Positions 1 to 49,611 of a stretch of DNA of 49,611 nt are shown one piece after another. Position 1 is the stretch's first letter, and the number at the start of each line of letters is the position of its first letter. The stretch is from positions 1 through 49,611 of the forward strand of contig JAGVYI010000019.1 in NCBI GenBank assembly GCA_018303365.1, in the 5' to 3' direction. The notes below the pieces were generated by a model. The model searched no databases, was not told the origin of the DNA, and was given only the letters and a program-made list of their open reading frames with translations. Both the position numbers and the translations under genes were made by a program. Source of the DNA: Candidatus Woesearchaeota archaeon (lineage in GTDB: Archaea; Nanobdellota; Nanobdellia; SCGC-AAA011-G17; JACPNG01).

Positions 1-333
1 ATAGCAACAGCAATATCCTTATTTGCCATAGCGGCTACCACTATATTTATAGCAAGAAAAACAACAAAGATTAACCAGTTTGATAGTAGAATTCTAAGGG
101 CAATAATAGCTGTGTCCTTAAGTGCCATCCTGCTAATCCTAGTAAAAAGCCAAGTAAACGAAGAAATTCTAAGATTAATGTTTGGGGGGGGTGTGTTTAT
201 AGCAAGCTACCTGGCACTTCTTCTCATAACAAAAACACTAGAGAGAGAAGACCTCGTATTCATCTCGCTTATTCAGACAAAAACAGGAATAAGAATAGAA
301 AAATTAAACAGGATAGTCAGAAGATTTCTCTAA
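1..333 (+). CDS. Oligosaccharide flippase / polysaccharide biosynthesis membrane protein, C-terminal part (5' truncated by window edge)
   Basis: Frame 1 is open from base 1 to the stop at 333. It encodes TM segments and an ...ITKTLEREDLVFI... C-terminal segment typical of Wzx/MATE-like flippases. Confidence 0.5.
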   Translation: MATAISLFAIAATTIFIARKTTKINQFDSRILRAIIAVSLSAILLILVKSQVNEEILRLMFGGGVFIASYLALLLITKTLEREDLVFISLIQTKTGIRIEKLNRIVRRFL

Positions 334-1297
334 ACGCCTAAGAGCAAAGCGAACACCCTCTTTGAGAAACTCAATTGGTTGGTCAAAGCCAGGATTACCG
401 TAACGCTCCTTACATTTACCGCAAAAAGGATTGTCCTTAAACTCGCTGGTGATATGCTGGCGGCGAAGCTCCTGCATCTTCTCACCATTCCATATTTCCT
501 CAAGACCATCTGTATTTAAGTTGCCAAGAACGTACTTAGCATCATAATCATAACAACAAGGAACAACCTTGCCATCCCACATAACAACAACAGATTCCCA
601 AGGCAGTCTGCATGGGTAGACAAGTGGATTTTTTCTGATGTGATTTGCAGACTCTTCAGTAGCATAATCAAGAAAGTTTTCATTTGACCCAAAAATAGAA
701 AATGATTTAACCATTACTTTATCAACACCAGGAAGAGTCCATTTTTTTCTAAACCCTGCAACCTATGGTTATATGTGGAGTCTTCCCACCATGCTCCTCT
801 TTAACCTTAAGTAAATTATGAATGTTCTCAACAGCTAGGGCATAATTTGCTGCAGGACCACGGATGGATTTATAGGTTGCATCATCCATCCCATCAAGTG
901 ACAGGTGAATTGCATCAAGCCCGGAGGAAACAAGCCTCTCAGACAGTGTCTTGCTAAGCATAGGGGGATTCACAGAAACTCTTGTTTTGACACCCTTCTT
1001 GTGGCAATAGGAAATCATCTCGGGAAATTGTGGATGGGTAAGGGACTCACCAAAATGATGCATATGAATATAATCCTTGGTATACTCAGCCTGATCAATA
1101 ATTTTTCTGAATAACTCAATATCCATGAACCCTTTTTCACGCTTCATAAGTGTAGTACGCGGGCACATAAAGCAGGTCATTGGGCAGTGATTAGTGGGTT
1201 CGATCTGAAAAATAGTTGGATGTGCCTTGCTGACAACATCCCTACTAAAGTAAGAATAAAGACCAACAGCGCGGTTAATCTTATCTTTAATTTCCAT
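304..1297 (-). pseudogene. Radical SAM/SPASM protein split into two frames (749-1297 N-terminal part, 304-714 C-terminal part)
   Basis: N-part has CPMTCFMC (CxxxCxxC). C-part has SPASM-like Cys (YPCRLPW, VVPCCYDYD, NPFCGKC). The frame is lost at about 745-750, where ITIGCRV* is replaced by FRKKWTLPGVDKVMVKSF in another frame. Confidence 0.7.
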
Positions 1298-1841
1298 CCG
1301 CCTTCACCACCCGTAATTTTACATAAAGCTCTTCGCTCGGAAGCAAATAGCAAAAAAAACGCTCATAAAAGTCAAATTTATAGAGTAAAACCCTATTTAT
1401 GAGTGGATTAAATATGAAGTTTAGGTATTTTAACTTTTTGCTTATAGAAAAATTAATCTTTTTCTCAATAATTTCGAACTTTGCAGGTCCATAGTTTTCT
1501 TCATAAAAGTCATCTTTGGCAAACTGGTCAAAGGAAAGATAGCAAAAGCTGTGTTTGTGGGTTATTTCTGCAAGTGCATTATAAATTGAAAAATGGGGAA
1601 CTCGAATAACGATAGTGGCTCCATTTTTAGAGATCCTATGAAGCTCTCCCATTGTTTTAATAACGTCTTGAAGGTGCTCAAGAACATGACTGCAATAGAT
1701 GTATTCAAAAGAATCATTCTTAAACGGAAAGCCATTTTTGTCGATGTTACATACAACGTCAACGCCAGGCCTATAATACCAGTCAAGATTGATAAACCCC
1801 TGACGTATATCCTTGCCACAACCAACATTCAAAGACAGCAT
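1287..1841 (-). CDS. Class I SAM-dependent methyltransferase
   Basis: MLSLNVGCGKDIRQGFINLD and SHVLEHLQD motifs. Confidence 0.8.
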   Translation of the reverse strand: MLSLNVGCGKDIRQGFINLDWYYRPGVDVVCNIDKNGFPFKNDSFEYIYCSHVLEHLQDVIKTMGELHRISKNGATIVIRVPHFSIYNALAEITHKHSFCYLSFDQFAKDDFYEENYGPAKFEIIEKKINFSISKKLKYLNFIFNPLINRVLLYKFDFYERFFCYLLPSEELYVKLRVVKADGN

Positions 1842-1905
1842 AAAACCACCAAAAATAAAATCAAAAAAGAAGATTTAAATAACTTACGAAAGCAAAGCCT
1901 AAACC

Positions 1906-2877
1906 ATGAAAATAACGTTTATCTACAACACACCCCACCCGGTACATAAAGCATGGGCAGAGAGCATTAAAGCCAAATTTGTATCGGATAGGGCCGAAGG
2001 AAAGCTTAACCTAAGAAACATCAAGAGGTTTGTAAAGTCATTCACAACAATACTAAAAATACCAAAAGATACTGACCTTCTGCTCTGCGAAGGAGGCTCA
2101 CAGTTTCTCACAGGGGCGCTCTGGAAGCATAGAAACAAAGAAAGGAAACTTGTCGGAATTGTATCAGACCCAAAACTCTATTACTATAAGTTCATGACAA
2201 AAACAAAAAGAAAACTATACCTCTGGACACTAAAAAAGTTTGACCTTCTTATCCCAACATCACCCATGATGGAATCACTTATACCAAAGCCAGTAAAGGC
2301 AAAAATAAAGGTTGTGTTCCCCTTCGTAGACATAAAAAGGCATACTGCAAAGGTAAAAGAAAGGGAAAACAACACAGTCATATTTGTTGGAAGGATTGGA
2401 AAAGAAAAGGGAGCAGACAATACAATAAAAGCATTTGAAATAGTAAAAAAGAGATTCCCAAATGCAAAGTTGTATATGGTTGGTTTCGGAAGCCTTCAAA
2501 AGCAGCTTGAAGAAAGAAAAATAAATGGGGTAGTATTTACAGGGTGGGCAAATAAGCCAGAAGAGTATATAAGAAAGGGAACAATAATTATCAGTCTTGC
2601 AAGAATTGAGCCTGCAGGGATTGCAATTCTAGAAGGGATGTGTGCAGGCCTTGTACCAGTTGTTTCAAAGGGTGCAGGAAATAATTATATTGTAGAAAAA
2701 GCTGGAAAAGAATTGGTTGTAGAGAACTCAAGCCAAGCAGCAAAGACAATAATTGGCCTTTTCAATGATAATAAAAAAAGAATAAGCTACGCAAAAAAAG
2801 CACAGAAAATTGTAAAAAATTACACCAAAGAAAAGAGCATAGAGGCATTTAGAAAAGCAATAGAATCTATGGAATAA
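1906..2877 (+). CDS. GT4-like glycosyltransferase
   Basis: VIFVGRIGKEKGADNTIKAF; ARIEPAGIAILEGMCAGLVPV (E-x7-E region). Confidence 0.85.
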   Translation: MKITFIYNTPHPVHKAWAESIKAKFVSDRAEGKLNLRNIKRFVKSFTTILKIPKDTDLLLCEGGSQFLTGALWKHRNKERKLVGIVSDPKLYYYKFMTKTKRKLYLWTLKKFDLLIPTSPMMESLIPKPVKAKIKVVFPFVDIKRHTAKVKERENNTVIFVGRIGKEKGADNTIKAFEIVKKRFPNAKLYMVGFGSLQKQLEERKINGVVFTGWANKPEEYIRKGTIIISLARIEPAGIAILEGMCAGLVPVVSKGAGNNYIVEKAGKELVVENSSQAAKTIIGLFNDNKKRISYAKKAQKIVKNYTKEKSIEAFRKAIESME

Positions 2878-2926
2878 GAATATTTATAAACAATGATAAC
2901 GGAACTATTTCTAGGTGGGATAGGGT

Positions 2927-4384
2927 GTGGAAAGGCCGATAGTTCTAATTAATGTCAGCAAACCAGAAGATGTAAGAATCCCACCATTAGCATTGCTCTA
3001 CGTTGGGGGAGCATTAAAAAAAGAAGGATATGATGTAAAGGTTTACAGTTTCTCAACAAGAGATATCCAAAAGTATGCTAAAGAAGTAGCGGAAATAAAA
3101 CCATTATACCTAGGCGTATCTGTCTTTACAGGAAGTAAAACAAGAGACTCTGCCGATTTCTCAAAAGCTGTAAAAGCAATTGACCCAACAACCCCTATCC
3201 TTTGGGGGGGCATACATCCAAGCCTTCTTCCATATCAATGTCTAAACGAAGATTACATTGATTATGTGGTGGTAGGAGAAGGAGAAGAGACAATTGTTGA
3301 ATTTACAAAAGCGATGCTAGGAAGAGTAAATTTTGAAGATATTTTCGGACTAGGATACAAAAAAAACGGAATTATAAAATTAAACCAGAAAAGACCCTTC
3401 GTACAGGACTTAGACAAATATAGCCTAGACTGGAGTCTTATTGATGTAGAGAAATTCTTAGACAGACATTGGGATTCAAAAAAAATTCTTGGATTCATAT
3501 CAAGCAGGGGCTGTCCATTTGATTGTTCTTTCTGTTATAATCAAGAATTTAACGCAAGAAAATGGAGAGCGCACGGAACAAAAAAAGTCATAAATGAAAT
3601 AAAAGAACTAAAAGACAGGTACAATATAGATGGATTAAGGTTCTACGACGATCTTTTGTTCGCAAATCCACCAAGAGCAATAGAGATTGTAAGAGAAGTA
3701 AAGCTCCCATGGTATGGTGAGATAAGAATTGGGATGATTAATGAGAAAATAACCGACGTATTAATAGAAACGGAATGTAGGGAAGTTCTTTTCGGACTAG
3801 AGTCTGGTTCAGACAGGATTTTAAGGCTCATGGATAAAGCACAAACTGTAGAAGCAATAAGAAAAGGGGTAAAGCTTCTAAATAGGGCAAAGGAATTAAG
3901 AACCGTAGGGTCATTTATTGTTGGTGTACCAACCGAAACAAAAGAAGAAACATTTGAAACAGTAAACTTAATCCTAGAACTGCTCAAAATAAATCCAAAT
4001 ATGCGTTACTCTGTTGGTTTCTACTTACCCTACCCAGGCTCAGCAATGTACAACCTTGCAATAAAAGAAGGGTTCAAGCCATTTGAAAAAACCGAAGACT
4101 GGGATGCCCTTGACAGGTGGGCAGACAGGCTAAAACTAACGTGGCTAAACTGGATGCAGGACTCAAGCTACTTCAAAGCAATAAGAGATTACGTCAATCT
4201 TTTGCCACTTAACGAAGTAAAGGTGCCGTTTATAAGAAGCATCCCTGAAAAAAGGTTAAAGAACAAAGATTTCTCCCATAAATACGAGCTTTCTGCTCTA
4301 AGTTACCTGCAGCATCAGTTTGCAGTTGATGGAACATTTGTCAACAAAGTGGGAAGGGCAGTATTACCCTACATTCGCGGATAG
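2927..4384 (+). CDS. B12-binding-domain radical SAM protein (class B-like), GTG start
   Basis: N-terminal cobalamin-domain-like GGIHPSLLPYQ; SSRGCPFDCSFC; C-terminal rSAM features LESGSDRIL, YLPYPGSAMY. Confidence 0.88.
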   Translation: MERPIVLINVSKPEDVRIPPLALLYVGGALKKEGYDVKVYSFSTRDIQKYAKEVAEIKPLYLGVSVFTGSKTRDSADFSKAVKAIDPTTPILWGGIHPSLLPYQCLNEDYIDYVVVGEGEETIVEFTKAMLGRVNFEDIFGLGYKKNGIIKLNQKRPFVQDLDKYSLDWSLIDVEKFLDRHWDSKKILGFISSRGCPFDCSFCYNQEFNARKWRAHGTKKVINEIKELKDRYNIDGLRFYDDLLFANPPRAIEIVREVKLPWYGEIRIGMINEKITDVLIETECREVLFGLESGSDRILRLMDKAQTVEAIRKGVKLLNRAKELRTVGSFIVGVPTETKEETFETVNLILELLKINPNMRYSVGFYLPYPGSAMYNLAIKEGFKPFEKTEDWDALDRWADRLKLTWLNWMQDSSYFKAIRDYVNLLPLNEVKVPFIRSIPEKRLKNKDFSHKYELSALSYLQHQFAVDGTFVNKVGRAVLPYIRG

Positions 4385-5554
4385 GTAGAGGCCTTCAATC
4401 TTCTTAGTAATAACTTCTCTTGAAAAATTATTTTTAATATGCCTAAAGGCTGCTTCTCCAATTTTGCGACAAATAGAAGGATTATCAAGTAAATAAGATA
4501 TGCGCTCTCTCCACAAAGAAGAATCGTTTGGTGAAACAAGAAAACCCGTCTTTCCGTCAAGTATCACTTCAACATTTCCCCCTACCGCAGAAGCAACGAC
4601 AGGTTTTTTCATAAGACCAGCTTCTAAAATAACACCGCTAAAGGGCTCTTGCCACAAAGAAGGTAAAACAACAATGTCACTCCTTCTGTAGATTTCAGTA
4701 ATAGAGTCCAAAGATACAGAAGAACTAAGAAAAATTTTATCAGAAATGTTATTCTCTAAAATAAAATCACGAATCGCTTTTTCAAGCGGCCCGTGACCAA
4801 CAATAAGAAAACTAGTATCATCTCTCTCATGTAAAACAGAAAGTAAACTTCTAAGTACAAATAAAATCCCTTTGGTATAAGTCAGCCCACCAAGAAAAGT
4901 TAGGACCTTTTTCTTGAGAGGAAAAGACAAAAAATCATAAGAAGTAGCCTTTGGAAAAAAAGAAAAATCACGAAAGATACCAACAACATGAACATTCCTG
5001 ATAATACCATTAGCTTTAAGACGACGCAAAATAGCATTGCTGTTAGCAACTTTGACAGTAGCTCGATTTAGAATCTTTGGCACACTGCGAAGGTATAACC
5101 ACTTGTAAAGGTCAAGAGGCCAACGATAAAAGGGATATTCACGAAAGATAATCGAAAAACTGCAGCGGTCATACTCAGAAAGCCTTGGACCCATGCAGCT
5201 GCTCCTAGGACAAGCAAACCAGTAATCGCGAAAGTGGACAACAGAAGGGATACCCTCACGTTCAGCAGCAAGAATAGAGGGAATAGATGTGAGCCTATCG
5301 TGAGCGTGGATAATATCAATTTTTTCTTTTCGGATAACATCTGAAAGAAACCGAGAAAGATAAAAATTATGAAAAGGAAAAAAAGGAATCAGCTTATAGG
5401 CAAAAAAACAATAAGACTTTACACCTTCATAATGACCTGTTGAAGCAATAAAAACACGATGACCCTGCCCTTGCAAAGACAATGCTAATTGATAAGCACT
5501 AATCTCTGCCCCGCCGTAGCCGAGGGGATGATATACGACAAATAGAATATTCAT
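4364..5554 (-). CDS. GT4 family glycosyltransferase
   Basis: GYGGAEISAYQLALSL; FLGGLTYTKG; PFSGVILEAGLMKKPVVAS. Confidence 0.88.
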   Translation of the reverse strand: MNILFVVYHPLGYGGAEISAYQLALSLQGQGHRVFIASTGHYEGVKSYCFFAYKLIPFFPFHNFYLSRFLSDVIRKEKIDIIHAHDRLTSIPSILAAEREGIPSVVHFRDYWFACPRSSCMGPRLSEYDRCSFSIIFREYPFYRWPLDLYKWLYLRSVPKILNRATVKVANSNAILRRLKANGIIRNVHVVGIFRDFSFFPKATSYDFLSFPLKKKVLTFLGGLTYTKGILFVLRSLLSVLHERDDTSFLIVGHGPLEKAIRDFILENNISDKIFLSSSVSLDSITEIYRRSDIVVLPSLWQEPFSGVILEAGLMKKPVVASAVGGNVEVILDGKTGFLVSPNDSSLWRERISYLLDNPSICRKIGEAAFRHIKNNFSREVITKKIEGLYLSANVG

Positions 5555-6255
5555 TTTTTCCTGCCAATAATTAAGAGTGCTGTGCTAAGAGAAGGAAGAT
5601 ACCTTCCTAAACGAATTAAAAAACGAAAAAGATAGCGAAAAGGAATAATATTTGAAAAGTGCTCTGCCTTTGGAAAAGGAAAAGGCACATAAATTCCCTT
5701 AAATGAGACCTCAAGAACACAAGGAGAAAAAAGCTTACGAAGCTCTGGAATGCTGTACTCGTAGTAGTGTTTATCTATAGTTTTATGACCAAAAATACGC
5801 CCACGAAGTTCCTTTCGGTTTGGTGTCGTAATAAAAAAATACCCCCCCGGTCTAAGCACCCGAAAATACTCTTTAATGACTGTAGGAAGCACATCCACAG
5901 GAACATGCTCAATAACATCAAAACTAAGTAAACTGTCAAATGAGCCATCAGAAAAGGGAAGGGAAGTAATATTTGCCTTCTTGAATGAGACATTTAAAAT
6001 CCCTAGATTATTAAAAATAAGCCGGGCAAAAGATAAAGGAAGCTCCTGATTGTCAACCGCAACTACCTTCTTGACCTTTGAAGCATAAAGGGAAGTAAGT
6101 CTTCCATCCCCACACCCAGCCTCAAGAACTGTAGAATTAGGGTCAAGATAAGGGATAACAAAAGAGAGAGGGTGCTCGTAGAATTCCTTATAAAAGCCTA
6201 TAATACCCCAATGATAAGGGTAAACATATTCGTTGACCTTCTCCATACAAAACAA
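5551..6255 (-). CDS. Class I SAM-dependent methyltransferase
   Basis: VLEAGCGDGRLTSLYA; FDVIEHVPVDVL; RVLRPGGYFFITTPNR. Confidence 0.88.
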   Translation of the reverse strand: MFCMEKVNEYVYPYHWGIIGFYKEFYEHPLSFVIPYLDPNSTVLEAGCGDGRLTSLYASKVKKVVAVDNQELPLSFARLIFNNLGILNVSFKKANITSLPFSDGSFDSLLSFDVIEHVPVDVLPTVIKEYFRVLRPGGYFFITTPNRKELRGRIFGHKTIDKHYYEYSIPELRKLFSPCVLEVSFKGIYVPFPFPKAEHFSNIIPFRYLFRFLIRLGRYLPSLSTALLIIGRKK

Positions 6256-6302
6256 GCCCTTAAAAACGTATTTAAAGCTATTGCCGGGTAAATCAAGATA
6301 AA

Positions 6303-7409
6303 ATGAAAGCGGTAAGATTCAGGATAGAAGAAATCATAAAGGTGGCAGCACTCTATCTAGATTATACTATTTACCTGCTCTTAAACCCATTCAAATTCAA
6401 AAGAAAACCTCAAAATATAAGAAAAATATTGGTCGTGGAACTTCTCAAAATAGGAGACCTTATTGTAACAACACCAAGTCTAAAAGCGCTCAAGGAAAAA
6501 TACCCTCAAGCAAAGATTCATCTTATGGTTCAAAAAGGGTTTGAAGATGTACTTCGAGGAAACAGAAATATAGACCGCATCATCACTTACCATGAGGGTA
6601 TCAGACCCACCCTAAAAAGTGAAAAATACGATCTTGGAGTAATCTTCCATCCAGGCTCACTTAAGGTGAGTAATCTTCTAAGGAAAGTCGGTGTAAAATA
6701 CAGGATTGGTTGCGCAAAAGTGGGAATACTCTCTGGAAAGGGCTATTTTCTAAACAAAAAGATGTGCCCAAACACAAAACCACAGCACAAAACAATAGAT
6801 AATATAGATGTAATAAAGCCACTTGGTATAAAAATATCAAGAAAGCTTGAAATAACCGTACCAGAAGAAGCCGAAAAGAAAGTCATAAAGAATTTTGAAA
6901 AAAACAATATAAGAAAAAAAGACTACAAAGTTGTTTTACACCTTGGGTCAAACTACAGGACCCATGAATGGTCAACAGAAAGGTTCATAGAACTTGGGGA
7001 ATATCTTATAACAAACAGAAAAGCAAAGATAATTTTGACAGGATCAAAAAAAGACAAAGACAAAAATGAAGAGGTAAAAAGCGGATTAAATTGTAGGGCT
7101 CTCAACACAGCCGGCTCAACGATAAAAGAGTTCTTCGCATATATAAAGCAAGCTGACTTAGTAGTAAGTATTGACACTTCGGCAATGCACATTGCATCAG
7201 CTTATAACAAACCAATAGTTGCTCTTTTTGGAGCAGGAGACCCAAGAGTATGGCAGCCTTTATCAGAAAATAGGAAGGTAATATTTAACGACAAGTACTG
7301 CACAAGCTGTATGAAAGGAGTATGTTTTAGAAAAGGAAAGCGAAAACAAGAATGCATGCGGTCAATTAGTGTAAATCAAGTTATACAAAATGTAGAGGCC
7401 CTAAAATGA
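6303..7409 (+). CDS. GT9 family (heptosyltransferase-like) glycosyltransferase
   Basis: VVELLKIGDLIVTTPSLKALKEKYP; HLGSNYRTHEWSTERF; VSIDTSAMHIASAYNKPIVALFGAGDPRVW. Confidence 0.85.
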   Translation: MKAVRFRIEEIIKVAALYLDYTIYLLLNPFKFKRKPQNIRKILVVELLKIGDLIVTTPSLKALKEKYPQAKIHLMVQKGFEDVLRGNRNIDRIITYHEGIRPTLKSEKYDLGVIFHPGSLKVSNLLRKVGVKYRIGCAKVGILSGKGYFLNKKMCPNTKPQHKTIDNIDVIKPLGIKISRKLEITVPEEAEKKVIKNFEKNNIRKKDYKVVLHLGSNYRTHEWSTERFIELGEYLITNRKAKIILTGSKKDKDKNEEVKSGLNCRALNTAGSTIKEFFAYIKQADLVVSIDTSAMHIASAYNKPIVALFGAGDPRVWQPLSENRKVIFNDKYCTSCMKGVCFRKGKRKQECMRSISVNQVIQNVEALK

Positions 7410-8533
7410 AGATAGCTATCGTTACAAATTACTTCTACCCTGTAGAAGGCGGTGTGGAAAGACACACTTATTATATAGCAAAAAATCTTGTAGAAAGGGG
7501 GCATAAAGTAACAGTAATTACATCAGATAAAACAAGAGACTCAAAAACACTAAAAAAATATGAAGTAAAAGATAAAATAAGAATAATAAGACTACCAGTA
7601 CTAATAAAGATTGGAGATTTTGGGGTTATCTTCCCGAGAGTCATAAAAGAGATTAAAAAGATAAGCCCAGACATAGTTCACTTGCATGTCTTCAGGCACT
7701 TTCACAATCTGATTCCTTTCTTTATAAAAAAACCATGCATTATAACACCACATTGGCCGAACTATCCGAAAGAAGTAAGAAAACCATATGTGGATATACT
7801 AGTAAGTTTGTTTGATAGAATTTTAGGAAAGGCAGTTCTAAAAAAATGCAGGAAAATCATTGCAATAACAGACTTAGAAAAAGAATGGCTCGTTGGAAAA
7901 TTCAAGATTAATCAGAGAAATATAGAAGTCATTCCTAACGGCATACCAAAAGAATATCTTAAAAAAAGATATGGCACAAAAGTAAGGAAGAAGCTAAATC
8001 TAAGAAGAAACCAGAAAATAGTGCTTTGTATAAGCAGACTCCACAAAAGCAAGGGAATAGACCAAGTAATAAAAATAGCTACATTTTTCAAAGACGTAGT
8101 CTTCCTAATTGCTGGAAGAGATGGAGGAGAAAAAAAGAATTTATTAAAACTGGCAAAGCCGCTAAAAAATATCCATTTTATTGAAAATGTCCCTGACAAA
8201 GATAAATTAGAACTCTATGCAGCATCAGACGTATTCATACATCCAAGCCATTACGAGGGTTTTGGAATTGTTGTGCTTGAAGCATTCAGCCAAGGAGTAG
8301 CGGTCATAACCTCGGACAAAGGAGGTCTTCCATGGGTTGTATCGGATGCTGGGCTTATATTCAAAGATAAAGACTTAAAAGACCTCAAGGATAAACTTTC
8401 ACTGCTCTTAAAAGAAGACAAATTAAGAAAGAACCTTGCAAAAAAAGGCAAGAATAGAGTAAAAGATTTCACATGGGAAAACATCGTAAATAAAATAGAG
8501 AAGGTATACGAAAAAGCAATATGGAAAAGATAA
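7406..8533 (+). CDS. GT4 family glycosyltransferase
   Basis: YPVEGGVERHTYYIAKNL; ISRLHKSKGIDQVIK; PSHYEGFGIVVLEAFSQGVAVI. Confidence 0.9.
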   Translation: MKIAIVTNYFYPVEGGVERHTYYIAKNLVERGHKVTVITSDKTRDSKTLKKYEVKDKIRIIRLPVLIKIGDFGVIFPRVIKEIKKISPDIVHLHVFRHFHNLIPFFIKKPCIITPHWPNYPKEVRKPYVDILVSLFDRILGKAVLKKCRKIIAITDLEKEWLVGKFKINQRNIEVIPNGIPKEYLKKRYGTKVRKKLNLRRNQKIVLCISRLHKSKGIDQVIKIATFFKDVVFLIAGRDGGEKKNLLKLAKPLKNIHFIENVPDKDKLELYAASDVFIHPSHYEGFGIVVLEAFSQGVAVITSDKGGLPWVVSDAGLIFKDKDLKDLKDKLSLLLKEDKLRKNLAKKGKNRVKDFTWENIVNKIEKVYEKAIWKR

Positions 8534-9378
8534 GCATAATCCTTCCAACATACAATGAAGAGAAAACAATAGAGGACACAGTACAGAAGATAAAACAGAT
8601 AATAAAAGAAAACAAATTAAATGCACAGATAGTTGTTGTCAATGATGCTTCAACAGATAATACAAAAGAGATTCTAAATAGAATACAAGCGATAAAGGTG
8701 ATGGAGCACCAGATAAACAGAGGCTATGGCGCATCCTTAAAAACGGGAATAAAACACACAAATACAGACTGGATTCTCATCACTGATGCTGATGGAACTT
8801 ACCCTATTGAAGACATACCAACACTAATAGAACAAATAAACAGCGCAGATATGATTGTCGGAGCTAGGATAAAAAAAGGCGTTAAAATACCACTCACAAG
8901 AAGACCAGCGAAAAAAATCATAGGTACACTAGCAAACCTATTGGTCGGGAAGAAAATTCCAGATATTAATTCAGGATTTCGCATATTTAAAAGGGAAGTA
9001 GCCCTAAAGTTTTTTCATCTTTTCCCAGATGGATTCTCATTTACAACTACAATAACCCTTGCAGCATTAACAAATAATTACAAAGTGAAGTTTGTTCCAA
9101 TAGATTACTACCAAAGACAGGGAAAGTCAACAGTCCACCCAATAAAAGATTTTATAGGATTCCTGGCAATTATAATAAGAATCATGGTATATTTCAGACC
9201 ACTCAAGATGTTTAGCATATTAGCTGGAATGCTGTTTCTTATAGGCACCACAATCTTTTTATACACCTTCCTGGTATTAAATAATATAGCCGACATCACA
9301 GTCATTGTTATCCTCTTGGCGTCGCTGCAGGTCTTTCTATCGGGAATGATCGCAGAGATAATAACCCTACAAAGGTAA
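8521..9378 (+). CDS. GT2 family glycosyltransferase, polyprenyl-phosphate sugar synthase-like with C-terminal TM helices
   Basis: ISIILPTYNEEKTIEDTV; VVVNDASTDNTKE; ITDADGTYP; DINSGFRIFKR. Confidence 0.88.
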   Translation: MEKISIILPTYNEEKTIEDTVQKIKQIIKENKLNAQIVVVNDASTDNTKEILNRIQAIKVMEHQINRGYGASLKTGIKHTNTDWILITDADGTYPIEDIPTLIEQINSADMIVGARIKKGVKIPLTRRPAKKIIGTLANLLVGKKIPDINSGFRIFKREVALKFFHLFPDGFSFTTTITLAALTNNYKVKFVPIDYYQRQGKSTVHPIKDFIGFLAIIIRIMVYFRPLKMFSILAGMLFLIGTTIFLYTFLVLNNIADITVIVILLASLQVFLSGMIAEIITLQR

Positions 9379-9380
9379 AA

Positions 9381-10811
9381 ATGAAAATCTTACTTATCAA
9401 CCCACCATTTAAGAATGTTCTAATGGCTGAAACGCCAAAGTTCGTAAATGAGAATAGGGGTTATAATCCTCCGATGGGAATAATTTCTATTGCTACGTGC
9501 ATTAATGCATCGACAAATCACGAAGCAGAGGTGCTTGATGCGCAGCTTCTTGAGATGGACTATGGAGATATCAAAAAAGAACTTGAAAGAGTGAAACCGG
9601 AGATAATTGGTATGGCTGCACTAACGTTCACGCTTCTTGACACCCTCCATATGGCAAAGATTGTAAAGGAAATCAACCCCAATATCAAAATTGTCTTTGG
9701 TGGACCGCATGCAACAATGTTTCCATACGAGACAATAAAACAAGATGCTGTTGATATGGTAGTTATAGGGGAAGGAGAAAGAACCTTTCCAGAACTTGTT
9801 GAAAACATCAGAGATGAAGGGAAGTTAAGAAAAGTAAACGGGCTTATGTTCAAAGATAAGAAAGGAGAGGTTGTTGTAACCCCACCAAGAGAACTTATAC
9901 AAGACTTAGACAAAATCCCTATCCCCGACAGAACCCTAACACCCTATAAAAAGTATTCTTCAGTCCTCGCAAAGAGAAACCCATTGACAACAATGATAAC
10001 CTCTAGGGGGTGCCCCTTTAGATGCACTTTTTGTGACAGACCTCAAGCAGGAGGAAAAAGCTGGAGAGCAAGGTCACCAAAACTAGTTGTCGATGAGATG
10101 GAGCAAATCAAAAACCTAGGAATTAACGAGATTCTATTTTATGATGACACTTGGACAATGGACATGAAAAGAGCAGAAGAAATTTGTAACGAAATTCTTA
10201 GAAGAAAATTAGATATGGTCTGGGATATAAGAACAAGAGTTGACAGGGTAACACCTGAGTTGATTGAACTTATGAAAAAGGCAGGATGCCACAGGATAAA
10301 TTTCGGAGTCGAATCTGGAACAGAAGAAGGCCTGAAGACAATAAAAAAAGAAGTTAATTTGGAAAAAGTCGAGAAGGCATTTAGGATATGTAAGAAGGTT
10401 GGGATGGAAACACTAGGATACCTTATGATTGGCCTTCCAGGAGAAACAAGAGAACAGATGATGCAAACAATAAAATTTGCAAAAAAGGTAAAACCAAATT
10501 TCTGTCATTTCACGGTTTTCACACCATTTCCAGACACAGAAGTTTGGAGAAATCTGCTTGAAAAAGGTGATAAGTCGGTTGCTGAATGCTGGAGAAGTTA
10601 CGCTCAAAATCCAACAGAAGCCTTTGACCCGCCAACCGCAAACGAATATTTGAGTAAAAAAGAACTCTTTGATGTGTGTAATTTCGCCTACAAGTCATTT
10701 TATTTTAGACCAAGTTATATTCTAAAAGAACTAAGCAGGGTCCGTTCAGTCGGAGAGTTTGCAAGAAAGACAAAAGCGGGCTTTAAGATGCTCGTGTCCC
10801 AAGAAGGGTAG
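9381..10811 (+). CDS. B12-binding-domain radical SAM protein
   Basis: VFGGPHATMFPYE; TSRGCPFRCTFCDRP; GVESGTEEGL; FTPFPDTEVW. Confidence 0.9.
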   Translation: MKILLINPPFKNVLMAETPKFVNENRGYNPPMGIISIATCINASTNHEAEVLDAQLLEMDYGDIKKELERVKPEIIGMAALTFTLLDTLHMAKIVKEINPNIKIVFGGPHATMFPYETIKQDAVDMVVIGEGERTFPELVENIRDEGKLRKVNGLMFKDKKGEVVVTPPRELIQDLDKIPIPDRTLTPYKKYSSVLAKRNPLTTMITSRGCPFRCTFCDRPQAGGKSWRARSPKLVVDEMEQIKNLGINEILFYDDTWTMDMKRAEEICNEILRRKLDMVWDIRTRVDRVTPELIELMKKAGCHRINFGVESGTEEGLKTIKKEVNLEKVEKAFRICKKVGMETLGYLMIGLPGETREQMMQTIKFAKKVKPNFCHFTVFTPFPDTEVWRNLLEKGDKSVAECWRSYAQNPTEAFDPPTANEYLSKKELFDVCNFAYKSFYFRPSYILKELSRVRSVGEFARKTKAGFKMLVSQEG

Positions 10812-10858
10812 ATTAAGAATAGGGAAAGCACAAAATGTATAATTTAAAGTTTGATAAT

Positions 10859-12370
10859 TTATGTCTCCAATTCCTTTCCTTTCTTAACCCGCAAGGTATT
10901 CCTCAAAATAGACTTAAACCCTTTCAAGTTGTTTTTAATGTCTGCAGGGCTCAATTTGAACATTCTACGTAAAATATACTTGGGACGAAAATAAAAAGCC
11001 CTGTACATCCTATTTAGAGCTTGTTTTAATTCTTCATTTGTAAGTTCGGTAGCATTCATCTGCACATCTTCATACCGAACAGAAGTGGGGTCTTTTTGAA
11101 TAAGCCAGTTATTCTGTTCTGCCTGTCGCCGAAGCTCAGTTCCTGGAAAAGCAGTGCAAAACCCCATATATACATAAGTGGGGTCAACCTCTTTCATATA
11201 TTTTATAGTGTTCTCAATAGACCCATATGTTTCGCCAGGGTTACCAACCATAAAATTAGCAACAACATCAAGTTTTGCCTTCTTTGCAATCTTAACAGCT
11301 TCCCTTCCCTGTTCAAGTGTGGCCCTTTTACGCAGGTTATCAAGGATTCTTTGGTCACCAGTCTCAAGACCGAACGTGACACTAAAGCACCCAGCCTGTT
11401 TCATCTTTTTTGCAAGCTCAAGGTTGAAGTTATCGACTCTAGCATTGGCACACCATGTAAGGTCATAATTTCTCTCCATCAGAAGATCACAGAATTTCAT
11501 AACATTACTTGGAACAATTGTAAAAATAGAATCCTTGAAAGCAATTTCTTTTACCCCGAGCTCTTTGACAAGATAATCAATCTCTTTTATAGAACGTTCA
11601 GGAGACTGTACTCGAAATCGTCTATCATAAACATTAGGAATCTCGCAGTAACTACAGTCATAAGGACAGCCACGAGTTCTAACCATTGCAATGAAAGGCT
11701 TTCTAAGAGAATATGGGCTCTGGTATTTTTCAAGAGGCAAAAGGTCATATGCTGGAAAAGGAAGTTCATCAATGTCCTTAAGAAGAGGCATAGGAGACGT
11801 CAAGAATATCTTCCCATTATCTCGAAAACCAATACCTTTTACAAGGTGAAGGTCAGATCCTTTATCATAGGCTTCCATAAGCTCTAGCAAGCTTAACTCC
11901 CCCTCGCCCCTAAGAACAACATCAACATTTTCATTAGATAAAGCATGGTAAGGAAGTTCTGTAGCGTGTGGTCCACCAATAACAACCTTTATGGAAGGGT
12001 TAAACTGTTTAACTAAAGATGCAACAGCAAAAGCATGATAAATAATCGCCGAAGTTGCAGTAAGTGCGACAACATCAGGCTCAAATTTTTTAACTTCAGA
12101 AAGGACATCTTCAGTAGTTGCACTGAAAGCACACCCGTCATAAAGCCCCACAGTATAACCTTTAGCGCGCATAAATCCCGCTATTGAAGTAATGCCTAAA
12201 GGAGGGTACTTGATCCCTTCCATCAGATCCTGCTCCTTAAGTGGAGGGGGCTGTATGAATAATATTTTCTGAATATCAATCATCTCCTTAACATATTTTC
12301 TTGTCTCGTAAAAATTGAAAAACAAGGTCCTGATTCTCTTTAAGCGCATGCACACTCCACGCGCCTGCAC
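10859..12370 (-). CDS. B12-binding-domain radical SAM protein (true start probably downstream, near MIDIQKILFIQPPP)
   Basis: VIGGPHATELPYHA; RTRGCPYDCSYCEIP; GLETGDQRIL. Confidence 0.88.
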   Translation of the reverse strand: MQARGVCMRLKRIRTLFFNFYETRKYVKEMIDIQKILFIQPPPLKEQDLMEGIKYPPLGITSIAGFMRAKGYTVGLYDGCAFSATTEDVLSEVKKFEPDVVALTATSAIIYHAFAVASLVKQFNPSIKVVIGGPHATELPYHALSNENVDVVLRGEGELSLLELMEAYDKGSDLHLVKGIGFRDNGKIFLTSPMPLLKDIDELPFPAYDLLPLEKYQSPYSLRKPFIAMVRTRGCPYDCSYCEIPNVYDRRFRVQSPERSIKEIDYLVKELGVKEIAFKDSIFTIVPSNVMKFCDLLMERNYDLTWCANARVDNFNLELAKKMKQAGCFSVTFGLETGDQRILDNLRKRATLEQGREAVKIAKKAKLDVVANFMVGNPGETYGSIENTIKYMKEVDPTYVYMGFCTAFPGTELRRQAEQNNWLIQKDPTSVRYEDVQMNATELTNEELKQALNRMYRAFYFRPKYILRRMFKLSPADIKNNLKGFKSILRNTLRVKKGKELET

Positions 12371-12587
12371 GGTCTTGACGTAAAGAGAGCATAAGATCTT
12401 TGTCAGGATTCTTTGACTTTATAGTACCAATCTGCTCAAAAGTTAAAAGTAAAATCCATTCTCCATTTTTAGTAGGTTGACCGAATCTCTGGGTAAGAAT
12501 CTCTTTAGTTGTCTGAAGAACAAAAAGCTCTGAAGGTTTTTCCTTTTTTACTCTTATATCATTCCAATTTAGCGTCTCAAATTTCAT
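12288..12587 (-). CDS. Hypothetical protein, 99 aa
   Basis: Complete ORF with good codon texture; TATA-like TTTATAAATAT upstream at about 12650; no family recognised. Confidence 0.5.
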   Translation of the reverse strand: MKFETLNWNDIRVKKEKPSELFVLQTTKEILTQRFGQPTKNGEWILLLTFEQIGTIKSKNPDKDLMLSLRQDRAGAWSVHALKENQDLVFQFLRDKKIC

Positions 12588-12742
12588 AAAAATTCACCCA
12601 ACACCCCATAGCAAACCTGATAGAGTAAAGACAAGTATTTCCACAAATCAATATTTATAAATATATTGCTTCTAAAAATCATGGTTAATCTTGAGATAGG
12701 TTACGCACCTTTAAGCAGGTGATCACTATTAGTAGAACGCAT

Positions 12743-13663
12743 CTAAAGAAGTTTCTTTTCCCGCAACTCAGCAATAAGATTTTTGATGCCTTGCTCAATA
12801 TCAATGGGATTAAAGTTAGTATCCCTAACAAGTTCTGTTATATCCATCTCTGTACCTTGGCTCAGGTTTCGAACATTCTCTGAAGTAAAGGGGGGCTTAG
12901 AAAGTACTCTCTCAAAAACTTTAGCAGTATAATAGCAGAGCCAAACAGGAAAAGAGATTTTTATCTTTTTAACCCCTATCGCTTTAGCAACAACATCAAC
13001 CAAGTCCCGAAATGGAATCTTATCTTTCCCGCAAAGGGGATATATTTTCCTATAAGTTTGTTTATTGTTAACTGACAGAACAAGCGCCTTAGCAACATCA
13101 TAGACGCTTACAGGTTGTCGTGTCCATCTTCCATGTCCAACAAGAGGAATAAAAAAAGGAAATTTAGTTACATAGTCAATAACATTCGTAATGCCAACAC
13201 CATGTACGCCGTAAATAATAGTAGGCCGAAAGATGGTATAGTCAAGAGAACTATCTGTAAAGAGTTTTTCAGCCATGACCTTTGTCTCGCCATAAGGACC
13301 CCGTTTATTTTTCAAGACGGCAACCGAACTAGTAAAAATCACTCGTTTAATTTTATAGGCAGTGCAAAGTTCAATAAGGTTCCTTGTTCCAATAAAATTA
13401 ACCTGATAGTTTACCTCAAAAGATATAATCCGCTGTGCTGCCGCAAGATGAATCACAGCATCAACTCCTTTGAGAGCAGGTCGAAGACTCTCTTTGTCAG
13501 TAATGTCTCCCTCAACAACACGCAAAGCATCTTTCCTATCGTAAACAAAAGGAACACCCTTTCTAATAAAGCAAGTTACTTGAAAACCATTAGAAAGAAG
13601 CCCATCTAGAACATACTTTCCAACATATCCACCAGCACCAGTAACTAAAATCTTTTTATACAT
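12743..13663 (-). CDS. NAD-dependent epimerase/dehydratase (SDR-e)
   Basis: ILVTGAGGYVGKYVLDGL; VIHLAAAQRI; FTSSVAVLKNKRGPYGETK (YxxxK). Confidence 0.9.
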   Translation of the reverse strand: MYKKILVTGAGGYVGKYVLDGLLSNGFQVTCFIRKGVPFVYDRKDALRVVEGDITDKESLRPALKGVDAVIHLAAAQRIISFEVNYQVNFIGTRNLIELCTAYKIKRVIFTSSVAVLKNKRGPYGETKVMAEKLFTDSSLDYTIFRPTIIYGVHGVGITNVIDYVTKFPFFIPLVGHGRWTRQPVSVYDVAKALVLSVNNKQTYRKIYPLCGKDKIPFRDLVDVVAKAIGVKKIKISFPVWLCYYTAKVFERVLSKPPFTSENVRNLSQGTEMDITELVRDTNFNPIDIEQGIKNLIAELREKKLL

Positions 13664-13800
13664 GGCAAATAGGAACCAAGAGATCTGTTTTTAAAGCTAA
13701 CGTCTTAAAATACTAAAAAACACAGGAAATTCTTGGTAGATTGAAGAAGAACAATGCACAAGACTTATAAACCCTATTTATATGAACAAAGTTTGTTAAT

Positions 13801-14418
13801 ATGAAAATAAAATGGTTGCTATTGAGCGCTTTTATTCTTGCGACCATCTTAGTATCTGGCTGTCAGCAAACCCCCACTGGAAGTGCAGTGATGGAATTTG
13901 TCTGTAACAAACCATATATTCAAGTAGGAAGTGAGTGTTGTTTAGATAAAAATGGTGATAAAGTTTGCGATAAAGACGAACAAACAGATATAAAAGAAAC
14001 CGAAGCCAAAAAAAGCATCAATCCAAATCCAGTTCAAGCCTTAACTGTTGAATACTGCACAGGAACCTATTATTTTGATTGCCCTTGGAGTTATATAACT
14101 AAAGATGAAGTACAGTTTAAGTTAAGAGCAACAAGGTCTGGAATAGCCATCATTAAAAGAATTGAAATCCCTAATGTACCTTGCACTAAAGAATTTGGAA
14201 ATATTCCCTTGGAGAAAGGGATGAAGTACGATGAAATAAGACAATTTAATGTTACTTGTAATTTCAAAAAGAATTCTGTGGACTCTGATGTAAAACTATA
14301 TATAACCCAGTATCCAATAGAAGGTTTCAAAGAGGGTGATACCTCAAAAGAGTGGATGGGATATAAGGAACCTATAGAAATGGTGACTATACTATACATT
14401 AGTGGAATGGTTAGATAA
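13801..14418 (+). CDS. Predicted lipoprotein with Cys-rich CCLDKNGDKVCDKDE motif
   Basis: Signal peptide MKIKWLLLSAFILATILVSGC (lipobox-like SGC); downstream D/N-rich motif; TATA-like CTTATAAACC at about 13763. Confidence 0.65.
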   Translation: MKIKWLLLSAFILATILVSGCQQTPTGSAVMEFVCNKPYIQVGSECCLDKNGDKVCDKDEQTDIKETEAKKSINPNPVQALTVEYCTGTYYFDCPWSYITKDEVQFKLRATRSGIAIIKRIEIPNVPCTKEFGNIPLEKGMKYDEIRQFNVTCNFKKNSVDSDVKLYITQYPIEGFKEGDTSKEWMGYKEPIEMVTILYISGMVR

Positions 14419-14451
14419 TATTGTCCTATGAAAACACAGGCATTTTGAATT

Positions 14452-16068
14452 TTAAGGTGTGCTAAAAAAACAAAAAGTCTTAGTTTCTCCTTCAAGAGAA
14501 AACCCGCACGAAGAAATAAGAGGGCAATATTCGTTAAAAGAAATTACAGATACAATACCCTCCTCATCAACGAAAGAAGCAAATTCTGTACATGAACCGG
14601 ATTCTAACTCCTGACGAAGCACATCAAAACGAACCAATAATTCCTCAGACGCCGCAGGAGAAAACCCTCCGCTAGGGGTGGTAAGGTCGTAACGACTGAA
14701 ACCAATATAAGAATCGAAAATAAGAGAATTTATGTTGCCAGAATTATGTGGAAAAATAAGATATGTTCCAGAAAGACCAGTTGCTATATCAACAAACTCT
14801 TGCTCATAAGGAAGGTAGCTTACATCAGGATTGTTAAGGAAAGTGAATGCAACAACAGCAGATAATATGCTAAAAACAAAGATGCCGATGAAGAAAAACT
14901 TATGCAAATCAACCTGAAACTTAGAGGTAACAAGCAACGCAATTATAAGAAGCAAAAAAAGCCCATTATAAGGGTTCACAGGAACTTTGTTAAAATAAGG
15001 AACAAAAATAAGGAGACGGGAAATAAGCAAGAAACCAAGAACAAAGAAAGGAAAATAAAATAACAAAAAACGCCCTTTGTCTGAAGAAGAAAGGTAAGAA
15101 AAAAGGGAGATAACAAAAAAGGAGACAAGAAGGATTGTATTAAAAGAAACAAGACTATCTAAAGTCAACAGCACACTCAAAGGATTTACGCTGTGGGTTT
15201 TGACAGCTGGCGAATCAATATAGCGAGAAAGATCAGAGCAGACAAAAGAGCAAGAAAAAGAATCCTGATTAGACTGCAAAAAGGGGACGAACCAAAAAGA
15301 ACTCAGGAGAAAGGATATAAGGATAATAAAGCCCAAGAAAGCACGCTCCTTCCATGGTTTAAGAATAAACAAAGGAACAAAAAGAAAACTACCTATAATG
15401 GTCTCGTAAGGGTGTGTAAGTATAAGTGCAGCATAAGGAATAATTACCATAAAAGAGAGTTTCGATATCGGCTTATCTTTATGATAGTAAACAAAGAAAA
15501 AAAGAAACAATAGCAAAAACCACCCGAGAGCCTCTGGAAATTTTCCAATATTAAAAAACTGGTCAATAAGGAGCGGGCTTCCAAAGAAAAATGAGAAAAA
15601 AGCAACCCTTTGAGTTAAAGATAATCGCAATGAGTTGCCGAAAATAGTTATAGCAACAAGGGAGAGTATGTAGATAAATACAAGCGAAAGGTAAACAGAT
15701 ACAAGAAGGTTACTAGTAAAAAAGCTGAAAATGGAAGTAAAGTAAAACCACCCCGGTGGATAGCTTCGAAACAAAGTAAATCCATCGTACCAGTTCGGAA
15801 CTGACCCAAAAAAACCGTATTCTTGGAAAAAAGAAAGTTGAGCAAGGCGCTGCGTTAAGTCTCCGATTGCAAAAGGAAAGAATTGGGTTATGGGAAAGAG
15901 TAAATAAAATTTATAGAAAATAACAATTAGAAAAACAACAGAAGGTAAAAGAAAATACCAGTCAGGAAACCTGCGATAAACTGAATTGGACATAATAAAA
16001 AACCGCAAAAATGGGTTTATAATTCTGCCGTTAAAAAGGCTTATAAATCTCCCTTTTCGGAAAAGCAT
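14452..16068 (-). CDS. Polytopic membrane protein, GT-C/6-PTPS-related-like
   Basis: Many TM helices; GDLTQRLAQLSFFQEYGFFGSVPNWYDGF...PPGWFYF near the N-terminus; paralogue of 35149-36562. Confidence 0.65.
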   Translation of the reverse strand: MLFRKGRFISLFNGRIINPFLRFFIMSNSVYRRFPDWYFLLPSVVFLIVIFYKFYLLFPITQFFPFAIGDLTQRLAQLSFFQEYGFFGSVPNWYDGFTLFRSYPPGWFYFTSIFSFFTSNLLVSVYLSLVFIYILSLVAITIFGNSLRLSLTQRVAFFSFFFGSPLLIDQFFNIGKFPEALGWFLLLFLFFFVYYHKDKPISKLSFMVIIPYAALILTHPYETIIGSFLFVPLFILKPWKERAFLGFIILISFLLSSFWFVPFLQSNQDSFSCSFVCSDLSRYIDSPAVKTHSVNPLSVLLTLDSLVSFNTILLVSFFVISLFSYLSSSDKGRFLLFYFPFFVLGFLLISRLLIFVPYFNKVPVNPYNGLFLLLIIALLVTSKFQVDLHKFFFIGIFVFSILSAVVAFTFLNNPDVSYLPYEQEFVDIATGLSGTYLIFPHNSGNINSLIFDSYIGFSRYDLTTPSGGFSPAASEELLVRFDVLRQELESGSCTEFASFVDEEGIVSVISFNEYCPLISSCGFSLEGETKTFCFFSTP

Positions 16069-16911
16069 ATGCCAAATTGGTTAATCCATCTGGGGCTGCC
16101 TTACATTGCAGCAAAGCTTCTAAGGATAAAGAATGTAAGGCTCGTGCTTCTGGGAGCAATCATTCCAGATATTGCAAGATTGGGTGTCCTTATAAGAAAG
16201 TTTACATATATTGGACAAGTAAACACCTTTAGTTATCTGGAGCCCTTCCACAGTCCATTCATGTTTCTTCTAATTGCACTGACAATATCCCTATTAAGCA
16301 AACAGTCAAAAAAGGCTATGCAGCTTTTAGTATTTGGAGGAGCAACGCACTTTTTCTTGGATGCTTTAGAAAAGAATTTTGGATTCATGAAGTTTTTGTT
16401 TTACCCCTTCATTTTGAAAACATTCTCTTTCCAACTATTCTGGCCTGAAAGTAGTATATCAATACTCATTATGGCAGTAAGTACAGTAGCCATCCTTTAT
16501 GCAATAACAGATAAGAAAAAGATAAGTTATGGATTCAAGACAAAAAATCTAAAGATAGTACTACCCCTAATAATATTCACGTTGCTACTGCCACTTGCAA
16601 CACAAGCATGGGTAAAGGGGAACCTACCATACATAACTCAGTTTAAAGAAAACAAAGACACACTAGCGTTCTCCTATAGTGATATTATAAGCACAAATCC
16701 ATTAATAGTAAGGGAGTTGGACTTCACCTATGAGGTTATAACAGACATTCCGCTAAGAGAAGGAGATGTAATTTCAATGCAAGCAGACCTGAAAGATAAC
16801 AAAGTACACCCAACAAAAGCACACATACATAAAGATATACTTAAGTTTGAAGCATCTATCTTGGCCCTGTTCATATTCGCATTTATATGGTTTACAAGCA
16901 AGAAAAAATGA
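16069..16911 (+). CDS. Integral membrane protein, DUF457/metal-dependent-hydrolase-like
   Basis: MPNWLIHLGLPYIAAKLL, LLGAIIPDIARL, GATHFFLDAL: His/Asp motifs in TM segments. Confidence 0.55.
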   Translation: MPNWLIHLGLPYIAAKLLRIKNVRLVLLGAIIPDIARLGVLIRKFTYIGQVNTFSYLEPFHSPFMFLLIALTISLLSKQSKKAMQLLVFGGATHFFLDALEKNFGFMKFLFYPFILKTFSFQLFWPESSISILIMAVSTVAILYAITDKKKISYGFKTKNLKIVLPLIIFTLLLPLATQAWVKGNLPYITQFKENKDTLAFSYSDIISTNPLIVRELDFTYEVITDIPLREGDVISMQADLKDNKVHPTKAHIHKDILKFEASILALFIFAFIWFTSKKK

Positions 16912-18593
16912 AACGTAAAGGATTTTGGATAGCAATTATAATCATATTAGCACTAGGAATATTCATAAGGCTGGAAAACCCGGAAAACACAACATTTACA
17001 GGAGACACAAAGGCCGTAATCCCTGAAGGACTTCTTTGGTATTATCCCCACGATATTTTTCCTGGAATTGCAAGCCAAGGAGAACCACCACTCGGCCACA
17101 TGGTGATTGGGGCTGGTTGCCTCCTATCTGGAGAAGACTTCTCAGAGGTATCGAAGATAAAACCGATGTTCTATCCAGGAAGAGAAGGTCTAATAGGTCC
17201 GCAAGTTGCAAGAGCTGAAGAGTATTGTTACATACCAATATTTGCCTTCGGAATACTACTGCTCATTACCCTTTCTATAATTGCAACAGCACTTCTCAAT
17301 GAAGTTGGAGCCCTTATAGCCACAACCTTTTTCGCATTTCAGCCATTCATTCTGCAATTTAGCAGACTGATAATGCATGTAGATGTCATACTATGGACTT
17401 GGCTTGCCCTTGCAACGCTATTTTTATTAAAAGGATATTTGGAAGAAAAAGGAACAAAAAAAGAAAAAATCTATTTCATCATAGCAGCGATATTTCTTGG
17501 ACTTGGAGGAGCAACAAAGCTGTCTTTCGGAGCATATTTGCTATTTTTTGCATTGATACTTCTGGACAAATATTGGAGGGAGATAAAGAATGTAATCTCA
17601 AGGGTGCTGAAACTAAAAGGAGATTGGAAAATCTCTAAAAAAGAAGTAAAGTTCATAGCTCTCCTTATATTTATGGTAATTCTTTTTACATTAGCATTTC
17701 TCTTACCATTTCAACTCAAACCGCAAAATGTAATTGATGTTTATAATACGTACACAAGCCACAGCCAAGATGAAGGAGGACTCGGCTTTAATCTTGGTAT
17801 TCACAAGTTTATTATAAACCAATTTCTCTATGAAGTAAATATTTTCGATGCCCTGTTATTTTTTCTGGCAATTCCTACACTCTACTGGCTTTTAAAAAAG
17901 AAAGACAAAGACAAAAAAGAAAAATTCGTGCTTTATTTCCTTTTGACAACAATTACCACATTTATATTTACAAATGTGTTCCACTTCACAAGAATTGCAA
18001 TACCCTACCTCTTTCCGATTGTATTTCTAATGGCCATGGTATTTTCTGATAAAGAATACGGAATATTAACAAGATTAAAGATTAAAAACAAAGGGGTAGT
18101 TGGAACTATTCTCTTAATAATCTACCTTGCTTTCAGTTTTTGGACAGCTTTCAGTGCTGCCCCGTTTTTTGAGACAAGAAACCCGATATTCTGCAAAGTG
18201 AGCAATTTTGGCTGCGATATAAATCTTTACACATATGCTGCTAAGACTACAGGAAACTACCTTAAAGAAAAGCTGAATGATAGCGAAACCTTCATACTCC
18301 AAGAGGGACCAATATTTTGGTACGTAAGACCAGAACAAAGTTTAGCAAATTTTCAATTTGACCAGGCATTCAGAAGCCAAACCGGGAGGGAGCCTACGCT
18401 AATTGAAAAAATAAACCTCTTTAAACCAGAAAACCGGACAGTAAGGTACCTCCTTGTAAACCCAAGGAAGGTTGAAAGCTTCGAAAAAGAAATAAATCAG
18501 ATTTTAGAACAATTAGAACCAAATGACAAGATAGTATTAAATGGTCAAGAAGTGCTATTTATATACGATTTGCAGAACCTAAACGTAAAATGA
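16887..18593 (+). CDS. GT39/PMT-like polytopic glycosyltransferase (likely start at internal ATG about 16908)
   Basis: Multi-TM protein with acidic first loop (FTGDTKAVIPEGLLWYY), GQPPLGH-like GEPPLGHMVIG, extracytosolic C-terminal segment. Confidence 0.75.
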   Translation: MVYKQEKMKRKGFWIAIIIILALGIFIRLENPENTTFTGDTKAVIPEGLLWYYPHDIFPGIASQGEPPLGHMVIGAGCLLSGEDFSEVSKIKPMFYPGREGLIGPQVARAEEYCYIPIFAFGILLLITLSIIATALLNEVGALIATTFFAFQPFILQFSRLIMHVDVILWTWLALATLFLLKGYLEEKGTKKEKIYFIIAAIFLGLGGATKLSFGAYLLFFALILLDKYWREIKNVISRVLKLKGDWKISKKEVKFIALLIFMVILFTLAFLLPFQLKPQNVIDVYNTYTSHSQDEGGLGFNLGIHKFIINQFLYEVNIFDALLFFLAIPTLYWLLKKKDKDKKEKFVLYFLLTTITTFIFTNVFHFTRIAIPYLFPIVFLMAMVFSDKEYGILTRLKIKNKGVVGTILLIIYLAFSFWTAFSAAPFFETRNPIFCKVSNFGCDINLYTYAAKTTGNYLKEKLNDSETFILQEGPIFWYVRPEQSLANFQFDQAFRSQTGREPTLIEKINLFKPENRTVRYLLVNPRKVESFEKEINQILEQLEPNDKIVLNGQEVLFIYDLQNLNVK

Positions 18594-19255
18594 AAGAAAA
18601 AATAGTAGTCGTAATACCCGCATATAACGAAGCGAAATATATAGAAAAGGTAGTAAAAAGAGCAAAGGCAGTAGCAGATGAAGTTGTTGTTGTAGACGAT
18701 CGTTCAAAAGACAATACAGAAGCAGTAGCAAGAAAGGCAGGAGCAATTGTCGTAAGACTTCTTGCAAATATGGGGGCTGGATTCAGCACAAGGATAGGTT
18801 GTGACCTTGCTCTAAAAAGGGGAGCAGATATCATAGCAACAATCGATGCAGACGGACAGCACGAACCAGAAGACATACCTAAAATGCTAAGCATCTTAAA
18901 AAAAGAAGACTTGGACATAATCTTTGGTTCAAGGCAAAGAGATAAGAACATGCCAATAATAAAAAGAATCGGAAACTGGGGGCTATCAACCCTAACAAAA
19001 ATGTTGTTTAACATAAACATAAATGATAGTCAGACAGGATTCCATGTCTTCACGAAAAAGGCTTATCCTAGGTTAAGATGGGACTCATCAAGATATGGGG
19101 TGGTATCAGAATTTGTAGTGAAGGTAGCAAAAAGTAACTTAAGGTTTATAGAAGTTCCAATAAAAACAATCTATACTGATAAAAAAACAGGAATGAACAA
19201 GAAAGATGCTTTAAAGTCAGCAGTAAAAATGGTCAAATGGAGACTTGAAAAATGA
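18590..19255 (+). CDS. GT2 family glycosyltransferase (dolichol-phosphate sugar synthase-like)
   Basis: VVVIPAYNEAKYIEKVVKRA; VVVDDRSKDNT; TIDADGQHEPEDIP; INDSQTGFHVFTK. Confidence 0.9.
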   Translation: MKEKIVVVIPAYNEAKYIEKVVKRAKAVADEVVVVDDRSKDNTEAVARKAGAIVVRLLANMGAGFSTRIGCDLALKRGADIIATIDADGQHEPEDIPKMLSILKKEDLDIIFGSRQRDKNMPIIKRIGNWGLSTLTKMLFNININDSQTGFHVFTKKAYPRLRWDSSRYGVVSEFVVKVAKSNLRFIEVPIKTIYTDKKTGMNKKDALKSAVKMVKWRLEK

Positions 19256-19590
19256 TAAGGATTAGTCACTTTATTGCAATAATATACAGTATAATCATGC
19301 TTATACTTACATATAGGCTTTATAGAAAGAACAAGTTAAATTTCTTAGGGTTAGGGATATGGACTAGCATATGGTTGGCCTTATTTGCAGGAATACTACT
19401 CTTTGATAGAATAGAAACGGTAGCTAACATCCTCCTTGGAATGAGGGTAATGGATGTTTTTGTATTTGGAGCCATTCTAATAATATTCATACTACTGTTT
19501 TTATTAAACTTTAACATAGTCGAAAACAAAAGAAAAGTCCAAGAGATTATAGAAGAAACAGCACTAAGGGAAGGAACAAAGAAAAAATGA
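19252..19590 (+). CDS. DUF2304-like small membrane protein
   Basis: Three TM segments, 112 aa, overlapping the GT2 gene upstream; the GT2 + DUF2304 pairing is common in archaea and bacteria. Confidence 0.6.
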   Translation: MIRISHFIAIIYSIIMLILTYRLYRKNKLNFLGLGIWTSIWLALFAGILLFDRIETVANILLGMRVMDVFVFGAILIIFILLFLLNFNIVENKRKVQEIIEETALREGTKKK

Positions 19591-20516
19591 AGACATTAGT
19601 AACAGGGGGAGCAGGATTTGTAGGAAGCCACCTTGTAGACAGATTGGCTAATGAAGGACATGAAGTTATCTGTTTCGATAATTTCATAACAGGAAGAAAG
19701 GAGAACATAAAAAATAGCAAGATAAAGATTCTGCAGGGAGATGTAAATAATAAAGAAGATGTGCGGGACCTATTTAAAAAACACAGATTTGATAATGTGT
19801 TCCATTACGCTGCCCTTGTAGGTGTAAAAAGAACGCTTGAAACACCGCTAGATGTTCTAGGAGATGTCGAGGGAATAAAAAATATACTTGAGGCAGCAAG
19901 AAAGCAAGATGTAAAGAAGGTAGTCTTTTCGTCTTCATCTGAAGTATACGGTGACCCTGTAGAGATACCAGAAAAAGAAGACGGCCACTTAAATCCAAAA
20001 CTACCGTATGCGGTTGTAAAGCTCATAGGAGAAAAGTATCTTGAAGCATACCACAAAAAGTATGGACTAAATACAACTTCATTAAGGTTTTTTAATGTAT
20101 ATGGCCCAAGACAAGACTCAAGCGACTACGGATTCGTTGTTGGGATTTTTATAAAACAGGCCCTAAAGAACCAGCCGCCAACAATCTATGGAGACGGAAC
20201 ACAGACAAGAGACTTCGTCTTTATTGAAGACAATATAAATGCAACACTAAAAACCATGACTTCAAGAGAAAGCAATGGCCAGAGTATAAATATTGGAACT
20301 GGAATGCCGATAACAATCTACAATCTGGCGCAAAAAATAATCAAATTATGTGGAAAAAACATAGAACCGGTATTTGTCAATAATCAAAGAGAAGATGTAA
20401 GACACCGCTTTCCAGAGATAAAAAAGATGATTGATCTTCTTGATTATAAGCCTATATTTGACCTGGACCGCGGTTTAAAAAAGACAATAGGGTGGTATAA
20501 AAAAGAAGGAAAATGA
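19587..20516 (+). CDS. NAD-dependent sugar epimerase (UDP-glucose 4-epimerase-like)
   Basis: LVTGGAGFVGSHLVDRLA; SSSSEVYGDP; PYAVVKLIGEKY (YxxxK); FNVYGPRQDSS. Confidence 0.9.
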   Translation: MKTLVTGGAGFVGSHLVDRLANEGHEVICFDNFITGRKENIKNSKIKILQGDVNNKEDVRDLFKKHRFDNVFHYAALVGVKRTLETPLDVLGDVEGIKNILEAARKQDVKKVVFSSSSEVYGDPVEIPEKEDGHLNPKLPYAVVKLIGEKYLEAYHKKYGLNTTSLRFFNVYGPRQDSSDYGFVVGIFIKQALKNQPPTIYGDGTQTRDFVFIEDNINATLKTMTSRESNGQSINIGTGMPITIYNLAQKIIKLCGKNIEPVFVNNQREDVRHRFPEIKKMIDLLDYKPIFDLDRGLKKTIGWYKKEGK

Positions 20517-22100
20517 GCATTATACTTGGAATACATGACTCAGCATTTGATTCTGGAGCAGCTGTATCTGTAGACGGAGAGATAAAAGCAGCAATCCATG
20601 AGGAAAGAACAAGCAGAATAAAGCACGAAGGCGGGTTTCCTAAAACATCAATCTCGGCAACGCTCAAGGCAGCAAACATAAGCCCTAAAGAAGTGGAAGT
20701 AATAGCTGTTGGAAATGTGCACGCAGAAGTACCATTGCAGCTCATGCAAGGATTTACCCAAATATCTCCACTACTCAACCCATTAAAATCAAGAAAAGAT
20801 TATTTGAAGATTTACTCCTACGAAAAATATATGGATTTCTATAGAAAGCATCTTTGGTTTAGTAAGATAAACTCAAAACTTTCGGGAAAGCTGCTCGAGA
20901 ATATGTTGAAAAAGGCAGGAATAAATGCAAGACTAGAAAGGGTAGATCACCACCTAAATCACGCAGCCTCGACATTCTATTCAAGCGGATTCAACAAATG
21001 TCTCATAATAACCGCCGATGCAAGAGGAGATGGCATCTCAACAACAGTAAATATTGGTACGATAAAAGATGGGATAAAAAGAATAGCAGCAACAAAGCAG
21101 GAAAACTCGATAGGACATTTCTACGGATGCATAACAGAATGTTTGGATTTCAAATACGGGGATGGAGAAGGAAAAACAGAAGCCCTTGCAGCATACGGAA
21201 AAGAATCTCCTATATATCAAAAACTTAAAAAATATATCAAGGTAAAAGACCTTAAAATAGAAGCGAATATGTATCCTTACCAAAATAAAAAATGTTGCTC
21301 TAGCAGGAGGCCTGTTTCTAAATGTTAAACTCAATCAGAGAATATTGCAAATCCCTGAAGTAAAGGACATTCATATTCACCCCGCAGCAGGGGATGGAGG
21401 GATTCCAACAGGAGCCGCACTAAACATAGCTGCAAGGCAAAAAAAAATAAAACCAAGAAGATGGAAGAGTGCATATCTTGGAAATGAATATAGAAACGAA
21501 CAAATAAAGCAAAGTCTGGAAAAGACAAAATACAAGTTTGAATACATTGAAGATATAGCGGGATACGTTGGAGAAGAAATACTGCCAAAAGGGCATATCA
21601 TTGGATGGTTCCAAGGAAGAATGGAATATGGACCACGAGCCTTAGGAAACAGAAGCATCCTGATAACTCCAAAAGATGAAAAATCCCCAGAAAAGTTAAG
21701 AGCAACAATAAAAAAAAGACCAGCATTCCAGCCATTTTGCCCAAGTATAGTAAAAGAATCTCAGAAAAAGTATGTAAAAAATCCAAAAAGAGTGGAAACA
21801 CCATTCATGATTCTTACCTTAGATGCAACAGAGAAAATGAAAGAGGAAGCTCCAGCAGTTGTATTCAAAGACATGAGTGTAAGAGTACAGACTGTAGAAA
21901 AGCAGGTAAATCCGTTATATCATAGGGTAATAAAGTCGTTTGGGAAAAAAACAGGGACACCGATACTTCTTAACACTTCATTCAACAGATCTGGCCAAGC
22001 AATAGTATACACCCCAGAACAGGCAATCTACGATATAAAGGCAGGACAGCTGGATTTTCTTATAATGGGGAACTATCTTGTTCATGGAAAAAGAAAATAA
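20513..22100 (+). pseudogene. NodU/CmcH-type carbamoyltransferase, broken into two frames (20513-21328 and 21345-22100)
   Basis: N-part GIHDSAFDSGAAVSVDGEIKAAIHEERTSRIKHEGGFP, HHLNHAASTF; C-part NVALAGGLFLNVKLNQRI...HPAAGDGGIPTGAAL, GRMEYGPRALGNRSI. Frame changes at about 21285-21300. Confidence 0.8.
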
Positions 22101-22956
22101 TCATTTCCTATCGGTGGATGTTGAAGATTGGTATCACTCAGAATACCTTAGACATTTCGCAAAAGAGAAGGTTCCAAGGATAGAAAAGACAATCCCGCTG
22201 CTGCTTGACATCCTAAGAAAACACAATACAACAATAACTTTTTTTACATTAGGAGACATAGCAGATAAGCACCCAGATGTAGTAAAAGAAATAAGTGCAA
22301 ATGGGCACGAAGTAGCCTCTCACTGCTATTCCCATACTCCACTATGGAACCTAAACAGAAAAACATTTGAAGAAGAACTAAGAAGAACTGAAAAAGCATT
22401 AAGAAAAGCAACAGGAAAGAAAGTTATTGGTTTTAGGGCTCCATATTATTCAATAGCAAAAGAGCAGTCCTGGGCAATAGAGATCCTAAGAAAAAGAAAT
22501 TACTGCTACGACTCAAGCATATTCCCTATGAAAACACCCCTCTATGGCGCCCCTGGAGCACCGCTAGAACCATATAAACCATCAAAAGATAATATCTACA
22601 TTCACAATGAAAAAGAGAAACTAAGAGAATACCCTATCTCTGTTTTAAGGATAGGAAAGATAAATATTCCCCTTGCAGGAGGGTTTTATCTTCGGGCCTT
22701 CCCATACATCCTAACAAAAAGTATGATAAAACTCCTGCAAAAACAAAAAAGATCAATAAATATGATTATCCACCCGTGGGAAATAGACCGCAACATACCA
22801 AGATTGGATGTACCGCTAAAAAATAGGTTAATAAGCTACTATGGTATAAGAAAGAACCTTCAAAAATTTGAAAATCTTATAAAAACCCTTAAATTTAAAT
22901 CATTTAAAGAGGATATAAAAGAAAATGGAATTTCAAAAGGCAATCAAAAAACATAA
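22078..22956 (+). CDS. Polysaccharide deacetylase (exosortase-associated-type, NodB fold)
   Basis: LSVDVEDWYHSEY; TITFFTLGDIADKHPDVVKEISANGHEVASHCYSH; GFRAPYYSI; MIIHPWEID. Confidence 0.9.
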   Translation: MFMEKENNHFLSVDVEDWYHSEYLRHFAKEKVPRIEKTIPLLLDILRKHNTTITFFTLGDIADKHPDVVKEISANGHEVASHCYSHTPLWNLNRKTFEEELRRTEKALRKATGKKVIGFRAPYYSIAKEQSWAIEILRKRNYCYDSSIFPMKTPLYGAPGAPLEPYKPSKDNIYIHNEKEKLREYPISVLRIGKINIPLAGGFYLRAFPYILTKSMIKLLQKQKRSINMIIHPWEIDRNIPRLDVPLKNRLISYYGIRKNLQKFENLIKTLKFKSFKEDIKENGISKGNQKT

Positions 22957-24415
22957 GACAAAGATCTTGTTAGGTATACTTCTTCTGGCCTTAGTATTAA
23001 GAATAAAATACAACGGAGTGAATGAAGCAGTCTGGTGGGATGAAGCAGAGTACCTTGCAGCAGCAAAAGGATGGGTTTTTGGCATACCTTACAATCTTGG
23101 CTCACAAAGGCAACCAATTCTCCCCATCCTGGTAAGCCTCTTCTATATGTTAGGAATAGTAAATTTGAATGTAATAAAATTCCTTGTAATAGCCCTCCCG
23201 TCAGTAGCAATAGTCTGGTTAACATATTTATTAGGAAAGGAACTCTACGATGAATCCATAGGACTTATAGGTGCATTCTTTATGAGTGTATTTTGGCTTC
23301 TGCTGTTCTGGACAGCCAGGTTCGCAACAGATGTACTTGGTGTAGCGTTAGGACTAGCGGCTTTCTACTTCTTTTGGAAAGGATATGTCAAAGAAAAAAA
23401 GAAAGGATATCTTACCCTTACAATAATATTCCTTACACTCGGAGCTCTGACGAGGATAGGCAACCTTATGTTTCTCACGGTCATAGCAGGATATTTGTTA
23501 CTGACAGACAAGCTAGCATTCCTTAAGAAAAAAGAGTTTTGGATAGGGTCTGTAATTGCAGCACTTATCATAGCACCATATATTATATGGTCAAGCATAG
23601 CACATGGAAGAGCCCTCGCATTCTTCAAAGGATATGTTGGGGGAGGAGCAGCAGAAGCAAAACTAGCAAAACCACTAGCATTTTTTGTTCTAGAATATTT
23701 TAAGCTATACCCAATGCAGTTCTTATTCGTGTTCTTCATTGGAGGAATGCTGACTATGGTTGGGGTTGTGTTGGCGTTTGATAAGATAATTACGAGAAAA
23801 GAAAAAAGGTTTGATGCAGACCTCTTTCTGATTTTAATGATGGCACTGCCAACAGCATACCTAGTATTCTACGAAAGAAACGGAGAACCGAGGTGGCTCA
23901 TGATAATGGCACCAGCGATATTTTTCATAGTGGGAAAAGCCCTGCTCTGGATAAAAAACCAGGCAGAAAAAAGAATACATTTCTACGGAAAAACATTGGG
24001 TGTGGTTGCTATCCTTATTGTCTTAGCAATAGGTGGATACGCACAAGTTAGAGAGGCTGGTCAAATAATTGAATCAAGAAAAACAAGTTTTGCACCAGTT
24101 AAAGAAGCAGCGTTATGGATGAAAAATAATACCAATCAAGACGAAGTGATAATAAACAGTGCTGTACCGCAAAATAGTTTCTATTCTGAAAGAAAAACTC
24201 TCGGTTATCCAAGAACAGAAGAGCAGTTTGAAGAACTCATAAAAGAAGAAAAGCCAAGGTATATGGTGCTCTCCATCTTTGAACGCTCAGCAGAGTATGC
24301 ATATTCATATCCGCAAAGAAATCAGGGGAAGTTAAAGCCAGTCAGAGTCTATAGCCAACCCCAAGATGAGCAACCAATACTAATCATATATGAGTTTAAA
24401 TATCAAGATTCTTAG
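22925..24415 (+). CDS. GT39-like polytopic glycosyltransferase
   Basis: NEAVWWDEAEYLAAAKGW motif in the first extracytosolic loop; about 10 TM helices. Confidence 0.8.
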   Translation: MEFQKAIKKHKTKILLGILLLALVLRIKYNGVNEAVWWDEAEYLAAAKGWVFGIPYNLGSQRQPILPILVSLFYMLGIVNLNVIKFLVIALPSVAIVWLTYLLGKELYDESIGLIGAFFMSVFWLLLFWTARFATDVLGVALGLAAFYFFWKGYVKEKKKGYLTLTIIFLTLGALTRIGNLMFLTVIAGYLLLTDKLAFLKKKEFWIGSVIAALIIAPYIIWSSIAHGRALAFFKGYVGGGAAEAKLAKPLAFFVLEYFKLYPMQFLFVFFIGGMLTMVGVVLAFDKIITRKEKRFDADLFLILMMALPTAYLVFYERNGEPRWLMIMAPAIFFIVGKALLWIKNQAEKRIHFYGKTLGVVAILIVLAIGGYAQVREAGQIIESRKTSFAPVKEAALWMKNNTNQDEVIINSAVPQNSFYSERKTLGYPRTEEQFEELIKEEKPRYMVLSIFERSAEYAYSYPQRNQGKLKPVRVYSQPQDEQPILIIYEFKYQDS

Positions 24416-25806
24416 AAAGAAAAAAGAGACTTAAGACCTTCTAAGCGGATTTTAACATCATCAACAGAGCGGATTTTAGTAACTTCACGTGCAATAAAGC
24501 TTGGACGCAGGTAGAAAGAACGCCATGCCTTTCTCTGAAGTGCTTTAAGTTCGGCCCCATTCATCCCGTTAGGAACATAAATTGGGTTCTCATCACCAAA
24601 CTGGTTAAGTCTCCCCCATTCATCCTCAACAGCATTAAATGTGCCATGCTCCTCACACATCTCCCGAAGGTCAGTGCCTGGATATGGAGTAGCGAGGTAA
24701 AATTGAGCATAATCAAGACCAAGAGATTTAGCAAAAGAAATAGTTTGCAATGCTTTTTCTTTCGTCTCTCCAGGAATGCCAAACATAAAAAACCCATCAA
24801 CTTGAATTCCAACTTGGCGGCACATTCTAACGCATGTCCGGACTTGGTCAAGAGTGATATCTTTATGAAGAATGTCTAAAAGATCTTGATTGCCGCTTTC
24901 AATGCCAATCATAAAGCGCCAGCAGCCTGCCCTCTTCATCCATTCAAGAGTTTCTAGTTTGATATTATCAGCACGACCGAGACAACTAAAAGTAATATCG
25001 ACCCCTTCACTAATAAGAAGCTGACAGATTTCTTTAACACGCTCTTGGCTAAGAGTAAACATATCATCACGTATGAAAATATCATTTATGCCATATTTAG
25101 ATACAAGTTCTTTTATCTCATCGACAACATATCTGGCACTATGCATCCTATACTGTTTTTGGAATTTACCAATAAGGCAGAAAGTACAACGATAAGGACA
25201 ACCGCGAGAAGTCATAATACTTGCACCAGGTAAACGCTTATGCTCTTTAGGACTCGGCCTATATTTAGAAAAATCAAAAAGATGGCGGGCAGGAAATGGA
25301 ATATCATCTAGCTTATAAACCAAAGGCCTGTCAGCATTTTCAATAACCTCAGACCCACTACGAAAAGCAATACCAAGGACCCCGTCAAGAGACCTTCCAG
25401 AAGCATAGCAATCAACAACTTCAAGAAAAGTAAATTCAGCTTCACCTTTTGTCACAGCATCAAACTGCGAAATATGATCAAGGATTTTAGATGGAGAAAT
25501 AAGACGTGCATGTGGACCACCAAAAACAAGAGGGAGATTTGGGTAGTGTCTTTTCAAAAATAAAGCAACTTCTTTGACTTGCTGTATGTTCACAGTAAGA
25601 CCAGTAAGACCGACAAGACCTGGTTTGAATGATGAAATGGTTCGCTCTAAGGTATGGTAAAAGTTCTGTTCAACCTGACCGTCAACAAAGTTCACAGTGT
25701 GCCCTGTTCGCTCAAGAACAGCACCAATATAACCAATACCAAGTGGAACGTCTGAATACTCTTTAAAACTACTTGAGTAAGGAGCACGCACTAGAAGAAT
25801 GTTCAT
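24412..25806 (-). CDS. B12-binding-domain radical SAM protein
   Basis: VFGGPHARLI; TSRGCPYRCTFCLIG; GIESGNQDLL; ATPYPGTDL. Confidence 0.9.
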   Translation of the reverse strand: MNILLVRAPYSSSFKEYSDVPLGIGYIGAVLERTGHTVNFVDGQVEQNFYHTLERTISSFKPGLVGLTGLTVNIQQVKEVALFLKRHYPNLPLVFGGPHARLISPSKILDHISQFDAVTKGEAEFTFLEVVDCYASGRSLDGVLGIAFRSGSEVIENADRPLVYKLDDIPFPARHLFDFSKYRPSPKEHKRLPGASIMTSRGCPYRCTFCLIGKFQKQYRMHSARYVVDEIKELVSKYGINDIFIRDDMFTLSQERVKEICQLLISEGVDITFSCLGRADNIKLETLEWMKRAGCWRFMIGIESGNQDLLDILHKDITLDQVRTCVRMCRQVGIQVDGFFMFGIPGETKEKALQTISFAKSLGLDYAQFYLATPYPGTDLREMCEEHGTFNAVEDEWGRLNQFGDENPIYVPNGMNGAELKALQRKAWRSFYLRPSFIAREVTKIRSVDDVKIRLEGLKSLFSF

Positions 25807-27359
25807 ATTGCCTTTTGCTGTGTAGGACCAGAGGACCAGGAAAAATCACGCAGATGACCAAACACGGCTTTAACCCCCTTAAGCGTGTATCTCACATCCT
25901 CAATAGAGCGTATTTTGGCAAGATGACGAACAATGTATTCTGGGTTTAGAAAGATATGGTAAATTTTGTTACAAAGGGCCATAACTTCATCAGGTGTCAT
26001 ATCTTGGGTCTTAAACACAGGTTCACGCATATCAAACCGCTCATAAGCAGTAGGGTCATCAAAAAGAAGCCACTTTTTATCAAGAGCCTCAGCATATAGA
26101 GGAGTCCCAGGATAAGGAATAACAACTGTTGATTGAAGAACATCTGCATAGCCCTTAACCATAAGACGTTTTGCAAGACGATAAGTCTTAAGAGCATCTG
26201 ATTTTGTTTCCCAAGGATACCCGACCATCATAGTAAGGTGAACAGTAAGACCGGCCTGTTTGGCAAGATGACAACTCTCTTCAATACCCAGAACATCAGT
26301 ACCTTTATCAAGTTTATCAATTGTCTTTTGAGAAGCAGATTCAAGACCGTACTTCAAAAGGCGAAACCCAGCTTTTTTCATTAACTTGTACTCTTCTGCA
26401 TTGACAGCACCGAAACGCATATTGCAAGAATACATAACTTTTTTATTGTAACCGCTTTCAATCATAAGTTTACAGAAACGCCTCAACCAAAGACCAACAG
26501 TTATTGTACCTGCATCATCAAAAATTTCTTTAACCCCACACTCATCAACAAGGTACTTTACCTCCTCTAAAACGTTTTCTGGACTACGGGCACGGTAAGT
26601 TCCCTTCGGATAAAGAGTATGGTCCCAAACACAAAAGGTACATTTACCCCACCAGCAGTCTCGACCACTCATAATATAAGCAAGGGGTCTGCCGATTAGA
26701 TTAAACTCCTTTTGATAAAGATCATTTCTGGTAAAAACCCTATCAATAATGGGGGCATCATCAAGTTTGCCCTTAAATGAATAACGACCATTCTCTACAA
26801 TCTTACCAGACTTACGATACCAAACACCCTTCGGTATTGGTTCATTCTTTCGTAAAGCCTCACAAAGTTCAAGAAAAGCAAAATCATAATAGCCTCCATT
26901 AATAAGGTAATCAACAGGGCAAGCATCCATCGTCTCTCGAGGAAAAGCACTGACATGATCTCCGCAAATTGCAATTAATAGGGATGGAAAACGTTTCTTC
27001 AAATCAGAAATAAACTGCCAGTGTTTCTTTATAACGGGTGTCTTGGTCTCAAAGAGAAAAAGGTCAAGTTTTTCACTTTCAAGAAAGCGGTAAAATTCAT
27101 CAGATCCAACCCCTTCTGCAATGGCATCTTTCCAAAATATTTTATAATTCTTATCCTTAAGCATGGTGGCAGCCGTGGCAAGAGCAACAGGGAAGAGGAA
27201 TGTAGGATTATTAAAATACTGAAACTGGCGGTTTTGAGAAAGAAGAGGGGTGCCTTTAGAATCCTCAGTAGGTGGATAGCCAACAAGAATCTTCATAGGA
27301 AAATGCTGATAAACAGATATATAAATATTTGTATAGGGGAGAAAGTATGGCGAGGTCAA
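25803..27359 (-). CDS. B12-binding-domain radical SAM protein with variant CWWGKCTFC motif (likely start at MKILVGYPP, about 27295)
   Basis: ICGDHVSAFPRE; SGRDCWWGKCTFCVWDHTLYPKGTYRARSPE; GLESASQKTID; IPYPGTPLY. Confidence 0.88.
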   Translation of the reverse strand: MTSPYFLPYTNIYISVYQHFPMKILVGYPPTEDSKGTPLLSQNRQFQYFNNPTFLFPVALATAATMLKDKNYKIFWKDAIAEGVGSDEFYRFLESEKLDLFLFETKTPVIKKHWQFISDLKKRFPSLLIAICGDHVSAFPRETMDACPVDYLINGGYYDFAFLELCEALRKNEPIPKGVWYRKSGKIVENGRYSFKGKLDDAPIIDRVFTRNDLYQKEFNLIGRPLAYIMSGRDCWWGKCTFCVWDHTLYPKGTYRARSPENVLEEVKYLVDECGVKEIFDDAGTITVGLWLRRFCKLMIESGYNKKVMYSCNMRFGAVNAEEYKLMKKAGFRLLKYGLESASQKTIDKLDKGTDVLGIEESCHLAKQAGLTVHLTMMVGYPWETKSDALKTYRLAKRLMVKGYADVLQSTVVIPYPGTPLYAEALDKKWLLFDDPTAYERFDMREPVFKTQDMTPDEVMALCNKIYHIFLNPEYIVRHLAKIRSIEDVRYTLKGVKAVFGHLRDFSWSSGPTQQKAI

Positions 27360-27372
27360 TCAAGAAAAATAA

Positions 27373-27885
27373 ATGGAATATATAATAGCAAATATAGCCT
27401 ATGTAAGCATTATTTTCCTAGGATACGTTTTAGGAATTTGGATAGCACATTTTCTAAGAAAAAAAATAAGCCGATATGATAAATATCTAAGAGCATCTAT
27501 AGGCGTCATCTTTATATTGGTCATAGCAGCAGTCATAACAATAACAAAACTGGAAGTATTATGGTTCATTATTGGACTGTTAATCGGTTCAATAGTGGCA
27601 AAAAAAGCGGCAACTTATTTCTATCTTGGTGTAGCATATGCATTTGCAATAAACACAAATAAAGAAGTAATAGTAACAAGCCTCGTATTCTTAAGGGGAA
27701 TTGGTAGTGGTGCAAGAGAGGCAATAAAACAGAAATTCAAAAAGAAAGCACTAATAAGACTCATTGGAAAATACCTACTTCACTTTCTTGTAGGGTTTGC
27801 AGTCGTTATGATTGGAATAAATGAGTCAGTCTTAAGTGGGGTCATAGTTAGCGGGTTAATAGTGAAGATATTAAAAAATAGGTAA
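27373..27885 (+). CDS. Hypothetical membrane protein, 170 aa
   Basis: Four to five hydrophobic segments, complete ORF. Confidence 0.55.
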   Translation: MEYIIANIAYVSIIFLGYVLGIWIAHFLRKKISRYDKYLRASIGVIFILVIAAVITITKLEVLWFIIGLLIGSIVAKKAATYFYLGVAYAFAINTNKEVIVTSLVFLRGIGSGAREAIKQKFKKKALIRLIGKYLLHFLVGFAVVMIGINESVLSGVIVSGLIVKILKNR

Positions 27886-28836
27886 TTAATGCCGTCTTTC
27901 TTTTAAGATATCTCTTTTATCTGAAAGAAAGGGGAGATATAATGAAAAAAAGGTTACAAGAAATCCCAAACCGTAACTAAAGTGGATAAGAAAATAGAAG
28001 AAAGGGAGTAAAAAGAAAAGAATAATCTTCCTATGGATAGCCATCTCATAAAGAGAAGACAAGAAGCAAAGAAAAGCGTAAAGAAGCAAAACAGTAAGAC
28101 CTAAGGGAAATAAAAAAACAAGAAAAGGAATAGAAAATATATAAACAGCAAAAATTGGAGGTGCTAAAAATACAGGATTAAACCTTGTTCCAAGAATGTG
28201 CTCCTTAAGAAGACGGGCGCGACCATATAAATAGAATTGCCGAAAAAGTAATTTTGGTGTTGGCCTGCGTTTGTGATAAATTTTTATATCTGGAGAGTAA
28301 GCAAGACAAAATCCTTTCAATTTTGCGCGAGCGAGAAATTCTGGGTCCTCACCAGGGAAAATACGCTCATCAAAACCACCAATCTTTTCAAAAGATGTTT
28401 TCCGGACGAAAAGGTTTGCTGAAGTCATGTCAAATTCACTAGCATCAAGAGTCTCAGGGCATACCTTATAGCGATGACTCATTGTATATGAGGCAAAAAA
28501 TGAAGATATTGCATAGCCCCCTATGATCCCAAAAAAACCATCTTGTGGTGGTGTCAGCTGCGGCCCACCAACAAGGTCAACATCTGGATGAAGATTTAAA
28601 AAATTAGCTGCATTATCTAAAAAAGAAGTATCAACAAAAGCATCATCATCTAGAAATATGAGAATCTTTCCTCTAGCTTTTAAGGCCCCGCGATTCCGAT
28701 TCATGGAGGGATTTGTACCTTCTTCAACAATAATTTCATAATCGGATTTTGGAAATTGGCAATTGGAAATAGAATTTATAACCTCTGCATTCCTGCCCGG
28801 ACCAACAGGAATAATAATAGAGAATAACGGTTTCAT
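27886..28836 (-). CDS. GT2 family glycosyltransferase with C-terminal TM segments
   Basis: FSIIIPVGPGRNAEVI; ILIFLDDDAFVDTSFLDNA; GGFDERIFPGEDPEFLARAKLKG. Confidence 0.9.
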   Translation of the reverse strand: MKPLFSIIIPVGPGRNAEVINSISNCQFPKSDYEIIVEEGTNPSMNRNRGALKARGKILIFLDDDAFVDTSFLDNAANFLNLHPDVDLVGGPQLTPPQDGFFGIIGGYAISSFFASYTMSHRYKVCPETLDASEFDMTSANLFVRKTSFEKIGGFDERIFPGEDPEFLARAKLKGFCLAYSPDIKIYHKRRPTPKLLFRQFYLYGRARLLKEHILGTRFNPVFLAPPIFAVYIFSIPFLVFLFPLGLTVLLLYAFLCFLSSLYEMAIHRKIILFFLLPFFYFLIHFSYGLGFLVTFFSLYLPFLSDKRDILKERRH

Positions 28837-29612
28837 GTAAGCCTCCTGTGAAGTTTAAGGCTATCGGGGAGTTTATCATAAATGTATATGAGGAATTTTA
28901 AAGGAGAGTATAGAAGACGTAAGCGGATTGTAGAGAAGAACATCTCAAGACTAACACGCCTCAGCCGAAGTTTTGATTGACCAATATCCTCCCAGGTTGT
29001 AGGAACCTCCTTAATGCTAAAACCATTCCGGAGAAGTAAGTAGAGAAGGTTAATATCAAACCCCCAACGACTGATTCCAAGTTCAGGCAGAACGCGTAAG
29101 ATAGCTGCACGACGAAAAACCTTACACCCGCACTGGGTATCACGAATCTTAATCGGAAAAAGAGAACGAACAAAGGTATTAAAAACGCGACTTGCTAAAC
29201 GCCGAGAGAAATCTTGTCTCTTTTTTATAATTGCCCCGGAGACCAATCTTGAAGCAACAACACCATCATAATCTTTCAGGAAGGGAATAAGAGTATCAAA
29301 AGCCTGAGGAAGGGAAGCAAGGTCTGCATCTACAAAACCTAAATAGTTTCCTTTAGCAATGCGAAACCCTTCAACAATTGCCCCACCCTTTCCTATTGGA
29401 TCTGGAATATCCAAATAGCATATTTGAGGGAACTTTTTGATACATTCTTGCACAACACGGAGGGTATTATCATTACAGTTATTAAGAACAACAATTATTT
29501 CAAAAGAGGTGTTAAAGCGTTTGGAGAAATAAGAACCGTAGCCAAGAAGGGTGTCCCTAATACGCCTTTCTTCGTTTCGTGCAGGAATTATTATTGAAAG
29601 GTGTTTGGTCAT
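28833..29612 (-). CDS. GT2 family, dolichyl-phosphate sugar synthase-like
   Basis: LSIIIPARNEERRIRDTL; GKGGAIVEGFRIAKGNYLGFVDADLA; DTQCGCKVFRR. Confidence 0.9.
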   Translation of the reverse strand: MTKHLSIIIPARNEERRIRDTLLGYGSYFSKRFNTSFEIIVVLNNCNDNTLRVVQECIKKFPQICYLDIPDPIGKGGAIVEGFRIAKGNYLGFVDADLASLPQAFDTLIPFLKDYDGVVASRLVSGAIIKKRQDFSRRLASRVFNTFVRSLFPIKIRDTQCGCKVFRRAAILRVLPELGISRWGFDINLLYLLLRNGFSIKEVPTTWEDIGQSKLRLRRVSLEMFFSTIRLRLLYSPLKFLIYIYDKLPDSLKLHRRLT

Positions 29613-30871
29613 TTTCTAATAAGTGTAATTATAAAAAGTACCAGGAACAAAAGGGCGGTAAAGCTAGTTAAAAGATAAACAATTTGCGATAGGCTTTGAT
29701 GGAATGAAACCAAGAGAACAACCTCGGCAAGATTAAATGGAATAAGAATCAAAAGAAAACGATACCTGTGCAGGGATATGCGATAGAAAGATAGAACATA
29801 GACAAGGGAAAAAAAGGTCATAAATAGACCGAAAAATCCAAGTATAGGGGTGATCCTCAAGAAAGCTTCACCGAAAAACAGGCGAACAACAAAAGAGGGG
29901 AAGAGAAAATAAAAAAAGGTAACACCAAATCCGAAAATACCAATAAGGATTAATGACCTAAACAAGATAGGGCGGGAAAGACGGGAACTATTCTGCAATG
30001 CTGATACTTTTGGGAACATAACAAGGCTGATGGAGATTGATCCGAAAAAGATAACCTTCCCTAATATAGCAAGTGCAGAGTAAAAACCAGCATCAACAGA
30101 ATCAAAGTAATGCTTAACAAGAAGAACATCAATGGTGTAAAAAGCAGTTAAACTAAAGAGCATTAAAAAAACAGGAAGAGAGTAGCGGTAAATGCTGCGT
30201 GTGGAAGTTGGAATCTTCTTGAGCTTAAAAAGGAACCGAAAAGCTGGGAATGAAACAAGGAATGGGAATATATAAGAAGCAGTGAAAGCAAAAAATGCGC
30301 CACTAACTCCAAGACCCGCTGATAGAAAAATGAGAACAAGGATAAGTTTAGAAACACCTTCAAGGACATAATTCACTCCAAGCGCCTTAAAATTTAGAAG
30401 ACCCTGTAGTGCACCGCGGGTTACAGGCAGAAAAAATGAAAAGAATACAACACTGGATAGTGCAAGAAAAGGAAGAAAAGAAGGAATCTTTAGAAAATCT
30501 TGTAAGAAAGGTATAATAATGAAAAAAAGAATTACAGTTATAGATGCGTATAGAAGCATTCGTAAAAATCCCCTTTTAAGTAAATAAGATATCTCTCCGA
30601 ATTTACCTTCTGAACGAAGGCCAGATACAAAATGGGAGAATGTAGTCTGGATGGTATTGAATGGAACTATAAGAAAGTATATCAAAGAAAACAAAGTGCC
30701 AAAAACCCCATAATCAGCAGGACCAAGTGATCGTCCTATAACAAAGTGATAAAGATAACTAAGAAAGTTTAAGGCAGTTATGGACGAGAAGAGAAGAAGA
30801 TTATCCTTAAGAAAAGAAACATCACCAATAAAATAATTGTAAACTCGTCTCAAAAACATCATATCACCCAA
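29609..30871 (-). CDS. Oligosaccharide flippase (Wzx/RfbX-like)
   Basis: About 12 TM segments; IGRSLGPADYGVFGTLFSLIYF N-terminal motif. Confidence 0.85.
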   Translation of the reverse strand: MGDMMFLRRVYNYFIGDVSFLKDNLLLFSSITALNFLSYLYHFVIGRSLGPADYGVFGTLFSLIYFLIVPFNTIQTTFSHFVSGLRSEGKFGEISYLLKRGFLRMLLYASITVILFFIIIPFLQDFLKIPSFLPFLALSSVVFFSFFLPVTRGALQGLLNFKALGVNYVLEGVSKLILVLIFLSAGLGVSGAFFAFTASYIFPFLVSFPAFRFLFKLKKIPTSTRSIYRYSLPVFLMLFSLTAFYTIDVLLVKHYFDSVDAGFYSALAILGKVIFFGSISISLVMFPKVSALQNSSRLSRPILFRSLILIGIFGFGVTFFYFLFPSFVVRLFFGEAFLRITPILGFFGLFMTFFSLVYVLSFYRISLHRYRFLLILIPFNLAEVVLLVSFHQSLSQIVYLLTSFTALLFLVLFIITLIRK

Positions 30872-31863
30872 ATAAGACTGGAGAAAACAATTTCAATAAA
30901 AATAATGGAATAAGTGATTTGCCTTTCAGTAAATCTTCCAGTCCTGGTAAAAAAATGAGGTATTGAACAAACTTTATCTGAATGGGTATGGATCCTTCCA
31001 TCCTTAAAGAAACCATAGCTAGCAGCCTTAAACTTACTGCGCGCCTTCAGTAGTGCTTCAAAAAAGAAGGGTATTGAAACAATGAAAACTGCCCGCTCTA
31101 TATTGCCCAAAATAGCAAGAGTAGCAAGAGTAGCACCAAGGAGGTATGTTAATGAATCTCCCGGTAAAATCTTTGCAGGATATTTGTTAAAATAAAAAAA
31201 GGCAGCAAGAGGTGCAAAAACACTTAAAGCGATAAGGGCAGCAAGAAAACGGTCATTGGCAAAAGCATAAAGACCAAGCATGCCTATAGATACAAGTCCA
31301 AGACCAGCCTCAAGACCGTTAAAACCAGCAAGCATATTTACCATATTAGCGGCAACAACAACGATGACAGGAACTAGGACCAGAGGATAAAATGGACCAA
31401 AACGAAGATCGCCTATGAAAGGCAGGTTAATGGTAGTAAATCCTGCATTCACAACCATAAGTGGAATTGCGGCAAATAAGGTAAGAAGGGGTTTTTGTAA
31501 TTGGCTAAGACCGTAAGAGGCACTCTTATCTCCACGAATCAAAAGGTCATCAATAAACCCAATGAGGCTAACAAGAAGAATTGATGTAATAGCTGCAAAA
31601 AGGAGCGTAAGGTCACGCCCACTAAAGGAGAATCCTGTAATGTGTGGAAGAAAGGTGCTGTTGAAAATAAAAAACATGACAGCAACAATAAATCCGACAA
31701 TAACAACAACCCCCCCGGAAAGAGGAACGAGTGGAGTGCCCAGCTTGTTCTGGTCCTTAACAACAAGGCCAATACGGCAAAGATAGCGGATAAACCTAGG
31801 AAGAGACAAAAAAGTAACTAAAAAACCGAGAAATGCGCTCAATATAGGCACAATCGCTGCCAT
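30859..31863 (-). CDS. GPT/MraY-type UDP-sugar:polyprenyl-phosphate sugar-1-P transferase (AglH-like)
   Basis: GTPLVPLSGGVVVIVGF; LIGFIDDLL; NMLAGFNGLEAGLG; KILPGDSLTYLLGA; RIHTHSDKV. Confidence 0.85.
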   Translation of the reverse strand: MAAIVPILSAFLGFLVTFLSLPRFIRYLCRIGLVVKDQNKLGTPLVPLSGGVVVIVGFIVAVMFFIFNSTFLPHITGFSFSGRDLTLLFAAITSILLVSLIGFIDDLLIRGDKSASYGLSQLQKPLLTLFAAIPLMVVNAGFTTINLPFIGDLRFGPFYPLVLVPVIVVVAANMVNMLAGFNGLEAGLGLVSIGMLGLYAFANDRFLAALIALSVFAPLAAFFYFNKYPAKILPGDSLTYLLGATLATLAILGNIERAVFIVSIPFFFEALLKARSKFKAASYGFFKDGRIHTHSDKVCSIPHFFTRTGRFTERQITYSIIFIEIVFSSLIWVI

Positions 31864-31969
31864 GGCAAGAGTACCCTAAAGCAACATATATAAACGTTTG
31901 TAAAACATAATAAGACAAAAACTTTAAAAAAGGACGGAACTTCAAATACAGGAGAGGGGTGGAGAGGAT

Positions 31970-33427
31970 ATGGCGGATATAGTTCTTGTAAAACCAAGCG
32001 TTGGATGGTATGACACAATAAAAAGCCATCTTGATGTGCCTCTTGGAATTCTAGGAGCCGCCACACTTGTAAACCAAGAATATGAAGTAAAAATAATTGA
32101 TCAGCAACTTGACCAAGAATGGAAAAAACATATCAGGCAGGAACTTAATCAAAATCCCTTGCTTGTCGGCATGGGGGCAATGACAGGCGAACAACTGAGG
32201 CACGCTATTGAGATAGCAGAATTTGTAAGGCAAGAAGAAAAGAAGATGCCCATAGTGTGGGGAGGAATACACCCTACCCTTATGCCAGAGCAAACAATAA
32301 AAGATGCAAGAGTCGATTATGTTGTAAAAGGAGAGGGAGAGGTAACAATAAAAGAACTTGCAAAATCACTTGAAAAAGGAAAATCAATAGATACAGTTCA
32401 AGGAATATACTATAAAGATAACGGATTCATCAAGTCAACCCCTCAAAGGCCATATGCAGATATGAACGAACTCCCAATAATGCCGTTTGAACTTCTTGAC
32501 ATGGAAAAATATCTTCCAAAAAACTTTGGGATGAAGTCAATTATTCTTGAAAGCTCACGCGGTTGTCCATTTAGATGTACATTTTGTCGAAATACAACAA
32601 GCTACTTTAGAAGATGGGGGGCACTCAGGCCAGAAAAAGTAATAGAGCTCATGCAACATGTAAAAGAAAAGTATGGTGTGAAAGCTGTTCACTTCCAAGA
32701 TGAAAACTTCTTTACAGACATCAATAGAGCAAAAGAAACTGTAGGGCTAATAAAGACAGAACTACCAGATATGCAATGGTTGGTAAACAGCCTCAGGATT
32801 GATACTCTTGACAGGATGGATAGAGATTTTCTAAGGTTGATAGATGATAGCAATTGCATACAACTAAAAATAGGTGTAGAGTCTGGTTCGCCAAGAATTC
32901 TCAAAATGATCAAAAAGGATATCACAGTAGAGCAGGTCATAAGGGTAAACAGGAAATTAGCAGACTTCAAGACATCACCACTTTACAATTTTATGTGTGC
33001 CTTTCCGCACGAAACTGTAGAGGATATAAGGAAAACTGTAAACTTGATATTCAAATTATACCATGACAATAAAAAAGCAAAATCCTCCGCAATTAACATT
33101 TACACGCCATACCCTGGAACAGAGTTGTATGATGAGACAATAAAGATGGGTTTCAAAGAACCCGAAACACTTGATGAGTGGAGCCAATATTCTTTTGAAA
33201 AGACAGAGCCAGTGTGGTTACCAAAAGAACAACAAAGGTTGGTAAAATCGTTGTTCTTCAGCTCGCTGTTTATGACAGGTTACGATGAGGAATTTATAAA
33301 CTCCCCATTTATAAAACTCGGGATAAAATTATATCAACCTATCGCAAAATTTAGAACAAAAAATATGTTTTTTAAAGGGATGATAGAGCCGAAAATAAAA
33401 GAAATGGTTGTCAGAAATTATGAGTAA
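31970..33427 (+). CDS. B12-binding-domain radical SAM protein
   Basis: VWGGIHPTLMPEQ; SSRGCPFRCTFCRNT; GVESGSPRIL; YTPYPGTEL. Confidence 0.9.
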   Translation: MADIVLVKPSVGWYDTIKSHLDVPLGILGAATLVNQEYEVKIIDQQLDQEWKKHIRQELNQNPLLVGMGAMTGEQLRHAIEIAEFVRQEEKKMPIVWGGIHPTLMPEQTIKDARVDYVVKGEGEVTIKELAKSLEKGKSIDTVQGIYYKDNGFIKSTPQRPYADMNELPIMPFELLDMEKYLPKNFGMKSIILESSRGCPFRCTFCRNTTSYFRRWGALRPEKVIELMQHVKEKYGVKAVHFQDENFFTDINRAKETVGLIKTELPDMQWLVNSLRIDTLDRMDRDFLRLIDDSNCIQLKIGVESGSPRILKMIKKDITVEQVIRVNRKLADFKTSPLYNFMCAFPHETVEDIRKTVNLIFKLYHDNKKAKSSAINIYTPYPGTELYDETIKMGFKEPETLDEWSQYSFEKTEPVWLPKEQQRLVKSLFFSSLFMTGYDEEFINSPFIKLGIKLYQPIAKFRTKNMFFKGMIEPKIKEMVVRNYE

Positions 33428-34379
33428 TTGTCTTCTTAGTACAATAAGCCTTGAGGTGTATAGCCTTAAAGTTAAAAACGCGGGATAAAAAATCAAGAGT
33501 GATGAAACCAAACTGCAAAATACGATAAAAGACACCCATTTGATTGAATATGGTTTCTGGATATTCAATGTAAGAGTGGGTATGAAGGACAGTAAATCCT
33601 GCCTGCTCAAGAAGACGTTTAAGTAGGTGTGGAGAAAACTCATAAAGGTGGTAAGGCATGTCTAACTTCAGTTTATTTAATTTCAAGACTGTAAGGGCAG
33701 CCCCCTTATTTTTAGATTGAAAAAAAGACAAGAATTTTGTAATAGAGCGGGCAGTATAAAATAGAAATGAGTTAACGTAAATAGGAACCCCTACAACAAA
33801 TATCCCATCATCCTTCAGTAGATCATAAACCCTCTTCACAAAAGCAGAAGGGCCTTCAACATGTTCAAGAACATTGCCAGCATGAATAACATCAAAAGAA
33901 TGAAGCGGCAAGTCTGCATCAAAAATCTCACCTGTATAAACGGGAAGTCCCAAATGCCCACGCGCATACGAAGAGGCCCATTCTGAAATATCAATACCCT
34001 CAGGCGACCAGCCCCTTTCTCTTGCCATATCTAAAAAATATCCACCAGCACACCCAATATCAAGAAGCTTTCCAATAGGCCTTTTAAACCTAGATAGGGT
34101 ACTGAAAATTTTACTGTATTCCCTCTCATAACGCTCACGGTCCTCAAGATAACCTCGCTCACGCATACCACTCACTTTATTTCCTTCAAAGTAATCACGG
34201 GAGTACATTTGTTCCCGTTGACGTTTTGATGGAAGAGGATCAACAAATACAATACCGCACTCATTGCAGCGAACAAGATCAAAAAATAATTTGTCAATAA
34301 GATACATTTGCTTAAAAAATACTGAAAAGTCATTAGAACTGCAGATAGCGCACTGACGTTTAGACGAGTTTATGGTCAT
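33411..34379 (-). CDS. Class I SAM-dependent methyltransferase with N-terminal zinc-ribbon-like Cys pairs
   Basis: CAICSS...CNECGIVFVDPLPS; LLDIGCAGGYFLDMARERGWSPEGIDIS; HAGNVLEHVEGP. Confidence 0.85.
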   Translation of the reverse strand: MTINSSKRQCAICSSNDFSVFFKQMYLIDKLFFDLVRCNECGIVFVDPLPSKRQREQMYSRDYFEGNKVSGMRERGYLEDRERYEREYSKIFSTLSRFKRPIGKLLDIGCAGGYFLDMARERGWSPEGIDISEWASSYARGHLGLPVYTGEIFDADLPLHSFDVIHAGNVLEHVEGPSAFVKRVYDLLKDDGIFVVGVPIYVNSFLFYTARSITKFLSFFQSKNKGAALTVLKLNKLKLDMPYHLYEFSPHLLKRLLEQAGFTVLHTHSYIEYPETIFNQMGVFYRILQFGFITLDFLSRVFNFKAIHLKAYCTKKTITHNF

Positions 34380-35110
34380 ATAAATTTCCTCGACTTAAAA
34401 AGGCGGAAAAGTAAGATAGTAAAAAAACCCCTTAAAATAACTTTGTAATTCAAAGAAGAATTACCCTTTCGGCGATCTTCAAAAACAATTGGAATCTCAC
34501 CCATAGATGCACCTTTTTTGAAAAGAAGATACAAAAGAATATACCCTTCACTGACATAAGTCTGATCAAGAGAGGCCAAACCATCTAGGTCAATAGAGCG
34601 AAAGACAGAAAGTCGAAAACAACGGTAACCAGAAGTACAGTCATGAATCGGTATATGAAGCAAAACACGAATATAGATATTGGCTAGTCTGGTGAAAAGA
34701 TGTCTAAAAACACCGTCTCGTAAATCCGCTCCTCCTGCAACAAAGCGCGAGCCCAAAAGAACATCATAAGAAGGGATAATATGTAAAAAGTCAGGAATGT
34801 ATTTCACCTGATGGGAAAAATCAGCATCCATTTCAATAAGATATTCAGCTCCCTGATTCATTGCCCAATGAATCCCAGCTACCCCTGCAGAACCTCGCCC
34901 TCGTTCATTTATACGGCGAAGAATATGAACATGAGAATTCTCATTTGAAATTTTCTCAACAACCTCCCAAGTGCCATCTGGAGAATCGTCATCAACTACA
35001 AGGATATGGATATCTTCATGTTCCCAAGGAGTAGAAGAAAGAATCTCCTCAATAAGAAGACCGATATTCTCTCGTTCATTATATGTTGGAATGAAAATGA
35101 CGGTCTTCAT
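34376..35110 (-). CDS. Polyprenol monophosphomannose synthase-like GT2
   Basis: VIFIPTYNERENIGLLIEEIL; VVDDDSPDGTWEVVEKI; EMDADFSHQVKYIPDFL; DCTSGYRCFR; EIPIVFEDRRKGNSS. Confidence 0.92.
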   Translation of the reverse strand: MKTVIFIPTYNERENIGLLIEEILSSTPWEHEDIHILVVDDDSPDGTWEVVEKISNENSHVHILRRINERGRGSAGVAGIHWAMNQGAEYLIEMDADFSHQVKYIPDFLHIIPSYDVLLGSRFVAGGADLRDGVFRHLFTRLANIYIRVLLHIPIHDCTSGYRCFRLSVFRSIDLDGLASLDQTYVSEGYILLYLLFKKGASMGEIPIVFEDRRKGNSSLNYKVILRGFFTILLFRLFKSRKFI

Positions 35111-35148
35111 AGCAGAAATAGCACAAAAATGTCCTTTTATAAGATTAC

Positions 35149-36562
35149 CTAAAAAGAAGCATAAAACAAGCAGGCTTGCCCTCTACGTCCAACAAGTTCA
35201 AAGAAAACAAAAAGTGAAGCATCCTCGCACTTATCATCATAAGCAATAAAATAATGGGTCTCAAAGTGCTCTAAAAGTGTGTAAAAACTCTTATAATTCC
35301 CAGACCGAAAATAAGTGCTCAAAGAGTCAAGGTCTTCCCTGTAAGAAAGAGGAACAGATTGAGGAGACCAACCACCAGGGGTACTTAAATTAAGGTAAAT
35401 CGGAGCATAAGAATAGTAAGCCTTAGAGTAAGAAGTTGGTTTACTAACATACAACAGAAAAAACAGCAAGAAGCGTAAAAAAGATAGGAAAAAAACGGCG
35501 AAAAAACAAGGGGTAAAAATCGACTTTGATGTTAAAAAGAAGGTAAAGCGAAAAGAAGAGGAAAAAAAGGGTATAGGTATCAGGAAAAATTTGCTGCAGA
35601 CCGGGAATAAAAAATACAAGCCTTGACAAGAAAAGAAAAGCAATAAAAAGAACAGGAGAGAAAAATAAAAGTTCATGATAAGAGAATCTTTTTTGCTTCC
35701 AGTAAGAATAAAATAGTAAAAGGAAACTTAAAGCAAAAACAGCCCAGACAAGATTCAAAAAGAGCCAACCACCTGAAAAGAAGAATAGGCTGTCTGTATT
35801 CAGATGATAAGTACTAAGAATGCTGCCCTTTGAGATATTCAAAAGATAAGGCACAAACCAGAAAGAACTAAAAATAAAAGAGACAAATCCAAGAAGAATA
35901 AGCACTATTTTCTCACGCATTGGTTTTGTAAGTAAAAAAGAAAGCAAAACAAACCCAAAGAGGATAAGCACGGTTGGATGTGACAGCAAAAGCAGAGTAA
36001 ATAAAGGAATAAAAAGTAAAATGTAACGGTCAAATGAGCGACCCCTATAATAAAACAGTAATAAAGAAAGAGATAGGAACAGGAACCAAGAGAAAAATTC
36101 AACAGTTCTACCCAAACGAATAAAGTTTCCAATTGAGAGAGGGTTTGCAAAAAAAACAAGGAAAAACAAACTAGCTTCTGTTCTGGAAAGACCAAAAGTT
36201 TTTCTGAAAATGATTAGAGACAAAAAAGCAAGAAGATAAACTAAGATTAAAGCCATATACCAAGCGTATTGGACATTAGAAGTTAACCAATAAAGTGGAA
36301 GGGCAAAATAGAACCAACCAGGATAATAGAACTGAAAAAGCTGGAAACTGCCATTATACCAGTGAGGAATAATTGCATGAAAGCCGTATTCTGCAAGAAA
36401 ATAAAGTTGAGCCATGACGCTTGAAAGGTCGTTGCTGTAGTCAAGTGGAAAAAAGAAAAGGACAGCAGACTGGTCATAAAGACGGTAAAGAAGGTAACTA
36501 GCAAAAATAAGAATAGGAAATAATATCCATACCCCCTCAAGAATATTATTTTTAGCTCTCAT
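35149..36562 (-). pseudogene. Polytopic membrane protein (GT-C/6-PTPS-related-like) split in two frames; paralogue of 14452-16068
   Basis: ORF 35444-36562 (372 aa) continues in another frame as ...PTSYSKAYYSYAPIYLNLSTPGGWSPQ... (part of ORF 35149-35676); break at about 35445-35460. Confidence 0.7.
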
Positions 36563-36574
36563 AACCTATCACAC

Positions 36575-39427
36575 TCACCTAAGTGGAATATCAACGCGAG
36601 GGTCAGGAAGTGCGGTACCATAAAATTCAGGAGGAACAAAAAGATCGTCTGGATAAGAAAGCTCCCAAATCTTCAAAGAACCAATAAGAAAGCTCCCTCC
36701 CCCATTTCGAACAAAAATAGCAAGTGGATTGCGATCGCTGTCATCATAAACCTTCTTAAAATGCTCAAGCTCTTCATCAAACAGGAATAGGCGGGAGAAA
36801 AGAGTATCGGCAACCCTCGGAGGAAGATAGAGCGCGGCACCAATGGGATTAACCTGATTAGATTCTAGTATAGTTGGTATAAGGCGCAGACAGCCGTTTA
36901 AAGGAGCATCTTGAAAGTGCTGTAAGTTACCCTCAAAGTAAACACAGCCAAGAGGAACTGTCGCTGTACGGGACTGGTAACTTATAATAGCCTGAGGCTG
37001 GTCAATCCCGACAACGGTGTTGTTCTCAATTCGCAGTGGAAGAAAAAATCCAGCAATTCCAGCAGAGCCAGCAGGATATACAACCCCATTATAAACTAAA
37101 GGATCATCTAGAGGTGTGGAACCCTGATAAATATAAGCAAAACCATCCCGGGTTTCTTGGGGTTGCGGATTTTGTGTAAAAGTATTGATAAATGCGTATC
37201 GGTCGTAATTCACATCTGAGCCAATGGAAGAAAAGGCTCCATATTTGTTAATCTCATCTTTAATGATAAGTGCATGCGTAACATTATTGGCCCTGAAAAG
37301 TTGAAGAGCTTCGGTCTCGCTCTTCGCAGTAAGAAAATGCCTTCCCATAAAATAATTAATAGCTCCTCTTGAATTTCCACCATCACTTAAAGTAGCCCTC
37401 TGGCCGCCAAACTGGACAAGATAACCATAATCCCACCAGTGGGCAAAAACAGCATCTGGAGGGGTATTTTCGCGGATCCATTCTCCAGCACGTTGCCATT
37501 GCTGAGAGTAAGTTGGACCAGCACCACCCGCTTGCGCACGAGAGATAGCGTAGAACTCAACAAGGATACCATTCTGGCTAATAAATGGAACATTCGAAAG
37601 AGGGCTAATTGAGCGAATAGAACTGCCAAAAGGCCAAAAAAGTAGGAGAACGATAAGCACAATAAAACCAAGAGCGAAATAAACCTTCTTGACATCAGCA
37701 TGAACATAATTAAGAACAAAGTATGAAAAAAGAGAGCCCAAAACAAGGCTACCTAAAAGAGCATAAAATGTACCTCCTGAAGAATGAGTAAGGCGGAAAA
37801 AACCAAGAAATAGCCAAGTAGAAAAGAAAATGGAGCTAAAAATAAATTTATAATCCCGTAAACGATTAGAAAAATCATAAGAAGAAATAATAAAGAAAGA
37901 AGCAAGAATAGTAACAACAGGAGTAAAAACAAATATAAGACGGATAGCAGAGCGGGCAGCTATAATCATAAAGAAAGCAAAAATAAGAGCGAATATATAG
38001 TTTCTATTTGTTTTCTGAATGGTCCGATAGTGGGTTCTATCTTTTGAATAAAGATAAAAAATGCCGACAACAACGACCAAGATAAAAGACAATATAGAGC
38101 CAAGGTAAAGGAAGATAGAGAATGGACTCGCTCCATCAAGGATTGTGCCAGCACGGTAGCGGTTAAATACAAAAGCGAATAGAAAAAAGACAAAATAACC
38201 AGAAAGCCAAAGAGAAGCCCGTTTTCCAACAGGCTGAACAATAAAATAAAAAAGTAAAAGAGCACCAAAAAGAAAAAGAAGAATCAAAACCCAGTTCACC
38301 TGTGAAATGATATCTACAAAGTAAGGTTGGCGAGACTCAGCAACTGTAAGTGCCCACCTTGTTCTGGCAAAGGGGCTTGTAAGGTCAATAAAAAGATCAA
38401 AGAGTTTATTTGAAAAGAAAGACGTGCCAAATATAACTAAAGAAAAGAAAAAACCGACAACAAGGCTAAGAAAGGCTGAAAAAAAAGTGGGGGGATAACG
38501 AAACATAATTCGTTCTGGAAGCTTTAAAACCTTGCGAACGTAAAGAATATAATAAATAAGCCCAACCAAAAAAGAGAAGAGCATCACAAGTGAAGTAAAA
38601 GAAGTAAAGAAATTCTGAATAGGAAAACGGCCTCCAGAAAAAAGATTGAGAACCAAAAGAGTGGTTACAAGCCAAGCAGTATATCCGGCAAATTCCTTCT
38701 CGCCAAACTTCTCAAGAAGAATTTCAAAAAATGCAAAAGCACCAAATATGACAAAAATGGAGTTAACACCTCCCCACACAAGACCCGTAAGACCTGTAAA
38801 GATTCCAGAAAAAATACCAAAAACAACGCTACGTGAAAAAGAATGAGACTGAAAGTAAAGGATAAAAAAATAATAGGAAATAAACATGAAAAGCATGGCA
38901 AGAGCTTCTTTATCTGATACTCCTGCAAGGGTTCTAAAAAGGTAACTTGGAACAAAGGCTAGAAAGGCCGAAGCCAGAAGAGCAACACGCTTATCAAAGA
39001 GCCTACGAACAAGAAGAAAAAAGATAAATAGGCTCGCAAAAAAGGTAATTGGAGGATAAAGGACATCTACTTTCTCAAGTGTAAGGGAAGATGAAAAAAA
39101 AGACAGGAATTTATGAAGATAGAAAATAAAGTAAGATAAAACACTAAATTCTCCAAGATTAGAAAAACCAAAAGGGTGATAGCGCAAAGCATCTACTGCA
39201 GGCAAAGAGCCGGTTTTTGCAATTTCTAAAACATATCGCAATATACCCGTAGCATCAGGGTCAATAGGGACATATTTACCTGTAGTGACATCAATCATCA
39301 AAGAAAGATTGCGAATTCGAATAATGTAGCCTAGAAGACCTATGATCCCAACAAGAACAAAGGAAAAAAGCTTCCCTTTGAAGAAGGATAGAACCTTATT
39401 GCGACGTTCAGAAAGATAATCCCTCAT
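36575..39427 (-). CDS. aglB: STT3/AglB oligosaccharyltransferase, 950 aa
   Basis: AHWWDYGYLVQFGGQRATLSDGG (WWDYG motif), about 13 TM N-terminal region, DPDATGILRYVLEI in the first loop. Confidence 0.95.
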   Translation of the reverse strand: MRDYLSERRNKVLSFFKGKLFSFVLVGIIGLLGYIIRIRNLSLMIDVTTGKYVPIDPDATGILRYVLEIAKTGSLPAVDALRYHPFGFSNLGEFSVLSYFIFYLHKFLSFFSSSLTLEKVDVLYPPITFFASLFIFFLLVRRLFDKRVALLASAFLAFVPSYLFRTLAGVSDKEALAMLFMFISYYFFILYFQSHSFSRSVVFGIFSGIFTGLTGLVWGGVNSIFVIFGAFAFFEILLEKFGEKEFAGYTAWLVTTLLVLNLFSGGRFPIQNFFTSFTSLVMLFSFLVGLIYYILYVRKVLKLPERIMFRYPPTFFSAFLSLVVGFFFSLVIFGTSFFSNKLFDLFIDLTSPFARTRWALTVAESRQPYFVDIISQVNWVLILLFLFGALLLFYFIVQPVGKRASLWLSGYFVFFLFAFVFNRYRAGTILDGASPFSIFLYLGSILSFILVVVVGIFYLYSKDRTHYRTIQKTNRNYIFALIFAFFMIIAARSAIRLIFVFTPVVTILASFFIISSYDFSNRLRDYKFIFSSIFFSTWLFLGFFRLTHSSGGTFYALLGSLVLGSLFSYFVLNYVHADVKKVYFALGFIVLIVLLLFWPFGSSIRSISPLSNVPFISQNGILVEFYAISRAQAGGAGPTYSQQWQRAGEWIRENTPPDAVFAHWWDYGYLVQFGGQRATLSDGGNSRGAINYFMGRHFLTAKSETEALQLFRANNVTHALIIKDEINKYGAFSSIGSDVNYDRYAFINTFTQNPQPQETRDGFAYIYQGSTPLDDPLVYNGVVYPAGSAGIAGFFLPLRIENNTVVGIDQPQAIISYQSRTATVPLGCVYFEGNLQHFQDAPLNGCLRLIPTILESNQVNPIGAALYLPPRVADTLFSRLFLFDEELEHFKKVYDDSDRNPLAIFVRNGGGSFLIGSLKIWELSYPDDLFVPPEFYGTALPDPRVDIPLR

Positions 39428-39513
39428 AAGAAAGTCTGCAAAAAAAGAGGTTTATATAAGTAACGGAAAAAAATCAATAAAAAATAAGAAAAAAGAAGGC
39501 TAAAAAGCCTTAT

Positions 39514-41814
39514 TTACTCAACGCTTATGTCGTTAAGGGTTGTTCCCTTGACAATTGCTTCTGCACCACTAAAGGTGTATCTGTCACTTTGAGAGACAGC
39601 CTTAGCAGCACGTCTGGTGTCAAGAGCAGTGGTGCCTGCAACAACCATAGCAACCTTGTTGCCATTGTTTGCAAGTCGCACAAGTGCTTCACCTTCAGAC
39701 AACTCCCAGCCAGAACAGCTTACACCAAACACGGTCTCAACTAGTGGATTAGCACATGGCCCACCAACCAAGATTAAGTTGAAAGACTGCGGGTTGGTAA
39801 CTTCTGTGTCAAGAAGTGTTCGTGGGGTTATGCTTGCAACAGTACAAACCTCATTACTACTGCCACTAACCGTAGCGCTACTTCCCTTGACAACAACGTT
39901 TGCCTGCACTTGGTCTGCTGGAATGTCTAAGACAACCTCATCACTTGCGCCGTTACTCTTTGGGTCCCTTACAATGATACCATACATAGTTCGATGGTCT
40001 TCATCTTTAGTTCCCAAATTATTAATGGATAGTTTCGCACCACCAAGCCACTGAAGTTCTCCAGCCTCTTCACTAGATTTTGTGTCACCTAAGGCAGTAA
40101 TGGTTGTACTGCTGTTCTTAAACTGGATGATTAAATCATCCTGGGTGTTTGGTAGTTCACTATCTGTGTCTCCAACAATGTTAAGGGTAAGATTCATTCC
40201 TTTGGCTATTGCTGTACCCACATCAAACACAATGTTTGTGTCTTTAGTGTCTTTGTAATTTATCTCCATCCAACTTGTAGTGTTATAAGCACTGGCTGGA
40301 TCAAAACTAATGTTCCCTGCATATTGCAACTTTGACGCACTATTCGCGTAAACTTGCTCAACATCCCTATAAAACACCAATGCTTGATATTGGATAAACT
40401 CTCCAGTACCACGAAGAGCCAAGTATACCTTGTCAGTTTTGATATCTCTTGTAATGTTATCGGCTGCACTACCAAGAAGTTTGCCATCCTTTATCTTAAG
40501 TCCATCTTTAACACTTGACTCAATCTTGATTGCATTGACTGAGGTTGGAAAACCAACTACCCTAGCATCAGACGCCAAGTCAACATTTTCCTCGTAAGAA
40601 ATAGTCAACCTCATATAGGCATCATCAGAAACACTCAGACTATCAAGACAGATACTGACATAATTGTTTGGAAGGTCTAGGCACTGTCCGACTTCAATAG
40701 CGTCTGCATCTGCGCCATCCCTGTATCTCCAGTCATTCTCAACACCAATAAATGGACCTGTAGCATTAATCTCTGCAGTTGCTGTGTTATGGACAGTTGT
40801 GGACAATTTTGTATGTAAATTACCTATGTCCCAAACCCATTTTGGATCACTATCATCTTCTCCAATATAAGCGTCACCATCAGAATACGCCTCAGAAGCA
40901 TCTGTTCCGACGAAAAGGGTGGCAGAACGCTCCGACTTGGTATCTGTATAAAACTGTTGGTCATTATTGATTTCAATACCATTTATAGTCTTCGTAACAC
41001 CATTTGAAATGGTCTCAGAAACACCATCAACATCTACAACTATTGCTCCTCCAGAACCAACATCTTTCAAAGTCACTTGTTTACCACTGACTGTTACAGA
41101 CTCATCAATCCCAAGGAAAAACTCATCTCCAACAAGGGCAGTGAATTTCGTAGCAGAGTCTATAGCCTTGATTTTGATTGGCTTTCCTAAAAAGTCAATA
41201 TCAAGTGTGTTAGTACTAGACGATGAGTTAAGCTGGATAGTCTCGTCAAATTTATAATAATATTTGATAGAGTCAATGTCTGCTTCCATAACAACCCTAT
41301 CCTCATAGTCGTCATCAGAGCCAGTAAGGCTACTGTGAACAGATACGTTTTTTGACAAGCCAAGCTCAACCACTTCACTAACATCATAATCGCTGCTAAC
41401 AAAGTTGATAGTAGTATCAATGAGGGTGCTGATGTCTCCGTCATCAAGTTCAGAGTCATGTTCATTGGTAGAAGCAATGTTCTTTCCAATAGGAACATCT
41501 TCACTTGACCCGCCAGCTACACTCACTGTACCACCAGAAGAAGGCCTACACTCTTTAGACTCAAATTGCAAATTCGTTGCAATATCTGTCAGACCAAGAG
41601 TATCTGATGCTGCGGCATTGGACCCAACAACAAGGACGTTGCTAGAATCATATTTACCGCCAACAACAAATGGCGCAGGATAGTTTGCTAAATCAAGGCT
41701 GCTTGCCTGAGCATAAGCCCCAGTCAATGTAGCACCTAGCATGGCAGCACCTGCAGAAAGAGCAGCAACTTTCTTAATACCTCTTTTTACGCGTAAAACG
41801 AAACTTTCTTGCAT
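39514..41814 (-). CDS. S-layer protein, 766 aa
   Basis: Signal peptide region KKVAALSAGAAMLGATLTGAYA; SLDLANYPAPFVVGG; LILVGGPCANPLVETVFG...GEALVRLANNGNKVAMVVAGTTALDTRRAAKAV, typical of the archaeal S-layer family. Confidence 0.93.
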   Translation of the reverse strand: MQESFVLRVKRGIKKVAALSAGAAMLGATLTGAYAQASSLDLANYPAPFVVGGKYDSSNVLVVGSNAAASDTLGLTDIATNLQFESKECRPSSGGTVSVAGGSSEDVPIGKNIASTNEHDSELDDGDISTLIDTTINFVSSDYDVSEVVELGLSKNVSVHSSLTGSDDDYEDRVVMEADIDSIKYYYKFDETIQLNSSSSTNTLDIDFLGKPIKIKAIDSATKFTALVGDEFFLGIDESVTVSGKQVTLKDVGSGGAIVVDVDGVSETISNGVTKTINGIEINNDQQFYTDTKSERSATLFVGTDASEAYSDGDAYIGEDDSDPKWVWDIGNLHTKLSTTVHNTATAEINATGPFIGVENDWRYRDGADADAIEVGQCLDLPNNYVSICLDSLSVSDDAYMRLTISYEENVDLASDARVVGFPTSVNAIKIESSVKDGLKIKDGKLLGSAADNITRDIKTDKVYLALRGTGEFIQYQALVFYRDVEQVYANSASKLQYAGNISFDPASAYNTTSWMEINYKDTKDTNIVFDVGTAIAKGMNLTLNIVGDTDSELPNTQDDLIIQFKNSSTTITALGDTKSSEEAGELQWLGGAKLSINNLGTKDEDHRTMYGIIVRDPKSNGASDEVVLDIPADQVQANVVVKGSSATVSGSSNEVCTVASITPRTLLDTEVTNPQSFNLILVGGPCANPLVETVFGVSCSGWELSEGEALVRLANNGNKVAMVVAGTTALDTRRAAKAVSQSDRYTFSGAEAIVKGTTLNDISVE

Positions 41815-41828
41815 GTATCAAACACCTC

Positions 41829-41858
41829 CATGTTTTTTCCTGTTACAGGAAAAGCATG
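41829..41858 (-). promoter_or_regulatory. Stem-loop in the S-layer mRNA 5' leader
   Basis: TTTTCCTG-TTA-CAGGAAAA perfect 8-bp stem (41835-41853), flanked by a further CATG/CATG pairing; adjoins the GGAGGTG Shine-Dalgarno (41823-41829). Confidence 0.7.
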
Positions 41859-41916
41859 TTTTCATAATTATTCGCATAAAGAACCTTTACACGAATCCTT
41901 CTCTATACCCCCCCAT

Positions 41917-41927
41917 GATTTATAAAG
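41917..41927 (-). promoter_or_regulatory. TATA box of the S-layer gene
   Basis: CTTTATAAATC on the minus strand, about 105 nt upstream of the ATG, followed by a G7 run. Confidence 0.55.
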
Positions 41928-42157
41928 ATTTTCGTATCCAACACGCTATAAACAAAGCAAATAAGGCGAATTATAAGGGATATAGCCGTAAAGAAGGCAA
42001 AAAACAGCAATAAAACCAAACCAAGGGTAATAATATTATATATAAAAAACGTTGAATAAACAAAAAAAGAGAGCAAGGGTAACAAAAATCTATAAAAAGG
42101 CAAAAAATAGGAAATAAAGGGAGATTTTGCTCTAAAAAACAGGAAGGAGGAAGAAAA

Positions 42158-42367
42158 ATGGCAAAAAGTATATTGCCTTTGGCAGCCATGGAGTCTCTTT
42201 TAAAAAAGCGTGCCAATGCGGCAAGGGTTAGTAACGACGCAAAGGAAGCGCTAAGAGATGTCCTTGAGGATATTGCAGAAAAAATAGGGGAAAAGGCAGT
42301 AAAAATTGCCCAGCACACAGGAAGGAAAACTGTAAAGGGGTCAGATATCAAACTTGCAGCAAAATAA
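42158..42367 (+). CDS. Archaeal histone, 69 aa
   Basis: RVSNDAKEALRDVLEDIAEKIGEKAVKIAQHTGRKTVKGSDIKLAAK histone fold. Confidence 0.95.
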   Translation: MAKSILPLAAMESLLKKRANAARVSNDAKEALRDVLEDIAEKIGEKAVKIAQHTGRKTVKGSDIKLAAK

Positions 42368-42382
42368 AAAATTTGGTAGAAA

Positions 42383-42967
42383 ATGAAGCTAAGGATCATA
42401 TACGATAAAGATCTGTGTATTGGAAACAAGGCCTGCCATGCCATAGACCCAAAACATTTTATAGAAGCAGAAGAAAAAGTAAACCTCAAAGACGCAGTAA
42501 AAGAAAAAAACATCCAAGTACTTGAAGGAAACTATTACACAGAAGAAGCAGAAAAGTTTATTGAAGCGGCAAAAGCCTGTCCAGTCAATGCAATCGGAAT
42601 CATAGATGAAGAAACTGAAGAAGAAATAGTAACAACAAAAGTAAAGGGAGAAGAAGCAAGAAGGGTTAAAGCAAACTATGATGATACAAAAGAGTTTGTT
42701 ATAGACCCGGCAGGATACTTTCTCATAAGGATAAACAGAGAAGAAAAAAAGATTGAAGTAGCATCCTGTAATGAAAAAAATAAAATTGAACTTATTACCT
42801 ATGGGGAAAAACCAATTGACATCTACCAGACAATTCTAAATAAGGAGAAAGTGAACATTAGAAAAGATCACGCAGCATACCTTGGAAGGGAATTGCAAAA
42901 AGCCTACATCGCTCTGAAAAATGACTTGGAATATGTACAGGACGAAGAAATAATACTAAACAAGTAA
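42383..42967 (+). CDS. Ferredoxin-like domain fused to DUF4346-like domain
   Basis: DLCIGNKACHAIDPKHF...ACPVNAIGI (three-Cys ferredoxin), then DPAGYFLIRI...DHAAYLGRELQKAYIAL. Confidence 0.7.
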   Translation: MKLRIIYDKDLCIGNKACHAIDPKHFIEAEEKVNLKDAVKEKNIQVLEGNYYTEEAEKFIEAAKACPVNAIGIIDEETEEEIVTTKVKGEEARRVKANYDDTKEFVIDPAGYFLIRINREEKKIEVASCNEKNKIELITYGEKPIDIYQTILNKEKVNIRKDHAAYLGRELQKAYIALKNDLEYVQDEEIILNK

Positions 42968-43630
42968 TTCTGTTTCTTTGGTGTTGGTCGTGCCGTCTGC
43001 AACAACGTTCCGTAAAATCTTCCCTTTGCGTTGTGCTGCCTCGCGAGCATGAACAGAATCTAGGGAAGTAAGAACAACAAGCTCAGTAATAACATAAGTA
43101 TGTGAAATCTCTGCTTTTTTTGAGAAGGAAAAATCAAAAGCAAAAAACGAAAGTAAAGAAGAGGGTAAAGTTGCAGAGCAAAAACCAGCTTTCAATGACC
43201 CGCCCGGTTTTGGAAGCGAAGCCTTAGAGCGAAACTGGACACCCTCCCCTTTAATCTGAAGGAAAAGAAAGTGCAGTTTAAATTTATCATAAAGGGAAAG
43301 AAGTTCGAAGGAAGATAAACTCCTTGATATTTCTGCAGTATAGAATGAACCTCGTTTGGCATAAGACGCAGACTCGAAAGAAAGACTGGATAAAAAGTCA
43401 TAAGAAGCTACAATCTTGCCGGAAACATCAAATTGTCCAGGAATCTTCGAGGCAATAAGAAAAATAAAATCGTTTGCAAATTCAAAGCTTGTCTTGACTT
43501 TAAAACTGTTCTTTCCCTTTGTCAGGAAAACAAGTGCACGCCCCTCGTAAGTGCCTTTCCCGAATCTCGAAAACTGTTTATGGACAGTCTCGTCGACATT
43601 ATTATTAAAGATTTTATAAATAAAATTCAC
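42956..43630 (-). CDS. Hypothetical protein, 224 aa
   Basis: Complete ORF in tight arrangement with its neighbours; no recognised domain. Confidence 0.55.
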   Translation of the reverse strand: MNFIYKIFNNNVDETVHKQFSRFGKGTYEGRALVFLTKGKNSFKVKTSFEFANDFIFLIASKIPGQFDVSGKIVASYDFLSSLSFESASYAKRGSFYTAEISRSLSSFELLSLYDKFKLHFLFLQIKGEGVQFRSKASLPKPGGSLKAGFCSATLPSSLLSFFAFDFSFSKKAEISHTYVITELVVLTSLDSVHAREAAQRKGKILRNVVADGTTNTKETELLV

Positions 43631-43932
43631 TTGGCTTCCTTGGAAAGTTGCTGAAGATCGTGCTTCCCCTTTGCGGATTTGTGATATTCTGGGTCTTCGA
43701 AAAGAGAGTACAAAAGTCGCTCAACAGTATTAACGCGTTCCTCAAGGACAGCAACCATCTTCTCTACAGAAAGTTCCCTGCGTAATTTTTTTCGTTCCAT
43801 TGGACAAAATGAATATAAAAATGCAAGGCGAAGGTTTTTGTAAAGGTCAACAGTAAGTGTTTTTAATATAAAGCTTGTGCTATAAAAAATAAAAATAGGA
43901 AAAGACACGAAAACAAAACGATAGCTTTTCAT
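43627..43932 (-). CDS. Small protein with N-terminal TM segment and coiled-coil-like C-terminus, 101 aa
   Basis: Hydrophobic N-terminus; ELSVEKMVAVLEERVNTVERLLYSLFEDPEYH; overlaps neighbouring genes. Confidence 0.5.
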   Translation of the reverse strand: MKSYRFVFVSFPIFIFYSTSFILKTLTVDLYKNLRLAFLYSFCPMERKKLRRELSVEKMVAVLEERVNTVERLLYSLFEDPEYHKSAKGKHDLQQLSKEAK

Positions 43933-44387
43933 GAAGAGATATCACCTGCATAAAAAGGTCTTATCTTATAAAGGTCTCTGGGGTCCATAATCAAGCCATA
44001 GTGCACATCGCCAGAGCCAAAATGAAGTTCTGAAAAGTCAAGAACAGTTTTGTCAACATAAAGTTCAAGGTCAATAAGGACAGGGCACACCTCTCCCGGA
44101 GCATACCCGCATGCCTTTTTAATTTCAGAAGATGGAGCAATAAATGCATCTTGACCGACATAGCCTTTAACCCTTTGTAAATCAATTTTCCTAGAAGAAA
44201 GAACGCAGCAGGCAAAGTAAGAGCCATCATGCCCTTTAAGAACAATAGTTTTGCAGATCTGCCCTGGTTTAACCGGTTCAGGGCTGTGATTTAAGACGTC
44301 TTTGGCAGTTATACCCTTAGCTCCCAAACGAACAAGACGATAAAATATCTTTTTCTTTTTTAGAATGGATTCACATGCAAGAATCAT
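43929..44387 (-). CDS. YbaK/ProX-type aminoacyl-tRNA deacylase-like protein
   Basis: ICKTIVLKGHDGSYFACCVLSSRKIDLQRVKGYVGQDAFIAPSSEIKKACGYAPGEVCPV, YbaK-domain pattern. Confidence 0.8.
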   Translation of the reverse strand: MILACESILKKKKIFYRLVRLGAKGITAKDVLNHSPEPVKPGQICKTIVLKGHDGSYFACCVLSSRKIDLQRVKGYVGQDAFIAPSSEIKKACGYAPGEVCPVLIDLELYVDKTVLDFSELHFGSGDVHYGLIMDPRDLYKIRPFYAGDISS

Positions 44388-44429
44388 GGTATTAAATAGG
44401 CAAAAAGGGTTTATAAAATTATCAGATAA

Positions 44430-45820
44430 TCACCTAAAAGCGGTTTTTACAACGATTTCGTTTCCACCGGTAAAGGAAGTATATTGCTCCCTCATGATTT
44501 GAGACACAAGTTCACTATCCCCTCTATTATGAATAACCGCGTCATGTAAAGGAAGCCCGTTTATACCTCTTGAGTGTAATTCTAGTAAAATGTTTTTCAT
44601 TATAGCAGATTCTAAATACATAAGCACACCTGATTTCTCATTAACAGATGTAAAGAATTCCCTGAGTTTAGGATGCACAACCATAAACGCATCGTAGACA
44701 TCATGGATTTTTACCCCTTGCTCTCGAAGAGCTTTTACATGGATTCTACTGTTTATCCCATGCATAGCCTGCGAATACTTGATTATATCCGGAGTATTAA
44801 ATGCTACCAAAACACACCTTTTAACAGATTCTCTTAATCGGGTATCACCCCCTATATGAAGGTGCTCCATGACTTGACCGTATGGGTGTCATTTAAATGA
44901 GGATTGCGCTCACCACATAAAAAATAAGCAAGGTTAACGTGCATTCCGGCATAATCGCTCTCCGCTGTAGGGGACTTATTAATGGTCAAATAGGACCTCA
45001 TTGCCCTAGGTATATTTTGAAAAGACAAGCATCTTTGATAAAGACGGCCACCTCCATTTAAATTAAACATAGAAGTAAAAAATACATTAGAAGCCATTTG
45101 CGCATCCCATGTCTGTCTTTCTTTAGCTAGTCTTCTTGCAACTCCAAACGGAATACCCTGTGCTGTAAGAAACCCAGATTCTGGTCTAAAGTCAAGTTCT
45201 AAAGATGCAAAGTACCGTTCATTTAACATTTTAGTTGTTTTATATGCTGAATGTAATGTTTCTGTATCTAAAGGACCATTTGATCTTAAATCCTCAGAAT
45301 CAATTTTCAAAATATCACCTTCATCTAAAGACTCGCCATCAAGAGTAAGGACTGCCTGAGAAGAAGAGTCAACTTCAGTAGCCCGTAATTCTAGCCCGTC
45401 TAAAAGGTCTTCTAAAGGAGGTAGCCTTCCTACTACCGAGCTGAAACCATTTTCAAAACCATTTATTGCACGACGTCCCTTTATCATGCTTACAAATCCC
45501 TCTCTAAGTAGCAAATCTTGGGCTCTTACTGCCTTATGGCGCGTATACCAAAATGGACCTCCTCCATCAAAATACCATTCATGAGCTCTAGAAACAGCAA
45601 TTTTGGGGGCAGTAAGCAGGGCACAAACAATAGTATAAAGGTTATTCTGAATGTCTTGACTTGCCCTTGCATAAAAGGTTTGGATTATCCCTCTAACTTC
45701 TGGATATCTATCAAGATGGGTCAGCCAAATAAATGGTTGATTGTAAACCAAAGACCCCATAACTACCAGAACATCTTGAAAAGGTTTATATAAATTTATT
45801 TTCCAGACTATAAAAAACAC
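44430..45820 (-). pseudogene. Divergent DNA-polymerase-A-like / mobile-element-associated protein, frameshifted (44852-45820 then 44430-44870); likely start at MGSLVYNQ, about 45757
   Basis: FNLNGGGRLYQRCLSFQNIPRAMRSYLTINKSPTAESDYAGMHVNLAYFL, then in the next frame HPYGQVMEHLHIGGDTRLRESVKRCVLVAFN...GINGLPLHDAVI. Confidence 0.5.
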
Positions 45821-45851
45821 TTAAAAGAAGGACTATAAAAGCCTCTATGAA

Positions 45852-45924
45852 AGCCCCGTAGTGTAGTGGCCAATCATAACGGGTTCTGGCCCCGTTGACC
45901 CAGGTTCGAATCCTGGCGGGGCTA
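45852..45924 (+). tRNA. tRNA-Gln (CTG)
   Basis: AGCCCCG/CGGGGCT acceptor, ACGGG-TTCTGGC-CCCGT anticodon arm, CCAGG-TTCGAAT-CCTGG T-arm; A1-U72 as in archaeal tRNA-Gln. Confidence 0.93.
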
Positions 45925-45927
45925 TAC

Positions 45928-46002
45928 GCTCCGGTAGTGTAGTTCGGTCAATCACTTCGGCCTCTCGAGCCGACAACCCGAGTTCAAATCTCGGCCGGAG
46001 CA
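45928..46002 (+). tRNA. tRNA-Glu (CTC)
   Basis: GCTCCGG/CCGGAGC acceptor, TCGGC-CTCTCGA-GCCGA anticodon arm. Confidence 0.93.
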
Positions 46003-46005
46003 TTT

Positions 46006-46078
46006 GGGCTTGTGGTCTAGTGGCTATGACATCGCCCTCACACGGCGAAGGTCCCAGGTTCGAATCCTGGCAGGCCCA
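46006..46078 (+). tRNA. tRNA-Val (CAC), followed by encoded CCA (46079-46081)
   Basis: GGGCTTG/CAGGCCC acceptor, TCGCC-CTCACAC-GGCGA anticodon arm. Confidence 0.92.
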
Positions 46079-46082
46079 CCAT

Positions 46083-46153
46083 ACGGCAGTAGTCTAGTGG
46101 TAGGATTCGACCCTCCCAAGGTCGAGACCCGGGTTCAAATCCCGGCTGCCGTA
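46083..46153 (+). tRNA. tRNA-Gly (CCC)
   Basis: ACGGCAG/CTGCCGT acceptor, CGACC-CTCCCAA-GGTCG anticodon arm. Confidence 0.92.
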
Positions 46154-46221
46154 TAAATTCTGTGCAACCAGCTACTAAAAGATTTAAATAGAGCCGTAAA
46201 AATATCCAGCAGGGATTTATA

Positions 46222-47646
46222 ATGAAAAACACATTTTATATCACAACAGCAATAGACTATGTAAATGCGCCTCCGCACATAGGCCATGCATTTGAAAAAA
46301 CAGTAGCCGATGCAATTGCCCGCTGGCACAGGTTGAATGGAAAAGATGTTTTCTTTTTGACAGGGGTTGATGAAAACGCTCAAAAAAATGTCCAGGCAGC
46401 AGAAAAAGCAGGTATTCCGGTTAAAGAATTCATAGACAAAACCACTTTTCAATTTTTAAACCTCTGTGAGAAACTCAATCTTTCATATTCAAAGTTCATT
46501 AGAACAACAGCAAAGGACCATAGGATTGTCGTACAGAGAATCCTAAAAAAGGTTATAGAAAAAGGGGACATTTACAAAGGAATATATGAAGGACTCTATT
46601 GCGTTGGTTGCGAGGCATACTATACAGAAAAAGAACTATCTAACGGAAAATGCAAAGAGCATGATGCAAAACCTGAATTAAGAAAAGAAGAAGCATATTT
46701 TTTCAGATTAAGCAAGTACAAAACGCAGCTTCTAAAAATTATTCCAAAGTATGCCATTCCAAAAACAAGGGTAAACGAAGTATTAACAAGAATTAAGGAA
46801 GACGGACTTAAGGATGTCTGTATTAGCAGAAAAGGAGCAAAATGGGGCATAGACTTTCCAGAGGATAAAGACTTTAAGATTTGGGTATGGATTGACGCCT
46901 TAATCAACTATATTTCAGGTCTAAAAGATAAAGAAGAAGTATACTGGCCTGCACAACTTCACATTATAGGAAAAGGGATTAATTGGTTTCATTCCGTTAT
47001 ATGGCCGGCATTCTTAATATCGGCAGGATATAAACTGCCAGAAAAGCTGTTAATTCATGGATATCTCAATCTTAGAGGCAAAAAAATATCAAAATCCCTT
47101 GGAAATACAATAAATCCATTAGAGCTGCTAAATAAATACCAAGCAGATGCAGTAAGGTATTCATTACTAAGATGCTCTGTATTTGAAGACTCAGATTATT
47201 CAGAAGAAATTTTAATAGAGCGCCATAATGGTGAACTTGCAAACAAACTCGGTAATTTAGTAAGCAGGGTTTCAGCGTTGGCAGAAAGGCATGGTTTAGA
47301 AAAATCAACACCGCTAAAAATAGACAAGACTTTAGAAAATGTAGAGTCTGAATTTAACAACCTAGAGTTAGACAAAGCCTTAAAGGAGATATTTGAGTTC
47401 ATAGATTACTGTAATGAGTATGTTCAAGACAAAAAGCCATGGGAAACAAAAGATAAAAAAGTGCTCTGGCAGCTGGCAAATGCAATTAAAGACATAACAA
47501 TTCTGCTATCCCCGTTTATTCCCGAAACCTCTGAAAAGATAGCAAGAATATTCAATTTTAAAATTTCAATAAAAGAGTTAAAAACTCCATTGAAAATAAC
47601 CAAGATTAAAAAATCAAGTATTTTGTTTGAAAAGGTGTTAGAGTAA
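46222..47646 (+). CDS. metG: Methionyl-tRNA synthetase, short form
   Basis: YITTAIDYVNAPPHIGHA (HIGH), CVGCEAYYTEKELSNGKCKEH, WVWIDALINYISG, GKKISKSLGN (KMSKS). Confidence 0.95.
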   Translation: MKNTFYITTAIDYVNAPPHIGHAFEKTVADAIARWHRLNGKDVFFLTGVDENAQKNVQAAEKAGIPVKEFIDKTTFQFLNLCEKLNLSYSKFIRTTAKDHRIVVQRILKKVIEKGDIYKGIYEGLYCVGCEAYYTEKELSNGKCKEHDAKPELRKEEAYFFRLSKYKTQLLKIIPKYAIPKTRVNEVLTRIKEDGLKDVCISRKGAKWGIDFPEDKDFKIWVWIDALINYISGLKDKEEVYWPAQLHIIGKGINWFHSVIWPAFLISAGYKLPEKLLIHGYLNLRGKKISKSLGNTINPLELLNKYQADAVRYSLLRCSVFEDSDYSEEILIERHNGELANKLGNLVSRVSALAERHGLEKSTPLKIDKTLENVESEFNNLELDKALKEIFEFIDYCNEYVQDKKPWETKDKKVLWQLANAIKDITILLSPFIPETSEKIARIFNFKISIKELKTPLKITKIKKSSILFEKVLE

Positions 47647-47716
47647 TAGTAGGTTGCAATATTAAGAAGGGCTACTCCCGGAATAATTTTTATAGTTATA
47701 TTTCATTAGAACTAAG

Positions 47717-47875
47717 ATGGGAAAAAGTATTTTGTGTAAGTTTGGGTTCCATAAATGGGGTAAAGCCAAAGGTTATAGTATTTTTAGCTCCAATGTTGTT
47801 GACTATTCAAAATATTGCTTAAAGTGTAAAAAGAAAAAATCGTGGAATAAGCCAAAACCAATAAGAAAAGATTAA
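47717..47875 (+). CDS. Small zinc-ribbon-like protein, 52 aa
   Basis: MGKSILCKFGFHKWGKAKGYSIFSSNVVDYSKYCLKCKKKKSWNKPKPIRKD; C-x4-H and C-x2-C; below the ORF-track cutoff. Confidence 0.5.
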   Translation: MGKSILCKFGFHKWGKAKGYSIFSSNVVDYSKYCLKCKKKKSWNKPKPIRKD

Positions 47876-48028
47876 AATTCTCGGCAATTTTCTATTCAAA
47901 AGACTTTAGCAGCTAGAGTAATGGCTCTCTGTCGCAATAACGGGTCACAGATTCTAAGTCGAATGCGGGTGATAAGCTGATTTTGAAACCTTATTCTTTA
48001 TAAATATGCTACCTTTCTTTGAATATAT

Positions 48029-48334
48029 ATGAATCCAATACTTACGAAATCAAAGTATATCTTGGGATTGGAATGCCCAAGGCATTTATGGATTACTTTT
48101 AATCAGCCTGAGAAGATTAGAAAAGTCACTTTAGCTGAAGAGTTTAAGTTCAGTGAAGGAGATAAGGTAGGACAGCTTGCTAAAACTCTATTTTCAGGTG
48201 GAATAGACCTTCCAGCAGAGAATTATTCAGAAAACTTACAACAAACTAAAGAGGCTATGAAAAAAGGCAATCCCTTATTTGAGGCAGGATTTGCATTTGA
48301 AAATTGCTTCTCAAGTAGCAGAAATAGATATTGA
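48029..48334 (+). pseudogene. N-terminal fragment of a DUF2779/PD-(D/E)XK-like protein
   Basis: LTKSKYILGLECPRHLWITFNQPEKI...GDKVGQLAKTLFSGGID...PLFEAGFAFEN matches the start of the family, then terminates abruptly. Confidence 0.5.
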
Positions 48335-48496
48335 TTTGGGCAGAAACAGATGGTTAAGCCTTCTAAAACAAAATCTCAGTCACCCGAATACGACAAAAAA
48401 GGAGGTAATTTTAAAATGACCCTTTAATACGACAGAGAGAGTAATGGGAAGGTTTTTATACAACCTCTTATTTGAACCTAAAAACAGTGAAGAATT

Positions 48497-48607
48497 ATGC
48501 GGACAACAGTAGATAAGCTCAGACACGAAGCACACTGCCTTCGAAGCAACCTTGCAAATGTTATAAAGAGTGTTGATAATATCCTAGATCTTCTGGAAGA
48601 AAAATAA
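48497..48607 (+). CDS. Candidate 36-aa peptide
   Basis: MRTTVDKLRHEAHCLRSNLANVIKSVDNILDLLEEK with TATA-like TTTTTATAC about 45 nt upstream; amphipathic pattern. Confidence 0.25.
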   Translation: MRTTVDKLRHEAHCLRSNLANVIKSVDNILDLLEEK

Positions 48608-48636
48608 TCCAATAAATAAGATTTAGATAGGGCTGC

Positions 48637-49086
48637 TCAATTTGGATAAGTGTTAGGAATCCTGTATTTGACGCGATGTTCTTCCAATTTTATTTGAAAA
48701 GCTTCAGCTAATCTTCTCTGCTGTGGATCATCTTGAAGAATTACTTGGAATATATTTTTTCCAAAACAGCCAACAAGGTACTCCCTACTAGAACCCTTTG
48801 GTTGTATCAAAACATCCCCAGAAAATAAACCCAAACGATACTGACCGAATAAAATAGCTACCCGGTCACCAGAATTAGAATCAAATTCAAAGAATTCTCT
48901 TTCAAGACCTGCCTTGCAAAGAGTTTTGACAACTTGATCATTTTCCGCTTTCTTAACTAGTTTTTGAAGTCCTTCGGCTTCTCTAAGTCGTTTCCTAGCT
49001 TTACCAACCCTAAGTCGTCCTTTTTTATCGTACAAATAGGGTGCATAACCAGGGTCAAACTGGTCTCCACCATACATATTAGGCAT
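48637..49086 (-). CDS. Hypothetical protein, 149 aa
   Basis: Complete ORF immediately downstream of tRNA-Ile; no recognised domain. Confidence 0.5.
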   Translation of the reverse strand: MPNMYGGDQFDPGYAPYLYDKKGRLRVGKARKRLREAEGLQKLVKKAENDQVVKTLCKAGLEREFFEFDSNSGDRVAILFGQYRLGLFSGDVLIQPKGSSREYLVGCFGKNIFQVILQDDPQQRRLAEAFQIKLEEHRVKYRIPNTYPN

Positions 49087-49112
49087 TTTCTAAAATCTCC
49101 TAAAAAGGTATA

Positions 49113-49230
49113 TGGGCCCGCTCGGATTCGAACCGAGGACCTCCCGATGACTGACTTAGCGCTATCAGTCGGCTAAGCTAAACTAACAAAGGCAAGGTTA
49201 CGTGCTCCAACCAGACTAAGCTACGGGCCC
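49113..49230 (-). tRNA. tRNA-Ile (GAT) with two introns (49173-49201, 29 nt; 49149-49162, 14 nt)
   Basis: Spliced: GGGCCCG TA GCTT AGTCTGGTTG GAGC A CCCGA CTGATAA TCGGG AGGTC CTCGG TTCGAAT CCGAG CGGGCCC A = 75 nt canonical cloverleaf; both junctions sit in BHB motifs. Confidence 0.9.
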
Positions 49231-49234
49231 GAAA

Positions 49235-49376
49235 CGCCTGGGGTAGGACTCGAACCTACGACCGCACGGTCTCTGTCAGCTGATAACAGCGTCACAGATA
49301 AAGAGAGGGTTCCTCTCATCATCGCGTGTGCTCTACCAATTGCCCCACACAAAAAGTGTGTCTGAGCTACCCAGGC
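49235..49376 (-). tRNA. tRNA-Asn (GTT) with three introns (22, 34 and 13 nt)
   Basis: Spliced: GCCTGGG TA GCTC AGTTGGTA GAGC A CACGG CTGTTAA CCGTG CGGTC GTAGG TTCGAGT CCTAC CCCAGGC G = 73 nt canonical cloverleaf; each junction fits NN^N bulges separated by a 4-bp helix. Confidence 0.9.
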
Positions 49377-49499
49377 AATAAAAAGTTAGAACCAAAACCC
49401 AGCTTTAAAAACATTTCTGAAAAATATGGGGTTTAAAATTATGGGGACTTCAAATCAAACCCAAAATGTTCTTTCAAAATCAATTTCAGGAATTCAACT

Positions 49500-49611
49500 T
49501 CAATCTAAAAACGCCTTCTTTCTAATCTTTTCAGGAAGATACCTTTCAGATATAAAACTTATTCCTCTGGCACTAAGAGCCTGGATCTCTGCTTTTGAGC
49601 CCATTTGCTTC
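49500..49611 (-). CDS. C-terminal end of a CDS running off the window
   Basis: Open frame from the window edge: ...KQMGSKAEIQALSARGISFISERYLPEKIRKKAFLD*. Confidence 0.4.
   Translation of the reverse strand, partial: KQMGSKAEIQALSARGISFISERYLPEKIRKKAFLD

Follow-up and report, generated by a model that had tools for sequence, protein, structure and literature searches.

A predicted two-intron tRNA-Ile(GAU) gene with a non-canonical intron at position 27/28 that recurs in Candidatus Pacearchaeota

The window, by which we mean the whole 49,611-nt stretch of DNA that was analysed, carries a tRNA-Ile(GAU) gene on the minus strand at 49230..49113, which is missed by both default ARAGORN and Rfam RF00005. 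As laid out in the table, the gene is read as three exons separated by two short introns, one at the canonical position 37/38 and one at position 27/28. The coordinates, lengths and sequences of the gene and of both introns had been proposed in an earlier, sequence-only reading, and all of them proved correct, with the gene lying on the minus strand. A tRNA-Asn gene ends 4 nt before the start of the tRNA-Ile gene, and five introns are counted across these two adjacent genes.

Table. Layout of the tRNA-Ile(GAU) gene and the neighbouring tRNA-Asn(GUU) gene
Feature	Position in the window	Strand	Remarks
pre-tRNA-Ile(GAU) gene, 118 nt, 75 nt spliced (118 minus 43)	49113..49230	-	
Exon 1, from the acceptor 5' strand through the D arm to A26 and C27 (tRNA positions 1-27)	49202..49230	-	Homology of relatives stops at q177
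Intron 1, 29 nt, position 27/28	49173..49201	-	Removed in each of the six valid schemes; 10 further species have an intron at this position
GAGC, D-stem 3' strand and 5' strand of the intron 1 central BHB helix	49204..49207	-	
GCTT within intron 1, forming the 3' strand of its central BHB helix	49175..49178	-	4/4 pairs with GAGC, one of them G-U
D-loop GTTG, forming the 5' strand of the outer helix of intron 1	49208..49211	-	Partner CGAC at 49168-49171; 4/4 pairs
Exon 2, positions 28-37, CCGACTGATA	49163..49172	-	Anticodon GAT at 49164-49166
Intron 2, 14 nt, canonical position 37/38	49149..49162	-	CTGA/TCAG central helix, CCGA/TCGG outer helix, inner helix absent
Exon 3, positions 38-73	49113..49148	-	Homology resumes at q231
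tRNA-Asn(GUU), 142 nt, 73 nt spliced, three predicted introns	49235..49376	-	
tRNA-Asn predicted intron, D loop, 22 nt	49361-49340	-	
tRNA-Asn predicted intron, 30/31, 34 nt	49324-49291	-	
tRNA-Asn predicted intron, 37/38, 13 nt	49283-49271	-	

The splice sites were located by enumeration, in which the acceptor, D and T arms were held fixed and every removal of one or two segments that leaves a standard anticodon arm was considered, giving 5,491 schemes. Six of these produced five out of five anticodon-stem pairs together with T33, and all six remove exactly 49201-49173. Among the six, only the scheme put forward in the sequence-only reading also gives 4/4 central and 4/4 outer pairs of the bulge-helix-bulge (BHB) motif at both introns, so that its 75-nt tRNA-Ile(GAT) with a perfect anticodon stem is borne out as the one product compatible with tRNA and BHB constraints alike. 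The accompanying argument for intron 1, that its retention would leave a G-G mismatch at pair 27-43, was also correct, and a shift of the excised segment by one base in either direction breaks a stem pair. Once both introns are removed, the acceptor, D, anticodon and T stems are all fully paired. Intron-less genes in the same family (L161) and in another family of the class (L266) have exactly the anticodon arm obtained by splicing, CCCGACTGATAATCGGG, indicating that excision would restore a regular tRNA. BLAST matches to relatives repeatedly end at q177 and restart at q231, the former being the base that directly precedes intron 1 and the latter the base that directly follows intron 2. These comparisons support the reading of this locus as a two-intron tRNA-Ile(GAU) gene with introns at 27/28 and 37/38, which single-intron homologues in relatives match as well.

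Both introns have the features expected of a BHB motif, namely a central helix of 4 bp in which exon pairs with intron and, on each side of it, a 3-nt bulge that bears the splice site. The central helix of intron 1 (GAGC/GCTT) is flanked by the bulges ACG and AGC and that of intron 2 (CTGA/TCAG) by the bulges TAG and TCA, and the outer helix is complete, with four of four pairs, at both. On the intron side, the inner helix of intron 1 comprises 3 bp (TAA/TTA) when placed strictly, or 4 bp if extra unpaired bases are allowed, while intron 2 lacks an inner helix and has a loop of 7 nt, so that neither intron is a textbook strong hBHBh' motif in this part. The description of intron 1 as a full hBHBh' therefore held for its central and outer helices and went too far for its inner helix. 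In shuffled sequences, the combination of central and inner helix of intron 1 arose with a probability of 0.002, a modest value for one motif taken alone; the corresponding values for 27/28 introns of other species ranged from <0.00005 to 0.005. Folding of the unspliced RNA counts against the proposed motif, as the minimum-energy fold does not favour the BHB of intron 1 and forcing its central and outer helices costs ~7 kcal/mol relative to that fold. The RNAfold result for the unspliced precursor was rejected as proof, the minimum-energy structure being a non-native fold. The outer helix of intron 1 occupies positions 29-32, which are shared with the outer and central helices of intron 2. Because both full motifs need these positions, they cannot coexist, and we infer that the introns are removed in sequence or that intron 1 is cleaved while its outer helix is unformed.

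The archaeon, tiny and uncultured, is of the Pacearchaeota type, and the MetG encoded in the window has its closest matches in genomes that bear the name Candidatus Pacearchaeota. The order was surveyed by a pattern search of 104 genomes, after which the genes were read. An intron at 27/28 was found in at least 11 species from seven families (f1, f4, f5, f9, f11, f13 and f15), a lower bound because the order-wide pattern requires GAGC and genes with other D-stem strands are mostly missed; two genomes that share one intron sequence (G097 and G100) were counted once. One of the two pattern matches in G062 was rejected as a 27/28 intron for want of a surrounding tRNA, as were three matches outside the order (G273, G229 and G150) among the class-wide matches listed. 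Between the 3' end of the intron and GAGC or GAGT of the D stem, four of four positions pair in nine species and three of four in two, and the 3' strand of the central helix is GCTC or GCTT in 9 of the 11. In G057, where the D-stem strand is GAGT, the central helix is still paired through U-G. The outer helix, complete in the gene studied here, has only 2-4 of its 4 pairs in the other species with a 27/28 intron. The middle of the intron varies in sequence and mostly folds into a helix of 3-9 bp, and an 11-nt intron without an inner helix occurs in G052. Within the single genus g13, one genome has no introns in this gene (G014), two have the 37/38 intron only (G088 and G078) and one has both (G097), a distribution that shows gain or loss, in one direction or the other, inside one genus. 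The comparison with sister genomes that the sequence-only reading had suggested revealed this gain or loss within g13. The exceptional status that the sequence-only reading had implied for the gene was overstated, given a 27/28 intron in seven families and a neighbouring tRNA-Asn gene with three introns. As judged from these genes, the order has the 27/28 intron as a recurring trait, one that has been gained or lost within it. This intron was present only alongside the 37/38 intron, which occurs in 11/11 genes with the 27/28 intron and in 9/29 genes without it (Fisher p = 0.00015), a link to be read as a tendency only because the species are not independent and the introns were assigned by eye.

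When introns are allowed, ARAGORN reports the locus as Thr(tgt) i(39,38), that is, as a tRNA-Thr(UGU) gene with a single 38-nt intron. We rejected this assignment, which we consider highly improbable, since in the enumeration no single-intron scheme of standard length has a fully paired anticodon stem, the body of the gene matches the tRNA-Ile of relatives, and a tRNA-Thr(UGU)-like gene that has a body of its own and the T loop TGCAAAT lies elsewhere in the genome (G000:C7:22047-22142). A decaying pseudogene, in which the 27/28 insert would be a disabling mutation, is very unlikely: another copy could be missing from a genome that is only ~91% complete, but all four stems pair fully after splicing, and inserts at the same place in 11 species keep the splice-site pairing while the rest of the insert varies. 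Furthermore, no second tRNA-Ile(GAU), which the sequence-only reading had named, together with homologues lacking both introns, as counting against it, was detected in the 90.9%-complete genome. That the insert arose in the assembly or binning of this metagenome-assembled genome is barely credible; the source assembly is fragmented, but inserts at this position are also seen in several families whose genomes were assembled independently, and the splice-site pairing of the insert is correct.

The reading that best accounts for these results, to which we assign a probability of roughly 93%, is that of a functional, single-copy tRNA-Ile(GAU) gene whose two introns are most likely cut by EndA and whose exons are joined by RtcB. 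After transcription, the D-stem GAGC would pair with GCTT near the 3' end of intron 1, and with this pairing both splice sites of intron 1 would fall within bulges of 3 nt (AC^G and AG^C). At intron 2, the anticodon-loop strand CTGA would pair with TCAG. EndA would cut both introns, presumably one after the other since the outer helix of intron 1 uses bases that the helices of intron 2 need, and ligation of the exons by RtcB would leave a regular 75-nt tRNA-Ile.

Both enzymes are encoded in the genome, RtcB on contig C18 (577 bits) and EndA on contig C5, the latter with matches to PF01974 and PF02778. This EndA is a single unit of ~185 aa with N- and C-terminal domains and is the one PF01974 match in its own genome, where the absence of a second gene is weak evidence taken alone because the genome is 91% complete. 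Among 98 relatives at least 80% complete, PF01974 was matched in 93, nearly all with exactly one match above the cut-off. A relative with a one-contig genome of 0.5 Mb (G111) has two PF01974 matches, as expected for an alpha-beta enzyme, indicating that a beta-like second gene is detectable by this search. The second (beta) subunit gene of an (alpha-beta)2 enzyme was thus found neither in the genome itself nor in nearly all of the 98 relatives. The epsilon-2 type was not matched either, as that enzyme is a three-unit protein of ~390 aa with an ARMAN-specific loop (ASL) and alignment to 4fz2 gave no insertion at the ASL position. The best solved relative of this EndA is the N. equitans alpha subunit, and the protein is colinear with M. 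jannaschii 1a79 (residues 19-185 on 6-171) with single-residue gaps. The catalytic Tyr and His are 9 residues apart here and in 1a79, compared with 15 in N. equitans and 14 in ARMAN-2, as counted from the alignments. The 9-residue spacing was present in every EndA with a recognised search motif, including the one in this genome, the motif being unmatched in 7 of 30 loci. A single unit of ~180 aa that is colinear with the M. jannaschii protein points to an enzyme of the alpha-4 type.

It is possible, if on balance doubtful, that a single EndA in this order, though lacking the extra loops described from Crenarchaea and ARMAN, acts on relaxed motifs at many positions in tRNAs, such as that of the 11-nt 27/28 intron of G052. 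Nearly all EndA proteins read from the order (L009, L234-L261) have a conserved (I/V)KPG loop before the catalytic His, and the lysine of this loop, just before the His, is a candidate specificity determinant. The loop absence rests on the position of the ARMAN loop, as alignments to crenarchaeal chains appear to start beyond the crenarchaeal loop, and with that loop lying outside the alignments the conflict with the literature on EndA specificity is suggestive and not proven. Genomes with many introns, some of them with relaxed motifs, and with one loop-less EndA only would offer a testable exception which, if true, breaks the published rule linking broad specificity to (alpha-beta)2 or epsilon-2 enzymes.

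It is well established that archaeal tRNA genes can carry several BHB introns and have them at non-canonical places (PMC4090602, PMC4033280, PMC8450103), and a high density of them has been described in some Asgard archaea (PMC11291895). Those of Thermoproteales and other archaea (PMC4090602, PMC4033280) are likewise short, lie away from 37/38, occur several to a gene and have BHB or relaxed motifs, whereas the lineage here is Pacearchaeota. Position 27/28 is absent among the examples named in the accessible part of the text of PMC4090602 and may already be recorded. Pyrobaculum genes such as the tRNA-Pro UGG of P. islandicum similarly carry 2-3 introns at canonical and non-canonical positions (PMC4090602); Pyrobaculum species have an (alpha-beta)2 EndA, in contrast to the one EndA gene seen here. 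Nanoarchaeum equitans and Nst1 (PMC3655853) belong to the same broad DPANN group. In Nst1, introns are present in tRNA-Ile and tRNA-Tyr only and the beta subunit gene was not identified (PMC3655853), whereas about ten intron-containing tRNAs are seen here on a preliminary reading, several with introns at non-canonical places. A search of the open-access literature, with partial coverage, found no paper on non-canonical tRNA introns in Pacearchaeota. Since the 27/28 intron is real and occupies the same spot in related species, the gene is a solid example of the known archaeal non-canonical BHB tRNA introns and not a new kind. The case is clear, has comparative support and comes from an understudied group, in which a single genus includes species with zero, one and two introns. 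As the gene was overlooked or misnamed by standard tRNA finders, genomes of this sort probably have more tRNA genes than are called.

Further tRNA genes with unusual structure were noted elsewhere in the genome. A tRNA-Glu(UUC)-like sequence (L126, G000:C13:52889-52957) is without a normal 5' part, and a pattern search gave no matching 5' half elsewhere in the genome; it could be a split gene with its 5' half in missing sequence, or a fragment. A probable tRNA-Ile(UAU) in the same region (L126, G000:C13:51317-51437) has a D-loop intron and an anticodon-loop intron, and a tRNA-Ala(UGC) that closely follows the 3' end of the 16S rRNA (L143, G000:C9, near 21471-21527) has an apparent T-loop intron. 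Two tRNA-Thr-like genes with introns (L132 and L142, at G000:C16:22581 and G000:C7:22047) share an unusual T loop, TGCAAAT instead of TTCRANN. Lastly, a tRNA-Asp(GUC) with a probable D-loop intron (L019, G000:C4, near 31171) is misnamed by ARAGORN as Pro(tgg).

Follow-up and report, generated by a model that had tools for sequence, protein, structure and literature searches.

The evidence assembled here leans towards the view that Woesearchaeota hold tRNA genes more heavily interrupted than any described so far, with up to five introns predicted in tRNA-Asn, and that these introns are removed by a plain alpha-only endonuclease without specificity-broadening loops. The kind of splicing endonuclease that a lineage possesses is held to determine how many introns its tRNA genes have and where they lie. 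The gene at the centre of this analysis, a tRNA-Asn(GTT) gene with three introns, lies in the window, i.e. the whole 49,611-nt stretch of DNA that was analysed. It is very probably a working cellular gene, its introns being predicted from the sequence to be removed by an endonuclease that is, in this organism, apparently alpha-only.

The tRNA-Asn gene and its three introns

The tRNA-Asn gene occupies positions 49235..49376 of the minus strand (142 nt, 73 nt when spliced) and consists of four exon pieces and three short introns, all on the same strand. Exon 1 (49362..49376; tRNA positions 1-15) is followed by intron 1 (49340..49361, 22 nt), located in the D-loop at 15/16, bounded by GCTC-AG^A and GGGC-AA^T and equipped with an inner helix, CACAC/GTGTG. 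Between exon 2 (49325..49339; positions 16-30) and exon 3 (49284..49290; positions 31-37, containing the anticodon GTT) lies intron 2 (49291..49324, 34 nt), which splits the anticodon stem at 30/31, has the boundaries CACA-CG^C and TGTG-AC^G and forms a long inner hairpin. Intron 3 (49271..49283, 13 nt; CTGT-TA^T and ACAG-AG^A) sits at the canonical site 37/38 and precedes exon 4 (49235..49270; positions 38-73), which ends with the discriminator G73. These parts were delimited by a BHB solver, which enumerates bulge-helix-bulge cuts and scores the spliced cloverleaf, with no positions supplied; its best answer is identical, base for base, to the three introns of the original prediction.

The motif geometry claimed for the introns is present in all three of them: two 3-nt bulges are separated by a 4-bp helix with 4/4 central pairs, and the cut follows the second bulge base. 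The full canonical hBHBh' arrangement is absent from each, so that all are relaxed forms; the outer helices of introns 1 and 2 are only 2 bp long, and intron 3 lacks the inner helix (bulge-helix-loop). Removal of the introns gives GCCTGGGTAGCTCAGTTGGTAGAGCACACGGCTGTTAACCGTGCGGTCGTAGGTTCGAGTCCTACCCCAGGCG, the ideal 73-nt tRNA-Asn that had been foreseen, with all 21 stem pairs (7/4/5/5), no stem mismatch and the conserved bases T8, A14, GG18-19, T-loop TTCGAGT and G73 beside the anticodon GTT. Neither ARAGORN nor Rfam called this gene, as is expected from the insertion in the D-loop together with two further insertions.

A TATA-like box, TTTTAAA (49404..49410, minus strand), is situated 34 to 28 nt upstream of the 5' end of tRNA-Asn, and comparable boxes precede several other tRNA genes of the same genome at a distance of about 27-34 nt. 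Only 4 nt downstream of tRNA-Asn, on the same strand, the solver placed a tRNA-Ile(GAT) gene (49113..49230; 75 nt when spliced, 7/4/5/5 pairs) with two introns, one of 29 nt at 27/28 (49201-49173) and one of 14 nt at 37/38 (49162-49149). When introns were allowed, ARAGORN mis-called this gene as tRNA-Thr(TGT). Elsewhere in the window, the methionyl-tRNA synthetase gene (46222-47646, plus strand) is closest to Pacearchaeota (73%), with only 51% and 63% to two genomes of the host's own family, and was probably transferred horizontally, judging from these similarities.

Two tests addressed chance. A splice-aware tRNA-Asn profile scored 96.6 at the gene; its highest score was 44.5 among 152 other chunks of the window and 75.1 among the genome's other tRNA loci. 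In the second test, the letters within each intron were shuffled and the boundaries fitted anew with equal freedom (n=150): the summed BHB score had a mean of 11.2 (SD 1.8, maximum 17.5), and 0/150 shuffles reached the observed 26.8. A chance origin of the intron motifs in tRNA-Asn is thus excluded.

Interrupted tRNA genes in the host genome and its relatives

The host, suspected in the original prediction to be DPANN-like, does belong to DPANN, class Nanoarchaeia, within a Woesearchaeota family. It is an archaeon of a very small kind that depends on other organisms. Its assembly comprises 702 kb in 22 contigs, is 91% complete and yielded 33 tRNA-like matches, none of those read having a GTT anticodon. 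An intronless tRNA-Asn elsewhere in the genome had been named as the sign that the present copy is a decayed duplicate; no second tRNA-Asn was found in this assembly by a pattern search covering intronless copies as well as copies whose introns at 30/31 and 37/38 are no longer than about 30 nt. At least ten tRNA genes of the host are interrupted, three of them by more than one intron. Besides tRNA-Asn and tRNA-Ile(GAT), at least eight others are affected: the solver placed introns in tRNA-Thr(TGT) at 30/31, tRNA-Thr(CGT) at 22/23, tRNA-Asp at 21/22, tRNA-Ala(GGC) and tRNA-Leu(CAA) each at 37/38, and two, at 19/20 and 37/38, in tRNA-Ile(TAT) (contig C13, 51317-51437). The last anticodon is uncommon in archaea and known from Nanoarchaeum equitans and Korarchaeum. 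ARAGORN added introns in tRNA-Tyr and tRNA-Arg(TCG); the solver gave no clean solution for these two or for tRNA-Ala(TGC), and intron positions are not claimed there.

Several other tRNA loci of the host deserve mention. The tRNA-Ala(TGC) gene (contig C9, region 21471-21527) directly follows the 3' end of 16S rRNA and seems to contain an insertion of some 30-35 nt in its T-loop. For a tRNA-Leu (contig C10, 28175-28258) ARAGORN gives the anticodon AAG; A34 is unusual in archaea. A tRNA-Glu(TTC) body on contig C13 (about 52899-52957) lacks its first 14 nt or so. No match to the 5' piece occurs upstream within the DNA read, and the assembly has that 5' sequence only once, in the intact tRNA-Glu(CTC) at position 45928 of the window; the truncated gene may be a split gene, a decayed copy or an assembly gap.

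Conservation in related genomes, proposed earlier as a check, was found: the same three sites recur across the order with diverged intron sequences. We scanned 104 genomes for tRNA-Asn, which was resolved in several dozen members of the host's order. Intron number there ranges from 0 to 5 and about half of the genes are intronless, figures that describe resolved genes and are no census, the tRNA-Asn of some relatives having been left out. One to five introns interrupt 37 resolved genes (the host gene included; one, from genome G137, lies outside the order), at the sites 8/9, 15/16, 16/17, 17/18, 27/28, 30/31, 37/38, 43/44, 48/49, 53/54, 59/60 and 70/71. The three sites of the host gene are the commonest, 37/38 being used in 28 genes, 30/31 in 20 and 15/16 in 16, host included. 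In two relatives, fits with introns at 65/66 did not withstand the pairing test, and these introns are assigned to 70/71.

Pairing of the central helix is retained at these sites in spite of sequence divergence, with 104/112 pairs at 37/38, 79/80 at 30/31 and 64/64 at 15/16. When the 3' strand is shifted by 1 to 3 columns, the pairs fall to at most 58, 39 and 32, respectively; at 30/31, shifting the 5' strand by two leaves 73/80 paired versus 79/80, which represents a competing register. The exon/intron helix at 30/31 varies among species as CACA/TGTG, CACC/GGTG, CACG/CGTG and CGCG/CGCG, with compensatory changes from A-U to G-C at position 26 and from A-U to G-C or C-G at position 28. Permutation of the partners gave P = 5e-5, a value to be read with the caution that related species are not independent. 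Covariation at 30/31 is the strongest evidence for structural recognition of the introns.

Four introns are predicted in tRNA-Asn of six relatives (G020, G048, G067, G084, G005 and G027), of which G005 belongs to the same family as the host; the tRNA-Asn of G048 is also present in JACPIN010000010.1 (Woesearchaeota). Two relatives have five predicted introns. Those of G052 lie at 8/9, 30/31, 37/38, 48/49 and 70/71, with full central pairing at all five sites and 4/5 pairs in the T-stem, and those of G031 at 15/16, 30/31, 37/38, 43/44 and 53/54, the central helix at 43/44 being weak in G031 and likewise in G067. The maximum for an archaeal tRNA gene has been stated in reviews as three introns (PMC8450103, PMC4033280). 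Five predicted introns exceed this number; the record is provisional, resting on comparison with open-access literature.

The splicing endonuclease and the predicted removal of the introns

The host encodes one PF01974 protein of about 190 amino acids (contig C5, 10472-11041) with the catalytic Tyr/His/Lys residues (FRVY...DHAKW...STRK), whose closest PDB structure is the catalytic alpha subunit of N. equitans (3iey_A); an RtcB ligase is encoded in the genome as well. PF01974 matches were found in 56/60 genomes. The insertion of the ARMAN type (ASL) is absent from the alignment of the host alpha with that of ARMAN-2. As to the CSL, judged by length alone, the loop region of the host alpha is about as long as that of METJA (Methanocaldococcus jannaschii) alpha. 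In G014, a relative with a 100% complete genome and seemingly one intron in tRNA-Asn (16/17), no PF01974 endonuclease was found; its gene may be missing or a different enzyme may be in use.

Published work assigns only canonical BHB motifs to enzymes of the alpha4 type and associates relaxed introns with (alpha-beta)2 or loop-bearing enzymes (PMC4033280, PMC4090602, PMC12397907), so that cleavage of the present introns by such an enzyme is no matter of course. The clade is therefore a possible exception to the rule of enzyme-intron co-evolution: either the alpha enzyme acts on a wider range of motifs than the rule provides for, or a partner has escaped notice. In the latter case a heteromeric or otherwise broadened enzyme would splice the functional gene, with a beta subunit or accessory factor that is too diverged to be recognised or is encoded in the missing part of the genome. 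The nearest solved relative of the host alpha does work with a beta subunit in N. equitans, and relaxed motifs elsewhere accompany (alpha-beta)2 or epsilon2 enzymes (PMC4033280, PMC12397907). However, a second PF01974 match is absent in 59/60 genomes, several of them 95-100% complete, and in the single genome with two copies (G042, 6% contamination) the score of the extra match resembles that of a second alpha. Searching 12 genomes under relaxed conditions produced no credible homologue beyond alpha, although the same query picks up, in PDB, the beta subunits known from N. equitans and crenarchaea. With neither a beta subunit nor fused units found in the 60-genome PF01974 search and the relaxed search of 12, we hold a heteromeric or broadened enzyme to be rather unlikely.

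Other readings concern the tRNA-Asn gene itself. An incompleteness of 9% leaves room for a second copy, and the interrupted gene could in principle be a decayed duplicate with unremoved insertions, while the true gene would belong to the sequence that was not assembled; stems without mismatch, intact conserved loop bases and promoter box, and interruption of the same sites in many relatives make this very improbable. The notion that the insertions are remnants of self-splicing or mobile elements can draw on group I introns in rRNA genes of Woesearchaeota (PMC6125680), yet each intron has BHB geometry and no Rfam intron family matches the window. A group I core would not fit into introns of 13-34 nt. 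The group I reading is refuted by these lengths, and self-splicing or mobile remnants in general deserve next to no credence. Hardly more conceivable than these is an artefact of assembly or binning: 22 contigs and incompleteness suggest a metagenome assembly and the gene lies near a contig end, but the same sites occur in dozens of other genomes, where diverged introns retain complementarity.

For the working, spliced gene that we prefer, a course of events can be proposed from the DNA, on which all our statements about splicing are based. The tRNA-Asn would be transcribed from the TATA-like promoter, probably jointly with the two-intron tRNA-Ile(GAT). The tRNA splicing endonuclease would cut the paired 3-nt bulges flanking the 4-bp exon-intron helix, and RtcB would then probably join the exons. 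A simple, probably homotetrameric alpha enzyme would thereby handle relaxed motifs at several sites. Introns 1 and 2 are expected to form local hairpins with the exon. Because intron 2 interrupts the anticodon stem, which constitutes the outer helix of intron 3, the structure implies that intron 2 must be out before the canonical 37/38 site is complete. In the energy model, the central helix of intron 3 forms with a probability of 0.05 in the full precursor, which rises to about 0.63 when intron 2 alone is removed; with introns 1 and 2 both removed it is near zero, the helix not being part of the favoured fold. Removal in the order 2, then 3, then 1 would be the simplest reading of these modelled probabilities. 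For intron 2, RNAfold gives the BHB register a probability of only 0.01 and another pairing is more stable, so that adoption of the BHB form would depend on enzyme binding or tertiary contacts.

Comparison with known systems and significance

The original prediction regarded multi-intron tRNAs at noncanonical sites as mainly a matter of Thermoproteales-like archaea and their presence in a DPANN host as worthy of note. This framing needs one correction, as multi-intron tRNAs of DPANN archaea have already been listed for N. equitans and ARMAN-1/2 (PMC4033280, Table 1). Thermoproteales (Pyrobaculum and others; Sugahara 2008, cited in PMC8450103) likewise have several BHB-type introns per gene, canonical and non-canonical, with some ordered removal; no more than three introns per gene are reported for them, and their enzymes are of the (alpha-beta)2 type, whereas here up to five are predicted and alpha only was found. 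N. equitans is a DPANN archaeon with multi-intron tRNAs (PMC4033280, Table 1). Its alpha subunit (3iey_A) is the nearest solved one to that of the host, and both have tRNA-Ile(UAU); N. equitans differs in having split tRNAs and a beta subunit, which was not found here, as well as a 6-residue insertion in alpha that the host alpha lacks. ARMAN-1/2 (Micrarchaeota, epsilon2) are also ultra-small archaea with non-canonical intron sites and relaxed motifs, but their enzyme consists of three fused units and has a specific loop of 11 residues (PMC12397907), in contrast to the single-unit host enzyme without insertion. In Nanoarchaeota Nst1, too, a catalytic alpha was identified and beta was not found (PMC3655853); there, however, only 2/41 tRNAs bear introns, compared with at least ten interrupted genes in the host, three with more than one intron.

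The gene in the window taken alone is one more case of a multi-intron tRNA gene in archaea, a kind previously listed for N. equitans and ARMAN. The notable feature is the scale of interruption in the clade, with up to five predicted introns per tRNA gene, together with the accompanying enzyme: new, once relatives and enzyme are considered, are predicted intron numbers above the stated maximum and an enzyme type unexpected for them. There is also a practical side, as the tRNA finders run here miss the gene and DPANN genomes may consequently seem to be without essential tRNAs. In this uncultured order tRNA introns at about a dozen sites, up to five in one gene, coincide with only that enzyme architecture which is said to cut strict canonical motifs. 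A single small recombinant protein and a single synthetic RNA would suffice to put the relation between enzyme and introns to a direct test. Should such an enzyme alone indeed remove the introns, this would run against the accepted rule by which relaxed introns at multiple sites need an (alpha-beta)2 or loop-bearing enzyme.
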